The notes under the pieces: generated by a model | What the model was told of the DNA's origin: nothing | Databases searched by the model: none | Seen by the model: only the letters and a program-made list of their open reading frames with translations | Translations under genes and position numbers: made by a program | From: Rhizobium leguminosarum | GTDB taxonomy: Bacteria; Pseudomonadota; Alphaproteobacteria; Rhizobiales; Rhizobiaceae | Reading direction: 5' to 3' | Assembly (NCBI RefSeq): GCF_017876795.1 | Contig: NZ_JAGIOR010000001.1 | Span: forward strand, 2,010,501-2,074,500 | Length of the DNA stretch: 64,000 nucleotides | Part shown: positions 1 through 64,000 of the stretch, one piece after another | How the letters are laid out: every line of letters starts with the position of its first letter | Numbering within the stretch: the first letter of the stretch is position 1

Positions 1-70
1 CGGCAAGCGTCTCGCCCGCATTATAGGCGGGGATGAGGAAGGCGATATCGGGCGCCGCCACTGTCACCAT
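1..70 (-). CDS. family-2 glycosyltransferase, N-terminal fragment cut by window edge
   Basis: The minus strand reads an ATG at 70 followed by MVTVAAPDIAFLIPAYNAGE, the usual opening beta-strand of a GT-A glycosyltransferase (FLIPAYN is the nucleotide-binding start). The ATG overlaps the stop of the upstream glycosyltransferase gene, so the two are probably translationally coupled. Only about 23 codons are inside the window, so the acceptor and product cannot be judged. It belongs with the next two genes in a surface-polysaccharide cluster. Confidence 0.7.
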   Translation of the reverse strand, partial: MVTVAAPDIAFLIPAYNAGETLA

Positions 71-1242
71 GCGCGCATCTTCCAGCGGCGCAGGACGTAG
101 AAGGCGCCATTGACGCTACCGAACATCTCCTGCTTCAGGAAGAAGTCGTTCGACGTCGCGCCTTTGCGAAACCGTCGGCGCAACCTGCCGACATAGTATT
201 TCGGAAAGGAGACGAGGATGCGCCTGAGATTGCCGCCATTGCCGGTATGCTGATACTGCACCAGCAGGGCTGCGATATGGCCGCTCATATATTGGTAGAT
301 CTGTTTGGCGAGCCCCTTCATATCCTTGCGATGAAAGTGCCAGGAGACCGCCGTCGGCTCGTAGCGGCAGACATGGCCATGATGGAGCAGCCGGTTCCAA
401 TATTCGGAATCACCCGAACAGCCGGCGGCGCCCATATCCAGGCGAACATCGAACAGGCCGATCTCGTCGAACACCTTGCGGCGGAACGCCTGGCTTGCGC
501 CGGCGCCGATCGTCCAGACCGGGGCGCCGTAACGCTGGTGCAAGCGATAGAAATCCTGGTCGAAATCCTGCCTGAGATAACCCCGGCCGAAACTCCAATG
601 TTTTTCGAAGATAAATTGTGCAGGCGTTGCGAGTTCCCCGGGAAGGATCAACCCGGTCACGCAGGCAATCTCCGGCCGGTCGAACGCCTTCATCAGGTTC
701 TCCAGCCATCGCGCGTGGAGAACCACGTCGTCGTCGGTAAAGGCGACGAATTCGGTTTTCGCCGCCCGAACCGCTGCATTGCGGGCATAATCCAGCCCGA
801 CCCGATCTTCACGGACATAGGTGGCGCCCGCTTCCTCGACCACGCGGCGCGTTCCGTCGCCTGATGAGGCATTGTCTACGACGATGACCTCGATGGGCTT
901 CAGCGATTGTTCGGGGATCGAGGCCAGGCACCGGCGCAGTTCTTCCGGCCGGTCCTTGGTGCAGATCAGAATGCTGACGTCGCGATTGCCAAGAGGCGTT
1001 TGCGCGACCTGGCCGAGATGATCGAGGGTCTCCGGCTGCACGACACGCTCGGCGAGTGCCGCCGCAGTCTCCGGCGTTTCGATATAGGCTTGCCCGACCG
1101 GAAGACCATCCGACAGAAAGACCACCAGCCCCTCGGAGACCGAGGACGAAACGGCATCGAGATGGCCGGATGCGAGATCAAGATACTGAATCGGAACGGG
1201 AAAATTTATTTCCTTCAGATCGGACGGTATCGGTTCACGCAT
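64..1242 (-). CDS. family-2 glycosyltransferase
   Basis: A 392-residue protein. Its C-terminal two thirds is a GT-A domain: the start VSILICTKDRPEELRRCL lies near residues 89-106, the VIVVDNASSGDGT donor-site segment follows, and TDDDV near 169-173 supplies the metal-binding DXD. The first 85 residues are outside the catalytic domain. I chose the ATG at 1242 because GAGAGAG lies just upstream; the reading frame stays open to 1302 but without a ribosome site. It is probably cytoplasmic or membrane-associated, adding a sugar to a lipid-linked glycan. It sits between an SDR nucleotide-sugar enzyme and a second glycosyltransferase on the same strand. Donor and acceptor are unknown. Confidence 0.85.
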   Translation of the reverse strand: MREPIPSDLKEINFPVPIQYLDLASGHLDAVSSSVSEGLVVFLSDGLPVGQAYIETPETAAALAERVVQPETLDHLGQVAQTPLGNRDVSILICTKDRPEELRRCLASIPEQSLKPIEVIVVDNASSGDGTRRVVEEAGATYVREDRVGLDYARNAAVRAAKTEFVAFTDDDVVLHARWLENLMKAFDRPEIACVTGLILPGELATPAQFIFEKHWSFGRGYLRQDFDQDFYRLHQRYGAPVWTIGAGASQAFRRKVFDEIGLFDVRLDMGAAGCSGDSEYWNRLLHHGHVCRYEPTAVSWHFHRKDMKGLAKQIYQYMSGHIAALLVQYQHTGNGGNLRRILVSFPKYYVGRLRRRFRKGATSNDFFLKQEMFGSVNGAFYVLRRWKMRAW

Positions 1243-1315
1243 TACCACTCTCTCAAATCGCACCCTGAGCATACGCCGCGCCAGCACAGACGCGAACCCC
1301 AAAAGCCGTGATGGT

Positions 1316-2272
1316 TTATTCCGCCGCGCCCACCTTTATCCTGTCCCTGAACCAGTCGAGCGTCATGGCGACGCCCTGCTCGTAGCTGACCTTGCACGAC
1401 CACTCGGGCATGACGTAATTCGCATTGGTCAGGTCCGGCCGCCTGTTGGTCGGGTCCTGCGGCGGTGACGGCTCGAAGACGATCGGCACGCCGCCGACCA
1501 GCTTGGAAATATATTGCGCGACTTCAAGAACCGAAATCTCGCGATCATTGCCGACGTTCAGAGGTCCCTTGTAGTCGGTCTCATTGATCCAGAAATAGCG
1601 TGCGAAACCATCGACGACGTCGTCGACATAACCCCAGCTGCGCGACTGCTTGCCGTCGCCGAACACGGTGATCGGCCGGCCCGCCAGCGCCTGGGTGATG
1701 AAGTTGGAGACGGCGCGGCCGTCATCGGACCGTGTGCGCGGACCGTAAATGTTGAAGGGACGGACGACCTTGAGGTCAAGCCCCTGGGTGCGCTGCATTT
1801 CGAACAGTAGCGATTCCGTGCAGCGCTTGCTCTCGTCGTAGGACGAGCGTGGTCCGGTGCAATCCACCTGGCCCTTGTAGGATTCCGGCTGCGGCGACAC
1901 CAGAGGGTCGCCATAAACTTCGGAAGTCGAGGTGAAGCCGAAACGCCCGCCCTTCTTCAAGAGTTCCAGCAACCGAAATGCTCCGAGAAGATTGGCGGAA
2001 ATCGTCCTCTTCGGTTCCTTCATATACCATGGCGGCGATGCGGGGGATGCGAGATGGTAGATTTCGTCGAACTTCTCCGACGTCTGGAGCGTCTCGACGT
2101 CCGACTTCACGAAGTGAAAACGCGGGTCCCTGATGTGGGCAATATTGTCGAAAAGTCCGGTCCAGAGGTTGTCAACGACGACCAGTTTTTGGACGTCTGT
2201 TCTAAGTAAAAGCCGGTCACACAAATGCGATCCGATAAATCCAGCCCCGCCAGAAATCAATACGCTTTTCAT
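1316..2272 (-). CDS. UDP-glucuronate decarboxylase-like NAD-dependent epimerase/dehydratase
   Basis: An extended short-chain dehydrogenase of 318 residues. The NAD-binding GGAGFIGS is at residues 8-15, the catalytic YDESK at 145-149 with the TSTSEVYGD strand before it, and RPFNIYGPR and GDGKQSRSWGYVDDVV as in UDP-xylose synthases. The family converts UDP-glucuronate to UDP-xylose or does related C4/C5 chemistry on nucleotide sugars. It would supply a sugar donor to the two glycosyltransferases downstream on the same strand. The ATG at 2272 is preceded by GAGGCG; the frame is open further upstream through AT-rich DNA that looks like promoter. The exact substrate is inferred. Confidence 0.8.
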   Translation of the reverse strand: MKSVLISGGAGFIGSHLCDRLLLRTDVQKLVVVDNLWTGLFDNIAHIRDPRFHFVKSDVETLQTSEKFDEIYHLASPASPPWYMKEPKRTISANLLGAFRLLELLKKGGRFGFTSTSEVYGDPLVSPQPESYKGQVDCTGPRSSYDESKRCTESLLFEMQRTQGLDLKVVRPFNIYGPRTRSDDGRAVSNFITQALAGRPITVFGDGKQSRSWGYVDDVVDGFARYFWINETDYKGPLNVGNDREISVLEVAQYISKLVGGVPIVFEPSPPQDPTNRRPDLTNANYVMPEWSCKVSYEQGVAMTLDWFRDRIKVGAAE

Positions 2273-2400
2273 TGCATTGCGCCTCGTGACTTTGAGAAAG
2301 TGGGTGTTTATTAGCATCACCTTTAAGGCGTGGCAATTAATTAGAAGTATTCTGGAAAATACTCCCTTATTAATCTTAATTATTAGCACGTGATACTTAA
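2273..2400 (-). promoter_or_regulatory. AT-rich leader and probable promoter of the polysaccharide genes
   Basis: About 120 bases directly upstream of the epimerase start are much richer in A+T than the surroundings and include an imperfect inverted repeat (AGTATTcTGGAAAATACT, about 2345-2365). There is no coding signal. It probably contains the promoter for the minus-strand polysaccharide genes. No exact -35/-10 boxes are claimed. Confidence 0.35.
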
Positions 2401-2596
2401 AGTGGTGCCGTTGGATTCGGCATCGGGCCAATTGCGGCACGGCAGATCCGTCGACCGCAACGCATTTTTATATCACGAGGGCGCTGGCCGGCGCATCGGG
2501 CTAAAGTCTGACGCCATTTTCGGCAGCACGGTGCACAGTTCAACCGTTGCAGTGGCCGTTGCGCCTCTGACGCGCGGCGCGCGGCCTGTTTTCGGA

Positions 2597-3751
2597 TCAG
2601 TCGGCCGAAAGTGCCGTCAATATTTGATAGGCTGCGGCGACGCGATCCTCATTGGGATAGTTCTTATTGGCCAGTATGACGATGCCGAGCCGCTGTTTGG
2701 GGATGAAGGCGACATAGGCGCCGAAGCCGTTGGTCGAGCCGGTTTTGTTGATCCACACGTCGTCACGCGGTTTCATTGCCGGCTGCAGCTCTGAGACCGG
2801 CATGGTCTTCAGCATCGCGGCTGAATTGCCATCCAAGAGTTGGTTCAAAACCGTGGGATAGGCATATTGCTCCCAGATGAAATCCTGGGTCATCGCCCCT
2901 GCCTGGAAATATCCGATATGGGTGTTGGTGACGGCCTGCTGCAAATTCCCGTCCAGTTTGACCAGGCCCATATTGGCGCCGATGAAGCGGATCATGTCGC
3001 CTGCGGTGGATTTGACGCCATAGGCTTCGGCTGAAAGAACGGCGGGGGTCACGCGGGCGGGCTCGCCGCTGCGCTTGTAGCCTTGAGCATAGTCCGCCAG
3101 CCGCGCTTTCGGCACCTCGATATAGGTGCTCTTCAATCCGAGCGCGGGAAACAGCGTGCCTTCCATCAAATCCGCGAAATCCCCGTGCATGCTTTTTGCG
3201 ACGATATGGCCGAGCATGCCGATGCTTGGATTGGCGTAAGTTCGATGGGTTCCCGCCTCATAGGAGGGCTGCCAGGCCTCCAGATAGCCGAGCAGCTGTT
3301 TTTCGGTTTTGACCTCATCGGGAACCTGCAGCGGAAATCCGCCTGCCGAGTGGGTGCCCAGGCTGATCAGCTGGATATCACCGAATGGCTTTCCCTTCAT
3401 CGATGGCAGAAACTTGCTGACCTTGTCCGAAAGGGAGAGTTGTCCGCTCGCCTGCGCGTAGGATGCCAGCGTCACAGTGAAGGTTTTGCTGATCGATCCG
3501 AGTTCGAACAGGGTGGTCGTCGCGACTGGCTTGCCCGTGTCCTTCGACTCGACGCCATAGTTGAAGATGTGGTCCTTCCCGCCGACGGTGATGGCGACAG
3601 CAACGCCTGGAATGGCGTATTTTGCCATGATCGGCTTGATTGCGGCATCCGTGATCGCGTTCAATTTAGTCTCGTCGGCGGCAAAACCGCTTGTGGATGT
3701 GCAGGTCGAGAGCAAAACGGCCGATAAAATTCTTATCCCAACGCTTTTCAT
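2597..3751 (-). CDS. ampC: class C beta-lactamase (AmpC type)
   Basis: A 384-residue periplasmic serine hydrolase. A signal peptide covers about residues 1-25 (cleavage near GFAA-DE). The three active-site motifs of class C enzymes are in order: SISK at 86-89, YAN at 172-174 and KTG at 336-338. Length is normal for AmpC. The preferred start is the ATG at 3751, nine bases after GGAGG; two upstream in-frame ATGs sit on or inside that ribosome site. It is transcribed divergently from an AmpR-like LysR gene, the classical inducible arrangement. Its role is hydrolysis of beta-lactams, with expression tied to cell-wall recycling. An esterase of the same fold is possible, but the intact YAN and KTG argue for a lactamase. 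Confidence 0.9.
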   Translation of the reverse strand: MKSVGIRILSAVLLSTCTSTSGFAADETKLNAITDAAIKPIMAKYAIPGVAVAITVGGKDHIFNYGVESKDTGKPVATTTLFELGSISKTFTVTLASYAQASGQLSLSDKVSKFLPSMKGKPFGDIQLISLGTHSAGGFPLQVPDEVKTEKQLLGYLEAWQPSYEAGTHRTYANPSIGMLGHIVAKSMHGDFADLMEGTLFPALGLKSTYIEVPKARLADYAQGYKRSGEPARVTPAVLSAEAYGVKSTAGDMIRFIGANMGLVKLDGNLQQAVTNTHIGYFQAGAMTQDFIWEQYAYPTVLNQLLDGNSAAMLKTMPVSELQPAMKPRDDVWINKTGSTNGFGAYVAFIPKQRLGIVILANKNYPNEDRVAAAYQILTALSAD

Positions 3752-3903
3752 AACCATCATCCTCCAAATCAACAGGGCAGCCGAAACAAGCGCAAAAGCG
3801 CGTGGGGACGACGTTTAACCGCGCTATTTTGCAATCACAAATGATGATATCTCGCAGCAGCTACAAGAATTTCTAGGGCTTAGAAAGACCAGGAGCGGCT
3901 CAC
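3752..3903. promoter_or_regulatory. ampC/ampR divergent promoter region
   Basis: This 152-base gap separates the divergent starts of ampC and ampR, so both promoters and the AmpR operator should lie here. In the family AmpR binds such a gap and both represses and activates ampC depending on the muropeptide or UDP-pentapeptide bound. I could not single out one LysR T-N11-A box with confidence. Confidence 0.5.
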
Positions 3904-4782
3904 ATGGTTCGGCAATTCCTTCCGCTGAATGGCTTGCGCGCCTTCGAAGCCTCCGCACGGCATCTAAGTTTCACCCGCGCCGCGATCGAGCTCTGCGTCA
4001 CCCAGGCGGCCGTCAGCCAGCAGGTCAAAGGCCTGGAGACGCGATTGGGTGTGGCCCTGTTTCAGCGTCTTCCCCGGGGCTTGAAAATCACCGCGGAGGG
4101 CGAAGCGCTGCTGCCGACGGTGACGGCGTCCTTCGACCAGATGGCAACGACGCTGGACAGGATCGAAGCCGGGCAGGTGCGGGAGTTGCTGTTCCTCGGC
4201 GTGGTCGGGACGTTTGCCGTCGGCTGGCTGTTGCCGAGGCTGTCCGATTTCCAGCGCCGGCATCCCTTTATCGATGTCCGCATATCCACCAACAACAACC
4301 GGGTCGATCCGGCGGCGGAAGGATTGGATTTTGCCATCCGCTTCGGCAGCGGCTCGTGGCACGGCACGGAGGCGCTGCGGCTGTTCGAAGCGCCTCTCTC
4401 GCCTCTCTGCGTTCCCAAACTGGCGGAGCCTCTGCAATCGCCGGCAGAGCTTGCCGCGGCGACGCTGCTGCGCAGTTACCGGACGGATGAATGGAGCACG
4501 TGGTTTCAGGCCGCCGGCGTTCCCCCCACAGCGCAGGTCAATGCCGGCATCGTCTTCGATTCCTCCGTCGGCATGATGGAGGCCGCTCTGCACGGGCTCG
4601 GCATCGCGCTCGCGCCGCCATCGATGTTCACAAGGCATCTCATGTCCGGCGCGATCGTGCAGCCCTTTGCCACCGCCATATCGCTCGGAAGCTATTGGCT
4701 CACACGCCTGCAGTCGCGGCCGGTCACGGCGGCGATGCGGGCATTTTCGGATTGGATCGGTGCGCAGCTGAGCCCGGCATAA
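3904..4782 (+). CDS. ampR: LysR-family regulator, AmpR type
   Basis: A 292-residue LysR regulator. The N-terminal winged helix-turn-helix (about residues 5-65) contains LRAFEASARHLSFTRAA and VTQAAVSQQVKGLE, the characteristic AmpR/GcvA wording. A periplasmic-binding-protein-like effector domain follows from about 90. It lies back-to-back with ampC and so most likely controls it. The ATG at 3904 has AGGAG about 10 bases upstream. The length is that of enterobacterial AmpR. GcvA-type regulators look alike, so the call rests on the ampC neighbour. Confidence 0.88.
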   Translation: MVRQFLPLNGLRAFEASARHLSFTRAAIELCVTQAAVSQQVKGLETRLGVALFQRLPRGLKITAEGEALLPTVTASFDQMATTLDRIEAGQVRELLFLGVVGTFAVGWLLPRLSDFQRRHPFIDVRISTNNNRVDPAAEGLDFAIRFGSGSWHGTEALRLFEAPLSPLCVPKLAEPLQSPAELAAATLLRSYRTDEWSTWFQAAGVPPTAQVNAGIVFDSSVGMMEAALHGLGIALAPPSMFTRHLMSGAIVQPFATAISLGSYWLTRLQSRPVTAAMRAFSDWIGAQLSPA

Positions 4783-4785
4783 TCA

Positions 4786-4815
4786 TCGAAGCGCCCACTC
4801 GCGTGGGCGCTTCGA
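4786..4815. terminator. perfect 13-bp hairpin between convergent ampR and the sugar-binding gene
   Basis: TCGAAGCGCCCAC (4786-4798) pairs perfectly with GTGGGCGCTTCGA (4803-4815) across a TCGC loop. It lies between two converging genes, so it probably works as a bidirectional terminator, although neither side has a long T-run. Confidence 0.6.
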
Positions 4816-4834
4816 GCCGCATCATTCCTGAATC

Positions 4835-4872
4835 CCAGGATCACTCCTGGATGCCAGGATCACTTCTGGATG
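4835..4872. repeat. 19-bp tandem duplication over the stop codon of the sugar-binding gene
   Basis: CCAGGATCACTCCTGGATG (4835-4853) is followed directly by CCAGGATCACTTCTGGATG (4854-4872), differing at one base. The second copy contains the stop codon of the binding-protein gene, so the gene end has been copied once in tandem without changing the protein. Confidence 0.7.
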
Positions 4873-5849
4873 CAGGTGTCGACCGTGTCCTTGGTGCATT
4901 CGTCAAGGCCGGTAAACACCGGATCCTCGACCTTCTTACCGGATATCATGTCCATCATCACGGTTGGCGCCTTGTAGCCCATTTCGAACGGCCGCTGGCC
5001 GACGAGCGCGGTGACCAGGCCTTCCTTGGCGATCGCCACTTCGTCACCGATCGTGTCGGCGGCGCCGATGACGAATTCGTTCTTGCCGATCTTGTCTGCC
5101 ATCGGCTTGAACAGGTCGCGGTAGGGCTGCGGGGCGCCGAACAGCGGCCAGCCGCCCATGATGCCGAAGGCATCGAGGTCGGTATTGGCGGCGAGGATGT
5201 CGGTCATCGCCTGGACGCCCTTGGCGCCATCGTCATTGGTGAACACCGGACAGCCGGCAACCTCAGTCCAGCCGCCTTCACCCTTCAAGGCCGCGAGGCC
5301 CTTCTTTCCGCTCAGCGTATCGCGCATGCCCTGGGCGCGGCGCAGAATGTTGTCGGCGCCGGGATTGCCTTCGATGGTGCAGATCTTGCCGCCCTTCGGC
5401 TTGGCCTTCTTGATGTATTCGCCGATCTTTGCACCCATCAGGTAGTTGTCGGTGCCGAGATAGGTCTTGCGGAGAGCGGCGTCGTCAGCCGCAAGATCGG
5501 CATCGAGCGTCATGACGGGAACGCTCGGATTGGCCGTCTTCAGCGTCTGGGCGATCAGCTTGGCGTTGGACGGCGAGATGGCGATGGCGGCGGTGTCGGC
5601 CTTGCCCAGCATATCCTGGACAATCTGCGCTTCGCCGGCTTCATCGGAGGTCGATGCCGGGCCGGTGTAGAAGCATTCATATTCGGCGGATGCGTTTTCC
5701 TTGTTCCACTTCTGGCAACCCTGGTTGATCGCCTCGAAGAACGGGTTGTCGAGGCCTTTGACGACGATAACCAGCTGCTTCTTGGCGGCCAGGGCCTGTC
5801 CGGCCGTCAGCGCCAGGACTGCAGCTGTAAGCAATAATGCCTTCCTCAT
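4860..5849 (-). CDS. periplasmic sugar-binding protein of a ribose/xylose-type ABC importer
   Basis: A 329-residue secreted protein with an Ala-rich signal peptide (residues 1-22, ending ALA-AK). The type I periplasmic-binding fold follows: VIVVKGLDNPFF at the start of the mature protein, GKADTAAIAISPSNA in the first lobe and DAFGIMGGWPLFG in the second. Four cysteines in the mature chain (near residues 45 and 59, and two close to the C terminus) could form disulfides. It lies downstream of an epimerase on the same strand, and an ATPase and permease of the same transport class diverge from them. The ligand cannot be read from the sequence. Confidence 0.85.
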   Translation of the reverse strand: MRKALLLTAAVLALTAGQALAAKKQLVIVVKGLDNPFFEAINQGCQKWNKENASAEYECFYTGPASTSDEAGEAQIVQDMLGKADTAAIAISPSNAKLIAQTLKTANPSVPVMTLDADLAADDAALRKTYLGTDNYLMGAKIGEYIKKAKPKGGKICTIEGNPGADNILRRAQGMRDTLSGKKGLAALKGEGGWTEVAGCPVFTNDDGAKGVQAMTDILAANTDLDAFGIMGGWPLFGAPQPYRDLFKPMADKIGKNEFVIGAADTIGDEVAIAKEGLVTALVGQRPFEMGYKAPTVMMDMISGKKVEDPVFTGLDECTKDTVDTCIQK

Positions 5850-5897
5850 AGCTTCCTCCCATTGAAAAAGACGGGCGCTTCTGCACCCGCCGCGTGA

Positions 5898-6878
5898 TCA
5901 ACCTGGATACCAGACGACCCGAGGCTCCTCCTTCGAGCGCTGGTAGTCCCAAGCCGAATTGATAAGCTTTTCCAGATCGTAGACCGGCTTCCAGTCCAGC
6001 AGATATCTGGCCTTGCTGTTGTCCATCCAGTTCGAGTGAAACTGGCTTGCGATGTCGACCGAGCCGAGCCCGCGCGTGCGGGCGAGGTGTGCGGCAACCT
6101 CGCCATAATCGACGGGCCGATCCATCGCGATGTTGAAGAGCTGGCCTTTGGCGCGCGGATTGTCGATTGCGGCGAGGATCGCCGCGACGAGATCGTCGAC
6201 ATGCACGAAATTGCGCTTCAGCGGCCGGCCGTCGGCGTCTCGCAGCAGCGGCACCGTGCCATCATGCGCGTAACGTTCAGCATCGGCCGGCGGCACCAGC
6301 GTCTTCCAGTCCGGCCCGCCGAAGACATCGTCGCCGAAGGACAGCGTATACTTGAAATCGTCCTTCTCCATGATCCACGGCGCCCGCAGGCAGCAGGTGT
6401 TGATGCCGTACTGGATGGCGAATTGCTCGAGCATCACCTCTTCGAGCACCTTGGACAGCGCATAGCAGCCGGGATAGGCGCGATGCGGCGTCTGTTCGGT
6501 CACCGGCCCATCATGGCGATAGAAAAAATGCCCGATGCCGGCATCGCCGCCGATCAGGATGAATTGCTGAGCGGTGGGGCTGGCGCGGAACGCCTCGAGC
6601 AGCCAGAACAGGCCCTTGACGGTGATATCCATCACATCGGCAGGGATTTCCTTGCAGGTGGCGAGATGTACGACATGGGTGACACCGTCCATCGCCGCCG
6701 CGACGACATCGCTATCGGCGATCGAGCCCTTTATGACACTGATGCGGTCGGTTTCCTCGAGCACGCGATTATGACAAAGCGCGCGAATGCGTGCTTTGGA
6801 AAATTGCGGCTCGTCAAGCAGCCCAGTAATAAAGCGCCGCCCGACCTTGCCCGTAGCCCCGGTGACAAGGATCAGCAT
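5898..6878 (-). CDS. NAD(P)-dependent sugar epimerase/dehydratase (extended SDR)
   Basis: A 326-residue SDR. The Rossmann signature is VTGATGKVG (residues 5-13) and the active-site pair is Y139-ALS-K143. The usual serine-rich strand before the tyrosine is replaced by GGDAGIG, so the catalytic serine/threonine is not obvious. The ATG at 6878 follows GGGGAGAGAGG; an open frame continues upstream but overlaps the divergent ATPase gene. It precedes the sugar-binding gene on the same strand (48-base gap), so it probably modifies the transported sugar or its phosphate. Substrate unknown. Confidence 0.8.
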   Translation of the reverse strand: MLILVTGATGKVGRRFITGLLDEPQFSKARIRALCHNRVLEETDRISVIKGSIADSDVVAAAMDGVTHVVHLATCKEIPADVMDITVKGLFWLLEAFRASPTAQQFILIGGDAGIGHFFYRHDGPVTEQTPHRAYPGCYALSKVLEEVMLEQFAIQYGINTCCLRAPWIMEKDDFKYTLSFGDDVFGGPDWKTLVPPADAERYAHDGTVPLLRDADGRPLKRNFVHVDDLVAAILAAIDNPRAKGQLFNIAMDRPVDYGEVAAHLARTRGLGSVDIASQFHSNWMDNSKARYLLDWKPVYDLEKLINSAWDYQRSKEEPRVVWYPG

Positions 6879-6931
6879 ACCTCTCTCCCCAGTAACAGCT
6901 AATATGCACGCGTTTCCGGCGTCAATCTGTA

Positions 6932-6944
6932 TTTGTCGTACAAA
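6932..6944. promoter_or_regulatory. GntR/FadR-type operator between epimerase and ATPase genes
   Basis: TTTGTCGTACAAA is a 5-3-5 inverted repeat fitting the TNGTNNNACNA consensus of FadR-subfamily GntR regulators. It sits in the divergent gap between the two halves of the importer, so one regulator could control both. No gntR gene is nearby. Function is inferred from consensus and position only. Confidence 0.4.
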
Positions 6945-6954
6945 ATAGATTTTT

Positions 6955-7878
6955 GTGATGAGGGGCCGTTTTAGCGGACTATTGATTGACGATTCCTGGC
7001 GCTTTTGCATTAATGAGCGCAATCGCTTTTCCGGGAGGAGATCGGCTGAGCGAGATCGCAGGCGTCTGGCGGGCAACCGGGTATCGGCAACCGGCGGCGA
7101 AGGTAGGCCTGCAGGTTCCGGGGAGGGTAGTCGGCTGGTCGCGGTTCTCGAACTCACCAATATCTCAAAACATTTCGGCGCCATCCAGGCGGTCAACGAC
7201 GTGTCCTTCGCGCTCGAAGCCGGCCAGGTCGTCGGCTTGATGGGCGATAACGGCGCGGGCAAAAGCACGCTGGTGAAGATGATCGCCGGCAACTTCCGGC
7301 CGAGCGAGGGCACGATGCGGCTGGAGGGCAAAGAGATCGTCATGCACCGCCCGGTCGAGGCGCGCCAGCACGGCATCGAGATCGTCCATCAGGATCTTGC
7401 CCTCTGCAACAATCTGACGGCGGCCGCCAATGTCTTCCTCGGCCGCGAGCTCCGGCGCGGCATCGGCCCCCTGAAGGTTCTCGATTACAAGACGATGTAC
7501 CGGCGCGCCGGCGAGATCTTCAAGGAGCTGAAATCGGAAACCCGCCCGCGCGACCTCGTCAAACAGATGTCGGGCGGCCAGCGGCAGGCGGTGGCGATCG
7601 GGCGCACCATGCTGTCGGAAGCAAAGATCGTGCTGATGGACGAGCCGACGGCGGCCATTTCAGTCCGCCAGGTCGCCGAAGTTCTCAATCTGATCCGCGA
7701 ACTGCGCGACCGCGGCATCGCAGTCGTGCTGATCAGCCATCGCATGCCCGATGTATTCACCGTTGCCGACCGGGTGATCGTCATGCGCCGCGGCCGGAAA
7801 GTCGCCGACAAAGCGATTGCCGCGAGTTCGCCTGAAGAGGTCACGGGTCTGATAACAGGCGCCATCGAACAGGTTTGA
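6955..7878 (+). CDS. ABC transporter ATPase, single-domain FrcA type
   Basis: Recognisable homology starts at VLELTNISKHFGAIQAV (codon near 7144). Walker A (GDNGAGKST), Q-loop (VHQDLALC), signature (MSGGQRQAVAIGR), Walker B (IVLMDEPTAA) and H-loop (LISHR) follow. It has one nucleotide-binding domain, unlike RbsA/GguA with two, so it resembles FrcA-type ATPases. The start is uncertain: the first start in frame is GTG/ATG at 6955/6958, giving about 60 residues without recognisable domain, and there is no ATG nearer the conserved part although GGGGAGGG lies at about 7120-7127. It pairs with the permease 72 bases downstream and powers sugar uptake at the inner membrane. Confidence 0.8.
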   Translation: MMRGRFSGLLIDDSWRFCINERNRFSGRRSAERDRRRLAGNRVSATGGEGRPAGSGEGSRLVAVLELTNISKHFGAIQAVNDVSFALEAGQVVGLMGDNGAGKSTLVKMIAGNFRPSEGTMRLEGKEIVMHRPVEARQHGIEIVHQDLALCNNLTAAANVFLGRELRRGIGPLKVLDYKTMYRRAGEIFKELKSETRPRDLVKQMSGGQRQAVAIGRTMLSEAKIVLMDEPTAAISVRQVAEVLNLIRELRDRGIAVVLISHRMPDVFTVADRVIVMRRGRKVADKAIAASSPEEVTGLITGAIEQV

Positions 7879-7950
7879 GCGGCGCTGCTTGTTTCCTGGG
7901 GGTAAATATCCCCTAGGGAGAAATGCCCTATCTGGAGTGAGAGGTCGAAG

Positions 7951-8949
7951 ATGGCAGTGACACTGGACCAGACGATTGCACAGAAGCAGCGTAGCCGGCT
8001 TGCGGAGTTCGTCGGCGGCCAGACATTCTGGGTGCTGATCGCCGTGCTTCTCGCCTGCCTCTTCCTGTCCTTCGCCACCGATTCCTTTGCGACGACGAAG
8101 AACCTCTACAACATCACCCGCAACGTCACCTTCGTCGCCATCATCGCGCTCGGCATGACGCTTGTCATCATCACCGGCGGCATCGATCTGTCGGTCGGCT
8201 CGGTGCTCTGCCTCTGCAGCATGGTGCTGGCGGTGACCATGAATGCCGGTTACTCCATCGAAGTCGGCATAACGGCCGCGATCGTCACGGCGCTTGTGAT
8301 CGGCGCCTTCAACGGCGTGCTGATCGCTTATCTCAATTTTCCGCCCTTCGTGGTGACGCTCGGCATGCTGTCGATTGCGCGAAGCTTGGCGATGGTAGCC
8401 TCGAACAACACCGTCGTCTTCCAGTTCGGCCCCGACCATGACAAGCTGCTGGCGCTCGGCGGCGGCGCCTGGTTTTTCGGGATCGCCAACCCGGTTCTCT
8501 ATATGGTCATCCTGGCGCTGCTCACCGGCTTCGTGCTGCGCTGGACGCGCTTCGGCCGCTATATTTTCGCGATCGGCGGCAACGAACATGCGGCCACGCT
8601 GACCGGCGTTCCGGTGCGCCGCATCAAGGTCGCCGTCTACATGATCTCGGCCTTATCGGCCGGCATTGCCGGCATCGTCCAGACCGGCTGGCTCGGCGCC
8701 GTTACCACCAATATCGGCGCCGGCATGGAACTGCAGGTCATTGCCGCCGCCGTCATCGGCGGCGCCAACCTCGCCGGCGGCATCGGCACGGCCTTCGGCG
8801 CCCTAGTCGGCGCGGCCTTGATCGAAGTGATCCGCAACAGTCTTGGCCTGCTCGGCATCAATGCGTTCTGGCAGGGGACGTTTATCGGTGGGGCGATCGT
8901 GCTGGCGGTCCTGTTCGACCGGATCCGGAATTTGCGGCAGAGCGAGTAG
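7951..8949 (+). CDS. sugar ABC transporter permease, RbsC family
   Basis: A 332-residue polytopic membrane protein with about eight to ten hydrophobic segments. It carries the RbsC-type signatures ALGMTLVIITGGIDLSVGS (near residues 70-89), FGRYIFAIGGNEHAATLTGV and [15 protein letters not shown]. It forms the inner-membrane channel of the importer encoded with the ATPase just upstream and the divergent binding protein. Normal length for the family. Confidence 0.88.
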   Translation: MAVTLDQTIAQKQRSRLAEFVGGQTFWVLIAVLLACLFLSFATDSFATTKNLYNITRNVTFVAIIALGMTLVIITGGIDLSVGSVLCLCSMVLAVTMNAGYSIEVGITAAIVTALVIGAFNGVLIAYLNFPPFVVTLGMLSIARSLAMVASNNTVVFQFGPDHDKLLALGGGAWFFGIANPVLYMVILALLTGFVLRWTRFGRYIFAIGGNEHAATLTGVPVRRIKVAVYMISALSAGIAGIVQTGWLGAVTTNIGAGMELQVIAAAVIGGANLAGGIGTAFGALVGAALIEVIRNSLGLLGINAFWQGTFIGGAIVLAVLFDRIRNLRQSE

Positions 8950-8996
8950 CGTTGGGAGGGCGACCGGCCGCCTTGGGGGAGGATCGGGCCGTCATC

Positions 8997-9206
8997 CTAT
9001 TCGAAGCGGATATCGCTCAGATCTACTGATACGATCAACGGCTCTGGCAGCGGCGTGTTGTCCGGCGGCCTCGGGAATATCCGCATTTTGGTCGGCACCA
9101 TGATGCCCTCGACCTGCACATATTCGCTGACATAGCGTGCGGCGGGGTTCCCGCCCTGATTATCGACCTCATAATCATGACGGACAAGAAGGCCTTGCGC
9201 GAGCAA
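8997..9206 (-). pseudogene. 3' fragment of a gene, truncated at its N-terminal side
   Basis: The minus strand encodes about 69 residues (RHDYEVDNQGGNPAARYVSE and VPTKMRIFPRPPDNTPLPEP) that look like the C-terminal part of a larger protein. There is a stop in frame immediately upstream, inside the 19-bp motif at 9207-9225, and no ATG; only a TTG lies at the edge. I therefore read it as a relic whose 5' end was removed when the DNA to its right arrived. Parent family not identified. Confidence 0.5.
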
Positions 9207-9225
9207 GGGAGTACGTAACTGTTAC
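9207..9225. promoter_or_regulatory. motif copy 1 (inverted relative to copies 2-4 and their genes)
   Basis: GGGAGTACGTAACTGTTAC, 18 of 19 bases identical to the reverse complement of copy 2 at 11373-11391. It contains the palindrome GTAAC-T-GTTAC. It lies 58-76 bases before the small gene at 9283 and directly against the truncated gene on its left. Confidence 0.6.
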
Positions 9226-9282
9226 AAGCAGGCGTATGGGCGTCTTCCGTTACAGTTTCAGGCTCGCAGCGATCGGAAAACC

Positions 9283-9582
9283 ATGCATGATGTCCCTTTC
9301 ACTCCTGTCGCGGTCGATAAAATGGGGACACGTGCTAGCGAACGAGGACTTCTGAGGCTCATGCTGAAACTGCCCGCCGTGCGCGGCCAGCTTCAGTTGC
9401 TGGCTACGCGCGACGACCCCGTACAGGGGCTATGCGAAGCCTACGAAGATGCGAGCGCCGCCTTAGACGGTTTTCGATCTCGCGAAAGACGCGACTTCGC
9501 GGTGATCAGCGAATATGAGACGATCTGCGCCGAGATCGAATCCGACGTCATCAGGCTCTGTCTCGAAGCGCGGCATTCCTGA
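9283..9582 (+). CDS. small conserved-looking hypothetical protein
   Basis: A 99-residue acidic, probably alpha-helical cytoplasmic protein (QGLCEAYEDASAALDGFR, YETICAEIESDVIRLCLEA). There is no signal peptide or membrane segment. It may start at the ATG at 9283 or at an internal ATG 12 codons later. It follows motif copy 1 and precedes the membrane/TPR gene. I do not recognise a family; codon use and helical periodicity make it look real. Confidence 0.55.
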   Translation: MHDVPFTPVAVDKMGTRASERGLLRLMLKLPAVRGQLQLLATRDDPVQGLCEAYEDASAALDGFRSRERRDFAVISEYETICAEIESDVIRLCLEARHS

Positions 9583-9685
9583 AAAATGGGACACACGCAT
9601 TTGTTACATTAGCATCCGCTCTTGTAATGTGGCGCAACCTGGTCGATAGTCCGCCCGCTTTCGTACAGTTGCGTGGGGGCATGCG

Positions 9686-10891
9686 ATGACTACCGATAGC
9701 AGACCAAGCGCCGACGAAGTTCCAGTTGAAGTGGCCAGGCAGGAGCTCGAGCGTCTGTTGCAGGACGGCAGGTTCCACGCCGCGAAACGCAACAGGGCGT
9801 TCCTGCGCTACATCTGCGAAGAGCAGTTCGCCGGCCGATCCAACCGGCTGAAGGCCTACTGTATCGCAGTCGACGTCTTTGGAAGACCCGCCGATTTCAA
9901 TTCGTCGGCCGATCCAATCGTTCGAATAGAGGCCAATCGGCTCAGAAGCGCCCTCGATAACTACTATCGCGCCTTCGGCAGCGTGGGGGACGTTCGTCTT
10001 CATATTCCGAAGGGGCGCTATGTGCCCGTATTCACCCGAACTTGCCACCTTCCCGAAGACGCCCACGACCCTTCGTATGCCGAAGGAGCCTTTGAGCAGC
10101 CGCATCAAGAGCGACAGGAACGCGGCACGCGGCAGTGGCGTCTCGCCACCCTCCTGACAGCGGCGGCCGGCTGCGTCATCTGCGCCGTTGGAGCGTGGAT
10201 GTACCAACGTCCGGTGTTCATCGAAAAGCCTATCGTCGCAGTCCGGATGATGACACTCACGGCAGATGGCTCTCCCCAGGCCCTTGCAGTCTATGACCAG
10301 TTCATGGCGGCCCTGGCGGGATACAGGTCTCTGCGCGTCGCTGCTTCCGCCGACGAGCACGACGAAGCCGCCAGATGGTCGCCGTGGAGGACGACCGCGG
10401 TTAATCGCTACGCCATCGATTTGAAGTTCTACAGCGCCTCATCCGGCCAGAACATCTGGTGGCAGGTAAGCCGACCCGGCTCGGGCGACATCATCGAAAC
10501 CGGAGTGCAGACCGCCAATCGGCTGCTCGACCCCGACCAGGTCCAGCAGATGCTGGTTCTCCCGCTCGTCCGCAAGCTCGCGTCACTCAGGGGCGTTATC
10601 AATGGCGCCGAAATGCGGGACGAGAGCAGTTCGCTTGGCAACGGCTGCCTGCTTCGAGCGGAATATGCCCTGGATTCGATGAGAACCGACCGCTTCGACG
10701 TCGCGAAAACCTGCCTGCGTTCGACCTTGACCTCCCGGCCCGATGATGCCGATTCCGAAGCGGCGCTGTCGAGGCTCATCGTCGCACAGCAGCTCGGTCG
10801 CCCGGAACCTGCTGGAATGGGCGAAGCGCTGTCTCTTGCCCGCTCGGCAGGTCGATTACACCGGATTCCGATCGTGCCTACATATCGCTGA
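9686..10891 (+). CDS. membrane signalling protein, N-terminal part of a split TPR protein
   Basis: 401 residues. Residues 10-115 form a domain also seen at the N terminus of rhizobial membrane/TPR signalling proteins (ELERLLQDGRFHAAKRNRAF, AYCIAVDVFGRPADFNSSAD, PIVRIEANRLRSALDNYY, HIPKGRYVPVF). It looks like a winged-helix-type module but I cannot prove DNA binding. One transmembrane segment lies near 153-172, then a periplasmic region like TolB/FlgO domains, then the start of helical repeats. The frame ends at TGA 10889-10891, overlapping the ATG of the next ORF (TGATG). The +2 frame before that ATG reads TPDSDRAYISLMFAHFFSG, which continues the same protein, so a frameshift near 10847-10885 has split one gene of about 550 codons. 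Confidence 0.65.
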   Translation: MTTDSRPSADEVPVEVARQELERLLQDGRFHAAKRNRAFLRYICEEQFAGRSNRLKAYCIAVDVFGRPADFNSSADPIVRIEANRLRSALDNYYRAFGSVGDVRLHIPKGRYVPVFTRTCHLPEDAHDPSYAEGAFEQPHQERQERGTRQWRLATLLTAAAGCVICAVGAWMYQRPVFIEKPIVAVRMMTLTADGSPQALAVYDQFMAALAGYRSLRVAASADEHDEAARWSPWRTTAVNRYAIDLKFYSASSGQNIWWQVSRPGSGDIIETGVQTANRLLDPDQVQQMLVLPLVRKLASLRGVINGAEMRDESSSLGNGCLLRAEYALDSMRTDRFDVAKTCLRSTLTSRPDDADSEAALSRLIVAQQLGRPEPAGMGEALSLARSAGRLHRIPIVPTYR

Positions 10892-11364
10892 TGTTTGCAC
10901 ATTTCTTCAGCGGGCATCTGCCGGCAGCTCTGGAGGCTGGCCGTCAGGCGCGGCAGTCGAACCCATACGATCCGGAAGTCTCCGCGAAGGTCGCAACCGT
11001 CCTCTACCTCTCGGGAAACTGGGACGAGGGCGCCGCCCTGGCGCGCGCTGCAGCGAGAACAGAGCCCGTCCCGCGTGACGCCAATCTCGTCTTGGCGCTA
11101 GACGCATATCGAAGAGGCGACTATGCGGAGGCATCGCTTCGCGCCGAACAAATGCCCGGCAAGGATTTCCTTCCATCGGTTCTGCGGGCGGCGGCGCTGG
11201 GGCAGATGAAGTCGCCGGAAGCCTACAACAGCCTGGCCGCGCTCCACCGCGACAATCCCGACAGCCTTGATGCATTCGACGAGCGTATGCGGCTAAGACG
11301 GGTGGATCCGTCGATCACCAGCTCCATCCAGACCGGTCTGGTCAAGGCTGGAATGGCTCGCTGA
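10891..11364 (+). pseudogene. TPR-containing C-terminal part of the split signalling protein
   Basis: 157 residues with TPR-like helical pairs (FSGHLPAALEAGRQARQSNP, LSGNWDEGAALARAAARTEP, AYRRGDYAEASLRAEQ). Its ATG at 10891 shares one base with the stop of the preceding ORF. The same frame reads sensibly for at least 13 codons upstream of the ATG, evidence that it was once continuous with the upstream ORF. It could still be made by termination-reinitiation, so it may function as a separate subunit. Either a single-base loss, a two-base gain or a sequencing error explains the split. Confidence 0.6.
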
Positions 11365-11372
11365 TGGCGCAT

Positions 11373-11391
11373 GTAACAGTTACGTACTTCC
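11373..11391 (+). promoter_or_regulatory. motif copy 2, upstream of the outer-membrane barrel gene
   Basis: GTAACAGTTACGTACTTCC, 48-66 bases before the barrel ATG at 11439. In the direction of its gene it has the same orientation as copies 3 and 4 have to theirs. Confidence 0.6.
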
Positions 11392-11438
11392 AAAACGCGT
11401 CGCAGCGGGCTGGAGTCTGGGCGTGACCGATCGGGGAA

Positions 11439-12224
11439 ATGGAAATGCATAAAATCTTCGTACTGGCGTTTGTTACGGCACTTTCAGCAGCGCCAGCCCT
11501 GTCAGCGGATATCTTGCCGGCCCTCGCTCCACAGCCCGTCGAACGGGATCCGGACAGATGGTCCTTCGCCTTCTCCCCCTACCTGTGGATATCCGGAATC
11601 ACCGGCGACACCGGCGTCTTCGGTCTTCCTGAGGTCCATATCGATGAGAGCTTCGGCGACGTCCTGAAAGATATCGACATCGGCTTCATGGGGGCGGGCG
11701 AAGCCCGTTATGGGGACTTCAGCATCATCACCGACATCTCCTACGCCCGCATTACGAGCGACTCCGCGACCCCGCGCGGCGTCTTCGCAGACTCCGTTTC
11801 GCTGAAGCAGGAGACGTTTACGGCGATGCTGGGGGTCGGATACACGATTGTCGAGGACCAGAACGCCCGGTTGGACGCCGTCGTCGCCGCAAAGCTCTGG
11901 TGGACCGAGACGACGCTTTCGTTCGGAGGAGGCCCTCTGGGTGGCGTGTCGCATCGTGACGACGCGACATGGGTCGACGGGCTTGTGGGCTTCCGTGGCA
12001 TGTATTCGATCACGCCGGAAGTCTATCTGACGGGCTCGGCGTTGATCGGCGCGGGCGGCGCCGATCTCGACTGGGACGTCATGGCCGGGATCGGCTACAG
12101 GTGGAAGGAATCCATGTCGGCGGTCGCCGGCTATCGCGCGCTCGGCGTCGACTATTCGAACGGAAGCCTCACCAATGACACGGTCCAGCACGGCCCGATC
12201 ATCGGGGTCGTGTTTCATTTCTAG
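11439..12224 (+). CDS. outer-membrane beta-barrel protein
   Basis: 261 residues with a signal peptide (about residues 1-22, ALSAAPALSA). Alternating hydrophobic/polar strands follow (WSFAFSPYLWISGITGD, GDFSIITDISYARI, SMSAVAGYRALGVDYS), and the chain ends in a terminal aromatic, VVFHF, the usual barrel-assembly signal. It is probably a small outer-membrane barrel of the OmpW/Omp25-like group. It lies between the split signalling gene and the HAD/sulfatase genes and has its own motif copy upstream, so it may admit or sense the sulfated substrate. The second ATG two codons on is an equally good start. Confidence 0.75.
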   Translation: MEMHKIFVLAFVTALSAAPALSADILPALAPQPVERDPDRWSFAFSPYLWISGITGDTGVFGLPEVHIDESFGDVLKDIDIGFMGAGEARYGDFSIITDISYARITSDSATPRGVFADSVSLKQETFTAMLGVGYTIVEDQNARLDAVVAAKLWWTETTLSFGGGPLGGVSHRDDATWVDGLVGFRGMYSITPEVYLTGSALIGAGGADLDWDVMAGIGYRWKESMSAVAGYRALGVDYSNGSLTNDTVQHGPIIGVVFHF

Positions 12225-12338
12225 AGCATGATGCCGAAAAGTGTGAGCGGTTTTCTTATGACATCATGCTCTAACTATCTAATTTAGAACAGGATTCAGA
12301 TTTTAGGCCAAGCGGGCTTAAAATCATCCTGTTCTAAA
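12223..12338. repeat. two rhizobial palindromic repeats
   Basis: AGAGCATGATG (12223-12233) pairs with CATCATGCTCT (12262-12272), and TTTAGAACAGGAT (12283-12295) with ATCCTGTTCTAAA (12326-12338). Such intergenic palindromes are common in rhizobia. The first begins on the stop codon of the barrel gene and may act as its transcription terminator. Confidence 0.7.
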
Positions 12339-12394
12339 GCCGGGCGGGCAGAGGCTGAAGCTGCTGGATCCGCAGAACAACTCCGGCCTCCAAC

Positions 12395-13384
12395 TTATTG
12401 CTCGAAAGCGAAGATCCTCTTCCAGTCCGATTTCATGTCCACCACCAGCCAGTTCCGGCGCTCCGCCTCGTCGAGCGCCTTGTCCAGCTTCCCGATAGAA
12501 GACTGCCGATCGTAGGCGTATTCTCGCTCGCCGTCGGTATGGTGGACGATGATCGCCAAGCTTGGCCCCTTTGCCGCCGTTCCCCAACGGAGCATCTCAT
12601 AGTCACCGTCGGAGTTGCCGGCGACGAAGATGGGCTTCCTGCCGATGAACTTGTTGATGCCGGCCGGTTTGCCCGGACCGTCGTCGATGAAATCGATCTT
12701 CGGCAGCCGCTTCAGGACCGGAACGTCGCCGATGATCGCGTATTCGGTGGCGATCGTGCTGCCGACGACCTGCTGGGGCGGGATGCCATAGAGCTTTTCG
12801 GTCACCGGACGCATGAACTCGACACCGCCGCCCGACACGATGTAGGTCGCGAAGCCATTGGACCTGAGGTAGTCCAGCAGCTCGCGCATCGGGAGGTAGC
12901 CCATCTCCGTGTAGGGCCTGCCCGTTTTCGGATGCTTGGCGGTCGCAAACCATTCGGAGACGATCGTGCTGAACTGGTCTGTCGTCTGCCCGGCATGCGT
13001 CGCCATTACAAGCTCGACGATGCCTTTCTCGCCGCTCCTGGCGATCCCCTTCGGCTCGCCGTCGAGAATGCTCTTGAACGGCTCCTTCGTTTTCCACTCC
13101 GGATACTGCGGGGCAAGCGCTTTCACCCGGTCGAGGATAAAGCCCAACTGGACGTAAAACGGCTGCTCCGACCAGAGGGTGCCGTCATTGTCGAACACCG
13201 CGATCCTGTCATCCGGCGCGACGTATCCTTGCCCGCCCGTAGTCGTCGTCGCCTTGACGAACGCAACGATCCTGTTCTTCGCCGCAGTGTCGTTCCATGA
13301 CGGAAGAACCTCCTGCGCGAAGGCGGGCAGGGCCATCATCAGGATGGCGCCGGCCACTGACGAAGCGTTGAAGGCTCTGCTCAT
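12395..13384 (-). CDS. secreted HAD-superfamily phosphatase
   Basis: 329 residues with a signal peptide (LMMALPAFA-QE, about residue 24). HAD motif I is VFDNDGTL with nucleophile D65 and D67; the later GNSDGD supplies the motif IV acidic residues. The pattern is that of phosphoserine-phosphatase-like HADs sent to the periplasm. The ATG at 13384 (alternative 13387) lies seven bases after AGGAG and overlaps the stop of the FGE gene, so the two are translationally coupled. It is likely a phosphatase acting beside the sulfatase on an anionic substrate. Substrate unknown. Confidence 0.85.
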   Translation of the reverse strand: MSRAFNASSVAGAILMMALPAFAQEVLPSWNDTAAKNRIVAFVKATTTTGGQGYVAPDDRIAVFDNDGTLWSEQPFYVQLGFILDRVKALAPQYPEWKTKEPFKSILDGEPKGIARSGEKGIVELVMATHAGQTTDQFSTIVSEWFATAKHPKTGRPYTEMGYLPMRELLDYLRSNGFATYIVSGGGVEFMRPVTEKLYGIPPQQVVGSTIATEYAIIGDVPVLKRLPKIDFIDDGPGKPAGINKFIGRKPIFVAGNSDGDYEMLRWGTAAKGPSLAIIVHHTDGEREYAYDRQSSIGKLDKALDEAERRNWLVVDMKSDWKRIFAFEQ

Positions 13385-14358
13385 CATGCTTCTCCTGATG
13401 TTACGGCCCGCTTGACGCAGCGGAAGCCGACATGGCTGGTCGATGTGTCTTCCGGCTCCGCATGTCTCCCGGCCGGGCGATAGCGGCGGCAGTAGTTCGG
13501 CGCGCAGAGATGCGAGCCGCCTTTCAGGACACGGCGCGGGATCCTGATCTCCGGCTGGCGTGGGTCGTAGCTGGTCTCGACGCCGAGGCCGCGCGGGTTC
13601 TGCGGAATGCAACATGAATGCTTGGCGGGTTCTGGATGCCGCGCCGACCAGTAGTCTGCCGTCCATTCCCAGACGTTGCCGATCATGTCGTAGAGGCCAT
13701 AACCGTTCGCCGGGAAGGATCTGACTATGCTCGTTCGTTCACCGCCTCTCGGCTTGTTGGAGTGTGTCGGGAATGTCCCTGCCCAGGTATTCGCCATCGC
13801 CTTGCCTTCAGGCATCAGCTCGTCGCCCCAGGCATATTCGCCATCAAGGCCGCCACGGGCCGCGAACTCCCATTGCGCTTCTGTCGGCAACTCAAGCCCG
13901 GCCCAGTCGGCGTAAGCCCTGGCGTCGCGGAAGGAGACGTGGACGACGGGGTGGTCCAGCCTGCCACGCAGATCGCTGATGCCGCCGAGCGGCCGCCGCC
14001 AATTCGCGCCGAACTTGAAGGTCCACCATTGCGAAATGTCGGGGCCGTTCACCGTTTTCGGTTGGACGAAGAGCAGTGATCCGGCGCGCAGCATTTCCGG
14101 CAGCGCCCCCGGATAGTCCTGCGGATCCGGCGCTTTCTCGGCAGTGGTGACGTAGCCGGTCGCCTTGACGAATTCCATGAACCTGCGGTTCGTGACGGGC
14201 GTCTCATCGATCCAGAAGCCATCGACCTTCACTGGATGGGCCGGCGCCTCTTCCGGATAGTGCCGGTCGGAGCCCATGACGAACGTCCCGCCGGGAATCC
14301 AGATCATTCCTTCCGAAGGTTCCCGCGCTGCGGGCTCATCCTCGAACGCCAGGGCCAT
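13384..14358 (-). CDS. formylglycine-generating enzyme (SUMF1 family)
   Basis: 324 residues covering a single FGE-sulfatase domain: GMIWIPGGTFVMGSD at the start, WIDETPVTNRRFMEFV, LPTEAQWEFAARGG, GNVWEWTADYW and a closing VGFRC. The catalytic cysteine pair of aerobic FGE is present in HLCAPNYCRRYR (C285 and C290). It oxidises the sulfatase active-site cysteine to formylglycine. The sulfatase gene directly upstream on the same strand encodes a CTAGR motif, its expected substrate. The ATG at 14358 follows AAGGAGG. A copy of the 19-bp motif lies 51-69 bases upstream, so it probably has its own promoter besides any read-through. Confidence 0.92.
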   Translation of the reverse strand: MALAFEDEPAAREPSEGMIWIPGGTFVMGSDRHYPEEAPAHPVKVDGFWIDETPVTNRRFMEFVKATGYVTTAEKAPDPQDYPGALPEMLRAGSLLFVQPKTVNGPDISQWWTFKFGANWRRPLGGISDLRGRLDHPVVHVSFRDARAYADWAGLELPTEAQWEFAARGGLDGEYAWGDELMPEGKAMANTWAGTFPTHSNKPRGGERTSIVRSFPANGYGLYDMIGNVWEWTADYWSARHPEPAKHSCCIPQNPRGLGVETSYDPRQPEIRIPRRVLKGGSHLCAPNYCRRYRPAGRHAEPEDTSTSHVGFRCVKRAVTSGEA

Positions 14359-14408
14359 CGCCGCCTCCTTGAGATACCGGGTGATCTTCGCGTGTTGAAC
14401 GACGAGGC

Positions 14409-14427
14409 GGAAGTACGTTACTGTAAA
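14409..14427 (-). promoter_or_regulatory. motif copy 3, upstream of the FGE gene
   Basis: On the plus strand GGAAGTACGTTACTGTAAA; in the direction of the gene TTTACAGTAACGTACTTCC. It lies 51-69 bases before the FGE ATG, nearly the same spacing as copy 2 to the barrel gene. Confidence 0.6.
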
Positions 14428-14501
14428 CGACGCCGGCATTTACGCGAATGCGGCGTAAATTTACGGCGCGGCACATGCCGCGCCTGAAAGGTTCGACAGA
14501 A

Positions 14502-16136
14502 CTATTGTGCGCCGTTGGGACTTTGCTCCAGCGAGCGCATCAACGCATCGACCATCTGATCGATGCTGAAGCTCGCCCCACGCTGGCTTGGCGGATACTC
14601 GCGGAAGGTCTGCAGGAACGGGGCGACACGCCACACCCCGTATTGGATGAGATAGGCGTTCTTGGTATACCAGTCGTAATATTGATCGGAGACGACGTCG
14701 GCCCGCTCGAAGGGGTCCATGCGGAGATTGAAGACTTTAGGCGCCCTGAGGCAGGTGAACGGATTCATCCAAACTTGAAATCCGCCCGGTTCGCGTTGTT
14801 CGCAGAATACCAGCTTCCAGTCGTTATACCGGTAAGACACCAGATTTCCATCGTCGTCGAAATAGAAGAATTCCTGCCTGGCCGATTTCGTGTCCTCCCC
14901 TGTCAGGTAGGAAAGCTGGTTGTAGCCGTCCAGGTGCACCTTGTACTGGTTGCCGACGATCGTCGTTCCTTTCAGGAGCTTGTCCTTGATGTCGGGATCG
15001 CCCGCCGCCGCCACCAAGGTGGGAAACCAGTCGAGACCGGCCATCATCTGGTTTGAGACTTCGCCGGCCTTGATATGGCCCGGCCATCTGACCATCGCGG
15101 GAACGCGGAACGCTCCTTCCCAGTTGGTGTCTTTTTCGCTGCGGAATGGGGTCGTGGCGGCATCCGGCCAGGACCACTGGTTCGGACCGTTGTCGGTCGT
15201 GTAGACGACTATGGTGTTGTCGGCGATTTTCAGATCGTCGAGAACCTTGAGCAGCTTGCCGACATCGCCGTCATGTTCCAGCATGCCATCGGCGTAATCA
15301 TTGCCCGGCATGCCGCTCTGGCCCTGCATCGACTCGCGAACATGGGTGAAGGCGTGCATGCGGGTGGTATTCATCCACGTAAAGAACGGCTTTCCCTCGT
15401 TCGTCTTCCTCGTGATGAAGTCGACAGCGGCTGCCGTGGTTTCGTCGTCGATCGTCTCCATCCGCTTCCGGTTCAGGGCGCCGGTGTCTTCGATCTTGCC
15501 GCCGGCCGACGCCTTCAAGACGCCGCGAGGCGAATTCGTTCGTACAAACTCCTGGTCGTCTTTCGGATAGTAGGGGCGTTCAGGCTCTTCCTCGGCATTA
15601 AGGTGGTAGAGATTGCCGAAGAATTCATCGAAGCCGTGGTTTGTCGGCAGGAACTCATCACGGTCCCCGAGGTGGTTCTTGCCGAACTGCCCAGTTGCAT
15701 AACCCAACGGCTTCAGGGCTTGCGCGATGGTAATGTCGCGGGCCTGCAGACCGACGGACGCACCGGGGATGCCGACCTTGCATAAGCCCGTGCGAAGGCA
15801 AACCTGGCCGGTGATGAAGGTCGAGCGGCCCGCCGTACAACTGTTCTCTGCGTAATAGTCGGTGAACCGCATGCCTTCCTTAGCGATCCGGTCGATGTTT
15901 GGGGTGCGGTAGCCGACGATGCCATCAGCGTAGGCGCTGATGTTCGTCTGGCCGATATCGTCGCCGAAAATGACGAGGATGTTCGGCTTGGCTGTCTGCG
16001 GTGCAGGTGCGTCCGCCTGCGGAGCGGGCGTCGCCGCCTGCTGGGCGGAGGCTGGCCCGCTGAACACTGAGCCGCTCAGTGCCACCGCAAGTGCTGCCGT
16101 CACGCGCAGGAGCTTTCCGTGGAGCGTCTTCGTCAT
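14502..16136 (-). CDS. secreted arylsulfatase (formylglycine-dependent)
   Basis: 544 residues with a signal peptide ending near GPASAQQ (about residue 32) and a Pro/Ala/Gln linker to residue 50. The mature chain opens with NILVIFGDDIG (metal ligands D59, D60). The sulfatase signature CTAGRSTFITGQ has C100 as the cysteine converted to formylglycine. YTTDNGPN supplies later metal ligands. It hydrolyses sulfate esters in the periplasm or outside the cell, releasing sulfate. The activating FGE is encoded next. The ATG at 16136 lies eight bases after GAGG; a GTG at 16145 overlaps that ribosome site. Substrate class unknown. Confidence 0.92.
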   Translation of the reverse strand: MTKTLHGKLLRVTAALAVALSGSVFSGPASAQQAATPAPQADAPAPQTAKPNILVIFGDDIGQTNISAYADGIVGYRTPNIDRIAKEGMRFTDYYAENSCTAGRSTFITGQVCLRTGLCKVGIPGASVGLQARDITIAQALKPLGYATGQFGKNHLGDRDEFLPTNHGFDEFFGNLYHLNAEEEPERPYYPKDDQEFVRTNSPRGVLKASAGGKIEDTGALNRKRMETIDDETTAAAVDFITRKTNEGKPFFTWMNTTRMHAFTHVRESMQGQSGMPGNDYADGMLEHDGDVGKLLKVLDDLKIADNTIVVYTTDNGPNQWSWPDAATTPFRSEKDTNWEGAFRVPAMVRWPGHIKAGEVSNQMMAGLDWFPTLVAAAGDPDIKDKLLKGTTIVGNQYKVHLDGYNQLSYLTGEDTKSARQEFFYFDDDGNLVSYRYNDWKLVFCEQREPGGFQVWMNPFTCLRAPKVFNLRMDPFERADVVSDQYYDWYTKNAYLIQYGVWRVAPFLQTFREYPPSQRGASFSIDQMVDALMRSLEQSPNGAQ

Positions 16137-16259
16137 GACTGGCACCTCGGGTTCTGGTCGTTCATCATCACGCTCTCCATTGTTGCAGCCGCGTCCCTGC
16201 GGCCTTCATTGGATCGTCGTCGTTTGACCAGACGAGGCTTCTATATTCCGCGGGTGAGT

Positions 16260-16278
16260 GGAAGTACGTTACTGTAAC
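16260..16278 (-). promoter_or_regulatory. motif copy 4, between the sulfatase and cyclase genes
   Basis: On the plus strand GGAAGTACGTTACTGTAAC; towards the sulfatase gene GTTACAGTAACGTACTTCC. It lies 124-142 bases before the sulfatase ATG and 257 bases before the divergent cyclase gene, so it could serve either. It contains the perfect dyad GTTAC-T-GTAAC. Confidence 0.6.
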
Positions 16279-16534
16279 TATGGAGGCTGTTTTCCGGGCG
16301 AACCGGGCGTGTTCGATGCCTTCCGTCGGCCGAAGGCAGGCGGTCACGGATCGCAGAAGCCGAGGAAGGGCCTGGCGGTGATATGACCCGCGCGAACGGA
16401 TAAGCCATATTTCGGAAGAGTTCATTCGTCGGAAGGAGGAAACCGGAGTAGAATATTGAAGGCCGCAGGAGTGTTCCCGTCGACCGAAGGATCCGCCAAG
16501 CGTGGTGTTCGTCACCTCGCTGGAGAGGGTGACC

Positions 16535-18850
16535 ATGGGAGACGATCATGCCGAGCGGCGGCTGGTTGCAATTCTCGCCGTCGACATCGTTGGTTATTCG
16601 CGCCTTATCGAGGATAACGAGGCCGGTACGCTGGCCGCGATCAGGGCATTGCGCGCCGAAGTCTTCGATCCGTTGCTAGCGGAATATCACGGACGCACCG
16701 TGAAGCTGATGGGCGATGGCGCGATCGTGGAATTCGGCTCCGTCGTCGATGCCGTCCTATGTGCCGTTGCCCTGCAAAAGCAGGTTGTAGCACGGCAAGT
16801 GGATATCCTGCCGCAACACCGGCTTCTCTTCCGCATGGGCGTCAATCTCGGCGACGTCGTCGTCGAGGGCGATGATTTGCTGGGTGATGGGGTCAACGTC
16901 GCTGCCCGCCTGGAGCAGATATGTGAGTCCGGAGGGCTTTTTGTATCCGGCACTGCTTTCGATCATCTGCAAGGCAAGGTCGAACTGCCGCTTGAATTTA
17001 TCGGCGAGCAGCATGTCAAAAACATCGCGCGCCCCGTCCGCACCTACCGTGTGCTGTTCCATGGAAACGCGCCGAGGTGGCAGTTCAAAATCCAGCGTCT
17101 TCGCCGTTGGGGAGCACTCGCAGCGGTGGGCCTGGTTCTGGTGGCTGCCTTTACTGCAATATGGCTCAGTCCGTGGACGACCAGTGCGGAAACGGCATCG
17201 ATTGCCCGAATGGCGCTGCCGCTGCCTGACAAGCCGTCAATTGCCGTCCTGCCGTTCGACAACCTCAGTTCCGATCCGGAACAGGCCTATTTCGCCGATG
17301 GCATGACGGAAGATTTGATCACGGACCTTTCGAAGCTCTCCAGCATCTTTGTGATCGCTCGAAACTCCACCTTCGCCTACAAGGGCAAGCCCACCAAGGT
17401 TCAGCAGGTCGCCGAGGAACTCGGGGTCCGCTATATCCTGGAAGGCAGCGTGCGCCGTCAGGGGGACCAGGTCCGCATCAACGCACAGCTGATAGACGCG
17501 CTCGGCGGCCATCATCTATGGGCTGAACGTTATGACGGCGCGATGAGCGACATTTTTTCGCTTCAGGATAAGGTCATCGGCGAGATCGTGTCTGCGCTCA
17601 CCGTCGAGTTCACAATGGCGGAGCGAACTCAGTCCGAGCAGGCGGAGACGAGCAGCCCGCAGGCTTACGACGCTGTGCTACAAGGCTGGGATCACCTGCG
17701 CCGCGACAGCGAGGATGAAACCCTCAAGGCCATTCCGTTTTTCGAAAAGGCGGTCGAGCTCGACCCCGATTACAGCCGCGCGCATGCGGCGCTCGCTTCG
17801 GCGAATTGGCGGATTGCCGTTTCCAATTGGGAGGCCGCCAATATTGGCTTCGAGAGGGCGATGGAACGTGTGGATCGGCACCTGTCTCTTGCGCTTCGAA
17901 AGCCCAATCCGCTCGCCCATGCGATCTCCGCCGAGGTGCTGGCAAGGCAGGGCCAATATGCTGACGCCTTTGCCGAAATCAGCCGCGCGATGGAACTCGA
18001 TTCCAATGATCCCGAAAATCACCTCAGCAAAGCACGGATTTTGAACGCGACGGGCCAAGCTCCGGAGGCCGAACGCGAAGTGCAGCGGGCTATGCGTGTC
18101 GACCCGCAATATCCGCCGAGCTATCTCAGGGTTCTGGCGATCTCACAGTTCCACCAGGAGAAATATGATGATGCGGTGAAGACCCTCGAACTCGTGGTGA
18201 CCAGGCAATCGGACGTGAGTGAAGACTACGCCACCCTGGTGTCGAGCTTCGGCCACCTCGGGCGGACGGACGGCGTTCAGGAAAACATTGAAAAATACAA
18301 CGCGCTCGCGGTTCCCGCCGGCTACTCGCCGCTGACGGTGCAGGAATTGGGATGGTACTGGTACGGCGACATTTTCAACTACGATACGGCCTATCGCGAG
18401 CGCCTGAAGGAGGGGTTGCGCAAAGCGGGAGTGCCGGAGGGAGCCGGCACAGATATTTCCTATGACGATTACGCTTCCCTGATCAGCAAGAGCAACGGCG
18501 AATACAACATCAAGGGAACCACGAAAATTGACGCCCCGACGGCAAAGCGGCTGCACGACCGCGGCGTCAAGCTCGTCGATGTGCGCACCACTTTGAGCTT
18601 CGGTCGCGGCCATGCGCCGGGAGCGATCAACCTTTCGGTCGTGGAGGTTCTGGCAAGAGACACGCTGTCGACGGCCGTGAACCGGGAGGAGGAAGTGATC
18701 TTCTCATGCCATGGCAAATATTGCGGCGATTCCGCCTACGCATCGGCCAAAGCCTTGGTATGGGGGTTCAAGAATGTCTACCATTTTGCCGGTGGCTTTC
18801 CTGCCTGGGAGGATGCTCACTACCCCATAGAGACCGCTCCGGCACAATAG
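16535..18850 (+). CDS. class III nucleotide cyclase - TolB-like - TPR - rhodanese fusion
   Basis: 771 residues. Residues 8-175 are a class III cyclase domain with the metal aspartates in AVDIVGYS (D17) and LMGDG (D61) and the transition-state pair in GVNVAARLE (N121, R125). A transmembrane segment covers about 193-212. A TolB/FlgO-like domain follows (SIAVLPFDNLSSDPEQAYFA, RYILEGSVRRQGDQVRINAQ), then TPR repeats to about 560. A rhodanese domain closes the chain (KLVDVRTTLSFGRGHAPGAI), with active-loop C725 in FSCHGKYCG. The first half is common in rhizobia, but a rhodanese end is unusual. It probably makes cAMP in the cytoplasm in response to a periplasmic signal. The ATG at 16535 follows GAGAGGG. 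It diverges from the arylsulfatase gene. Confidence 0.88.
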   Translation: MGDDHAERRLVAILAVDIVGYSRLIEDNEAGTLAAIRALRAEVFDPLLAEYHGRTVKLMGDGAIVEFGSVVDAVLCAVALQKQVVARQVDILPQHRLLFRMGVNLGDVVVEGDDLLGDGVNVAARLEQICESGGLFVSGTAFDHLQGKVELPLEFIGEQHVKNIARPVRTYRVLFHGNAPRWQFKIQRLRRWGALAAVGLVLVAAFTAIWLSPWTTSAETASIARMALPLPDKPSIAVLPFDNLSSDPEQAYFADGMTEDLITDLSKLSSIFVIARNSTFAYKGKPTKVQQVAEELGVRYILEGSVRRQGDQVRINAQLIDALGGHHLWAERYDGAMSDIFSLQDKVIGEIVSALTVEFTMAERTQSEQAETSSPQAYDAVLQGWDHLRRDSEDETLKAIPFFEKAVELDPDYSRAHAALASANWRIAVSNWEAANIGFERAMERVDRHLSLALRKPNPLAHAISAEVLARQGQYADAFAEISRAMELDSNDPENHLSKARILNATGQAPEAEREVQRAMRVDPQYPPSYLRVLAISQFHQEKYDDAVKTLELVVTRQSDVSEDYATLVSSFGHLGRTDGVQENIEKYNALAVPAGYSPLTVQELGWYWYGDIFNYDTAYRERLKEGLRKAGVPEGAGTDISYDDYASLISKSNGEYNIKGTTKIDAPTAKRLHDRGVKLVDVRTTLSFGRGHAPGAINLSVVEVLARDTLSTAVNREEEVIFSCHGKYCGDSAYASAKALVWGFKNVYHFAGGFPAWEDAHYPIETAPAQ

Positions 18851-18989
18851 CGGATACCGGGCAAAGCCGCATATCGTAAGGTGTGAAGGGCATGTCACGG
18901 AGATATCGGGCACAAGGTGGCATACCTGGGCGGGGTGGCCTGCAGCCTATCCGGGCGCAGCGTTCGTTGAACAGACTCTGACCATGCCC

Positions 18990-19313
18990 TCAGGGGTGCC
19001 CATCCTCATAACCATCCAACTCAGGGCATCCCCTGATGTTGCCGAAGCCGATCACCCGCCGGTCGCCCGATTGATCCAGACCTCTGAGCACGATGACATT
19101 GTCATCCTGCTGTATAATCTCGCTGCGATAGATGCCGGCGCGAAGCGCCAGGTTTTTTGCCTGGCTTATGTTGCATTGTCCGGGCGATGGAGTGACGTGC
19201 CAGTATGTCGTGCCTTGGCCATCCGACTGCCATCCGCCTGAGGCGGCGAATCCCGACACGCTGGATAGCAGTGTGGCACACGACAATATCAAGCTGCCTA
19301 GAACCAGTTTCAT
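18990..19313 (-). CDS. small secreted hypothetical protein
   Basis: 107 residues with a signal peptide (MKLVLGSLILSCATLLSSVS, cleavage near GFAA-SG). The mature part of about 80 residues has two cysteines (QCNISQ and RGCPELDG) that could form a disulfide. The ATG at 19313 follows GGAGG. It is monocistronic as far as can be seen. No family recognised. Confidence 0.7.
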   Translation of the reverse strand: MKLVLGSLILSCATLLSSVSGFAASGGWQSDGQGTTYWHVTPSPGQCNISQAKNLALRAGIYRSEIIQQDDNVIVLRGLDQSGDRRVIGFGNIRGCPELDGYEDGHP

Positions 19314-19473
19314 GTGACCTCCGTCAGCCGTCGACGTTTCAGGGCTCGTCGCCACTCTGCTTGCCCCGGTTGCAATGGATAACCGGGTTTCCCTTGTTGT
19401 CACGACAGTAGATGACTTGCGCTAACATGCTGCTAACGCGGCTCCTGCGGCAACGAGATGATGACGATTGAGG

Positions 19474-20883
19474 TCAGCCCTCCGGGGGCGCCACAAACCG
19501 GTGGGCATCGAACTGGTCTGTCGCGGCGACCGGAATGATGTCCTCCCCGGAGGTCGCGACATTCGTCTCACGATGAACCGTGCGGGAGGAAATGCGCGGC
19601 GCGCTCAATCCGATCACCTCGCCGGGAGAATGCAGCGCCCATTTCATCAGCGCCGCGTCGGACGTCGATCCGAGGAAATTTGCTTCTTCCCAGGACGCGC
19701 TCATGGGCAGCGAGGCGATCATATCAGCGCCCTGCCTGGAGGCCTCCGGTGCGACAATGCGGGGATGGAAGCGGGCGTGGACCGGCAATGCCGACGCTGG
19801 TTTCTCCGGAAGCGCGGCAATCGGGCCGATCGATGCCGTCTCCAGTTTGTCGTCCACGTCAGCGTCGTGCGCGAGGGCGGCCGGCCGCATTGCCGGTATC
19901 GGAATTGGCAAGGATGAAAGATCCGGAGCGGAGCCTTTGTCATCCCGCTCGGCCGCGCCGGTCTGCAGCGCGAGCGCATTCAATGCTCGGCTTTTCGGCG
20001 CGGGCAGAAGCGCCGTCACGAGGTTGCCGTCTCTGGTGTCGCCGCTCGGCCTGGTCGACACCACCACCTCTTCGTCTTCTCCAGCGGTACTGGCGATCTG
20101 GATCGCGGTGGGGCTGACGCGCTTCCTGTGGTTCGCAATCGCTTGATTATATCCCGGCAGTGGCCGGCCATCGGCCGGGAGATGCATCGTCTGGCCATTC
20201 GGGAATATGCGCGCGAGTTCCTGCCGGGACATGCGTGGCCAGGCCCTGACATTGCCGACGTCAAGATGCACGAAGGGCGATCCGGAGGTCGGATAATATC
20301 CGACACCACCGACCTGCATCTGCATGGCAAGCGCCCTCAGCGTCGAAAGCTTGACGCCGGGAATGTAAAAATCCATCGCCTTGCCCAGCATGTGCTGGCT
20401 CTTCTTGGCGACACCCGTGCTGCGCGAGCGGTTGCGGAGCATGTTGTTGGTATCAGGGGATCGATAGGCGGAGACGATGTGGATATAATCCTTGCCGCCG
20501 CTGCGTTTGTACACCTCCCAGACCAGGTCGAGCAGCCGGGGATCCATCCGGGTCGGCTCGTTCCTTCGCCAGTCGCGCAAAAACCGGTTTATCTGGGCAA
20601 GGCCCTTGGCATCGAACTTTCCGTCGCGCTTATAGGTAATCGTCGCCTTCTCGCCCGTATGGGTAAAGAAAAGCTTCAGGGCGCGATCGTCAGCCAAGGC
20701 AAATGATGCAGAACCGACAAGCGCCGGCAGCGCAAACAGAGCCGGCAGAATGGTTTGCGCGACGAAGCGTTCGGCACGCGACAGGAGTGTGGCAACTCCG
20801 CCTGACAAACCTTGCAGTGAATACCTCAACGCCAACAATCCCGTCCCACACCAAACACTCGACGACGGGCGGGAACTCCGCAT
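19474..20883 (-). CDS. DUF882 peptidoglycan peptidase (M15/YcbK-MepK type) with long C-terminal tail
   Basis: 469 residues. A basic N terminus with a hydrophobic segment near residues 43-65 acts as signal peptide or anchor. The DUF882/peptidase M15A domain spans about 68-245. Zinc ligands are in the usual settings: SAYRSPDTNNML, SQHMLGKAMDFY and SPFVHLDVGNVR. The family cleaves peptide cross-links of peptidoglycan in the periplasm. The roughly 220-residue tail is Ala/Pro-rich, low in predicted structure and unusual compared with the 180-residue E. coli protein. The start is not firmly fixed. Confidence 0.8.
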   Translation of the reverse strand: MRSSRPSSSVWCGTGLLALRYSLQGLSGGVATLLSRAERFVAQTILPALFALPALVGSASFALADDRALKLFFTHTGEKATITYKRDGKFDAKGLAQINRFLRDWRRNEPTRMDPRLLDLVWEVYKRSGGKDYIHIVSAYRSPDTNNMLRNRSRSTGVAKKSQHMLGKAMDFYIPGVKLSTLRALAMQMQVGGVGYYPTSGSPFVHLDVGNVRAWPRMSRQELARIFPNGQTMHLPADGRPLPGYNQAIANHRKRVSPTAIQIASTAGEDEEVVVSTRPSGDTRDGNLVTALLPAPKSRALNALALQTGAAERDDKGSAPDLSSLPIPIPAMRPAALAHDADVDDKLETASIGPIAALPEKPASALPVHARFHPRIVAPEASRQGADMIASLPMSASWEEANFLGSTSDAALMKWALHSPGEVIGLSAPRISSRTVHRETNVATSGEDIIPVAATDQFDAHRFVAPPEG

Positions 20884-21074
20884 CCATCAGGCTCAGTAAA
20901 GCCAGCTTATGGTCAACAAATTCCTAACGAGGGGATGCGGAAGCTCGGCGAGTTGAGGATGCACGCTACCCAACCTCCTGGCGGCATTCGCCCTGCATGG
21001 GCAAGACATACGGAACCTCTGCCCTTGATCATTAGCATTGCTATGTTGGCGCTGTTCCCATTCAGTGTTGCGAG

Positions 21075-22043
21075 CTACATGTTTACTCGTTCGGAGCGGT
21101 GATCGCCGCCCAGAAGGTTCAGCCAGGCCCGCGCCAGTTTCTCCGCGCCTGCGCCCCCGATATGGCAATCGTCGTAGCGGTCGTCTCCATCGAGTAACGC
21201 GTCAGAGTTTGCGCCCTCTCGGATACCGTGGCCGCTTTTTGACAGGGCCAATTGCGCCCGTACTATCGCATTGTCTGGAATATGCGCCTTGAAGCCGCCG
21301 TTGCTGGGTTCGAGGCATTTCGATGCGATCGAAATGTAAACGGGTGCTGCGACGCCGTGCTGACGCAATGTGTCAACCATCGACATGAAATGTTCCTGAT
21401 AGGCCTCCGCAGTGGTGCCTATAACGAGGTCCTTCTCTCCTTGCACCCAGAGGACGCTCGTTATCCGGTAACCGGAATCCTGAAGCTGTTTCATTGTATC
21501 GACCAGCACCGGATTGAGGTCACCGCCTGTCGCCCATCGTGCGACCTCGGATCCGGAATATGCGAGAGGTGCGAGGATGACGCTGTCATTTTGGCCCGAT
21601 GCGATCAATTTGTTCCCAAGAAGCGTCCAGTACTCTCCCTTGGTATCGGTCGATCCAAGAAGTGGCGACGCCGCGATGAAGCACTGTTTTTCAAAGGCGT
21701 TTACAACGCGAGCGCCATAATTTGACCGGTGCCGTTGTCCACCGTCGTTGGCCGCGTTCGATTGGCCAAGAATGAGTAAGACAGCAGTTCGATCAGTTTG
21801 AGCCGGGCAGGGCACAGGCGTTTTTGATTCATCCCCGATCAGTCGTTCCTTGTCGTCGAAAGTATAACGGCTTGGAGCCGGCGCCTTCTCTCCAACCACC
21901 ATTTTCCTCAGCGCGGAAAGTTGCGGCCAAGGAACGATCTCATGTTTCGCGCTCATGCCGCCGAGAAAGTACATGGTGATCAAGGCGGCCAGGCCGACTG
22001 CTATTGTTTTGCGCATGTCGTTGCCCACATCATCCGATGACAT
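21075..22043 (-). CDS. SGNH/SASA-type carbohydrate esterase
   Basis: 322 residues with an N-terminal hydrophobic segment (about residues 11-31, signal peptide or anchor). The SASA/DUF303 signature LILGQSNAAND carries the nucleophilic serine, VLWVQGEKDL is block III-like, and DDCHIGGAGAEKLA carries the catalytic Asp/His. The family removes acetyl groups from sialic acid or plant polysaccharides. The ATG at 22043 has GAAGG upstream. It stands alone between DUF882 and a region of relics. It may deacetylate a surface or plant glycan. Confidence 0.75.
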   Translation of the reverse strand: MSSDDVGNDMRKTIAVGLAALITMYFLGGMSAKHEIVPWPQLSALRKMVVGEKAPAPSRYTFDDKERLIGDESKTPVPCPAQTDRTAVLLILGQSNAANDGGQRHRSNYGARVVNAFEKQCFIAASPLLGSTDTKGEYWTLLGNKLIASGQNDSVILAPLAYSGSEVARWATGGDLNPVLVDTMKQLQDSGYRITSVLWVQGEKDLVIGTTAEAYQEHFMSMVDTLRQHGVAAPVYISIASKCLEPSNGGFKAHIPDNAIVRAQLALSKSGHGIREGANSDALLDGDDRYDDCHIGGAGAEKLARAWLNLLGGDHRSERVNM

Positions 22044-22566
22044 GGAGCCTTCGGACCGATCAAGGCTGCTCCAGTCATGACGGTTCCTTTACACCAGCCA
22101 CATCTGCTTGTTCGGGCATGATCTTTAAAAAAAGAGTTCGACGCGAAGATCGCGCCCCAATCGACGACTATTTGGCGTGGAGTTGCTGGAAACCTGCTCT
22201 AAACTATAGTCCGGACCAGTGATTGCAATCATCCGGTTGGGTGAGAGATCGTGCCTGCTATGCAGCAGCAGTTCCATGAAGAAAACTCCCGTTGCTCGTC
22301 CATGGAAAGGCGATCACAGATTGGGGCGGCGAGGACAAGTGGGAGCGGAGCACCGGTTACGTTCATACCCGCAAACCCAGTGCTAAGCTTTTGATTTGGC
22401 GCGAAAAGAGAGAGAAGCGATAAGTGATGACCAGCCTCCCACCGAGGCGATGTCCAAGTTCAAAGAGTGCGTCGGCAACCCCGATCTGGATTCCGCTGCC
22501 GCGGTATCGCCGGCTCAGCCTAAGTGAGAACCTCGCGACTCGCACTCTCTGTTCGATAATGCGGAG
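22044..22566. other. 523-base stretch without a recognisable gene
   Basis: No reading frame here has a convincing protein. Short open frames exist (for example HGKAITDWGGEDKWERSTGY from about 22298) but match nothing I recognise. With the relics on its right it looks like decayed DNA. Confidence 0.5.
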
Positions 22567-22821
22567 GTGCTATTTCTTAGATGTTATATTCAGGCGATTG
22601 TTGCTGCCATTCCAGACCTTGCGAACTCCTTCATGGTGATCATGAAGGCGCTGTCGCTCGGGTTCGCGATCGAGGTGGTCGACATCTTTGCCCAGTCGCA
22701 ATTGACCGCAGCGTTGAACTTCTACTACCTCGAGGCCTTCCTCGTGATCTACATGGTGATCGCCTATGCCGTAACCCAGATCGCCGATAGGACGGAGCGA
22801 GCCCTTAGGGTACGGACCTAG
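22567..22821 (+). pseudogene. C-terminal relic of a polar amino-acid ABC permease
   Basis: The translated stretch AIPDLANSFMVIMKALSLGF followed by YYLEAFLVIYMVIAYAVTQI and ADRTERALRV matches the last quarter of HisM/GltK-type permeases (the EAA-loop remainder Pxl.N.f....K..SL, then the last membrane segments and basic tail). The other three quarters and a plausible start are missing, so it is a remnant. Confidence 0.6.
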
Positions 22822-22867
22822 GGGCGTGCTCACGCCGGGCTCGTGGAGCGACTGCCCGGTATCTCTC

Positions 22868-24091
22868 TCAGCGTTCTTCCGGCGGTTTGTGGTGCCGAAA
22901 CTGCAAAAGCAATAGCAAATCGTAGACGATCTTTAATGTGCCGCAGATGAGGAGCGGCCAAGCGCGATAAGATGCCGCGAACAGAGCACCAGCAAACGCG
23001 GGGCTCGCCGCCGCGGCAAGGCTGCGCGGCACCGATGTGAAACTCGCGGCCGCGGCCCGCTCGGCCTCCGTCACGACCGCCATCACATAGGAAGAGCGCG
23101 TCGGCACGTCCATCTGCGAGAGCGCGGCGCGGATCGTCAGCAGTATCAGAACCAAAGGCAAGGTGGGCGCGAATGCCGCCAATATCAGCGCGATGCTCGA
23201 AGGTATGTGGGTGAACACCATGGTGTTGATAAGCCCGATCCGCCGCGATAGCCATGCAGCGACAGGGAACGAGAATGCCGACAACACGCCCGTCCAGAAG
23301 AAGAACACCCCAGCTTCCGACAGCGACAGGTCGAATCGCTCGAATAGCCAGAGAGCGAGCAGCGACTGAACGACGAAGCCGCCTGCGAACGCGTCGAGGC
23401 TGAATAAGGCTGCGAGTTTCAGGACGATGGCGCGCGAGGGACCGAGCGCCGTGGCGGCTTCGGGGGCCTCGCGGTTTGGCAGACGTGTCGGGATGCGGGA
23501 ATAAAGAAGGGCACCGGCCACGCCCACGATCGCATAGAGCACGAACATCAGCTTGATAGCGGTCAGTTGTCCAAGCCCGACGAACGCCCTGGCATCGGGC
23601 AGTGCCGCCGCAAGTGCGCCAAGCGCGCTTGCGAGTGCCCCGACGAGGCTGTAGCGCGCGAACATCCGCGTCCGATCGGCATCGCCGACGTCTCGAGCGA
23701 GGACTGCGTGCTCCAGCGGCACGAAGACGCTGACGCTGCCGGCGGACGGATTGACCGTGCCGGCGCATGCGACGACCAGCAGAAGTGCGTAGTCGGTGAC
23801 GACGGACATGGCAGCACCCGTGGCAACCATCAGGCAGGCTGCGGCGAGAAGCAGGCGGCGCAGATCATGGCGCACTCCGAGTATCCCCACGGCGATGGTC
23901 AACAGCGCCGAGCCCAAAAGGGATGCCGTCGCAAGTACGCCGACCTGCAACGGCGAGAAGCCCAAAGCAAGCAGGTAGACCGGCAACAGAATGGCCACGA
24001 AACCGTCACCGAAGTCCCGCAGGGCGCGGGCAGCAAAGAGATAGGTGGGCGGATGAACTTGTGTCCCTACCTCACCCCCCGTTGCGCGCAT
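22868..24091 (-). CDS. MFS transporter
   Basis: 407 residues with about twelve hydrophobic segments. YLFAARALRDFGDGFVAILLP opens helix 1, and the loop GVRHDLRRLLL between helices 2 and 3 is the expected MFS cytoplasmic loop. A basic loop near residue 200 divides two six-helix halves. The substrate cannot be deduced. It lies between gene relics and faces away from the tRNA. The start at 24091 is the first in frame; starts inside the first 20 codons are possible. Confidence 0.82.
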   Translation of the reverse strand: MRATGGEVGTQVHPPTYLFAARALRDFGDGFVAILLPVYLLALGFSPLQVGVLATASLLGSALLTIAVGILGVRHDLRRLLLAAACLMVATGAAMSVVTDYALLLVVACAGTVNPSAGSVSVFVPLEHAVLARDVGDADRTRMFARYSLVGALASALGALAAALPDARAFVGLGQLTAIKLMFVLYAIVGVAGALLYSRIPTRLPNREAPEAATALGPSRAIVLKLAALFSLDAFAGGFVVQSLLALWLFERFDLSLSEAGVFFFWTGVLSAFSFPVAAWLSRRIGLINTMVFTHIPSSIALILAAFAPTLPLVLILLTIRAALSQMDVPTRSSYVMAVVTEAERAAAASFTSVPRSLAAAASPAFAGALFAASYRAWPLLICGTLKIVYDLLLLLQFRHHKPPEER

Positions 24092-24102
24092 CGCGGGCCG
24101 GC

Positions 24103-24234
24103 GGAATCGAAGTCTCCGCTGTGCACAATAACATGCTCGACGACGAACCGCGGCTGTTCTTCATGCATTTCTGGGCCAATGACGACGTGGGCAAGCTTGC
24201 GCAAGGCCTGAGCTCCGCCTTGGATAAGGTCAAC
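24103..24234 (+). pseudogene. C-terminal relic of a DUF1259 (LppY/LpqO) gene
   Basis: The plus-strand frame encodes GIEVSAVHNNMLDDEPRLFF and MHFWANDDVGKLAQGLSSAL, the strongly conserved end of DUF1259 proteins. Nothing upstream in this frame is DUF1259: it runs antisense into the MFS gene. This is therefore an isolated 44-codon fragment, evidence of deletion or rearrangement next to the tRNA. Confidence 0.7.
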
Positions 24235-24499
24235 CTGCGACACTCCTGGTGGCGTCGGAGAATGGGAGGGAGAAACGGAGGTGCAGCCTCCGAAGGCGCA
24301 CGTCGGGGACGCGAATCTGCCGTCTGGTCGTGGACCAACACGTGGTGTAGCTGACGGGAGATAGCAAAGCCGAGCGCCCGTGCGTTTCATAGCGCTGTAG
24401 CGGGTGTCACGATGCAGCCGGAATCCACACTTATGCGTTCCAGAGTCCACGATTAGCGGGGTTCAGTGCGCTTATGTGACGACGCAGAAAAAGAATCGG

Positions 24500-24576
24500 T
24501 GGCGCACCCGACAGGATTCGAACCTGTGACCTTTGGATTCGGAATCCAACACTCTATCCAGCTGAGCTACGGGTGC
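24500..24576 (-). tRNA. tRNA-Arg (anticodon CCG)
   Basis: The minus strand folds as a complete cloverleaf. The 7-bp acceptor is GCACCCG/CGGGTGC, the D arm holds AGCTCAGCTGGATAGAG, the anticodon stem TTGGA/TCCAA encloses loop TTCCGAA (anticodon CCG, reads CGG), the T arm has GGTTCGAATCC, and CCA is encoded at 24500-24502. The 77 bases include CCA. Confidence 0.97.
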
Positions 24577-24713
24577 ATGCTTGAGGCGGTTTGAATCGCC
24601 TGTCCGATGGGTGGTTCTTAGCCTAGCTTGCGGCCGGCTTCAATCGCGAATTTCTCAGAAATACCGGTGCTTGCGTTTTGGCGGGCGTTTTTGTTTGTCG
24701 GCCTGCGAGCGGA

Positions 24714-24750
24714 CACAAAAACTCCGCCGGCCTTGCGGGCGGCGGAGTGG
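24714..24750 (-). terminator. duplicate copy of the xylG terminator
   Basis: On the minus strand ACTCCGCC / GGCGGAGT form an 8-bp stem followed by TTTTTG. The hairpin is identical to the one after the intact xylG at 27245-27280 and belongs to the duplicated 3' end. Confidence 0.8.
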
Positions 24751-24773
24751 GATTGTCGGGGGCTGGCGCCTCC

Positions 24774-24877
24774 ATGCATGTCGCCCGGAAGTGTGCAGCG
24801 GTTCCGGGAGAACGACATGCATCAAAACAAAAGGCTAAAGCGCGTCGCATCAAGCAAATTTGACGCGACGCGATTTA
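24774..24877. repeat. two rhizobial palindromic repeats
   Basis: ATGCATGTCG (from about 24774) pairs with CGACATGCAT (to about 24823), and TAAAGCGCGTCGCATCA (24836-24852) pairs imperfectly with TTGACGCGACGCGATTTA (24860-24877). Both are repeat types widely scattered in Rhizobium intergenic DNA. They occupy the space between the duplicated xylG end and its terminator and are absent from the intact locus. Confidence 0.65.
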
Positions 24878-24884
24878 GCGGCGC

Positions 24885-25158
24885 TCAGATCTGCATGGCG
24901 CCGGGGCCGGGGATGGCCTTGGGCGGCACCTTGCCGAGGATGATCATCCCCAGCACTTCGTCCTTGGTCACATCCTCGGTGCGGGCGTGGCCGACGAGCT
25001 GGCCGTTCTTCATCACCGAGACGCGGTCGGCGAGGTCGAAGACGTCGTGGATATCGTGGCTGATGAGGAAGATGCCGATGCCTTCCTTCTTCAGCTGCTT
25101 GATCAGCTCGCCCACCTGCGCCGTCTCCTGGGGGCCGAGTGCCGCCGTCGGCTCGTCC
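24885..25158 (-). pseudogene. duplicated 3' end of xylG
   Basis: These 274 bases match 27310-27583 with only about two differences (offset exactly 2425) and encode the last 91 residues of the XylG-type ATPase, from [17 protein letters not shown] sequence to GPGAMQI and the same stop. Similarity ends abruptly at 25158. It lacks Walker A and the signature motif, so it cannot be a working ATPase. Confidence 0.9.
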
Positions 25159-25583
25159 GAGTGGCCCGCCCGGCACGGGTATCGGCGGGATCCCACTCTA
25201 AATCAGGCGTCGTTGAGCAATATGTGGGGCAGCCGGTTCGTCTGACCGGCTCGCTTTCCGACTGCCCGAGTGAACAGCCGGGTTGCAAACGAAGGCGCTT
25301 TTGCCGAAGGAAACGAAAAGCTGGCGGCACTCCCTGCGGCCCTCCATTCCAACGCCGATATATGGGGTTGCCGGAAGCATCTGGATGCCCTCGTCAATCG
25401 CCAATATGGCCATTTGCGCGGCCACTGGACGGTCTTGCCCCATCAGGAAACCACGGCAAAGCCGCGCAACTTTGCCCGGATCGTCTCGAACGGAACGGAC
25501 GCGCGGCGGCACGCTTTGCCGATCCGGGAGCCGTTCCACCCGCAGCGTTTCTATAGGACTCATCCATCTCATTGGGGAGCGCA
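25159..25583. other. 425-base stretch without a confident gene
   Basis: Between the broken xylG copy and the TetR gene. Open frames exist on both strands (minus about 128 codons ending at 25198; plus about 105 codons from 25270) but they mirror each other and neither shows a recognisable domain or a good ribosome site. It probably contains the terminator region of the TetR gene and foreign or decayed DNA. Confidence 0.45.
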
Positions 25584-26237
25584 CTAACTTCTGACAGACG
25601 GGATGTCAGCTTCGCCCATCGCGACGCGAGGGTCTCTCGCCCCCGACGGTGCAACGGCCCGCAACGCGGTCCTGACGATCGCATCGCCGAACTCCTCCGA
25701 GACCGGGCGATGGCCGACCAGCAGCCGGAAGAAGACCGGTCCGTAGATCATGTCGAGCAGCGCCTCCATATCAAGCGGCGGAACGATCTCTCCCCGAGCC
25801 AGAGCCTCCTCCAGGATGACACGACCCGCGTTGCGGCTCGACAGGATCACCTGATTGCGGAAGGCCTTGGTGAATTCGCTTTCCGGGTCGGCGGCCGCGA
25901 GTGCCATGGTGATCTGCCGCCCGCGCGTGCTCGCAAAGGCAGTCACCAGTCCGCTCATCTGCGCGCCGAGAGCCGCCTGCGCCGTGCCCCCTCCGACCTC
26001 CGCTTCCGGTAGCCGGTTGACCAGAAGGGCGGCCATCGCCAGTTCCTGCGCGTTGGCCCAGGAGCGGTAGATCGTCGGCTTGCCGACACCGGACCGCGCC
26101 GCCACGGCTTCGATCGTCATGCGGCCAAAACCTTCGGCCATCAGGATTTCATGGGCGGCCTCCAAGGCACGCCTCTGCGCGGCAGCGCTTGGCGGCCGCC
26201 CTCGTTTCTTCGGTGTTGCGTTACTCTCTTGACTCAT
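25584..26237 (-). CDS. TetR-family transcriptional regulator
   Basis: 217 residues. After a basic stretch (KKRGRPPSAAAQRRALEAAH) comes the TetR helix-turn-helix (RMTIEAVAARSGVGKPTIYR), then the all-helical ligand-binding domain with the C-terminal TetR_C wording ALLDMIYGPVFFRLLVGHRP. The ATG at 26237 is chosen because no residue upstream fits the family; a TTG at 26276 is possible. It faces away from the VOC gene across a 51-base gap that holds a palindromic sequence. It very likely represses itself and the VOC/SnoaL pair in response to a small molecule. Confidence 0.88.
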   Translation of the reverse strand: MSQESNATPKKRGRPPSAAAQRRALEAAHEILMAEGFGRMTIEAVAARSGVGKPTIYRSWANAQELAMAALLVNRLPEAEVGGGTAQAALGAQMSGLVTAFASTRGRQITMALAAADPESEFTKAFRNQVILSSRNAGRVILEEALARGEIVPPLDMEALLDMIYGPVFFRLLVGHRPVSEEFGDAIVRTALRAVAPSGARDPRVAMGEADIPSVRS

Positions 26238-26239
26238 AT

Positions 26240-26265
26240 CTTTACGATACGTAACGTTAATTCCG
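26240..26265. promoter_or_regulatory. candidate TetR operator
   Basis: The 51-base gap between the divergent TetR and VOC starts contains ATACGTAACGTTAAT (from about 26247), with overlapping dyads TACGTA and TAACGTTA. Position between the regulator and its likely target suggests the operator. Confidence 0.4.
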
Positions 26266-26288
26266 GACCCAGTCAAGGAGGATCATCC

Positions 26289-26738
26289 ATGCCGAGTTTT
26301 GCCCGAAAAGTGAGCACCTACTTCATCGTCAAGGATGCGGCACGGGCCATCGACTTCTACAAGGAGGCTTTCGGCGCGACGGAAGTCTTCCGCATGACCG
26401 ATCCTTCGGACGGGCGGATCGGCCATGCCGAGCTGCGTTTCGGAGAGACGCTGATGATGTTGGCAGACGAGTATCCGGACTTCGGCGCCCTGTCTCCCGA
26501 TACCGTCGGAGGCTCTCCGGTAACCTTCCACATGGACGCGGTCTCGACCGACGCAGCACTGGCGCAGGCGCTGTCGGCCGGGGCGACGATGTTGCGCCCG
26601 GCGACCGACCAGAGTTTTGGCGAGCGGGTGGCGCAGGTGCTTGATCCCTTCGGTCATCGCTGGATGCTGTCGCAAACCATCGAGCAGGTCACGCCTGAGG
26701 AGATGCAGCGCCGCTGGAACGAGGACATGTCGGCGTGA
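26289..26738 (+). CDS. VOC-family protein (PhnB/glyoxalase-like)
   Basis: 149 residues forming one VOC module: TYFIVKDAARAIDFYKEAFG at the N terminus, GRIGHAELRFGETLMMLADE, and VLDPFGHRWMLS near the C terminus. Such proteins bind or modify small toxic molecules, including glyoxals and antibiotics. The ATG at 26289 follows AAGGAGG. The stop overlaps the start of the next gene (GTGA), so the two are coupled. The TetR neighbour suggests induction by the substrate. Confidence 0.85.
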   Translation: MPSFARKVSTYFIVKDAARAIDFYKEAFGATEVFRMTDPSDGRIGHAELRFGETLMMLADEYPDFGALSPDTVGGSPVTFHMDAVSTDAALAQALSAGATMLRPATDQSFGERVAQVLDPFGHRWMLSQTIEQVTPEEMQRRWNEDMSA

Positions 26739-27118
26739 GTGCCGCAGCCCTTGAAGCGCTCGAGGAGGCTGAGCGCGCCTTCAACGCGGCGATGGTTTCC
26801 AACGATCCCACCCAGATCGCCGCCTGCATCACGAAGGACTGGGTGCTGGTGACGCCTGAGCGTGGCCCAATCCCTGCACAGGCTATTCTTTCGGCGATCG
26901 GATCCGGTGTCCTGAGCCATGACACGATGACCAAGACGACGCATCACGTCCATCTGCTCGGCAATGTCGCCACGGTTACCGGTCGCGGGCAGAACACGGG
27001 CATGTTCCGTGGCGAACCGATATCAGCCGACGAATGGATCACTGACGTCTATCACCGGGAGGGCAACAGGTGGCGGTGCGTACTGACCCACCTCTCCCCT
27101 GCCAGGAGTGGTGCCTAG
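26735..27118 (+). CDS. SnoaL/DUF4440-like NTF2-fold protein
   Basis: 127 residues with the NTF2-like pattern: an N-terminal helix EALEEAERAFNAAMVSNDPT, strands ITKDWVLVTPERG and VATVTGRGQNTGMFRGEPIS, and DVYHREGNRWRCVLTHLSP at the end. It starts with GTG at 26735 and overlaps the VOC stop by four bases. These folds are isomerases, cyclases or binding proteins. Its role here is unknown but it is presumably in the same detoxification unit. Confidence 0.75.
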   Translation: MSAAALEALEEAERAFNAAMVSNDPTQIAACITKDWVLVTPERGPIPAQAILSAIGSGVLSHDTMTKTTHHVHLLGNVATVTGRGQNTGMFRGEPISADEWITDVYHREGNRWRCVLTHLSPARSGA

Positions 27119-27244
27119 CGTCCTTGCGGCGGATGCCGCCGTCTGTCTCACTGATCCACGAAGAGGTCATGCGCGACGCCCGCAGCCCCTTCTGAGAGCC
27201 ACGTAATCCGGTCGGCGCACCCTTCGTCAACCCGGAGAATGCAT

Positions 27245-27280
27245 ATAAAAACTCCGCCGGCCTTGCGGGCGGCGGAGTTT
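27245..27280 (-). terminator. rho-independent terminator of xylFHG
   Basis: On the minus strand the 8-bp stem ACTCCGCC/GGCGGAGT is extended by A-T pairs and followed by TTTTATATG. It lies about 30 bases after the xylG stop. Confidence 0.85.
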
Positions 27281-27309
27281 GATGTTGCGGGCCGGTTGCC
27301 TGACGGCGG

Positions 27310-28092
<783 letters not shown>

Positions 28093-28106
28093 GTTTAGGG
28101 CTCCTC

Positions 28107-29420
28107 TCACTTGGCACGAGAGCGATAGACGGTGTCGAGCCAGACCGCCACGACGAGGACGGTGCCGACGACGACGCTCTGCAGCGGTGTGTCGACATGC
28201 GCGAGAACCATGCCGGATTGCAGCGATTGCATGACGAGCGCGCCGAGCATGGCGCCGGCAATCGTGCCGGTGCCGCCTGCCAGCGACGTCCCGCCGATAA
28301 CGGCGGCGGCGATGGTGTAGAGCTCGTCGAGCGTGCCCTGCGAGTTGGTTGCGGCGTTGAGGCGGGCGGTGGAAATCGCCGCCGCAATGGCCGCCAGAAT
28401 GCCCATCAGCGCGAAGATGCGCACGGTGACCCAGCGGGTCTTGATACCGGCGAGCTCTGCCGCCTCAGGGTTGCCACCGATTGCGAAGACATAGCGGCCG
28501 AAGCGCAGCCGTGTGGCGATGAAGGTCATGATGATGCCGACGACGATGGCGATCAGCACCGGCACGGCGATGCCGTAGGGAATATCCAGGCCGGTCTCGG
28601 GCCAGGGGATATTGTTGGTCTCGGCATATTTCTTGGCGATGTTGATCGGCCAGTAATAGCTGTTGGCGATAGAGACCGCACCGAGGATCAGCACGCAGCT
28701 GAGGGTGGCGAGGAAATACTCGGCCCAGATCGGTCGGCGCGGAAAGCCGAAGCGGCGGCGCTGCCGGCGCGAGCCGATAATGCTGGCGACGACGAAGAGG
28801 CAGGCGGCGATGCCGACGATCCAGCTCCAGGTGGCGCCGATCGAGCCCTCTGCGCCACCGCCCATGATGCGGAAAGTCTGGTCCATCGGCGCAACCGTCT
28901 GGCCGCTGGTCACAAGCCAGGTCGCGCCGCGCCAGACGAGCAGGCCGCCGAGCGTGACGATGAAGGAGGGCACGTTCAGGAAGGCGATGATGATGCCCTG
29001 AAAGGCGCCGATCAGGCAGCCGGCCAACACGCCGACCAGCAGTGTGATCGCCCAGGTGAAGGGGCTGTCGAAGCCGATATATTCCGGCAGGATCTTGGCC
29101 TGGGTCACGCCCATGATCATGCCGCAGAGGCCGAGCACGGAACCAACCGAAAGGTCGATGTTGCGGGTGACGATGATCAGCACCATGCCGGTGGTCATGA
29201 CGGCGATGTCGGTCGTCTGGACCGAGAGGTTCCAGAGATTGCGCGGGGTCAGGAAAAGGCCGCCGGTGATGATGTGGAAGCCGATCCAGATGATAACAAG
29301 CGCGCCGATCATGCCGAGCAGGCGCGTGTCGATCTCGGTCGCCCGGAAGAAGCGGGTCAGCGGACTGGCTTCCGCCGTTCGCGGTCCGCTTGATGTCGTT
29401 GATTTTACCATTTCGGCCAT
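28107..29420 (-). CDS. xylH: D-xylose ABC transporter permease
   Basis: 437 residues, long for this family as is typical of XylH, with about ten or more hydrophobic segments. Signatures are [18 protein letters not shown] (near residues 80-97), [20 protein letters not shown] and [18 protein letters not shown] cytoplasmic, Arg-rich loop [14 protein letters not shown] (about 217-230) extends the chain. It is the inner-membrane channel, encoded between the binding protein and the ATPase. Confidence 0.88.
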
Positions 29421-29625
29421 GGGTTTGCCGTTCCCCCATTATGTTTGGACGGCTGCGCCGGCGTGCTAGAGGCTGCCAACGGCGTCATCGTCTGTTCTTC
29501 AACTGACCATCGCGATGCTTCCGGAAACCGTGGCGTGGCGTCGCGACACCCTTCCGGCAGGGAATGAAAGTCCGCGATGGTGCGGCGAGCGGAGAAAACT
29601 TCGTGGTTGGAGGTCTCATCCGCAT

Positions 29626-29660
29626 CCGGCGCCGCAACGGTGTCTCCGCTGCGGCGCCGG
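29626..29660 (-). promoter_or_regulatory. intercistronic stem-loop between xylF and xylH
   Basis: CCGGCGCCGCA (29626-29636) pairs perfectly with TGCGGCGCCGG (29650-29660), 20 bases after the xylF stop. There is no T-run. In transport operons such hairpins stabilise the upstream message or stop part of the transcription, giving more binding protein than membrane parts. The rest of the 259-base gap shows no gene. Confidence 0.6.
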
Positions 29661-29679
29661 CATTTCGTTCGAAGCTTGC

Positions 29680-30720
29680 TTACTTGCAGGCAGCGACAGC
29701 GCCGGCCTTGACGCCCTGGCAGGCTTCAGCCTTGGAAATCCAGCCGGCGTCGATGACGACGTTGAGGTTTTCCTTGGTGATTGCCTGCGGCTTCAGGAAG
29801 ACAGACTGCATTTCGACGCCCTTCGGGCCGCCCTTGAAGGTCTGGGCGCCGTCGATCTTGCTCATGTCCTTGCCGCCGGCGAGGTCGAGAGCGATTTCGG
29901 CAGCGCGGGTGCCGAGTTCGCGGCTGTCCTTCCAGACGGAAACCGTCTGCGTGCCGAGAGCGATGCGGTTCAGTGCCGCCTTGTCGCCGTCCTGGCCGGA
30001 AACCGGAACGGAACCGGCAAGGCCCTGGGCGTCGAGGGCTGCGATCGCGCCGCCGGCCGTGCCGTCGTTCGAAGCAACAACGGCGTCAACCTTGTTGTTG
30101 TTGGCGGTCAGGAACTGCTCCATGTTGCGCTGAGCGTTCTCCGGCAGCCAGCCGTCCGTATAGGCTTCGCCGACATTCTTGATCTTGCCGGCGTCGATCG
30201 CGGCCTTCAGCACTTCCTGCTGGCCCGAAAACAAGAAGTCGGCGTTCGGGTCGGAAGACGAGCCCTTGATGAAGACGTAATTGCCTTCCGGCTTGGCCTT
30301 GAAGACGCCTTCAGCCTGCAAGCGGCCGACTTCCTTGTTGTCGAAGGTGATGTAGAAGGCAGCCGGGTTTTCGATCAGGCGGTCGTAGCCAACAACCGGG
30401 ATACCTTCAGCAGCGGCCTTTTCGATCGCCGGGCCGATGGCGTCGGAATCCTGGGCGAGAATGATCAGCGCGTTGGCGCCCTGCGAAATAAGCGATTCGA
30501 CGTCGGTCAGCTGCTTTGCGGCTGAAGACTGCGCGTCAGCGGAAATGTACTTGGCGCCCTTGGCTTCGAGAGCCTTCTTGATGGCGGCTTCGTCGGTCTT
30601 CCAGCGCTCTTCCTGGAAATTCGACCAGGAAACGCCGACGACGAGATCGGCAGCCATGGCAACGGTATGCACGGAAACAAGAATGGCCGCCCCGGCCATC
30701 AGCTTCAAAATAGACTTCAT
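29680..30720 (-). CDS. xylF: D-xylose-binding periplasmic protein
   Basis: 346 residues with a signal peptide ([20 protein letters not shown], cleavage after MAA). The mature chain reads [20 protein letters not shown], matching XylF, followed by [29 protein letters not shown] and [16 protein letters not shown]. It captures D-xylose in the periplasm for XylHG. It is the first gene of the operon and diverges from a ROK-family regulator. The fit with XylF is good but other aldose ligands cannot be excluded. Confidence 0.87.
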
Positions 30721-30805
30721 AATATCCTCCCGAGTGAGTTGCGACCGGCCCAGCCCATGCTTCCTCCGGCCACCGCGAAAAGCTGTCCAGAAATATTCGG
30801 ATTAT

Positions 30806-30824
30806 TTTCTCGACAGTCGAGAAA
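30806..30824. promoter_or_regulatory. perfect 19-bp palindromic operator upstream of xylF
   Basis: TTTCTCGAC-A-GTCGAGAAA is an exact 9-1-9 palindrome, 86-104 bases before the xylF ATG and 124 bases before the divergent ROK gene. AT-rich arms around a GTCGA core fit ROK-type repressors (Mlc/NagC/XylR). It is most likely the XylR operator controlling both units. Confidence 0.7.
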
Positions 30825-30947
30825 TTTAGTGTCAGAGATTTTTTCAACTGTCAACACTGCACTGCCGGCTTAATTTCCCTTGCGGAACGGCGGCTGGAGA
30901 TGCAGTGAGAACCGAGGGCGGAGCAAGCAGGGGAGAGGGCGGCATTC

Positions 30948-32171
30948 ATGCTGACCAAGTCGAGCACGGAGCTGGTCCGGCAGAGAAACAGCGTGCTCGT
31001 GCTGTCCGTGCTGCGCCGCCACGGCGCGCTCGCGCATACGGAAATATCCGATTCCACCGGCCTTTCCTCGGCCACTATCTCGGCGATCACAGCCGATCTG
31101 GAACGCGCCCAGATCATCGAAAAATCCGAGCAGCAGGCGGCCAGCGGCCGCGGCCGGCCGCGTGTGCTTTTGCGCCAGCGGCGCGATTGCGGCTATCTCA
31201 TCGTCGTCATCATCTCTTCGGATGCGGTGCAATATTCGCTTGTGGATTATGCGGGCAAGCTGATCGATCGTTTCAGCGAGGAACGCTCGCATGATCCCTC
31301 GGGTGCGGCCCGCTTCGTCCAGGCGGTGCGCGCCGGGCTTTCGCGCATTCTCGATCGTTCCAGGATCACCCAGGAAAAAGTGCTGTTGATCTCGATCAGC
31401 AGCAAGGGGTTGGTCAATTCCACCGAGCCGGTTCTCGTCTGGTCGCCGATCTTCGGCAGCGAGCAGATCGATTTCGAATCAGCACTGCGGCCGGAATGGC
31501 AGGCGAAGGTGATCCTCGACAACGAGACGCTGCTGGTTGCCGCCGCCCTTGGCGCGCGCGCGGAGATCGTCAAGGGCGCCGACTTCCGCTCGCTTGCCGC
31601 CCTTTCGCTCGGCCACAGCGTCGGCCTCGGTATCGTCCGGCGCGGCAACCAGACAGGCCAGGAGATCTCGGCGCCCAATTTCGGGCACATGCTGCACATG
31701 GCGGGTGGCGGCCTCTGCCGCTGCGGCACGCGCGGCTGCATCGAAGCCTATGCCGGCTTCTACGCCATCCTGCGCAGCGCCTTCGAAGTCCCGCTCGATA
31801 CGATCCCCGCAAAATTCGTGCCCGTCGCCGAACTCGACAAGATCGCCGCCAAAGCCCGCCAAGGCCACCGCATCCCCGCCTTCGCCTTCCGCCAGGCAGG
31901 CCTGGCGCTTGGCAACGGTCTGTCGCGCATGCTCAGCCTCACCGAACGCATGCCCATCGCCATCACCGGCCCCGGCACCCGCTATTACGACCTTCTGCGC
32001 CAAGGGATCGAAGAGGGGCTCGGCCAGTCGCACATCGTGCGCATGGAAGGCATGCCGGAAATCCGGGTGGTCGCCGACGAACAGATCCTCGTCTTCGAGG
32101 GCCATCTCAACCGGGCACTGTCGGTGATCGACCAGGATATTGTTGTCTCGGGGGGGCAGGGCGGAGACTAG
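30948..32171 (+). CDS. xylR: ROK-family repressor of the xylose operon
   Basis: 407 residues. The N-terminal winged helix (about residues 12-65: SVLRRHGALAHTEISDSTGL, SSATISAITADLERAQII) is followed by a ROK domain whose zinc site is in GGLCRCGTRGCIEAYAG (about residues 252-268). The usual kinase ATP site is degenerate, as expected of regulators. It is divergent from xylF with a perfect palindrome in between, so it is most likely a repressor released by xylose. Confidence 0.85.
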   Translation: MLTKSSTELVRQRNSVLVLSVLRRHGALAHTEISDSTGLSSATISAITADLERAQIIEKSEQQAASGRGRPRVLLRQRRDCGYLIVVIISSDAVQYSLVDYAGKLIDRFSEERSHDPSGAARFVQAVRAGLSRILDRSRITQEKVLLISISSKGLVNSTEPVLVWSPIFGSEQIDFESALRPEWQAKVILDNETLLVAAALGARAEIVKGADFRSLAALSLGHSVGLGIVRRGNQTGQEISAPNFGHMLHMAGGGLCRCGTRGCIEAYAGFYAILRSAFEVPLDTIPAKFVPVAELDKIAAKARQGHRIPAFAFRQAGLALGNGLSRMLSLTERMPIAITGPGTRYYDLLRQGIEEGLGQSHIVRMEGMPEIRVVADEQILVFEGHLNRALSVIDQDIVVSGGQGGD

Positions 32172-32352
32172 GGAGAGATCCTGCTGGCGCTTCGGCTGCG
32201 GCCGTGGATTTCAGGCTCAAGGCCGGGAATGACGGCGGTTGAGGGGGGCGACCGGCAGAAGGCGCGGACACGGCAGGAGCGCCACTGCATTATTCGTATC
32301 TGGCCATCCATCGCTGTTCCGCTGCGGAGGTCACCCACCCTCCGTCGTCCTC

Positions 32353-32363
32353 GGGCTTGACCC
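32353..32363. repeat. 11-bp target-site duplication, left of IS copy 1
   Basis: GGGCTTGACCC, repeated exactly at 33697-33707 on the other side of the element. Confidence 0.85.
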
Positions 32364-33696
32364 CATAGGCGCTAACTTAGTCTTGACGGTGATGATCGCG
32401 GGTGATTCACCTTGGTCATGAGCGATTCGTTACAAGCAGTGGATTGGGACGACCTAGTGGAACGGCTAGGCTCGGCGGAAGAGCTGGAGGCGAGCGCACG
32501 CGAGGCCGGGGCGCTGCTTCGCAAACGGCAGGTGGGCGGCGCGGCCGACCTGCTGCGATTGTGTTTCGCCTATGTGCTTGGTGGTTTTTCGCTTCGAACC
32601 TTGGCGGCCTGGGCCGATCAGCGGGGGCTCGCGTCGATGTCCGACGTGGCTATGCTTAAGCGTCTGAAGGCCAGCGCCGATTGGGTGGGCTATCTGGTTT
32701 CGGAGTTGCTTGCCGAGCGCTGCCCCGAAGCCTTCGCCGGTATGCGTAGTGACCTGCGGCTGATGGCGGTTGACGCCACGGTCGTTGCACCGCCTGGGCC
32801 TAAGCGGGCCTACTGGATGGTGCATACGGTGTTCGACCTTTCACGGCTGAAGCTCTGTTCGGTTGAAGTCACCGATCGTCGTGAAGCCGAACGGCTGTCG
32901 CGCGGCGTCAAGGCCGGCGAGCTTCGGATCGCCGACCGTGCCCATGCCAAGGCGACCGATCTGGCTACAGTGGTCAAGGCTGGGGCTGATTTTCTGGTCC
33001 GCGCCCCTTCCAGCTATCCGCGCTTGCTGGATGGCGACGGCCACCTGCTGGATCGCTTGGCGCTCTGCCGCGAAGCGGGCGACAAGGGTGTGCTTGATCG
33101 GTCCGTGAGGATCCAGGACGGCAAGTCCAAGATCGAGGTGGCGGCACGGGTGGTGATCTTACCTTTACCGCCTGAGGCCGCCGCAAAAGCCAGGCGAGCG
33201 GCACGCCGGTTGGCGGCCAAGGCGCGATACAAGCCTAGCGATGCCGGCATCGAGATGGCCGGCTACCTGGTGCTGCTGACTTCGCTCGCAGCCGACGACT
33301 GGCCGCCGGAGCGGCTCGCCTCGACCTATCGGCTGCGATGGCAGATCGAACTGGCCTTCAAACGCATGAAGTCGTTGATCGGTTTGGAAAGCCTGCGCGC
33401 CAAGGACGCTGACCTGGCCCGCTTGTGGATCAACATCGCCTTGCTCGCCGCGCTGCTGGCCGAAGACGACCTGCCGGCCCTCGATCCCGAGGCGCCGGAC
33501 TCTCTCCCCCTGGCGGCTTGAACCGATCCACATTGCCGATCTGGCGTCTTGTTGCCATCGCCATTACCAACATCTCTATCGCCGTCTTGCACGCGACCGT
33601 CAGGCCGATCGCCATCGGCCAGCTGCTTCATCGGCTGCGCGAGCCACCGCGAAGACGACGCGCCATCGCACATCGACAGCTAAGTTAGCGCCTATG
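32364..33696 (+). mobile_element. IS4-family insertion sequence, copy 1 (1333 bp)
   Basis: Bounded by perfect 17-bp inverted repeats (CATAGGCGCTAACTTAG at the left, its complement at the right end 33680-33696) and by an 11-bp target duplication, a size usual for IS4-type elements. It contains one transposase gene. An identical-length copy in the opposite direction lies at 33963-35295 and encodes an identical protein, so both insertions are recent. Confidence 0.9.
32418..33521 (+). CDS. IS4-family DDE transposase, copy 1
   Basis: 367 residues. DDE residues lie in LMAVDATVV (first D), ELRIADRAHAK (second D) and the IS4 signature YRLRWQIELAFKRMK (Y-x2-R-x3-E-x6-K). The frame is complete. The ATG at 32418 is preceded in frame by a TTG at 32412. 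It catalyses cut-and-paste movement of the surrounding 1333-bp element. Confidence 0.92.
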   Translation: MSDSLQAVDWDDLVERLGSAEELEASAREAGALLRKRQVGGAADLLRLCFAYVLGGFSLRTLAAWADQRGLASMSDVAMLKRLKASADWVGYLVSELLAERCPEAFAGMRSDLRLMAVDATVVAPPGPKRAYWMVHTVFDLSRLKLCSVEVTDRREAERLSRGVKAGELRIADRAHAKATDLATVVKAGADFLVRAPSSYPRLLDGDGHLLDRLALCREAGDKGVLDRSVRIQDGKSKIEVAARVVILPLPPEAAAKARRAARRLAAKARYKPSDAGIEMAGYLVLLTSLAADDWPPERLASTYRLRWQIELAFKRMKSLIGLESLRAKDADLARLWINIALLAALLAEDDLPALDPEAPDSLPLAA

Positions 33697-33962
33697 GGGC
33701 TTGACCCGAGGATCCATGCCGCGGCCGCTCAGGCGCGCCGTCTGCCTTCCCGTCTCCCTAAGGGAGAAGAGGGATCGCGTCGCGGCCCGACTCCGGTGGT
33801 TGCCGGTAGCGGAAATTCGTCGACGGCGCGCGGTGCCTGTTATAGCGCCCGCCCCCTGAACATCCCCTACAGCGCAACCCACCCTCCGTCATCCCAGGCC
33901 TCGAGCCTGGGATCCATGCCACGACTGCCGGTGGATGCTGCGTGGATCCTCGGGTCAAGCCC
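33697..33962. repeat. 266-bp spacer between the two IS copies, made of intergenic repeats
   Basis: It begins with the right target duplication of copy 1 (33697-33707) and ends with the left one of copy 2 (GGGTCAAGCCC, 33952-33962). It contains a 35-bp repeat (33886-33920, with palindrome CCCAGGCCTCGAGCCTGGG) that recurs exactly at 35542-35576. There is no gene; the IS pair carries no cargo. Confidence 0.8.
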
Positions 33963-35295
33963 CATAGGCGCTAACTTAGCTGTCGATGTGCGATGGCGCG
34001 TCGTCTTCGCGGTGGCTCGCGCAGCCGATGAAGCAGCTGGCCGATGGCGATCGGCCTGACGGTCGCGTGCAAGACGGCGATAGAGATGTTGGTAATGGCG
34101 ATGGCAACAAGACGCCAGATCGGCAATGTGGATCGGTTCAAGCCGCCAGGGGGAGAGAGTCCGGCGCCTCGGGATCGAGGGCCGGCAGGTCGTCTTCGGC
34201 CAGCAGCGCGGCGAGCAAGGCGATGTTGATCCACAAGCGGGCCAGGTCAGCGTCCTTGGCGCGCAGGCTTTCCAAACCGATCAACGACTTCATGCGTTTG
34301 AAGGCCAGTTCGATCTGCCATCGCAGCCGATAGGTCGAGGCGAGCCGCTCCGGCGGCCAGTCGTCGGCTGCGAGCGAAGTCAGCAGCACCAGGTAGCCGG
34401 CCATCTCGATGCCGGCATCGCTAGGCTTGTATCGCGCCTTGGCCGCCAACCGGCGTGCCGCTCGCCTGGCTTTTGCGGCGGCCTCAGGCGGTAAAGGTAA
34501 GATCACCACCCGTGCCGCCACCTCGATCTTGGACTTGCCGTCCTGGATCCTCACGGACCGATCAAGCACACCCTTGTCGCCCGCTTCGCGGCAGAGCGCC
34601 AAGCGATCCAGCAGGTGGCCGTCGCCATCCAGCAAGCGCGGATAGCTGGAAGGGGCGCGGACCAGAAAATCAGCCCCAGCCTTGACCACTGTAGCCAGAT
34701 CGGTCGCCTTGGCATGGGCACGGTCGGCGATCCGAAGCTCGCCGGCCTTGACGCCGCGCGACAGCCGTTCGGCTTCACGACGATCGGTGACTTCAACCGA
34801 ACAGAGCTTCAGCCGTGAAAGGTCGAACACCGTATGCACCATCCAGTAGGCCCGCTTAGGCCCAGGCGGTGCAACGACCGTGGCGTCAACCGCCATCAGC
34901 CGCAGGTCACTACGCATACCGGCGAAGGCTTCGGGGCAGCGCTCGGCAAGCAACTCCGAAACCAGATAGCCCACCCAATCGGCGCTGGCCTTCAGACGCT
35001 TAAGCATAGCCACGTCGGACATCGACGCGAGCCCCCGCTGATCGGCCCAGGCCGCCAAGGTTCGAAGCGAAAAACCACCAAGCACATAGGCGAAACACAA
35101 TCGCAGCAGGTCGGCCGCGCCGCCCACCTGCCGTTTGCGAAGCAGCGCCCCGGCCTCGCGTGCGCTCGCCTCCAGCTCTTCCGCCGAGCCTAGCCGTTCC
35201 ACTAGGTCGTCCCAATCCACTGCTTGTAACGAATCGCTCATGACCAAGGTGAATCACCCGCGATCATCACCGTCAAGACTAAGTTAGCGCCTATG
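33963..35295 (-). mobile_element. IS4-family insertion sequence, copy 2 (1333 bp, inverted)
   Basis: Same inverted repeats and length as copy 1 but opposite orientation. It is flanked by GGGTCAAGCCC at 33952-33962 and 35296-35306, which is the reverse complement of the target duplication of copy 1. Both insertions therefore entered the same target sequence in the same relative direction. Confidence 0.9.
34138..35241 (-). CDS. IS4-family DDE transposase, copy 2
   Basis: 367 residues, residue-for-residue identical to copy 1, complete, with the same DDE and YREK signatures. The ATG is at 35241. Confidence 0.92.
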   Translation of the reverse strand: MSDSLQAVDWDDLVERLGSAEELEASAREAGALLRKRQVGGAADLLRLCFAYVLGGFSLRTLAAWADQRGLASMSDVAMLKRLKASADWVGYLVSELLAERCPEAFAGMRSDLRLMAVDATVVAPPGPKRAYWMVHTVFDLSRLKLCSVEVTDRREAERLSRGVKAGELRIADRAHAKATDLATVVKAGADFLVRAPSSYPRLLDGDGHLLDRLALCREAGDKGVLDRSVRIQDGKSKIEVAARVVILPLPPEAAAKARRAARRLAAKARYKPSDAGIEMAGYLVLLTSLAADDWPPERLASTYRLRWQIELAFKRMKSLIGLESLRAKDADLARLWINIALLAALLAEDDLPALDPEAPDSLPLAA

Positions 35296-35302
35296 GGGTC
35301 AA

Positions 35303-35485
35303 GCCCGAGGAGGACGGAGGGGGGTGGCTTCTGGAGCAAGACAGCGAGGAATACGGCCGCAAACAAACGCAATACGGCCGGGCAAACACCCGGCCATCTC
35401 ACACCTGTCTCGCAATCGAAAGCCGGCCGTCAGCCAACCCTAATCAGCTTGCTTTCCCTAACCGACTGCACCGCCTTCAACCAGG
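35303..35485 (-). pseudogene. decayed duplicate of the idhA 3' end and terminator
   Basis: This stretch parallels 35613-35793 with clear but imperfect identity, including GGTGGCTTCTGGAGCA, the GGCCGGG...CCCGGCC hairpin (35376-35395) and a coding end reading AVQSVRESKLIRVG with a stop at 35430-35432, against AVQSVKEGKLIKVG in the intact gene. Similarity stops near 35475. It is an old partial duplication of idhA or a relic of a dehydrogenase paralogue. Confidence 0.65.
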
Positions 35486-35541
35486 AGCCGAACGCCTCAT
35501 CCGCCGCGCCGACGGCGAGTTTGGCGCAAACGCACCCTCAT

Positions 35542-35618
35542 CCGTCATCCCAGGCCTCGAGCCTGGGATCCATGCCGGCTGCTGATAAGAGGCCAGCGTG
35601 GATCCTCGGGTCAAGCCC
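35542..35618. repeat. repeat block with an unoccupied IS target
   Basis: Contains the second exact copy of the 35-bp repeat (35542-35576) and GATCCTCGGGTCAAGCCCGA with an intact GGGTCAAGCCC (35608-35618), the same 11-bp site used by both IS copies but empty here. Confidence 0.75.
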
Positions 35619-35679
35619 GAAGAGGACGGGAGGGTGGGGTGGCTTCTGGAGCACGGCAGCGAGGAATACGGCCGCACAC

Positions 35680-35708
35680 AAACGAAAACGGCCGGGCAAT
35701 GCCCGGCC
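35680..35708 (-). terminator. terminator of idhA
   Basis: GGCCGGGC (35690-35697) pairs with GCCCGGCC (35701-35708) around a three-base loop. On the minus strand the stem is followed by GTTTTCGTTTG, a usable T-rich tail. Confidence 0.75.
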
Positions 35709-35742
35709 ATCCCACACATATCACCCGATCGAACGACAGATG

Positions 35743-36735
35743 TCACCCAACCTTGATCAGCTTGCCTTCCTTAACCGACTGCACCGCCGCATCGGCCAGC
35801 GCCAGCGCGGCCAGGCCATCGGCGCCGGAGGGCGCGATCTTCGTGCCCTTTTCGATTGCGGCGATGAAGGCGGCGATTTCGTTGGCATAGGCTTCGGTGT
35901 AGCGGGTCATGAAGAAATCATGCAGCGGCGGGCGGGTGTAGCCGTCGCCGTTTGCCACTTCGATCGAGACCGGGCGCTGGTTTTCGGCCGCGGCCATGCC
36001 CTTTGCGCCATGCACTTCGATGCGCTGGTCGTAGCCATAGGTGGCGCGGCGGGAATTGGAGATGATCGCCTGCCTGCCGGATTTCGTCTGCAGGATCACC
36101 GAGACGCTGTCGTAGTCGCCGGCTTCGCCGATCGCCTTGTCGACCAGCACGGCGGCGGTCGCCAGCACCGAGACCGGCTCTTCGTCGAGCAGGAAGCGGG
36201 CCATGTCGAAATCGTGGATCGTCATGTCGCGGAAGATACCGCCCGAGCGCTTGATGTAATCCACCGGCGGAGCGCCGGGGTCGCGCGAGGTGATTGTCAC
36301 CATCTCGACATCGCCGATCTTGCCGTCGTCGATCACCTTGCGCACCGCCATGAAATGCGGGTCGAAGCGGCGGTTGAAGCCGACCATCAGCTTGGCGCCG
36401 GTCTCTTCCACCACCTTCATGCAGGCCTTGACGCGGGCAACGTCGAGATCGATCGGCTTTTCGCAGAAGATCGCCTTGCCGGCACGGGCGAAGCGCTCGA
36501 TCAGGTCGGCATGGGTGTCGGTCGGCGTGCAGATGACGACGGCGTCGATATCCTTGGCAGCCTCGATCGCCTCGATGGTGCGGACCTCGCAGCCATAGGC
36601 CGAAGCGATGGCGTCGGCCGCCTGCGGAAAGGCGTCCGCGACCGCGACGAGCTTTGCATTGGCGTCGCCGCTGACGGCTTTGGCATGAACCTTGCCGATG
36701 CGGCCGGCGCCGAGAAGACCAAATCTCACTGTCAT
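35743..36735 (-). CDS. idhA: inositol 2-dehydrogenase (Gfo/Idh/MocA family)
   Basis: 330 residues. The N-terminal Rossmann fold opens with RFGLLGAGRIGKVHAKAV, EKPIDLD carries the conserved EKP lysine near residue 96, and the Gfo/Idh C-terminal domain contains GGIFRDMTIHDFDMARFLL with the substrate-binding Asp/His. The wording is very close to rhizobial IdhA, which oxidises myo-inositol to 2-keto-myo-inositol with NAD. The ATG at 36735 follows GGGAGG. It is monocistronic with its own terminator. A related sugar oxidoreductase is possible. Confidence 0.85.
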   Translation of the reverse strand: MTVRFGLLGAGRIGKVHAKAVSGDANAKLVAVADAFPQAADAIASAYGCEVRTIEAIEAAKDIDAVVICTPTDTHADLIERFARAGKAIFCEKPIDLDVARVKACMKVVEETGAKLMVGFNRRFDPHFMAVRKVIDDGKIGDVEMVTITSRDPGAPPVDYIKRSGGIFRDMTIHDFDMARFLLDEEPVSVLATAAVLVDKAIGEAGDYDSVSVILQTKSGRQAIISNSRRATYGYDQRIEVHGAKGMAAAENQRPVSIEVANGDGYTRPPLHDFFMTRYTEAYANEIAAFIAAIEKGTKIAPSGADGLAALALADAAVQSVKEGKLIKVG

Positions 36736-36859
36736 AACAACCTCCCTTGAATTCGGAACAAACAAACCGAATTGCCAAAAATCTGGAATTTTCATTCCAT
36801 TATCTATGCGCGGCGTCAAGCCCGCGGCTCTTTCACATTTGCAAGATTCAAACTAAAGA

Positions 36860-36917
36860 CAAGCGCCACACATGCCATGGGCAGTGTGACACATGCTAAG
36901 CGCAGTGTGACATATGC
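36860..36917. repeat. three direct repeats with exact 21-bp period
   Basis: GCAGTGTGACACATGC (36881-36896) and GCAGTGTGACATATGC (36902-36917) differ at one base; a weaker copy, CAAGCGCCACACATGC (36860-36875), matches at 11 of 16. All are spaced by exactly 21 bases, two helical turns. They lie in the 197-base gap between divergent idhA and the small membrane-protein gene, ending 16 bases before the latter, so they are likely a regulator-binding array. Confidence 0.55.
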
Positions 36918-36932
36918 GACCGCGGGGTAGAG

Positions 36933-37211
36933 ATGCAACTGATTGATCCGAACCATCCGGCATACCGGCGCCTTTGGGTGCGTGTTGCCATCGTTGCCGT
37001 CTGCTTCGGCTGGGCGGCGTTCGAGATTGTCGGCGGCGATCCGTTCTGGGCGGTGCTCTCGGCCGCGGCCGGAGCCTATTCCTTCTATATGCTGTTCTGG
37101 ACCTTCAATCCGCAGCCTGAGGTCGCCGCACCGACGGTCGAGCCTGACGCCGATGACGAGGAAGAGCCTGCGGAGATAACCGCGGAAAAGCCCACCAAAC
37201 AGCCAGACTAA
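36933..37211 (+). CDS. small two-helix membrane protein
   Basis: 92 residues with two hydrophobic segments (about 17-35 WVRVAIVAVCFGWAAFEIVG and 39-57 WAVLSAAAGAYSFYMLFWTF) and an acidic, Pro/Glu-rich tail. Family not recognised; the form suggests an inner-membrane accessory protein. It sits directly downstream of the 21-bp repeat array. Confidence 0.65.
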   Translation: MQLIDPNHPAYRRLWVRVAIVAVCFGWAAFEIVGGDPFWAVLSAAAGAYSFYMLFWTFNPQPEVAAPTVEPDADDEEEPAEITAEKPTKQPD

Positions 37212-37217
37212 AATCGG

Positions 37218-37682
37218 TCAGCGGCCTATTCGCCGCAGCGCCTCGTCGATCAGCAGATTGGCCAGCGTCATCCGCTTCGTTGCATTGTCGCGGAAGGGCA
37301 GGGCAACGCCGTCAGGATGATTGGCGCGGGCGAAGGCGCGGCGCTTTTCGCGCAGCGTCAGCGGCGTATCTTCCGCCGAGATCGCCAGTTCGGCGGCGAC
37401 CTCCTGCGGCGTCGTGCGGGTGAGATGATCCGGCATGATCGCGGCGGGCGCAGCCGCCGGGTTCTCCACGATCCCAACGGCGGCATCGAGGTCGAGATGG
37501 TCGAAATAGCCCTGGCCAAGGCGCTGCGAGGCGACCGAGATGCCTTCCATGACGTCGTAGGCAAAACCGGTGCCGAGGCCGGCCACACGGTGGGCGGCGG
37601 TCGCTTCGGCCTCTTCAGCCGTGTCGTCCTCGGCCTTCAGCCGCTCCAGCACTGATTGAAATACCGACTGTCCGAACAGCAT
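37218..37682 (-). CDS. protein with a degenerate J-domain-like C terminus
   Basis: 154 residues. The last 55 (TLREKRRAFARANHPDGVAL, ATKRMTLANLLIDEALRRI) contain an HPD at 122-124 between two helices, the core of a DnaJ J domain, but the region is short and the first helix is atypical. The N-terminal half is acidic with no recognised domain. It may engage DnaK. It converges on the small membrane-protein gene. Confidence 0.6.
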   Translation of the reverse strand: MLFGQSVFQSVLERLKAEDDTAEEAEATAAHRVAGLGTGFAYDVMEGISVASQRLGQGYFDHLDLDAAVGIVENPAAAPAAIMPDHLTRTTPQEVAAELAISAEDTPLTLREKRRAFARANHPDGVALPFRDNATKRMTLANLLIDEALRRIGR

Positions 37683-37694
37683 ACCGCATCCTCA

Positions 37695-37788
37695 AGAGCA
37701 TTCCGTTTTCTTCGATTGACCGACGTGCTCTAATTTTTTCACGCAATTTCCGGACGCAAAAACCGCTGCGCACCTTTGCCGGAATTGC
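37695..37788. repeat. two rhizobial palindromic repeats
   Basis: AGAGCA (37695-37700) pairs with TGCTCT (37726-37731), and GCAATTTCCGG (37743-37753) with CCGGAATTGC (about 37779-37788). They fill the gap between the J-like gene and gbpR. Confidence 0.6.
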
Positions 37789-37838
37789 TTCGGCGCGCAT
37801 TAAAGATGGGCAAGATGGCGCCGGGCTTGCGGGCCTCG

Positions 37839-38843
37839 TCAGCCCGCCTGCTTCAGGCTTTCCTCGAGGATCATGTCGTAGAGCAGCCTTGCGCTTGGCG
37901 GCAGCGCCCGTTCCCTGGCCGCAATCAGGCTGTAGGGCTTGACGTTGATGTCGAAATCGATCGGCAGCACGCGCACATCGGCGGCCTTGGCGCCCTGGCC
38001 GGCAAGGAAATGGGCGACGTCGACGGCGACAGGAGCGATCGCATAGGTCTCGCAGACGATGGCGCAGGTCAGCAGCAGCGAGGAGGTGTTGACGATATTT
38101 TCCGGCAGCGCCACGCCGCGCGCCAGGAAAATGTCTTCGATCGTGCGGCGCAGCAGCGTGCCTGGCGGCTGGAACACCCAGTCGTAACCCCTGACGTCGG
38201 AAAGGCTGCTGACCTTCTGCTTCAAGAGCGGATGACTCTTGCGCACGATTAGGCAGGCCCGCTCGATGCCGATCTCGGTCACCTCGAACAGGCGCGGGTT
38301 GAGGTCGTCGGGAATGCGGCCGATGATGAAGTCGTGGCGGGCGGCGAGTAGCTCGCGGGCGAGCACATTGCTGGTCTCCACCTGGATGTTGATCTCGATG
38401 CCGGGATAGGCCTTGCGCACCTTGTTGATCGCCGGCACGACGAGGCTCATGGCCGGCGCCGTCACCGCGCCGATGAAGACCGAGCCGCCCTTGCCGCTCT
38501 TCAATTCGCCGATCTCGCGACTTGCCTCGCGCAGCTCCAAGAGGATCTTTCGCGCCCGTCTGGCAAGGGCTGCGCCGAAGGTCGTCAGCACCACGCCGCG
38601 GGCGACGCGCTCATAGAGCGGGGTCTTGGTGATTGATTCCATTTCGGACAACATGCGCGATGCTGCGGGCTGCGAGATGTTCAGGACTTCCGCAGCTGCG
38701 GAAATCTGTCCGCTATCTTCGATTGCGACGATCATGCGCAGGTGATTCAGCTTAAGTCCTGCACGTAAAAGGCTGTCATCGCCGAAACTATCGCTGTGGA
38801 TATCGACGTGATCCATCAAAATGGGCTCTGAAATAATCGTCAT
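37839..38843 (-). CDS. gbpR: LysR-family regulator GbpR
   Basis: About 334 residues from the ATG at 38843 (MTIISEPILMDHVDIHSDSF); the frame opens at 38873. The winged helix lies at about residues 30-90 (LKLNHLRMIVAIEDSGQISA, VLNISQPAASRMLSEMESIT), then a LysR effector domain with FIIGRIPDDLNPR. It is transcribed away from chvE, the arrangement in Agrobacterium where GbpR controls chvE in response to galactose or arabinose. The intergenic region of about 270 bases should hold its operator. Confidence 0.85.
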   Translation of the reverse strand: MTIISEPILMDHVDIHSDSFGDDSLLRAGLKLNHLRMIVAIEDSGQISAAAEVLNISQPAASRMLSEMESITKTPLYERVARGVVLTTFGAALARRARKILLELREASREIGELKSGKGGSVFIGAVTAPAMSLVVPAINKVRKAYPGIEINIQVETSNVLARELLAARHDFIIGRIPDDLNPRLFEVTEIGIERACLIVRKSHPLLKQKVSSLSDVRGYDWVFQPPGTLLRRTIEDIFLARGVALPENIVNTSSLLLTCAIVCETYAIAPVAVDVAHFLAGQGAKAADVRVLPIDFDINVKPYSLIAARERALPPSARLLYDMILEESLKQAG

Positions 38844-39115
38844 GGTTGCAGCCTCCTCGCTGCGCTCCATCAAAAGTAATACTTTTTAACGATATACCAA
38901 AATTGTTATGCACGTTACCACTTATTCTATTTGACAGTTATAGGAATCCATACCAGTTTGCCGCCGTGTGCTGGTTGGCACTCAACACGTGTGAGATCGT
39001 GGAGGAGACCTACTTCGTTTCTCACCATCTGAAGTAACTATCCAATACGGAACCTGCCACAGTTTCGGGGGCGGGCGATTTTTCGTCCGCTGCACTATTA
39101 ACAAGGGAGAGAGAA
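38844..39115. promoter_or_regulatory. gbpR-chvE divergent promoter region
   Basis: An AT-rich 272-base gap. TTTGACAGTTATAGGAATCC (from about 38930) could supply a -35 element towards chvE. GbpR should bind here by analogy with Agrobacterium. No single operator is assigned. Confidence 0.45.
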
Positions 39116-40180
39116 ATGAAGTCCATTATCTCATTGATGGCTGCGGCTGCCTTCGGCGTCGCTTCGTTCGTTGCACCGGCAATGGCTGCCGACAAGGGCA
39201 CCGTCGGCATTGCAATGCCGACCAAGGCTTCGGCTCGCTGGATCGATGACGGCAACAACATCGTCAAGCAGCTCCAGGCTGCCGGCTACCAGACCGACCT
39301 GCAGTATGGCGACGACGATATTCCGAACCAGCTTTCGCAGATCGAAAACATGGTCACCAAGGGTGCCAAGGTTCTCGTTATTGCTTCGATCGATGGCACG
39401 ACGCTTTCCGACGTTCTCCAGAAGGCTCATGACGCCGGCATTAAGGTCATCGCTTATGACCGCCTGATCCGCGATTCGGGCAACGTCGATTATTACGCGA
39501 CGTTCGACAACTTCCAGGTCGGCGTTCTGCAGGCTGGTTCCATCGTTGACGGCCTCGGCCTCAAGGATGGCAAGGGTCCGTTCAACATCGAACTGTTTGG
39601 CGGTTCGCCGGACGACAACAACGCCTTCTTCTTCTATGATGGCGCAATGTCCGTCCTGCAGCCCTACATCGACAGCGGCAAGCTCGTCGTGAAGTCCGGC
39701 CAGACCGGCATGGACAAGGTCGGCACGCTGCGTTGGGATCCGGCAACGGCCCAGGCCCGCATGGACAACCTGCTTTCGGCCAACTACACCGACGCTAAGG
39801 TCGACGCCGTTCTGTCGCCTTACGACGGTCTGTCGATCGGTATCATCTCCTCGCTGAAGGGCGTTGGTTATGGAACGGCTGCTCAGCCGCTGCCGATCGT
39901 CACCGGTCAGGACGCTGAAATCCCGTCGGTCAAGTCGATCATTGCTGGCGAACAGCATTCGACGATCTTCAAGGACACCCGCGAACTCGCCAAGGTCACT
40001 GTTGCCATGGTCGATGCCGTCATGTCCGGCAAGGAGCCTGAGGTCAACGACACGAAGACCTACGACAACGGCGTCAAGGTCGTTCCGTCCTATCTGCTGA
40101 AGCCGGTTGCCGTCGACAAGACCAACTACAAGCAGATCCTCGTCGACAGCGGTTACTACTCTGAAGACAAGCTGAAGTAA
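39116..40180 (+). CDS. chvE: ChvE multiple-sugar-binding periplasmic protein
   Basis: 354 residues with a signal peptide ([20 protein letters not shown], cleavage after MAA). The mature start [20 protein letters not shown] is the ChvE signature, followed by [36 protein letters not shown] and [20 protein letters not shown]. It binds galactose, glucose, arabinose, xylose and related monosaccharides and feeds GguAB; in Agrobacterium it also signals through VirA. GGGAGAG precedes the ATG. First gene of the chvE-gguAB unit. Confidence 0.93.
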
Positions 40181-40194
40181 TAAGTTAAGCAGGA

Positions 40195-40234
40195 GGCCGG
40201 AGCCCGCGCTTGCGGGTTCCGGTCTTCGATTTTA
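40195..40234 (+). terminator. attenuator-like hairpin between chvE and gguA
   Basis: GGCCGGAGCCCGC pairs with GCGGGTTCCGGTC around GCTT (two G-T pairs) and is followed by TTCGATTTTAT. As a partial terminator or message-protecting stem it would give more binding protein than transporter. Confidence 0.65.
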
Positions 40235-40279
40235 TGATCGCCAAGCCGCTTGGCGGCTCAAGGCGTTGGAACTTTGACT

Positions 40280-41818
40280 ATGGACAACATCATCCTCGAA
40301 ATGCGGAGCATCACCAAGACGTTCCCGGGCGTCAAGGCGCTGGAGAACGTGAACCTCAAGGTTCGCAAGGGTGAAATTCACGCGTTGGTAGGCGAAAACG
40401 GGGCCGGCAAATCGACCCTGATGAAAGTGCTATCAGGCGTCTATCCGACAGGAAGTTATGAAGGCGACATCGTCTATGAAGGCGAGACGCGCAACTTCAA
40501 GGTCCTGAAGAACTCCGAAGAAATCGGCATCGTCATCATCCACCAGGAACTGGCGCTCGTGCCGTTGCTGTCGATCGGCGAGAACATCTTTCTCGGCAAC
40601 GAGAATGCCAAGAGCGGCGTCATCAGCTGGGACGAGACGTTCAACCGCACGAAACAGCTGCTCAAGAAAGTAGGCCTGTCGGAATCTCCGAACACGCTGG
40701 TCACCGACATCGGCGTGGGCAAGCAGCAGCTCGTCGAGATCGCCAAGGCGCTGTCGAAGAGCGTCAAGCTGCTCATCCTCGACGAACCCACCGCCTCGCT
40801 CAACGAAAGCGATTCCGACGCGCTGCTCACGCTGCTGATGGAATTCCGCAATCAGGGCATCACCTCGATCATCATTTCCCACAAGCTGAACGAAATCCGC
40901 AAGGTTGCCGACCAGATCACCGTCCTGCGCGACGGCATGACGGTCAAGACGCTCGACTGTCACGCGGACGAAATCAGCGAAGACATCATCATCCGCAACA
41001 TGGTCGGCCGCGATCTCGAGGACCGCTATCCCCCGCGTTCGGTTCCGATCGGCGAAACCATTCTCGAAGTGAAGAACTGGAACTGCTATCACCAGCAGCA
41101 CCGCGACCGTCAGGTCCTGCACAATATCAACGTCACCGTCCGCAAGGGCGAAGTCGTCGGTATCGCCGGTCTGATGGGGGCAGGGCGCACCGAATTCGCC
41201 ATGAGCCTGTTCGGCAAGGCCTATGGGCACAAGGTGTCGGGCGACGTGCTGATGCACGGCAAGCCGGTCGATGTCAGCACCGTGCGCCGGGCGATCGATG
41301 CAGGTCTCGCCTATGTCACCGAAGACCGCAAGCAGCTCGGCCTCGTGCTCAACGACACGATCCTGCACAATACGACGCTCGTCAATTTGAAGGCGGTGTC
41401 GAATGCGTCGGTCATCGACAGCGTCAAGGAATCCAGGGTCGCGTCCGACTATCGTTCGAAGCTGCGCATCCGCTCTTCCAGCATCTTCCAGGAAACGGTC
41501 AATCTGTCCGGCGGCAACCAGCAGAAGGTGGTGCTGTCGAAGTGGCTGTTCTCCAATCCCGATGTCTTGATCCTCGACGAGCCGACACGCGGCATCGATG
41601 TGGGTGCAAAATACGAAATCTATACTATCATCAATCAGCTCGCGGCTGACGGCAAAGCTGTTCTGATGATCTCGTCGGAAATGCCGGAACTTCTTGGCAC
41701 CTGCGACCGCATCTACGTCATGAATGAAGGGCGTATCGTTGCGGAACTGCCGAAGGGAGAAGCGAGCCAGGAAACCATCATGCGCGCCATCATGCGCTCA
41801 GGAGAGAAGAAACAATGA
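40280..41818 (+). CDS. gguA: multiple-monosaccharide ABC transporter ATPase GguA
   Basis: 512 residues with two nucleotide-binding domains. The first has Walker [10 protein letters not shown] and Walker [12 protein letters not shown]; its signature region [15 protein letters not shown] is the altered form usual in this class. The second has a degenerate Walker A (GLMGAGRTE), signature LSGGNQQKV and Walker [13 protein letters not shown]. This is the RbsA/MglA pattern. The ATG at 40280 gives exactly the family length. The stop overlaps the start of gguB (ATGA). Confidence 0.93.
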
Positions 41819-43026
41819 CGCCGATCAACCAACCCATCGCTGAGCAAGGGCGTATCGTCTCGATCGGAGACTACGTTCGCGGCAACATCCGGGAATACGG
41901 CATGTTCATCGCGCTGATCGCGATCATGGTGTTCTTCCAGATTTCGACCGGCGGCGTTCTCTTCAGGCCGCTCAACCTGACCAACATCATTCTGCAGAAC
42001 TCGTTCATCGTCATCATGGCGCTGGGCATGCTGCTGATCATCGTCGCCGGCCATATCGATCTTTCGGTCGGCTCGGTCGTCGGTTTCATCGGCGCCATTG
42101 CCGGCGTGATGACGGTGCAATGGCACGTCAACTATGTCGTGGCGGCTGTCGTCTGTCTGGCCATGGGCGCGCTTGTCGGCGGCATCCAGGGCTATTTCGT
42201 CGCCTATCACAAGATCCCCGCCTTCATCGTCACGCTGGCCGGCATGCTGGTCTTCCGCGGCCTGACGCTGTTCGTGATGACGGCTTCGGGAACCGGCACC
42301 AGCATCGGTCCTTTCCCGCCGGAGTTCCAGTTGATCAGCATCGGCTTCCTGCCGAACCTTTTCGATATGGGTGGCATCAACTCGACCTCGATCATTCTTA
42401 CCGTTATCGGCGCCGTCGCCCTCTTCTATCTCGCATGGCGCAAGCGGCTGTCGAACGAGAAGCATGGCAATGACGTCGAGCCTTTGGGCTTCTTCCTCGC
42501 CCAGAACGTCCTCGTCAGTTTCGCCATTCTGGCGCTCGGCTACCAGCTGTCGATCTATCGCGGCTTTCCGAACGTGCTGGTCATCATGCTTGCCCTAGTT
42601 GCTGCCTACGCCTTCATTACTCGTCGGACGACGATCGGCCGCCGCATCTATGCCATGGGCGGCAATGAGAAGGCGACCAAGCTTTCTGGTATCAACACCG
42701 AGCGGCTGACCTTCCTGACCTTTGCCAACATGGGCCTGCTTGCCGGCCTCGCCGGACTGATCGTTGCGCTGCGCCTCAACTCGGCGACGGCCAAGGGCGG
42801 CTTCGGCCTTGAACTGGACGTCATCGCTGCCTGCTTCATCGGCGGTGCATCGGCCCAGGGCGGCGTCGGCAAGGTGACCGGTGCGGTCATCGGCGCGCTG
42901 ATCATGGGCATCATGAACAACGGCATGTCGATCCACGGCCTCGGCACCGACTCGCAGCAGATGGTCAAGGGCGCGGTGCTTCTCGCCGCCGTGTTCTTCG
43001 ACGTCTACAACAAGAACAAGGGCTGA
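41815..43026 (+). CDS. gguB: multiple-monosaccharide ABC transporter permease GguB
   Basis: 403 residues, about ten to twelve membrane segments, with the family signatures [40 protein letters not shown] and [17 protein letters not shown]. It overlaps gguA by four bases. It forms the inner-membrane channel for sugars delivered by ChvE. Confidence 0.93.
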
Positions 43027-43072
43027 GCGCCAAAGCGCAGCCCAGGCATTCGCAGTCATAAGAAAGATGGAT

Positions 43073-43094
43073 TCCGGCTCCTGATGGAGCCGGA
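43073..43094 (+). promoter_or_regulatory. perfect stem-loop between gguB and gguC
   Basis: TCCGGCTCC (43073-43081), loop TGAT, GGAGCCGGA (43086-43094), followed after a short gap by GCTTTTTCTT. It could be a weak terminator or a processing site separating transport from catabolic genes. Confidence 0.55.
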
Positions 43095-43143
43095 CAGGCG
43101 GAGCTTTTTCTTAGTCTTCGCCGGAACGAGAAGGATCGAAGTC

Positions 43144-44139
43144 GTGCTTATTTCCCAGATCAAGGGTGCCAACGGAGAGATCGTCGTCGCCGTGCGCGAG
43201 CAGGGCGGCGCGGCCAAGTCTGTCAACAATGCCGGCAGCGTCTATGCGCTGGCGATGGAAGCCGCCGACGGCGGCAAGTCGCTCGCTTCAGTCATCGAGG
43301 CCCATGGTTACGGCGATGCCGTCGATCTTGAAAAAGCCTATGCAGACGGCCGTTTCCTGCCGCCGATCACCCATCCGGATGCCGCCCACCTGCATCTGAC
43401 CGGCACCGGCCTGACACATCTCGGATCGGCGGCCACCCGCGATTCCATGCACAAGAAGACCACCGAGGCGGCCGAGGAAACGCTGACCGACTCGATGAAG
43501 ATGTTTAAGATGGGCCTCGAGAATGGTAAGCCGAAATCCGGCGAAAAGGGCGTTCAGCCGGAATGGTTCTACAAGGGCAACGGCTATGGCGCTGCTGCTC
43601 CCGGCGCGCCGCTGATCTCGCCGTCCTTCGCGCTCGACGGCGGTGAAGAGCCTGAAATGGCTGGCATTTACGTCATCGCCACCGACGGTTCGCCGTTCCG
43701 CATCGGCTTTGCCCTGTCGAACGAGTTTTCGGACCACGTCACCGAACGGATCAACTATCTCTATCTGGCCCACTCCAAATTGCGCCCTGCCGCCTATGGT
43801 CCGGAAATCCGCATCGGCGCCGCACCCGACGATATTCGCGGCACCTCGCGCATCAAGCGCGGCGACAAGGTGATCTTCGAAAAGCCCTTCCTGTCGGGTG
43901 AAGCCAACATGTCGCACACATTCGCCAATCTCGAATATCACCACTTCAAATACGGCCTCTTCCGTGCACCTGGTGATGTCCATGTCCATATGTTCGGCAC
44001 GGCGACGCTGTCGTTTGCCGACGGCATCAAGGCGGAAGAGGGCGATGTCTTCGAAATCGAAGTCGCCGAATTCGGCCTGCCGCTGCGCAATCCGCTGAAG
44101 GTGGCCGCCGAAGAAGAGATCGCCGTCAAGCAACTCTGA
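43144..44139 (+). CDS. gguC: GguC / AraD1-family protein (FAH-like fold)
   Basis: 331 residues from GTG at 43144, chosen because AAGGA lies eight bases upstream and the family begins VLISQIKGANGE. The C-terminal half resembles the fumarylacetoacetate-hydrolase fold (EPEMAGIYVIATDGSPFRIG, RGTSRIKRGDKVIFEKPFLS). In the non-phosphorylative L-arabinose pathway proteins annotated AraD1 are placed at the 2-keto-3-deoxy-L-arabonate dehydratase step, though that job is normally done by a DapA-like enzyme. The flanking dehydrogenase and arabinonate dehydratase fit the pathway well. Confidence 0.82.
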   Translation: MLISQIKGANGEIVVAVREQGGAAKSVNNAGSVYALAMEAADGGKSLASVIEAHGYGDAVDLEKAYADGRFLPPITHPDAAHLHLTGTGLTHLGSAATRDSMHKKTTEAAEETLTDSMKMFKMGLENGKPKSGEKGVQPEWFYKGNGYGAAAPGAPLISPSFALDGGEEPEMAGIYVIATDGSPFRIGFALSNEFSDHVTERINYLYLAHSKLRPAAYGPEIRIGAAPDDIRGTSRIKRGDKVIFEKPFLSGEANMSHTFANLEYHHFKYGLFRAPGDVHVHMFGTATLSFADGIKAEEGDVFEIEVAEFGLPLRNPLKVAAEEEIAVKQL

Positions 44140-44174
44140 TTTCTCATAGACGGTAAAGGAGGCTTGTTAAGCCC

Positions 44175-45608
44175 ATGACCATTTATCAAAACCTGATCGC
44201 CGGCGAATGGGTCGGCTCGAACGCGACGAAGAATATCAATCCGTCGGATACGAACGAAGTCGTCGGCCTCTATGCCGACGGCAGCGCCGAAGACACCAAG
44301 AACGCCATCGCCGCCGCCAAGGCCGCTTTCCCGGCCTGGTCGCGCTCCGGCATCTGGGAACGCCACGTCATCCTGAAGAAGGCCGGCGACGAGATCATGG
44401 CGCGCAAGGACGAGTTGGGCGCGCTGCTTGCCCGCGAAGAAGGCAAGACGCTGCCGGAAGCCACCGGCGAAGTCATCCGCGCTTCGCAGATCTTCGAATT
44501 CTTCGCGGGCGAAGCCCTGCGGCTGGCCGGCGAGGTCATCCCGTCGGTGCGCCCGAACATCGGCGTCGAGATCACCCGCGAGGGCCTCGGGGTCATCGGC
44601 ATCATTACGCCGTGGAACTTCCCGATCGCCATTCCCGCCTGGAAGATCGCGCCGGCACTCTGCTACGGCAACACCGTCGTCTTCAAGCCGGCCGAACTGG
44701 TGCCCGCCTGTTCCTGGGCGATCGTCGACATCCTCAATCGCGCCGGCCTGCCGAAGGGCGTCTTGAACCTGGTCATGGGTAAGGGCTCGGTCGTCGGCCA
44801 GGCCATGCTCGAAAGCCCTGACGTCCACGGCATCACCTTCACCGGTTCCACCGGCACCGGCCGCCGCGTCGCCGCCGCCTCCATCGAGCATAACCGCAAG
44901 TTCCAGCTGGAAATGGGCGGCAAGAACCCGATGGTCGTGCTCGACGACGCCGATCTTTCCGTCGCCGTCGAGGCCGCCGCCAATTCCGGCTTCTTCTCCA
45001 CAGGCCAACGCTGCACGGCATCCTCACGTCTGATCGTCACCGAAGGCATCCACGACAAGTTCGTCGCGGCACTGACCGACAAGCTGAAGACGCTGGTCGT
45101 CGACAATGCTTTGAAAGCAGGCACTCATATCGGCCCTGTCGTCGATGAGCGACAGCTGAAGACCGATACCGATTATATCGAGATCGGCAAAAAGGAAGGC
45201 GCCAAACTCGCCTTCGGCGGTGAAGTCGTCTCCCGCGACACGCCCGGCTTCTACCTGCAGCCGACGCTGTTTACCGAAGCAACCAACCAGATGCGCATCT
45301 CGCGCGAGGAGATCTTCGGACCGGTGGTGTCGGTGATCCGGGTCAAGGATTACGACGAGGCCTTGGCAACGTCCAACGACACGCCGTTCGGTCTTTCGGC
45401 CGGTATCGCGACGACCAGCCTGAAACATGCGACGCACTTCAAGCGCAATGCCGAGGCCGGCATGGTGATGGTCAACCTGCCGACGGCGGGTGTCGATTTC
45501 CATGTGCCGTTCGGCGGCCGCAAGGGCTCGTCCTATGGCCCGCGCGAGCAGGGCAAGTACGCGAGCGAATTCTACACAACCGTCAAGACCGCCTACACGC
45601 TGGCTTAA
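44175..45608 (+). CDS. alpha-ketoglutarate semialdehyde dehydrogenase
   Basis: 477 residues of the aldehyde dehydrogenase superfamily. N148 lies in ITPWNFP, E246 in FQLEMGGKNP and the nucleophile C280 in GQRCTASSR, all in normal places. It lies 35 bases after gguC and 61 before the arabinonate dehydratase on the same strand. Its expected role is NAD(P)-dependent oxidation of alpha-ketoglutarate semialdehyde to alpha-ketoglutarate, the last step of non-phosphorylative pentose breakdown. The substrate is inferred from context. Confidence 0.88.
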   Translation: MTIYQNLIAGEWVGSNATKNINPSDTNEVVGLYADGSAEDTKNAIAAAKAAFPAWSRSGIWERHVILKKAGDEIMARKDELGALLAREEGKTLPEATGEVIRASQIFEFFAGEALRLAGEVIPSVRPNIGVEITREGLGVIGIITPWNFPIAIPAWKIAPALCYGNTVVFKPAELVPACSWAIVDILNRAGLPKGVLNLVMGKGSVVGQAMLESPDVHGITFTGSTGTGRRVAAASIEHNRKFQLEMGGKNPMVVLDDADLSVAVEAAANSGFFSTGQRCTASSRLIVTEGIHDKFVAALTDKLKTLVVDNALKAGTHIGPVVDERQLKTDTDYIEIGKKEGAKLAFGGEVVSRDTPGFYLQPTLFTEATNQMRISREEIFGPVVSVIRVKDYDEALATSNDTPFGLSAGIATTSLKHATHFKRNAEAGMVMVNLPTAGVDFHVPFGGRKGSSYGPREQGKYASEFYTTVKTAYTLA

Positions 45609-45669
45609 ACAAAGCGCGATTACCCGGGCCGTACGAGGCGGCCCGGCAATCACCTGAAGGACAGAGACA

Positions 45670-47409
45670 ATGAAGAAGAAAGCCGAATGGCCGCGCAGGC
45701 TGAGGTCGCAGGAATGGTACGGCGGCACGAGCCGCGACGTGATCTATCACCGCGGCTGGCTTAAGAACCAGGGGTACCCGCACGACCTGTTCGACGGCCG
45801 GCCGGTGATCGGCATCCTCAACACCTGGTCGGATATGACCCCGTGCAACGGTCATCTGAGAGAGCTCGCCGAGAAGGTGAAGGCGGGCGTCTGGGAGGCT
45901 GGCGGCTTCCCGCTCGAGGTGCCCGTGTTCTCGGCATCCGAAAATACCTTCCGCCCAACCGCGATGATGTACCGCAACCTTGCGGCGCTCGCGGTGGAAG
46001 AGGCGATCCGTGGCCAGCCAATGGATGGCTGCGTGTTGCTGGTCGGCTGCGACAAGACCACGCCGTCGCTTATCATGGGGGCTGCCTCCTGCGACCTGCC
46101 GTCGATCGTCGTCACCGGCGGGCCGATGCTGAATGGCTACTTCCGCGGTGAACGCGTCGGCTCCGGCACGCATCTGTGGAAATTTTCCGAAATGGTAAAG
46201 GCCGGCGAGATGACGCAGGCCGAATTCCTCGAGGCTGAAGCTTCGATGAGCCGTTCGTCGGGCACCTGCAACACCATGGGCACCGCTTCCACCATGGCTT
46301 CCATGGCCGAGGCGCTCGGCATGGCGCTTTCCGGCAATGCCGCGATCCCGGGAGTCGATTCCCGCCGCAAGGTCATGGCGCAGCTCACAGGCCGCCGGAT
46401 CGTGCAGATGGTCAAGGACGACCTGAAGCCTTCCGAGATCATGACGAAGCAGGCTTTCGAAAATGCCATCCGCACCAACGCGGCCATCGGCGGATCGACC
46501 AACGCCGTCATCCACCTGCTCGCCATTGCCGGCCGTGTCGGCATCGATCTTTCGCTCGACGACTGGGACCGCTGTGGTCGCGACGTCCCGACCATCGTCA
46601 ACCTGATGCCGTCGGGCAAGTACCTGATGGAAGAGTTCTTCTACGCCGGCGGCCTGCCGGTGGTGCTGAAGCGGCTCGGCGAGGCGGGCCTGCTGCACAA
46701 GGATGCGCTGACGGTCTCCGGCGAAACCGTCTGGGACGAGGTCAAGGACGTCGTCAACTGGAACGAAGACGTCATCCTGCCGGCCGAAAAGGCGCTGACC
46801 TCTTCGGGTGGCATCGTCGTGCTGCGCGGCAATCTGGCGCCGAAGGGCGCCGTGCTGAAGCCTTCGGCCGCTTCGCCGCATCTGTTGGTGCACCGGGGCA
46901 GGGCTGTGGTGTTTGAGGATATCGACGACTACAAGGCGAAGATCAACGACGACAACCTCGACATCGACGAAACCTGCATCATGGTCATGAAGAACTGTGG
47001 GCCGAAGGGTTATCCAGGCATGGCCGAGGTCGGCAACATGGGGCTGCCGCCCAAGGTGTTGAAGAAGGGCATCCTCGATATGGTGCGTATTTCCGACGCC
47101 CGCATGTCCGGAACGGCCTATGGCACCGTCGTGCTGCACACCTCCCCGGAAGCGGCGGTCGGTGGGCCGCTCGCAGTCGTGCAAAACGGCGATATGATCG
47201 AGCTGGATGTGCCGAACCGTCGTCTGCATCTCGACATTTCCGACGAGGAGTTGGTGCGGCGGCTGGCCGAATGGCAGCCGAACCATGATCTGCCCACATC
47301 GGGCTATGCCTTCCTGCATCAGCAGCATGTCGAAGGGGCCGATACCGGCGCCGACCTCGACTTCCTCAAGGGATGTCGCGGAAACGCAGTCGGCAAGGAC
47401 AGCCACTAA
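45670..47409 (+). CDS. L-arabinonate dehydratase (IlvD/Edd family)
   Basis: 579 residues, the exact length of the characterised R. leguminosarum enzyme. The three [2Fe-2S] ligands are C59 (DMTPCNGH), C127 (VGCDKTTPS) and C200 (SGTCNTMG), and the catalytic serine is S480 (DARMSGTAYG). It removes water from L-arabinonate to give 2-keto-3-deoxy-L-arabonate. It is the last gene of the run that starts at gguC. Arabinose dehydrogenase and lactonase are not in the window. Confidence 0.93.
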   Translation: MKKKAEWPRRLRSQEWYGGTSRDVIYHRGWLKNQGYPHDLFDGRPVIGILNTWSDMTPCNGHLRELAEKVKAGVWEAGGFPLEVPVFSASENTFRPTAMMYRNLAALAVEEAIRGQPMDGCVLLVGCDKTTPSLIMGAASCDLPSIVVTGGPMLNGYFRGERVGSGTHLWKFSEMVKAGEMTQAEFLEAEASMSRSSGTCNTMGTASTMASMAEALGMALSGNAAIPGVDSRRKVMAQLTGRRIVQMVKDDLKPSEIMTKQAFENAIRTNAAIGGSTNAVIHLLAIAGRVGIDLSLDDWDRCGRDVPTIVNLMPSGKYLMEEFFYAGGLPVVLKRLGEAGLLHKDALTVSGETVWDEVKDVVNWNEDVILPAEKALTSSGGIVVLRGNLAPKGAVLKPSAASPHLLVHRGRAVVFEDIDDYKAKINDDNLDIDETCIMVMKNCGPKGYPGMAEVGNMGLPPKVLKKGILDMVRISDARMSGTAYGTVVLHTSPEAAVGGPLAVVQNGDMIELDVPNRRLHLDISDEELVRRLAEWQPNHDLPTSGYAFLHQQHVEGADTGADLDFLKGCRGNAVGKDSH

Positions 47410-47423
47410 TCTGAATCCGAGTC

Positions 47424-47470
47424 TAGAGCCCCGCGCATCCAATTGGACGCGCGGGGCTCTATCATTTTGA
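47424..47470 (+). terminator. long palindromic terminator after the arabinonate dehydratase
   Basis: TAGAGCCCCGCGC (47424-47436) pairs perfectly with GCGCGGGGCTCTA (47449-47461); the loop itself contains the palindrome TCCAATTGGA. TCATTTTG follows. The gene on the other side converges, so it may act in both directions. Confidence 0.85.
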
Positions 47471-47535
47471 AACCGTGATAGTGCTTTCGGCCGGGCACGC
47501 TGGCAAAACCAAGCGCGTCGTCTCGCTCGGGCCGC

Positions 47536-48360
47536 TCAGCTCTGGCTCTGGCTTTGCATCTGTCCGCCGTTCTCGACCTTCACGGTGACCGACAGCGTTT
47601 CGCCCGGCGTGCCGATGCGCATGCCTGAAATCGGCGCGGCGTCGCGGTAGCAGAGGCCGGAGGCGACGCGGACATAACGCGTATCCGGGCAGATTTCGTT
47701 GGCCGGATCGAAACCGACCCAGCCGAGGCCGGGGATATGGGCCTCGGCCCAGGCATGGGTCGCCGCCTGTTCGACCTTTTCCGCCATCATCAGATAGCCC
47801 GAGATATAACGCGCCGGCACCTGCAGGGCGCGGGCGGCGGCGATAAATATGTGGGCATGGTCCTGGCAGACGCCGCTCTTTTTCTCCAGCGCCTGTTCGG
47901 CCGTCGTCTCTGTGCTGCTGGTGCCGGGCTTATAATCGACCGTCTGGTGGATTGCTTCCATGAGCGCATGCATGCGGGCAAGGTCGTTATCGCCGCCGAC
48001 GCCCTTGATCAGTTCCTTGACGAGCTTGCCGCCCTTGGTCAGCTGCGTTTCGCGCAGGAAAAGCCAAAGCGGGCAGAAGCCGGTATGCGGGCCGGTGACG
48101 CCGTTGTTATCCGCCGTCTCAACCTCGCCTTCGGCCATGATGCGCGTCACGTCCTGCTCGCCTTCCAGCGAGACCAGATTGACGTGATTGCCGTACTGGT
48201 CGTCATATTCCACCTCGGGGGTGGCGCCCTCGACGTTCAGCGACCAGCCGAGCACCTTCTGGGCGGGGCTCGTCGGCGGCGTCAGTCTGAGCCGCTGCAG
48301 CGAGAACTGCGCCGGTTCGTCGTAGCGATATTCGGTGAGGTGGCTGATTTTCAGTCTCAT
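47536..48360 (-). CDS. transglutaminase-like cysteine protease family protein
   Basis: 274 residues. An N-terminal beta domain (MRLKISHLTEYRYDEPAQFS) is followed by the transglutaminase-like core with triad C165 (SGVCQDHAH), H202 (ATHAWAEA) and D218 (VGFDPAN). It is cytoplasmic, with no signal. It lies in the minus-strand operon with an alpha-E protein and a circularly permuted ATP-grasp enzyme, a trio found together in many bacteria and thought to build and process a peptide-like compound. The Ser/Gln end QMQSQSQS is low complexity. Confidence 0.85.
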   Translation of the reverse strand: MRLKISHLTEYRYDEPAQFSLQRLRLTPPTSPAQKVLGWSLNVEGATPEVEYDDQYGNHVNLVSLEGEQDVTRIMAEGEVETADNNGVTGPHTGFCPLWLFLRETQLTKGGKLVKELIKGVGGDNDLARMHALMEAIHQTVDYKPGTSSTETTAEQALEKKSGVCQDHAHIFIAAARALQVPARYISGYLMMAEKVEQAATHAWAEAHIPGLGWVGFDPANEICPDTRYVRVASGLCYRDAAPISGMRIGTPGETLSVTVKVENGGQMQSQSQS

Positions 48361-48372
48361 GTTCTGATCCGC

Positions 48373-49314
48373 TTAAACGTAGAACCGGTAGCCGTTGGAA
48401 ATCTCGGCGCCGAGCTGGTTGTTGCGCGAGACGAAATCCTCCAGGAACTCATGCAGGCCCTGATCCATGATATCGCGGATCGCCCGCGTCTGCAGCGTGG
48501 TGCGGATCGCATCGGCGGTATCGTGGGCAGGCAGCCGCTCCTCGTAATCCTGGGCGAGATAGCCGAGATTGCTGACGATCTTTTCGTAGCAATAGGCTAG
48601 CGAGCGCGGCATCTGGACGTTCAGGGTCAGGAAGTCGGCAATGTTCATGGCGCGATATTCGCCATCATAGGCCCAGCTATAGGCGCGATGGGCGGAGACC
48701 GAGCGCAGGATCGATTCCCACTGCACGTTGTCGAGAGAGGAGCCGACGGCCGAGACCGAGGGCAGCAGCACGTAATATTTCACGTCCAGGATACGGCTGG
48801 TATTATCGGCCCGCTCGATGAAGGTGCCGATGCGGGCGAAATTATAAAGCTCGTTGCGCAGCGTCGAGCCATGGAACGCGCCGCGGATCAGGCCGGCGCG
48901 GCGCTTGATGGCGTCGATCACCTCCGGCATTTCGGCCGGCTTGACGCGCTTCTCGAGGAGCGACTTCAGGTCGATCCAGCATTCGTTGGTCGCTTCCCAG
49001 GTCTCCCGCGTCAGCGCGGTGCGCACCATGCGGGCATTGTTGCGGCCGGAGTCGATGCAGGACATGACGCTCGATGGGTTGGCCCGATCGCGCAGCAGAT
49101 AGTCGATTGCATCGGCATTGGTCAGCTTCGTGTGGCCCTCGTCATAGGCCTCACGAACGCCGGCACTTTGTAGCACGCCATCCCAGTTGTCGTCGCCGGC
49201 GCTGCTGCGGGTCAGCGACATGCGCAACCCGGCATCGACAAGGCGGGCGATATTTTCGGCGCGCTCGATGTAGCGGAACATCCAGTAAAGGCCGTTTGCA
49301 GTTCTTCCGAGCAT
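48373..49314 (-). CDS. alpha-E domain protein (DUF403)
   Basis: 313 residues, all alpha-helical, beginning MLGRTANGLYWMFRYIERAE, the hallmark of the alpha-E superfamily. A second conserved helix, FIERADNTSRILDVKYYVLL, lies near residue 170. Its ATG at 49314 shares one base with the stop of the ATP-grasp gene (TGATG). It is a predicted partner of the ATP-grasp enzyme and transglutaminase; the biochemical role is unproven. Confidence 0.88.
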   Translation of the reverse strand: MLGRTANGLYWMFRYIERAENIARLVDAGLRMSLTRSSAGDDNWDGVLQSAGVREAYDEGHTKLTNADAIDYLLRDRANPSSVMSCIDSGRNNARMVRTALTRETWEATNECWIDLKSLLEKRVKPAEMPEVIDAIKRRAGLIRGAFHGSTLRNELYNFARIGTFIERADNTSRILDVKYYVLLPSVSAVGSSLDNVQWESILRSVSAHRAYSWAYDGEYRAMNIADFLTLNVQMPRSLAYCYEKIVSNLGYLAQDYEERLPAHDTADAIRTTLQTRAIRDIMDQGLHEFLEDFVSRNNQLGAEISNGYRFYV

Positions 49315-50723
49315 CAGTCCTCCAATACCCAGGTGTCTTTGGTGCCGCCGCCCTGGCTGGAATTGACCACCAGCGAGCCCTGCTTCAACGCCACGCGGGT
49401 GAGCCCGCCCGGAATGATCTGAACCTTGTCAGACACGAGCACATAGGGGCGCAGGTCGACATGGCGCGGCGCAATGCCCTTGTTGACGAGGATCGGCACG
49501 GTGGAGAGCGACAGCGTCGGCTGGGCGATGTAGTTGTTCGGCTTGGCCTTCAGCTTCTCGGCGAAATCGGCGCGCTCTTTCTTCGATGCCGTCGGGCCGA
49601 CCAGCATGCCGTAGCCGCCGGAGCCGTGCACTTCCTTGACCACCAATTCTTCGAGATGCTCCAGCACGTATTTCAGGCTTGATGCTTCCGAACAGCGCCA
49701 GGTCGGCACGTTTTCGAGCAGCGCCTTGCTGCCGGTGTAGAATTCGACGATCTCCGGCATATAGGAGTAGATCGCCTTGTCGTCGCAGATGCCGGTGCCC
49801 GGTGCGTTGGCAATGGTGATGTTGCCGGAGCGGTAGACGTCCATGATGCCGGGAATGCCGAGCGCGGAATCGGCCCGGAAGGTGAGGGGATCGAGGAAAT
49901 CGTCGTCGACGCGGCGGTAGAGCACGTCGATCGCCTCGTAACCGCGGGTCGTCCGCATCTTCACCTTGCCGTCGATGACGCGCAGATCCGAGCCCTCGAC
50001 CAGTTCGACGCCCATCATGTCGGCGAGGAAGGAATGCTCATAATACGCCGAATTATAGATGCCGGGCGTCAGCACTGCGACGCGCGGCTTGCCGGTGCAG
50101 CCGGGAGGTGCGAGCGAGGCGAGGCTCTGGCGGAGCAGGTAGGGATAGTCCTCGACGCGCTGCACCTTGTTCGCATGAAAGAGTTCGGGGAACATCTGCA
50201 TCATGGTCTCCCGGTTCTCCAGCATGTAGCTGACGCCGGAAGGCGTACGGGCATTGTCCTCGAGCACGTAGAACTGGTCCTCGCCGGTGCGCACGATATC
50301 GGTGCCGACGATGTGGGTGTAGACGCCGCCGGGCGGGCGGAAGCCGATCATCTCAGGGATGAAGGTGACGTTGTTCTCGATCAGCTCGCGCGGGACGCGG
50401 CCGGCACGAATGATCTCCTGCTTATGGTAGATATCGTCGAGGAAGGCGTTGAGCGCGATCACCCGCTGCTCGATGCCCTGGGCGAGCTTGCGCCATTCGC
50501 GGGCCGAGATGATGCGGGGAATGATATCGAAGGGGATGAGCTTTTCGGAGCTATCGGCATGGCCATAAACCGCGAAGGTGATGCCGGTTTTCCGGAAGAT
50601 ATTCTCCGCATCGCGGGACTTGGCAATCAGATGCGCCCGGTCTTGGCTGTTGTACCACTCGAAATATTTTTCATAAGGCGGGCGAGAACTTTCGTCCCCG
50701 GTAATCATTTCGTCAAATGCCAA
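49314..50723 (-). CDS. circularly permuted ATP-grasp protein (DUF404/DUF407)
   Basis: 469 residues from a TTG at 50723 eight bases after GGGGAG (an ATG at 50708 is the alternative; the frame is open to 50936 but lies in noncoding sequence). It contains PYEKYFEWYNSQDRAH near the start, RTPSGVSYMLENRETMMQMF, VKEVHGSGGYGMLVGPTAS and PGGLTRVALKQGSLVVNSSQ, the permuted ATP-grasp markers. It is expected to form amide bonds between amino acids or peptides using ATP. First gene of the operon with the alpha-E and transglutaminase genes. Confidence 0.87.
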   Translation of the reverse strand: MAFDEMITGDESSRPPYEKYFEWYNSQDRAHLIAKSRDAENIFRKTGITFAVYGHADSSEKLIPFDIIPRIISAREWRKLAQGIEQRVIALNAFLDDIYHKQEIIRAGRVPRELIENNVTFIPEMIGFRPPGGVYTHIVGTDIVRTGEDQFYVLEDNARTPSGVSYMLENRETMMQMFPELFHANKVQRVEDYPYLLRQSLASLAPPGCTGKPRVAVLTPGIYNSAYYEHSFLADMMGVELVEGSDLRVIDGKVKMRTTRGYEAIDVLYRRVDDDFLDPLTFRADSALGIPGIMDVYRSGNITIANAPGTGICDDKAIYSYMPEIVEFYTGSKALLENVPTWRCSEASSLKYVLEHLEELVVKEVHGSGGYGMLVGPTASKKERADFAEKLKAKPNNYIAQPTLSLSTVPILVNKGIAPRHVDLRPYVLVSDKVQIIPGGLTRVALKQGSLVVNSSQGGGTKDTWVLED

Positions 50724-51182
50724 AGGTGCGGCTCCCCTTTTTTGTTCATTTGAATACAACGCAAATGGCAATGCAAGAACCATGCGCAGTTCGAGGAAAA
50801 GATTTTGCGCTGCGGGAAACCGGGGTATCCGGGTATCTGAAATGATGCGGTGCGGCGAAATGGATGGTCGCTTGCCAGAGATTGCGTAAAATATGAGCAG
50901 GTGATGACTTTTCGTTCGGCGGGTACGTGGGCGCACGGCCTTGCCACACCCTCCCTCCTGTGACGAGCACAGGAGAGGGAGAGTGGGGAGGCGTCGGCGA
51001 TTCTTTGCTGCGGCGGTATGGCGTCGAGCCGTCGATAGACTCGTTCATCAAATTTAAATATCATCTTCCGGCTTGTCGTCGGCCCAACCATCAGCGAAAT
51101 TTCAAATAAGCATCAACGCTTCGACTTTGACTGCACCGCCAGGTGCGGCTATCAGCGCTCGAAACCTTTTCCCGAGCCGCCT

Positions 51183-52079
51183 ATGTCCCTCGACCGCTTT
51201 GCCCCCGCCGTTTTCGTCCTGCTCTGGTCCACGGGCTGGGTGGTGGCGAAATATGCCTCGCTGCATTCCGAGCCCTTCACCTTTCTTTCGATCCGCTACG
51301 CGCTGTCGGCGGCGGCCTTCCTGGGGCTCTGCCTGGTGGCGCGGGCGCAATGGCCGACAAGCCGGGCGACGTGGCTGCGCGCCATCTATTCCGGTTTCTT
51401 CCTGCATGGTTTCTATCTCGCCGGCCTGTGGTGGGCGATTGCCAACGGCGTGCCGGCCGGCATATCGGGGATCATCGCGGCGCTGCAGCCGCTTTTGACG
51501 GCGATGGCAGCTCCGTTCTTGGTCGGCGAGCGGCTGCAGCAGGCACAGAAATTCGGCCTTGGCCTCGGCTTCATCGGCATTGCCATCGCCATTTCGCCGA
51601 AGCTCTTCGATCCGGCGACCGCCGATCTCACACATGCCGCTCTGCCGCTGGCGATCAACCTCATTGCCATGGGGTCCGTTACCTACGGCACGCTTTACCA
51701 GAAGAAGCACCTGCAATCGGGCGACCTCAGAACCATCGCGACACTGCAATATGTCGGCGCGCTGACGCTCACCCTGCCGCTTTCGCTGATCTTCGAGAAT
51801 CAGCATTTCGATGGCTCCGCGCAGGCCTATGGCGCACTCGTCTGGTCGGTCTTCGGCCTGTCGATGGGCGGCGTCGGGCTGCTGCTCTATCTGATCCGCC
51901 GCGGGCAGGTGTCGCGTGCCGCCTCGCTGATCTACCTGATGCCGCCGGCCGTCGCCCTCGAAGCCTTCATCGCCTTTGGGGAACCGCTGACTGTGCCGTT
52001 GATCGTCGGCACCGTGGTGGTCGTGACGGGGGTCTATCTCACGAACCGCAGGGCATTCAGCGAACTTGCGGAGGCGTAG
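51183..52079 (+). CDS. DMT-superfamily transporter (EamA)
   Basis: 298 residues with ten predicted membrane helices in two EamA repeats (FVLLWSTGWVVAKYASLHSE opens the first; VTYGTLYQKKHLQSGD lies in the second). The family exports metabolites and amino acids. The last residues TNRRAFSELAEA are cytoplasmic. Substrate unknown. Confidence 0.85.
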   Translation: MSLDRFAPAVFVLLWSTGWVVAKYASLHSEPFTFLSIRYALSAAAFLGLCLVARAQWPTSRATWLRAIYSGFFLHGFYLAGLWWAIANGVPAGISGIIAALQPLLTAMAAPFLVGERLQQAQKFGLGLGFIGIAIAISPKLFDPATADLTHAALPLAINLIAMGSVTYGTLYQKKHLQSGDLRTIATLQYVGALTLTLPLSLIFENQHFDGSAQAYGALVWSVFGLSMGGVGLLLYLIRRGQVSRAASLIYLMPPAVALEAFIAFGEPLTVPLIVGTVVVVTGVYLTNRRAFSELAEA

Positions 52080-52089
52080 ATAGCAAAAA

Positions 52090-52114
52090 GGCCGGAGATA
52101 TCCCCGGCCTTTCC
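52090..52114. terminator. hairpin between the convergent DMT and helicase genes
   Basis: AAGGCCGGAGAT-ATC-CCCGGCCTT forms a GC stem (AAGGCCGG/CCGGCCTT, about 52090-52112) with AAAAA on the left side and TTCC on the right. It probably terminates the minus-strand helicase gene. Confidence 0.65.
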
Positions 52115-52134
52115 GCTTTTCAATCGCTCAACTA

Positions 52135-53763
52135 TCAGGCGCGTTCGCGGCGCTGGCCGCCGCCATTGCGGGAGCCGGAGCCACCGCGGCGGTCGCCGCC
52201 GTTGCCGTCGCGGCGGGGTTCGCCGCCCTGGGCCTGCTGCGGGCCGCGGTCTTCGCCGTGCTTGCGGGCCGGGCGGCCGTGGGCGTGGCGGTTATTGCCG
52301 CGGTGATGACCGCTCGGCTCGCCATTGGCAGGGCCGCCATGGGCGGGACGCTGCGGCTTTGCCGAGGGGCGGAAGTCGGAGGTCGAGGCCAGATCATTGT
52401 CGGGACCAAGATTCGGGCTGGCTTCGCCGCGGCGCTGGCCGCGGAAATCCTCGTTGCGAGCGGTGCGTTCGGGACGCGGACGGCGCTCCTGGCGGCTGCC
52501 GCGATGCTCCGACCGGTTCTGGTCGCCACGGCCTTCGCCACGACCCTGACCTTCGCGACCTTGGCCCTGGCCGCCGCGATTGCGGTTATTGCCATTGCCG
52601 TTGGCGCGGCGGGGGCCGCCACTGATATTTGCCGGCGGCTCGCCGCTTGCGACTGCGATGTCGATGCCCATCAGGCGCTCGATGTCACGCAGCAGCTTGG
52701 CTTCGTCGGGGGCGCAGAAAGCAATCGCGATGCCGTCACGGCCGGCGCGCGCCGTGCGGCCGATGCGGTGAACATAGGCGTCGGGCACTTCAGGCAGGTC
52801 GTAGTTGTAGACGTGGCTGACGGCCGGGATGTCGATGCCGCGGGCGGCAACGTCGGTGGCGATCAGCGTCTTGATGCTGCCGTCGCGGAAGGCTTTCAGC
52901 GCCCGCTCGCGTTGACCCTGGCTCTTGTTGCCATGGATCGAGGCGACGGAATAGCCGATGTTTTCGAGATGCTTCATCAGCTTCTCCGCACCGTGCTTGG
53001 TGCGCAGGAAGACGATGGCGCGGCCATCGGGGTTTTCGGTCAGCGACTTGCGGAGCAGTTCCGTCTTGTCGTTCTTGCCGCCGACGAAATGGACGTATTG
53101 CTCGACCTTGTCGGCAGCCTTGCCGGGCGGTGTGACTTCGACCTTGACGGGATCGACGAGGTAGTCACCGGCGAGATCGGCGATCGCCTTCGGCATGGTG
53201 GCCGAGAAAAGCATGGTCTGGCGCTTCTTCGGCACCATCTTGGCGATCTTGCGCAGATCGTGAACGAAGCCGAGGTCGAGCATCTGATCGGCTTCATCAA
53301 GCACGAGATAGCGGACCGTGGTCAGCGAGATGGCGCGGCGATTGATGAGGTCGAGCAGGCGGCCGGGCGTGGCGACGAGGATATCGGTGCCCTTTTCGAG
53401 CTGAAGCTGCTGCTTGTTGATCGAAACGCCGCCGACGACGACGTTGATGCGCAGATGCGACTTGCGGATGAACTTCTTCAGGCTCTCGGCGATCTGGTTC
53501 ACCAGTTCGCGGGTCGGCGCCAGGATCAGCGTCCGCGTCGTGCGGTTATCAGGGCGACGTTCGTCGGCAAGCAGCTTTTCGATGAGCGGCAGGCCGAAAG
53601 CGGCCGTCTTGCCGGTGCCGGTCTGGGCAAGGCCGATCAGGTCGCGGCCTTCGAGAAGGAGGGGAATGGCATGTTCCTGGATCGGCGTCGGCGTTTCGAT
53701 GCCGAGCTGGAACAAAGTAGCGACGATCGGCTTGGAGACACCAAGCGTTTCAAAATTAGTCAA
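52135..53763 (-). CDS. DEAD-box RNA helicase (RhlE/DeaD type) with Arg/Gly-rich tail
   Basis: 542 residues from a TTG start at 53763 (AAAGG seven bases upstream; MTNFETLGVSKPIVATLFQL is the family opening). Motifs: PTPIQ, AQTGTGKT (46-53), PTRELVNQI, DEAD (156-159), SAT (187-189), RGIDIP and HRIGRTARAG. From about residue 400 the chain is Arg/Gly/Asn/Gln-rich, an RNA-binding tail. It remodels RNA, probably ribosome assembly or mRNA decay at low temperature. A leader of about 290 bases without a gene precedes it, as in cold-responsive helicases. Confidence 0.92.
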   Translation of the reverse strand: MTNFETLGVSKPIVATLFQLGIETPTPIQEHAIPLLLEGRDLIGLAQTGTGKTAAFGLPLIEKLLADERRPDNRTTRTLILAPTRELVNQIAESLKKFIRKSHLRINVVVGGVSINKQQLQLEKGTDILVATPGRLLDLINRRAISLTTVRYLVLDEADQMLDLGFVHDLRKIAKMVPKKRQTMLFSATMPKAIADLAGDYLVDPVKVEVTPPGKAADKVEQYVHFVGGKNDKTELLRKSLTENPDGRAIVFLRTKHGAEKLMKHLENIGYSVASIHGNKSQGQRERALKAFRDGSIKTLIATDVAARGIDIPAVSHVYNYDLPEVPDAYVHRIGRTARAGRDGIAIAFCAPDEAKLLRDIERLMGIDIAVASGEPPANISGGPRRANGNGNNRNRGGQGQGREGQGRGEGRGDQNRSEHRGSRQERRPRPERTARNEDFRGQRRGEASPNLGPDNDLASTSDFRPSAKPQRPAHGGPANGEPSGHHRGNNRHAHGRPARKHGEDRGPQQAQGGEPRRDGNGGDRRGGSGSRNGGGQRRERA

Positions 53764-54057
53764 GGCATAACCTTTCGGGGCGCCACAACGACTATCGCCG
53801 GAACGCACCATGCGATCCGGTTTCATTCTGGCGTCAAGAACCCCGCGTGAAGTGGGAACTTGTGAGTTGGAAAAAGCTTTCCAGCGCTTCTGGCCGCTCA
53901 TGGGAGTGCGGCGCTCTATCGAAATGCGCTTTTGTCCCTTCTTCCTGCGTCCGTATTTTCTAGCAGGGGCACGCTCACGCGGCGGCCGGAAGGGTGAAAG
54001 CTGGGCCGCATTTGGGCTAGTTCTCTCACAAAGTCAAGTGCAGTGCACAAGAAAGCC

Positions 54058-55173
54058 TCAGCCTTGCTCGAGTGAAGGCATGACGAGGAAGAAGCTTTCC
54101 GATGCGGTCTCCGCGCCGTTGACGAGGATGGCGATGCGATGTTTACCGGGATAATAGCGCCGCGTGGTGATCGGCCGCATGGCGTGTCGTCGCTCGATCG
54201 CGTGGCTTTGCCCCGGCGCGAGCATGATCGTTTTGCACTTGAAGACCTTGGGCGAGAGCGAACCGTCACCCTTCACGTGGTGGATGGCGTAGTCGATCAT
54301 CAGCGATTGCGGGGTCTCGCCAGCATTCGTCACGAGAATTTCGAAATCCAGCCCTTCGCCGAATATCACCTCGCCGTTCAGAAGGCGCAGTTCACATGCA
54401 AGCGACGCGGCAGCGGCGAAGCCGAAATTGGCAAGCGCCCGGGTGTGGCCGTTCTTCAGGAGCGTCCGCGAAGCATGTTTCAGCAGACGGCGCCGTTCGG
54501 GCGACGCCCCGGCAACATGGCTTCCGATGAAGGTGGCGACCAGATCCGGATGATCTTTGGCGATATCGTTCAGGCTGTTGGCGACGGAGCGGCGCACATA
54601 ATCCTCCGGATCGTCGATCAGCGCGGCGAGGATCGGGAGGATCGGCGCCGGGTCCTTCACCAAATGTGGCAAGCGCATCGCCCAAGGCAGGCGTGGCCGC
54701 GTTCCCTCGCTCGCCAGCCGGCGCACATGCCGATCGCAGTCGCCGACCCAGCCGGAAATGACGGCAAGCGCACGTTGCTGGTCGCGGTGGATGAAGGGGC
54801 GGATGCCGTATTCGGCGGTGAAATGCGGCGTCAGCGCCTTCAGGAGGTCGAGACCGAGCTCGAAATGATCAAGGCCGCGGGCGGCGATGAACTGGTTGAC
54901 CGGCAGCAGCATCCAGCCTGATAGACCGGGCCTGCCTGATGCAGGGAGGCTCGCCTTCAGGATCGCGGCTGCCTCCGGAAAATCAGCGGGAAGCGTGGCA
55001 AACAGCGCGTCGCGGATCAGCGCCGAGCGCTCCATCAACTCCAGCGCCCCGAGGCCCTCGGTCGCCAGTGTCACGAAACGATCCCTGTCGAAGGCGGGCG
55101 CATGGGCGGCAATGCGATCGGCCATGTTGCCGACCAGCGCCTGATGCAGCAGGTTCTTGAGCGGTTCCGGCAT
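54058..55173 (-). CDS. DNA alkylation repair protein, AlkC-like (HEAT repeats plus Ig-like domain)
   Basis: 371 residues. The first 250 are AlkD/AlkC-type HEAT repeats (ADFPEAAAILKASLPASGRP, PAPILPILAALIDDPEDYVR, SVANSLNDIAKDHPDL). The last roughly 110 residues (FEILVTNAGETPQSLMIDYA, RRYYPGKHRIAILVNG) look like the immunoglobulin-like domain that marks AlkC. AlkC excises 3-methylcytosine and 1-methyladenine. Single gene. Confidence 0.82.
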   Translation of the reverse strand: MPEPLKNLLHQALVGNMADRIAAHAPAFDRDRFVTLATEGLGALELMERSALIRDALFATLPADFPEAAAILKASLPASGRPGLSGWMLLPVNQFIAARGLDHFELGLDLLKALTPHFTAEYGIRPFIHRDQQRALAVISGWVGDCDRHVRRLASEGTRPRLPWAMRLPHLVKDPAPILPILAALIDDPEDYVRRSVANSLNDIAKDHPDLVATFIGSHVAGASPERRRLLKHASRTLLKNGHTRALANFGFAAAASLACELRLLNGEVIFGEGLDFEILVTNAGETPQSLMIDYAIHHVKGDGSLSPKVFKCKTIMLAPGQSHAIERRHAMRPITTRRYYPGKHRIAILVNGAETASESFFLVMPSLEQG

Positions 55174-55245
55174 GCAGATCCTCCCGTTGTTCGAGCATTG
55201 GACCGGCGCCGCTGGGAGGTCAAGCGGCGCCGGATGCGGTTTGCG

Positions 55246-55477
55246 CTATTCCGTGCAGACTTTGACGCGGTAGGGGTCGCCCCAATCGTCGCGCCGCCAT
55301 TCGAGGTGGCAATAGGAGGGCCGGTAGTAGGTGCGGTAGACGGGATAGGGGCGGTAATAGGGGTAGGCGGGATAGGCCGGGCGTGCGGCCTCGGACAGCA
55401 GAGCGCCGCCGACGACAGGCGCCGGCAAGGGTCAGCGCGATCAGGCCCGTCGCCATGGTCTTATGAAGAACGGACAT
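55246..55477 (-). pseudogene. small secreted Tyr/Pro-rich protein, frameshifted
   Basis: A signal peptide starts at the ATG at 55477 (MSVLHKTMATGLIALTLAGA, AAGGA upstream). The mature part lies in another frame ending at 55246 (PVVGGALLSEAARPAYPAYP, YYRPYPVYRTYYRPSYCHLE, then WGDPYRVKVCTE). The two halves join at about 55425 if one base is restored, giving a protein of about 77 residues typical of rhizobial secreted YR-rich proteins. Either a real one-base deletion or a sequencing error. Confidence 0.6.
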
Positions 55478-55741
55478 GCTATTTTCCTTGATTTAGACTG
55501 GCTTCCATAAAGCCATGTCCAGACTCTGCCCGGATCGCGGCGGCGCGATGGCCGCGCAAGCGCTTCCCGCATTAAATTTTCGTCATGATTTCAACGGGTC
55601 CTGGCATGGGATGGAATGATGCATCGGTGGCATGGCCGCCGATATCGCCGCTTTTTCGGTCTCGTGCAAATCCGGGCTGCCAATGTGAGGCAGTTTCAGC
55701 CTGGTGAGCCGGCTCGTAAAATCCCCCGCTGAAATTTATGG
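55478..55741. other. intergenic stretch before the histidine kinase
   Basis: No gene seen. It becomes AT-rich towards the kinase and leads into the CtrA-type box. Confidence 0.5.
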
Positions 55742-55756
55742 TTAAAACCTTGTTAA
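55742..55756 (+). promoter_or_regulatory. CtrA-type box upstream of the hybrid kinase
   Basis: TTAA-AACCTTG-TTAA is an exact TTAA-N7-TTAA, the full CtrA site of alphaproteobacteria, 61 bases before the kinase start. It suggests cell-cycle control; binding is not shown. Confidence 0.5.
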
Positions 55757-55816
55757 AAGCCTTGGTGTTACAGTCTTTGTAGTTGATATTTCATTCATTG
55801 CGGGAGCGACAATTTC

Positions 55817-58800
55817 TTGAAATCAACCGGGGACATTCTGGAATTGGCCTGCCGCCGGATCGCTGATCTGGACACCCCGGCCTATGTCAAGAACAGCGAG
55901 CTGCGCTATGTCGCCGTCAACGAGGCCTATGCCGACTTCCTGGGCCGCGAGATTTCCGATTTTATCGGCAGGCGCAGCCGCGAGCTGTTCGACCGTCCCG
56001 AGGAAGAGGAGCGCGAGGATAGGGAACGCCGCGCGCTGGTGTTCGGTAGCGAGGAAAACGCCATCTGCTTCGATGCCGCCGGTCTCGGCCATGAGCGCAT
56101 CCAGATCGAAAGCTTCTCGCCGTCGCCGGAGCGGGCCTATGTGCTGGGCATTTTCGAAGCGCGTGAGCAGCCACGCCGCGCGGTTGACGTCGGGCAGATT
56201 CCCAGCGATCCCAGGATCGCTGCCAATCCTGGGATTTCGGCCGATTTTGCCCGCGTGCGCGAGGCGCTGGAAAAGCTCGACCATCCGATCGGCATCTTTG
56301 CCGGGGATGGGCGCCCCCTGATCGTCAACGCCGCCTATCGCAACGGCGCAAAGTCGGTTGCTCCCAGCGATACGGGCTGGCACGAGAGCGTCAACGAACG
56401 CGATCTGTTGCGCACCATCATGGAGGACCTGCCGGTCGCGGTTTTCGTACGCGACGATAAACACCGCCTCGTTTATGCCAATCAGTATTACGAGACCTTC
56501 GGTGGCTATGACCGCTCGCAGGTGCTGGGGATGACCGAGCACGAAATGTTCGGGCCAGAGGACGGAGAGGCGATCTACCAGGAAAACCGCCTGGCGCTGG
56601 AAGACGGCCTGTCGAAAGAGATCGAAAGCCAGATGCCGAGTAAGGATGGCCGCATTCATCCGCTCATCTCGCGGGTCAACCGCGTCGTGACGCCGGATGG
56701 GCGCACCTATGTCGTCGGCTCCTTTTCCGATATTTCGCCGCTCAAGGAGCGGGAGACGGCACTGATCGAGGCGAAGAAGCAGGAAGAGGTGCTGCATCGG
56801 GATATCGAAAGCATTCTGCGCTCGCTGCCGGTCGGCGTGCTGATCCTCGATAACGACCATCGGATTCTTTACGTCAACGACGAATTCTACAGCATCTGGG
56901 ATCTGCCACCCGACGATCCCTTCGACGGCCGCCCCTTCATCGACCTCATCCGCCGCAATTCCGAGCTCGGCCGCTACGATGGCACGCAGACGCCGGATGA
57001 GATCTACGCTTTCCGCAAGCACCTGTTCGAGACCGATGCGCCCGAGCCGATCGAGCTCGATTGGGCGGGCGGTAAATCCGTCATCTTCGACAGTCGCCGC
57101 ATCTCCAACGACCGTATCCTGCTCTCCTATGCCGACATCACGGCTGTTCGCGAGCGGGAAAAGGAAATCCACGAGGCCCGCGCGGCGCTGGAGCGGCTCG
57201 GTGAGATGATGCGCGATGCGACGCATGCCATGTCGCAAGGGCTCGCCATCGTCCAGGATGGCATCATCAAGCTGTCCAACGAGTCGCTTTCAGAGATACT
57301 GCGCATTCCTGCCTCCTATATCGAGCCGGGCGGGGGTTGGATCGGGCTCTTCGATTTCTGCGCGGCGCGCGGCGATTTCCATGATGCAGCCGCCGAGACC
57401 CTGCAGGGTTGGCGCGCCAACATCGCGGCGAAGCAACCGATCTCCACGGTCTTCCATGTCGCAGGCGAACGCTGGGTGAACATGGAGGCGACGGTCAGCG
57501 AGGGGCAGCATTGGGTGGCGCTTTTCACCGACGTCACCGAGCTCAAGAGCCGCGAGGAGGAACTGCGCCAGCTTTTGTCGCGCGCCGAAGCCGCCGACCG
57601 GGCCAAATCCGAATTCCTCGCCAATATGAGCCACGAGATCCGCACGCCGATGAACGGTGTGCTCGGCATGGCGGAGCTGCTTGCCAAGACCAATCTCGAC
57701 ACGCGTCAGAAAACTTTCATCGACATTATCGTCAAGTCGGGCAATGCGCTGTTGACGATCATCAACGACATCCTCGACTTCTCGAAGATCGATGCGGGGC
57801 AGATGAAACTGCGCAAAGCCGCCTTCGACATCACCGAAGCGGTGGAGGACGTGGCGACGCTCCTATCCTCGCATGCTGCCGAGAAGAACATCGAGCTCCT
57901 GGTGCGGGCCGCACCGGATCTGCCCGCCGCCGTGATCGGCGATGCCGGGCGTTTTCGCCAGATCGTCACCAATCTCGTCGGCAATGCCGTCAAGTTCACC
58001 GAGCGCGGCCATGTCTTCGTCGATGTCGGCTTCCAGACGGTTGCCGGCGGCGAGATCCTGGCGAGCATCCGGATCGAGGATACCGGTATCGGCATCCCGC
58101 CGGAGAAGCTCGAATCGGTCTTCGACAAGTTCTCGCAGGTCGACGCTTCCTCGACCCGTCGGCATGAGGGAACGGGTCTCGGGCTTGCGATCACCGCCGG
58201 CCTCGTCGACCTCTTCGGCGGGTATCTCAATGTGGAGAGCGAATGGGGCAAGGGCTCGGTCTTCACCGTCAATCTCCCCCTTGCGGTGGCCGCCGCCCGC
58301 CTCGAGCCGAAACCGCTGCCGATCAACGTGCAGGGCGCGCGCATCCTCGTCGTCGACGACAATGACGTGAACCGGCGCATCCTCACCGAGCAGCTTTCGC
58401 TGTGGGGTTTTGACGGCGTGGCCGCCGAAGGCGGCGGCACCGGTCTTGCGATCCTGGAGGCGGCGGCCGATCTCGGCATTACTGTCGATGCCGTCGTGCT
58501 CGATTATCACATGCCCGATATGAACGGCGCCGATGTCGCGCGCCGGCTGCGCGCCGATCCCCGCTTCGTCGAGCTGCCGATCATCTTTCTGACGTCGATG
58601 GACATTTCAGGCACAGAAAAGGAATTCGCGGCCCTGAACGGTCATGCGCATCTGATGAAGCCGGCGCGCGCCAACGTGCTGCGCAATACCGTCGTCGAGG
58701 TCGTCCGCGCCGGCCGCGTGAAGCAGGTTTCAGAAGCCGAGATCGCCCGGCTGCAGGCGCAGGCGGTGGTGCCGGCACCGCCGCCTGAGCCGGTGCCGCA

Positions 58801-59218
58801 GCAGCGGGCGACTGAATTCGTCGATGTGCTCGTCGCCGAGGACAACGAGGTCAACCAGATCGTCTTCACGCAAATCCTGCAAGGAACGGGCCTCTCCTTT
58901 CTCGTCGTCGACAATGGCGAGCAGGCGGTCGCCGCCTGGCAGCGGCATACGCCGCGCATCATCATGATGGACGTCTCGATGCCCGTCATGAACGGCCATG
59001 AGGCGACCCGGACGATCCGCGCGCGCGAAAAGGGGCAGGGCCATCGCGTGCCGATCATCGGTGTCACTGCCCATGCGCTTGAGAGCGACCGCGACCTTTG
59101 CCTCGATGCCGGCATGGACGACTACATGTCGAAGCCGATCAGCCCCGAATTGTTGGAAGAGAAGATCCGGCAATGGCTCGTCAAGGACGAGCAGCAACCG
59201 GGGCGCACCAGCTACTGA
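55817..59218 (+). CDS. hybrid sensor histidine kinase, PAS repeats - HisKA - HATPase - REC - REC
   Basis: 1133 residues, starting with TTG at 55817. PAS domains lie at about 10-110, 195-320 and 330-450 (VFVRDDKHRLVYANQYYETF, VLILDNDHRILYVNDEFYSI), with a further PAS-like region at 475-580. A short coiled coil leads to the HisKA with H606 (ANMSHEIRTPMNG), then HATPase with NAVKF, DTGIGI and GTGLGL. Receiver 1 has D896 (VLDYHMPDMNG), receiver 2 D1052 (MMDVSMPVMNG). No membrane segment is seen, so it is a cytoplasmic sensor. Output partner unknown; PAS folds may bind a cofactor or metabolite. Confidence 0.92.
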   Translation: MKSTGDILELACRRIADLDTPAYVKNSELRYVAVNEAYADFLGREISDFIGRRSRELFDRPEEEEREDRERRALVFGSEENAICFDAAGLGHERIQIESFSPSPERAYVLGIFEAREQPRRAVDVGQIPSDPRIAANPGISADFARVREALEKLDHPIGIFAGDGRPLIVNAAYRNGAKSVAPSDTGWHESVNERDLLRTIMEDLPVAVFVRDDKHRLVYANQYYETFGGYDRSQVLGMTEHEMFGPEDGEAIYQENRLALEDGLSKEIESQMPSKDGRIHPLISRVNRVVTPDGRTYVVGSFSDISPLKERETALIEAKKQEEVLHRDIESILRSLPVGVLILDNDHRILYVNDEFYSIWDLPPDDPFDGRPFIDLIRRNSELGRYDGTQTPDEIYAFRKHLFETDAPEPIELDWAGGKSVIFDSRRISNDRILLSYADITAVREREKEIHEARAALERLGEMMRDATHAMSQGLAIVQDGIIKLSNESLSEILRIPASYIEPGGGWIGLFDFCAARGDFHDAAAETLQGWRANIAAKQPISTVFHVAGERWVNMEATVSEGQHWVALFTDVTELKSREEELRQLLSRAEAADRAKSEFLANMSHEIRTPMNGVLGMAELLAKTNLDTRQKTFIDIIVKSGNALLTIINDILDFSKIDAGQMKLRKAAFDITEAVEDVATLLSSHAAEKNIELLVRAAPDLPAAVIGDAGRFRQIVTNLVGNAVKFTERGHVFVDVGFQTVAGGEILASIRIEDTGIGIPPEKLESVFDKFSQVDASSTRRHEGTGLGLAITAGLVDLFGGYLNVESEWGKGSVFTVNLPLAVAAARLEPKPLPINVQGARILVVDDNDVNRRILTEQLSLWGFDGVAAEGGGTGLAILEAAADLGITVDAVVLDYHMPDMNGADVARRLRADPRFVELPIIFLTSMDISGTEKEFAALNGHAHLMKPARANVLRNTVVEVVRAGRVKQVSEAEIARLQAQAVVPAPPPEPVPQQRATEFVDVLVAEDNEVNQIVFTQILQGTGLSFLVVDNGEQAVAAWQRHTPRIIMMDVSMPVMNGHEATRTIRAREKGQGHRVPIIGVTAHALESDRDLCLDAGMDDYMSKPISPELLEEKIRQWLVKDEQQPGRTSY

Positions 59219-59338
59219 TCTTTGCGCAATTGGAAGCTGCCACCGGCTTTGGAATCCGATTTCTCGTGGATGTCAACCATTCGACCGCTGCTTCTGATGC
59301 CTCCACCTGATAAGAAACACCGGTGCAAAAGCGAAGGG

Positions 59339-61000
59339 TCACATCCTTCGCACTGTTTCCATTCCGAGAAGCTCAAGACACCTCCCGATCACTTGCGCTA
59401 CCAGCTTGCAGGTCGCGAGACGTCCGGGCGGATCTTCTCCGTTCAGCACCGCGCAGTCCGTGTAGAAGCGACTGAAGGTGTCCGCCACTTGATATGCCCG
59501 TTCGGCAATCTCGAACGGTTCAAGCAGCCGGGCGGCTTCGGACAGCGAATGCGGATACCAGAGGCATTCGACCAGCACCGCCCGTTCCGACGGATGGCTG
59601 ACCGAGACCGTGACGCCCGGAACGATGCCTGCCGAGGCTGCCTTGTTAAGGATCGAACAGATTCTCGCGTAGGCGTACTGCAGGTACGGCCCCGTCCGTC
59701 CCTCGAAAGAGGTCATCTTGTCGATATCGAAGACGTATCCGGTCTTCCTCGGGGTGGATAGGTCGGCGAACTTCAGCGCGCCGAGGCCAACCACGGTCGC
59801 CGCATGCTTGTCCGTCACTTTCTCGGCGGCCTTCGCAAGCGCCAGCTCGATCATGTCGCCGAGCGACGCCGCGGAGCCGTCGCGGGTCTTGAATGGCTTC
59901 CCGTTCCATCCCCGGACGGTACCGAAGGTCACATGCCGCAGCTCAATTCCGTGGGCATATCCTGCCGACCGCGCAGCCGAGAAAACGCTTCCGATGTGGA
60001 GCGCTTGGCGGTCATCAGTGCAGTAGATGATCCGTTGCGCGCCGATGTCCCGCACCCGCCGCCGCAGCGTCGCCAGATCCGTGGTGCCGTATAGCGCGGC
60101 ACCATCGCTCTTCCGCAGTAAAAGCGGCGGGACGTTGTCAGGTAGTCCTTCGCCGGAGACGTCGATGATCAGCGCTCCGTCGCTCTCCCGGGCAAGCCCG
60201 CGTGACACGAGGTCGTCGAGCATAGGGGCGACCTCGGAGTGGGCGTCGCTTTCGCCGAAAAATAAGTCGAAATGCGCCCCCAGCTGTCCGGCGGTGGCTG
60301 ACACCGCCTCGAGGGAGATCTCCCGCATCCGCTTCCATGCGGTCGTGAGGATGGGGTGACCGTCCTGGAGCATGTTTGTAAGTGACCGGGCAACCGCAAG
60401 CGCGGTATCGTCCTCGCTCGCCACATTGCCCGACTTGTAGAGTATCCCGAGCTCCTCGACGGACGTTTCGTCGAAAGAGAAGTCTTTGATGAAAGGCACG
60501 GGATCTCCGTGCTGCCAGCCGGAGGCGATGGCAGCGCCGTACAGGAGCTTGCCCATCTGCAGACCCCAGTCGCCGAGGTGAATGTCCGAGATCACGTCGT
60601 GTCCGATCTCGGCCAAGATGCGCCGGAGACTCTCACCGATGACGAATGACCGGAGGTGGCCGACATGCAGGGCTTTCGCGACATTGGGGCCACCGAAGTC
60701 GATGACGGTGCGGACGGGGGACTCTTTCTCGACGCCGAGCGTGGGATCTCCCAGCATCGCAGTCGCCTCTGCGGCAATGGTCTCGTTCGACAGCCGGAAA
60801 TTCACGAAACCAGGACCTGCGACGGAGGCGGCCAGCGCGCGCGTGTTCTTCCCGGTTGCCTTGGCAAGCGGCATCATATCGTTGCACTGGAGGTCACCGA
60901 ATTCCGGCTTCGTTGACCGGACGATGGACGGGGCGGCTTCAAGGCCGTTCAGTTTATATGCGGATGCGAGTGCGGCGAGCGCTGCCGATTTCACGGACAT
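59339..61000 (-). CDS. argS: arginyl-tRNA synthetase
   Basis: 553 residues of class I. HVGH (112-115, in KALHVGHLRSF) is the HIGH motif. The family core is clear (FGGPNVAKALHVGH, SDIHLGDWGLQMGKLLYGAA, TRDGSAASLGDMIELA), with the usual ArgRS degenerate KMSKS. The C-terminal anticodon domain contains YAYARICSILNKA and AYQVADTFSRFYTDC. The N-terminal domain is short. Rhizobial housekeeping ArgRS proteins I know are longer and start differently, so this may be a second copy. It charges tRNA-Arg. Nothing nearby is in its operon. Confidence 0.85.
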   Translation of the reverse strand: MSVKSAALAALASAYKLNGLEAAPSIVRSTKPEFGDLQCNDMMPLAKATGKNTRALAASVAGPGFVNFRLSNETIAAEATAMLGDPTLGVEKESPVRTVIDFGGPNVAKALHVGHLRSFVIGESLRRILAEIGHDVISDIHLGDWGLQMGKLLYGAAIASGWQHGDPVPFIKDFSFDETSVEELGILYKSGNVASEDDTALAVARSLTNMLQDGHPILTTAWKRMREISLEAVSATAGQLGAHFDLFFGESDAHSEVAPMLDDLVSRGLARESDGALIIDVSGEGLPDNVPPLLLRKSDGAALYGTTDLATLRRRVRDIGAQRIIYCTDDRQALHIGSVFSAARSAGYAHGIELRHVTFGTVRGWNGKPFKTRDGSAASLGDMIELALAKAAEKVTDKHAATVVGLGALKFADLSTPRKTGYVFDIDKMTSFEGRTGPYLQYAYARICSILNKAASAGIVPGVTVSVSHPSERAVLVECLWYPHSLSEAARLLEPFEIAERAYQVADTFSRFYTDCAVLNGEDPPGRLATCKLVAQVIGRCLELLGMETVRRM

Positions 61001-61161
61001 GGATCATTCCCTTTGACTGCATGACTAAAGGTTCGCGGAAGCTTGGGAGCTTCAGCGTCGTCGGACAGTCTTTGGAACGATATTCTCCATGTCGGGCCTT
61101 TTGAGTTCCATCCGTCGATAGACCGTCCCGACGCCGAATGCAATCTTCGCGATAGGATGAG

Positions 61162-61227
61162 TTATAGGCGGAAATCAGCAATGCTACCTAGTTGCGGGTC
61201 CTTGCGGGAAATCACGACGATTACGAA
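61162..61227 (-). pseudogene. parE toxin relic (first ~20 codons)
   Basis: Overlapping the end of the parD relic, the frame reads FVIVVISRKDPQLGSIADFRL then stop. This resembles the opening of ParE toxins (VVISRxAxxDLxxIADFI) but breaks off at once. No intact start codon. Confidence 0.4.
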
Positions 61228-61403
61228 CGGTCGTCGTATTTGGTAATGAGACGCGCTGCGACATCGCCGACAGGTTTGAGGCGGCCCGCTTCCGCGTCGG
61301 CGATACCCCGGCCGATTGCCAGATCGAGCGCTACCAGCTGTTTTTCCCGTTCCGATTTCACGCACTTGTCCACATAGCTGTCGAGTTGCGGCTCAAGGTT
61401 CGC
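61221..61403 (-). pseudogene. parD antitoxin relic with internal deletion
   Basis: The minus strand encodes LEPQLDSYVDKCVKS joined directly to EREKQLVALDLAIGRGIADA and GRLKPVGDVAARL. The first part resembles the ParD DNA-binding strand/helix and the second the C-terminal toxin-binding helix; the roughly 18 residues normally between them (GRYxSxSEVVREGLRLLE) are missing. No ATG in frame. With the parE relic it marks a dead toxin-antitoxin locus. Confidence 0.5.
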
Positions 61404-61450
61404 GCAAAGCGATAAGTGTTGGCAATATCGGCGACTGAATCCGGAATATC

Positions 61451-62179
61451 TTACCCGCCGGGCGCCTTGATGCCGCAGAGCATTTCGCGTTTGCCGGCGA
61501 AGCCCTGGCGGCGCTCGACGGTAAAGCCTGCCGCGATGAGGTTGCGGCGGACGAAGCCGGCAGCGGCATAGGTGGCGAAGGTGCCCCCTGGCGCGGTCTT
61601 TTCGTGGACGCGGCGCATCAGTTCTTCCGACCACATGTCGCCGTTGCGCGAGGGGGCGAAGCCGTCGAGATACCAGGCGTCGACGCCGGGCTTTGCCGCC
61701 GCGACACCATCGAGCGCTCGGCCGCAGACGACGTTGAGCCTCGTCTGGTCGTCGAGATCGAGCGATACGGTATCGGCAGGCATTTGCGGCCAGGACGCCG
61801 TCAGTGCCTCGCGTTCGGCATCGATTTCCGGCCAGTGCGAGAGCGCCCGACCGATCTCCTCGCCGCGCATCGGGTGGAGCTCGAAGGAGATGAAATGCAG
61901 CTGCTGGCCGGTTGCGCGGTGCAGCTTCCATTGCCGCCAGGTCTCGGCGAAGTTCAGGCCGGTGCCGAAGCCGAGTTCGCCGATCACGAATTCCTGCCGC
62001 CCGTTCCAACGCTCCGGCAGGCCGTTGCCGGCGAGAAAGACGTGGCCGCATTCCAGCCGCCCATCGGTCTGGCAATAAAAATGGTCGCCAAAGGCTGGGG
62101 AATAGGGCATATCGCCGTCGCGCCATTCGAGCGGCTGCGGCGCGCTCGCGCCAATCTGATCGGGGTTCACGTCCGTCAT
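61451..62179 (-). CDS. tRNA methyltransferase, MnmD / MnmC(m)-like
   Basis: 242 residues of the DUF752 methyltransferase family. PYSPAFGDHFYCQTDG near the start, SAM motif FVIGELGFGTGLNFAETW and VDAWYLDGFAPSRNGDMW are those of MnmD and the N-terminal half of E. coli MnmC. It methylates nm5(s2)U34 to mnm5(s2)U34 in wobble tRNA. Its ATG (62179-62177) overlaps that of the divergent FAD protein by two bases. Confidence 0.88.
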   Translation of the reverse strand: MTDVNPDQIGASAPQPLEWRDGDMPYSPAFGDHFYCQTDGRLECGHVFLAGNGLPERWNGRQEFVIGELGFGTGLNFAETWRQWKLHRATGQQLHFISFELHPMRGEEIGRALSHWPEIDAEREALTASWPQMPADTVSLDLDDQTRLNVVCGRALDGVAAAKPGVDAWYLDGFAPSRNGDMWSEELMRRVHEKTAPGGTFATYAAAGFVRRNLIAAGFTVERRQGFAGKREMLCGIKAPGG

Positions 62180-63356
62180 GGAAAAAGCCGATAATCCTCA
62201 GCCGGCCCCAGGTCAATCGTCCTGCGAATTGCTGATCGTCGGTGGCGGCATCATGGGTCTCTGGGCGGCCGTCCATGCCGAGCGCCGTGGCATCGCTACC
62301 CTTATCGTCGACGCCGGCAAATTGGGTGGAGGTGCGAGCGGCGGCCTGCTCGGCGCGCTGATGCCGCATATGCCGGATCGGTGGTCTGAGAAAAAGCAGT
62401 TCCAGTTCGATGCGCTGGTCTCGCTCGAAGCCGAGATCGCCATGCTGGAAGCCGAAACCGGGCTTTCGGCCGGTTACCGCCGTTCCGGGCGGCTGATCCC
62501 GCTGCCGAAGCCGCATCTCAACAAGATAGCGCGCGCTCACTCCGAAGATGCCGAGCGCCACTGGTGCGCAAGCGAGCGCCGCTTCCATTGGCACGTGCTC
62601 GACAGTCCGCCGGTCAACGGCTGGATCGAGGCATCCGCCGGCGAGAGCGGTTTCGTGCATGATACGCTCGCCGCCCGCGTTGCGCCCCGCTCACTGACTG
62701 CGGCGCTCATCGCCTTCCTGCGACAGGCAAAACATGTGCGGATACTGGAACACGCGGCGGTGACCGGTGTCGATCCCGATCGCGGCACGGCCGACATAGG
62801 TGGCGAAACCATCACTTTCAGCGACTGCATCCTGGCCGCCGGTCATCAGTCCTTTCCGTTGCTGCAGACGGTGACGCCCGGACTGACGTGTCCGCTCGGC
62901 CAGCCGGTCAAGGGACAGGCGGCGCTGTTGCAAGCCGATCTCGACCCGGCGCTGCCGACGATCTTCCTCGACGGGCTCTATGTCGTCGCGCACGAGGGCG
63001 GCTATGTGGCGATCGGCAGCACCAGCGAAAACCGCTTCGACGATCCCACATCGACCGATGCTCAGCTCGACACGCTGATCGCCGCGGCGCGGGAGATCGT
63101 GCCGGCGCTGCGCGAGGCCCCTGTCGTCGAGCGCTGGGCAGGGCTCCGCCCGAAGGCGATCGACCGTGACCCGATGATCGGCCGCCACCCCGATCACCCG
63201 CGCCTGATCGCGCTGACCGGCGGCTTTAAGGTCAGCTTCGGCCTTGCCCACCGGCTGGCAGAAGCGGCGATATGTATCGCAGGCGATACAGATTGTGAAT
63301 TTTTACCGCCGGAAAGCTTCGCAATTTCAAGCCATATCGCGGCAGCTTCACGTTAA
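62178..63356 (+). CDS. FAD-dependent oxidoreductase (DAO family), possible MnmC(o) partner
   Basis: 392 residues. FAD-binding LLIVGGGIMGLWAAVHAERR (about 17-36), then GGGASGGLLGALMPHMPDRW, like the C-terminal half of MnmC; GYVAIGSTSENRFDD and ERWAGLRPKAIDRDPMIG are DAO-fold ends. In E. coli MnmC this domain turns cmnm5U into nm5U, the substrate of the methyltransferase half. Here the two activities sit in separate, divergent genes with overlapping start codons. Function as MnmC(o) is inferred from similarity and neighbour; another amine oxidase is possible. Confidence 0.78.
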   Translation: MEKADNPQPAPGQSSCELLIVGGGIMGLWAAVHAERRGIATLIVDAGKLGGGASGGLLGALMPHMPDRWSEKKQFQFDALVSLEAEIAMLEAETGLSAGYRRSGRLIPLPKPHLNKIARAHSEDAERHWCASERRFHWHVLDSPPVNGWIEASAGESGFVHDTLAARVAPRSLTAALIAFLRQAKHVRILEHAAVTGVDPDRGTADIGGETITFSDCILAAGHQSFPLLQTVTPGLTCPLGQPVKGQAALLQADLDPALPTIFLDGLYVVAHEGGYVAIGSTSENRFDDPTSTDAQLDTLIAAAREIVPALREAPVVERWAGLRPKAIDRDPMIGRHPDHPRLIALTGGFKVSFGLAHRLAEAAICIAGDTDCEFLPPESFAISSHIAAASR

Positions 63357-63470
63357 ACGTGAATTCTGCGCTGCTTCGTTTCGTTATTCTGTCATGCAAA
63401 TCACCTATCTGCTTGCGCATCAACAGCGCCGGATTTGATCGGCGCTCAGTTCCTTGATGGAGGAAATTGC

Positions 63471-64000
63471 ATGCGCTATGCCATTTGCTTCACGCCTCCG
63501 GCGAGCGACCCGTTATCGCTTGTGGCCGCCAGTTGGCTTGGCCGAAACGTGTTTTCGGGCGATATGGTGGAGCCCCCGGCAGTTCGCGGCCTCGGCATTC
63601 ACGAGATCGCCTTCCATACCGCCGTGCCGCGGCGCTATGGTTTTCACGGCGTTCTGAAGGCGCCGTTTCACCTGTCTCCCAGCATGCCCGAATCGCAACT
63701 CCTGCGCGATCTGATGCGTTTTTCCGGGACCTTCATGCCCTTCCAGATTCCGCGCATCGAAGTCGCCCGGCTCGGCAATTTCTATAGCCTGCTGCCGAGC
63801 ACGCCCTGCGAACAGATTCAGTATCTCGCTTCGGCGATCGTCCAGGAATTCGATCGTTTCCGCGCGCCGCTCAGCGAAGCCGAGATCGAGCGCAGCGATC
63901 CGGACGGGCTGTCGGCAGCGCAGTTTTCAAACCTGCATCGCTGGGGCAATCCTTATGTGATGGAAGAGTTCCGCTTTCATATGCCGGTGACAGGACCCGT
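63471..64000 (+). CDS. DUF1045 protein (2H-phosphodiesterase-like), cut by window edge
   Basis: Starts at the ATG at 63471, seven bases after GGAGG, and is still open at the window end (176 codons seen). It begins MRYAICFTPPASDPLSLVAA. The two histidine motifs of the 2H phosphoesterase superfamily are near RRYGFHGVLKAPF and EEFRFHMPVTG. DUF1045 proteins usually lie next to phosphonate (phn) genes, so a phn locus may continue to the right. Confidence 0.85.
   Translation, partial: MRYAICFTPPASDPLSLVAASWLGRNVFSGDMVEPPAVRGLGIHEIAFHTAVPRRYGFHGVLKAPFHLSPSMPESQLLRDLMRFSGTFMPFQIPRIEVARLGNFYSLLPSTPCEQIQYLASAIVQEFDRFRAPLSEAEIERSDPDGLSAAQFSNLHRWGNPYVMEEFRFHMPVTGP

Follow-up and report, generated by a model that had tools for sequence, protein, structure and literature searches.

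A conserved operator-like motif and a candidate membrane-bound regulator of sulfatase and envelope genes in Rhizobium leguminosarum

The stretch of Rhizobium leguminosarum DNA analyzed here (the window, 64 kb in length) codes for a sulfatase and several genes predicted to act at the cell envelope. A 62-residue C-terminal remnant of a gene (8997..9185, minus strand) is followed on the plus strand by a gene for a small conserved protein of 99 amino acids with no Pfam match (9283..9582), the candidate regulator (9686..10891), the remainder of the regulator's tetratricopeptide repeat (TPR) domain in another reading frame (10891..11364; homologues align from about 10852), and a predicted barrel-type outer membrane protein (11439..12224), which has no Pfam match, belongs to conserved cluster 14, and was judged by eye to be a barrel. 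On the minus strand are a HAD-superfamily hydrolase (12395..13384; PF12710) with an N terminus that is signal-like by eye, an FGE or sulfatase-modifying factor (13384..14358; PF03781), and a sulfatase (14502..16145; PF00884), in whose sequence the Cys-type motif SCTAGR is visible. The HAD hydrolase gene probably comes second in the FGE transcription unit. Genes were called with a simple ORF caller, which missed or merged some of them, including the window FGE.

A sequence-only reading of this region reported four copies of a 19-mer, GGRAGTACGTWACTGTWAM, and none elsewhere in the window. A window scan permitting up to three mismatches bears this out, with exactly four matches, all with no mismatches, and each of 100 dinucleotide-preserving shuffles of the window has zero matches. 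The four putative operators are at 9207..9225 (copy 1, plus strand), 11373..11391 (copy 2, minus strand), 14409..14427 (copy 3, plus strand), and 16260..16278 (copy 4, plus strand). Copies 2, 3, and 4 are upstream of the barrel, FGE, and sulfatase genes, respectively, and all three are TTTACnGTAACGTACTTCC-like when read in the direction of the gene (GTAACAGTTACGTACTTCC at the barrel), in agreement with the shared orientation proposed for them. The spacing to the start codons, given before as 48 to 142 bases, is about right; as read from the sequence, 47 bases separate copy 2 from the barrel ATG at 11439, 50 separate copy 3 from the FGE ATG at 14358, and copy 4 is 114 or 123 bases from the sulfatase start, depending on whether this is GTG 16145 or ATG 16136. 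Copy 1, with its orientation assigned by comparison with relatives, faces the opposite way, toward the minus-strand remnant directly downstream of it and away from the small ORF and the regulator. More GTAAA/TTTAC boxes are present upstream of copy 3.

The motif is rare, as a genome-wide scan shows. The core, GTACGTWACNGTWA, is present in five copies in the whole 7.58-Mb genome and zero in a reversed control, which rules out a dispersed repeat (a REP-like element); the sole copy outside the window is at C1:3418325, where a DUF1254/DUF1214 gene begins. A looser scan with two mismatches gives 13 sites versus 130 in the reversed control, and degenerate copies are thus not separable from chance. 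Among 90 genomes of the genus, the motif is present in 41, with 264 sites versus 23 in the reversed control (counts per genome and lineage sets were compiled by hand), and relatives carry up to 15 sites compared with five in the window strain. Across the genus, the sites are located before sulfatase, FGE, MoxR/vWA, MscS, and other envelope genes. The previously suggested sulfatase regulon thus keeps its sulfatase and FGE targets but is wider in scope, extending to MscS, MoxR/DUF58/vWA, DUF1254, bestrophin-like, and SLT genes. Conservation upstream of orthologous sulfatase and FGE genes is found in relatives, although some orthologues lack the motif. These comparative data favor a single regulator for the barrel, sulfatase, and FGE/HAD genes; for control of the window cyclase at 16.5 kb, which had also been suggested, we saw no support.

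In our best reading, the motif would be a regulator-binding operator joined to a promoter, TTTACnGTAAC-GTA-CTTCC, in which an imperfect inverted repeat of 11 bases (TTTACnGTAAC) precedes GTA and a predicted -35 region, CTTCC. A weak -10-like element is present about 18 bases beyond CTTCC, and the layout relative to the motif is fixed. The motif was first described as a dyad with a conserved one-sided arm; we retain the motif itself, amend the core to TTTACnGTAAC, and note that the arm, GTACTTCC, overlaps the apparent -35 region. An extra TTAC box is found upstream in part of the sites (at -12 in 13 of 72 and at -11 in 6 of 72; mean per position, 0.66), and in the A-flank lineage the sites are nearly symmetric and several promoters have two of them. 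From this position, immediately ahead of the -35 region, a bound regulator would most likely activate transcription.

The protein encoded at 9686 has a predicted N-terminal DNA-binding domain (approximately residues 14 to 118 of the model), a transmembrane helix (residues 153 to 171), and the start of a C-terminal domain. In the window strain, the frame is broken in the C-terminal part, before homology ends, but the DNA-binding domain and the membrane helix are intact. The N-terminal domain is predicted to have an OmpR/CadC-like winged-helix fold, and HHalign comparisons with 19 OmpR-type domains of the same genome give weak matches. A transmembrane hydropathy segment is found where it would be expected in all but one of the 14 members of alignment A1 (it is missed in L063) and in a third-lineage member (L144), and it is missed in the single A-flank member tried (L158). 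The TPR family PF14559 is above the cutoff in a Pfam scan of an intact homologue, the displaced part of the window regulator has a weak TPR match below the Pfam cutoff, and the full-length profile matches TPR proteins in PDB. The winged-helix domain would be cytoplasmic, with one transmembrane helix after it, and the C-terminal TPR domain would probably sense something in the periplasm. Paralogue group B consists of two convergent genes, also present in the window genome at C4. The element conserved ahead of one of them is a different one, TTACGTATTGCTACGGAA; at two mismatches, 12 of 41 genomes carry it, once each, versus five matches in the reversed control, and it was not counted as evidence.

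The main support for pairing the regulator with the motif is that the two covary. In 80 loci chosen by regulator, an S/N-RLR helix goes with GTAAC-G at 42 of 46 proximal sites, with 21 more loci lacking a proximal site, and a T-RLR helix goes with GTAAC-A at 7 of 7, with one locus lacking a site; a third regulator lineage has GTAAC-C/A. The helix was taken from the first match at each of these loci (for L231 and L237, this match is a neighboring paralogue), and the ten-base core is found there 286 times versus 57 times in the reversed control. In a second set of 20 lineage-A loci, also picked by regulator and partly overlapping in species, the base before TAC is G in 37 cores, A in one, and T in one, and a G site is present somewhere in 16 of the 20 loci and proximally in 12. 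These two sets give the noncircular counts, whereas loci L050 to L069 were picked by motif, so that their GTAC counts (45/47) are circular, and lineage C includes L153, which was assigned by its FGE, its regulator being outside the retrieved stretch. The comparative data favor the candidate first put forward, the 9686 protein with its N-terminal domain, and it is quite probable that the 9686 family are CadC-like one-component regulators predicted to bind the motif. We hold this model slightly less firmly because of the misses at regulator-chosen loci and the presence of some non-G sites.

The small-ORF gene is usually located just before the regulator gene in relatives, often with an operator too, and in many of them the regulator would also control its own two-gene unit. 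The earlier suggestion that the small ORF is controlled through the motif is supported in part of the relatives by the proximal G sites in lineage A, as is control of the regulator gene itself; both are uncertain in the window, where copy 1 is reversed. The small ORF was rejected as the regulator itself, as its relatives are present in 69 of 90 genomes and the motif in only 41, and it has no DNA-binding family match.

Several alternatives were weighed against this pairing. We consider it unlikely, if still a serious prospect, that the sites in the window strain are relics of a decaying regulon and no longer act, an explanation compatible with the 9686-type regulator acting elsewhere. The broken regulator frame, the truncated gene adjoining copy 1, and the small number of sites relative to relatives all point this way, but three of the four window copies are exact 19-mers before open genes, the regulator retains its DNA-binding domain and membrane helix, and an error in the assembly might account for the broken frame. 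It is rather improbable that the site is bound by some other, unlinked regulator, such as one of the TetR type, with the 9686 family a frequent fellow traveler and one of the targets. TetR-type operators are often imperfect palindromes, and the inverted-repeat core differs from the usual sites of OmpR-type proteins, which mostly bind direct repeats; moreover, five genomes keep at least two sites without a full-length 9686-type protein, G033 has seven sites and no 9686-type gene in its two mapped regions, and a proximal site is missing for 8 of the 20 lineage-A regulators. However, a fellow traveler would not explain why, at loci selected by protein, the base after GTAAC tracks the lineage of the regulator and its helix residues, and no other regulator is present among the recurring clusters scanned in the mapped regions (a subset that excludes, for example, clusters 13, 19, 20, and 22). 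That the block is simply the -35 part of an ECF sigma factor promoter is very improbable, for although ECF promoters have short, well-conserved -35 elements and the orientation and -10 distance are constant here, the 11-base inverted repeat, the additional upstream TTAC box, the near-symmetric and paired A-flank sites, and the lack of a named sigma factor gene among the part of the recurring clusters scanned all argue otherwise.

The 9686 family resembles known systems in part. Escherichia coli CadC is a membrane-bound one-component regulator, but the 9686-type DNA-binding domain is unrecognized by Pfam Trans_reg_C and by NCBIfam and PDB sequence profiles, and the family has other targets and is paired with a small protein without a hydrophobic segment. 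The operator is also not known to be shared with CadC. In contrast to OmpR/PhoB-type response regulators (PhoB, PrrA, PhoP, and GlnR), no receiver domain was found in Pfam scans of the window regulator and one intact homologue, the DNA-binding domain is N terminal and probably membrane tethered, and the operator core is an inverted repeat. ToxR/ToxS and VtrA/VtrC are two-gene units in which a membrane-bound regulator is paired with a small partner, as described in PMC9214523. The 9686 family forms a similar unit with a predicted membrane-bound regulator, but here the gene for the partner is before that of the regulator, and in a simple hydropathy test, with a 19-residue mean above 1.6 as the threshold, all 14 partner sequences examined lack a hydrophobic segment, so that the partner is unlikely to be a periplasmic cosensor.

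More broadly, we tentatively propose that Rhizobiaceae and neighboring families have an undescribed family of membrane-tethered regulators, usually with a small partner gene and with a DNA-binding domain that escapes all sequence libraries tried, and that these may control sulfatase, FGE, MoxR/vWA, and envelope genes, which travel as a set, via TTACnGTAAC. Two recognition-helix positions would determine the bases after the core as a specificity code (S/N..S for G, T..E for A, and G..R for C or A), such that two or more copies could coexist in one cell without cross talk. We found no description of the regulator or the motif in the literature, searched mainly at the level of titles and abstract openings. 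Database names for the family in Rhizobiaceae, retrieved for about a quarter of the proteins, are "tetratricopeptide repeat protein," "hypothetical protein," and "adenylate cyclase"; none of these denotes a regulator, and Pfam finds no cyclase domain in the two members scanned. If the proposal is correct, a large group of the proteins filed under these names would become transcription factors with a known operator and a predicted regulon. This would be a starting point for learning under which conditions rhizobia employ their sulfatase/FGE and MoxR/vWA clusters, and the natural regulator-operator pairs would lend themselves to studying how winged-helix specificity changes. The reclassification would also reach model strains such as R. 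johnstonii 3841, which carries the A-flank lineage on its chromosome (locus L273).

All four copies of the 19-mer that the sequence-only reading had listed lie in the window (9207, 11373, 14409, and 16260), with no others and none expected, and a genome-wide scan of the kind that it proposed, run with the shorter core GTACGTWACNGTWA, returned five copies across the whole 7.58-Mb genome (reversed control, 0): those of the window plus a fifth where a DUF1254/DUF1214 gene begins (C1:3418325). We note that a transposase gene (PF07592; L019:9588-10835) adjoins this fifth site. The barrel, FGE, and sulfatase genes are each preceded by a copy in a common orientation, as had been described, at 47, 50, and 114 to 123 bases from their start codons, respectively. 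The suggested link to the small ORF at 9283 is uncertain in this window: the nearby copy, at 9207, points away from the ORF. It reads toward a C-terminal gene remnant on the minus strand (62 residues at 9000 to 9185; feature 8997 to 9185), which lies immediately behind this operator and, among the compared loci, matched only copies of the window itself.

Aligned in the direction of their genes, 89 distinct sites, three of which come from other families in the order, give the consensus TTTACnGTAACGTACTT(C/A)C; the search pattern itself fixed it up to GTAC, and the alignment adds T at 14 (88/89), T at 15 (82/89), and C at 17 (70/89). Among 72 non-redundant sites, an extra upstream TTAC is found 12 bases away in 13 and 11 bases away in 6 (per-position mean, 0.66), and a weak −10-like element lies at constant distance (A at 37 in 47%, A/T at 38, and T at 42 in 60%). 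Rhizobial −35 sequences are of the type CTTGAC, and we read CTTCC as a putative −35 region with an 18-base spacer, which would put the inverted repeat about 45 bases before the expected transcription start, a position that, with the start so predicted, would suit a class II activator. The one-sided arm noticed earlier is conserved, and its asymmetry would arise because it overlaps the predicted −35 region.

The core is carried by 44 of 150 genomes, the window's own included, and by 41 of 90 Rhizobium genomes, with 264 sites versus 23 in the reversed control, which reaches two or more sites in only three of the 90. Of 63 sites, 51 are a short distance upstream of a gene start that faces the same way, with four near only an opposite-direction start and eight near neither; the gene-start criterion picks out 146 of 1,260 random positions. 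Counting as targets the genes directly behind a site or within the same-strand run behind it, the families recurring in the window and in 20 motif-picked regions around sites are sulfatase, FGE, HAD, 9283-type small ORF, 9686-type regulator, MscS channel, SLT/solute-binding protein, MoxR, DUF58, DUF4381, two vWA proteins, BatD, DUF900 hydrolase, DUF1254/DUF1214, bestrophin-like, DUF1269, DUF3300, DUF2950, alkyl sulfatase, and a Phenol_MetA_deg protein (in L195). As expected, relatives in this sample have motif copies upstream of sulfatase and FGE genes, though not of every such gene. The alkyl sulfatase, of the metallo-beta-lactamase type (PF14863/PF14864; L069:6322-8466), has an operator at its gene start, and by its domains adds to the predicted regulon a sulfatase class unrelated to the first.

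The 9686-type regulator, called present at a match of at least 440 bits, is in 35 of the 90 Rhizobium genomes, and 32 of these carry at least two sites, the others being G021 (one site) and G039 and G083 (none). Five of the 55 genomes without it have two or more (G028, G030, G033, G038, and G059). For lineage A only (window-type regulators, with G after GTAAC), two or more sites are present in 31 of 32 genomes with the regulator versus 6 of 58 without. By itself this co-occurrence is weak evidence, because regulator and target genes share the same clusters. G030 has a remnant of the regulator gene beside a site and a sulfatase 84% identical, and G033 has four paralogues of the regulator's domain. 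G033 also has seven A-type sites before regulon-type genes (L064 and L065) and no lineage-A regulator, and is a place to look for a replacement. We note that a small-ORF copy with its adjoining operator can sit on another contig than the regulator gene (L053 and L054 in G008; L062 in G076).

In 20 further lineage-A loci picked by regulator position alone, the core is followed by GTAC 37 times and by ATAC and TTAC once each (reversed control, 0), with a G site somewhere in 16. A proximal site (oriented toward the regulator gene, with its helix codons 200 to 1,100 bases downstream) is present in 12, with G in every case, and absent from L189, L193, and the six loci L196 to L201. The helix in these six regulators reads ISRLRAAL, and the operator of this sub-lineage may have changed; three of the six loci keep a GTAC site near a sulfatase. 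Using ORF starts from our own calls, the core is within 300 bases of 7/16 small ORFs, 3/12 FGE genes, and 2/4 sulfatases.

Eighty loci were found via the regulator protein in GTDB genomes (titles include Rhizobium, Neorhizobium, Ochrobactrum/Brucella, Agrobacterium, Sinorhizobium, and R. johnstonii 3841, among others), and the helix motif is readable in 78: S/N-RLR in 67, T-RLR in 8, and other types in 3. At the proximal site, the base after GTAAC is G in 42 and A in 4 of the S/N-RLR loci (site absent in 21) and A in 7 of the T-RLR loci (absent in 1); the site is absent in all three loci of other types, and the reversed control is 0. Over whole loci, the counted flanks with S/N-RLR include GTAC 150 times and other types at least 8 times, and those with T-RLR are 0 GTAC and 23 A-type. 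The Fisher value (2e-6) overstates independence because the loci overlap in ancestry. The window protein's helix is type N (EANRLRS), a type shared with a locus of A. pusense that likewise has an irregular proximal site.

Two diverged lineages show similar co-variation. At the A-flank loci (G039, G083, G085, and G032), regulator identity is only 34 to 37%; the orthologous targets are at 91 to 92% (MoxR), 81 to 83% (FGE, seen in three), and 79 to 80% (three of four sulfatases; 55% in the other). The same core with a different flank lies before sulfatase, FGE, small-ORF, and barrel genes, the flank being A-type in 12 of 13 sites (AATC, ATTC, AAGC, and two singles) and GTGC in one. Genome-wide, only G032, G083, and G085 have two or more TTACNGTAACAWTC sites, with one in G039 and single sites in four other genomes (reversed control, five). 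The third lineage (regulator identity, 27 to 29%; FGE, 79 to 81%) has TTACnGTAAC-CTAC before 6/6 FGE genes and ATAC before three other genes, and never G. TTACTGTAACCTACTT occurs in 5/90 genomes, all with a third-lineage FGE; the same search also gave 13 ATACTT and 7 TTACTT sites (reversed control, 0), most in lineage-A genomes, so the base after GTAAC is not strict there. Within 300 bases, no site was found for DUF1254 (3/3), DUF900 (3/3), MoxR (4/4), and MscS (2/2) genes at A-flank loci; for sulfatase (3/3), DUF900 (6/6), barrel (4/6), second-barrel (3/3), and MscS (2/2) genes in the third lineage; or for 10/10 genes at loci without a lineage call (four FGE, two sulfatase, and four barrel), some site-less genes in this test being inner genes of runs.

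The co-variation of helix type and flank favors the N-terminal domain of the 9686 protein, already put forward as a candidate, as the probable regulator. A response regulator is dismissed by the absence of a receiver domain in domain scans of the window protein and an intact homologue, and a ToxR/ToxS-type co-component system by a small partner that, in a simple test, has no hydrophobic segment. These data are most simply read as a CadC-like, membrane-tethered activator, the family having the predicted CadC architecture and, in this model, its mode of action, with a DNA-binding domain that by sequence is a candidate for the OmpR/CadC family; DNA binding, the sign of the control, the topology, and the signal are inferred. 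The winged helix would bind TTACnGTAAC next to the −35 region, and the neighboring bases would be read by residues that differ between lineages (S..S, T..E, and G..R) in the long helix preceding the hairpin. Source databases annotate family members as TPR, hypothetical, or adenylate cyclase proteins, and a search of open-access papers gave no description of this regulator or motif.

The window's regulator gene (9686 to 11364) is split into two frames where homologues run through, by either a mutation or an error in the assembly. This strain may have a damaged regulator, so that its sites could be silent, which is a question about the strain and not about the regulator family. The same genome has two convergent regulator paralogues (8029 to 8994 and 9062 to 10852 in L120, G000:C4:19000-37000), a pair conserved in many Rhizobium genomes, and a separate conserved promoter element, TTACGTATTGCTACGGAA, belongs to one of them.
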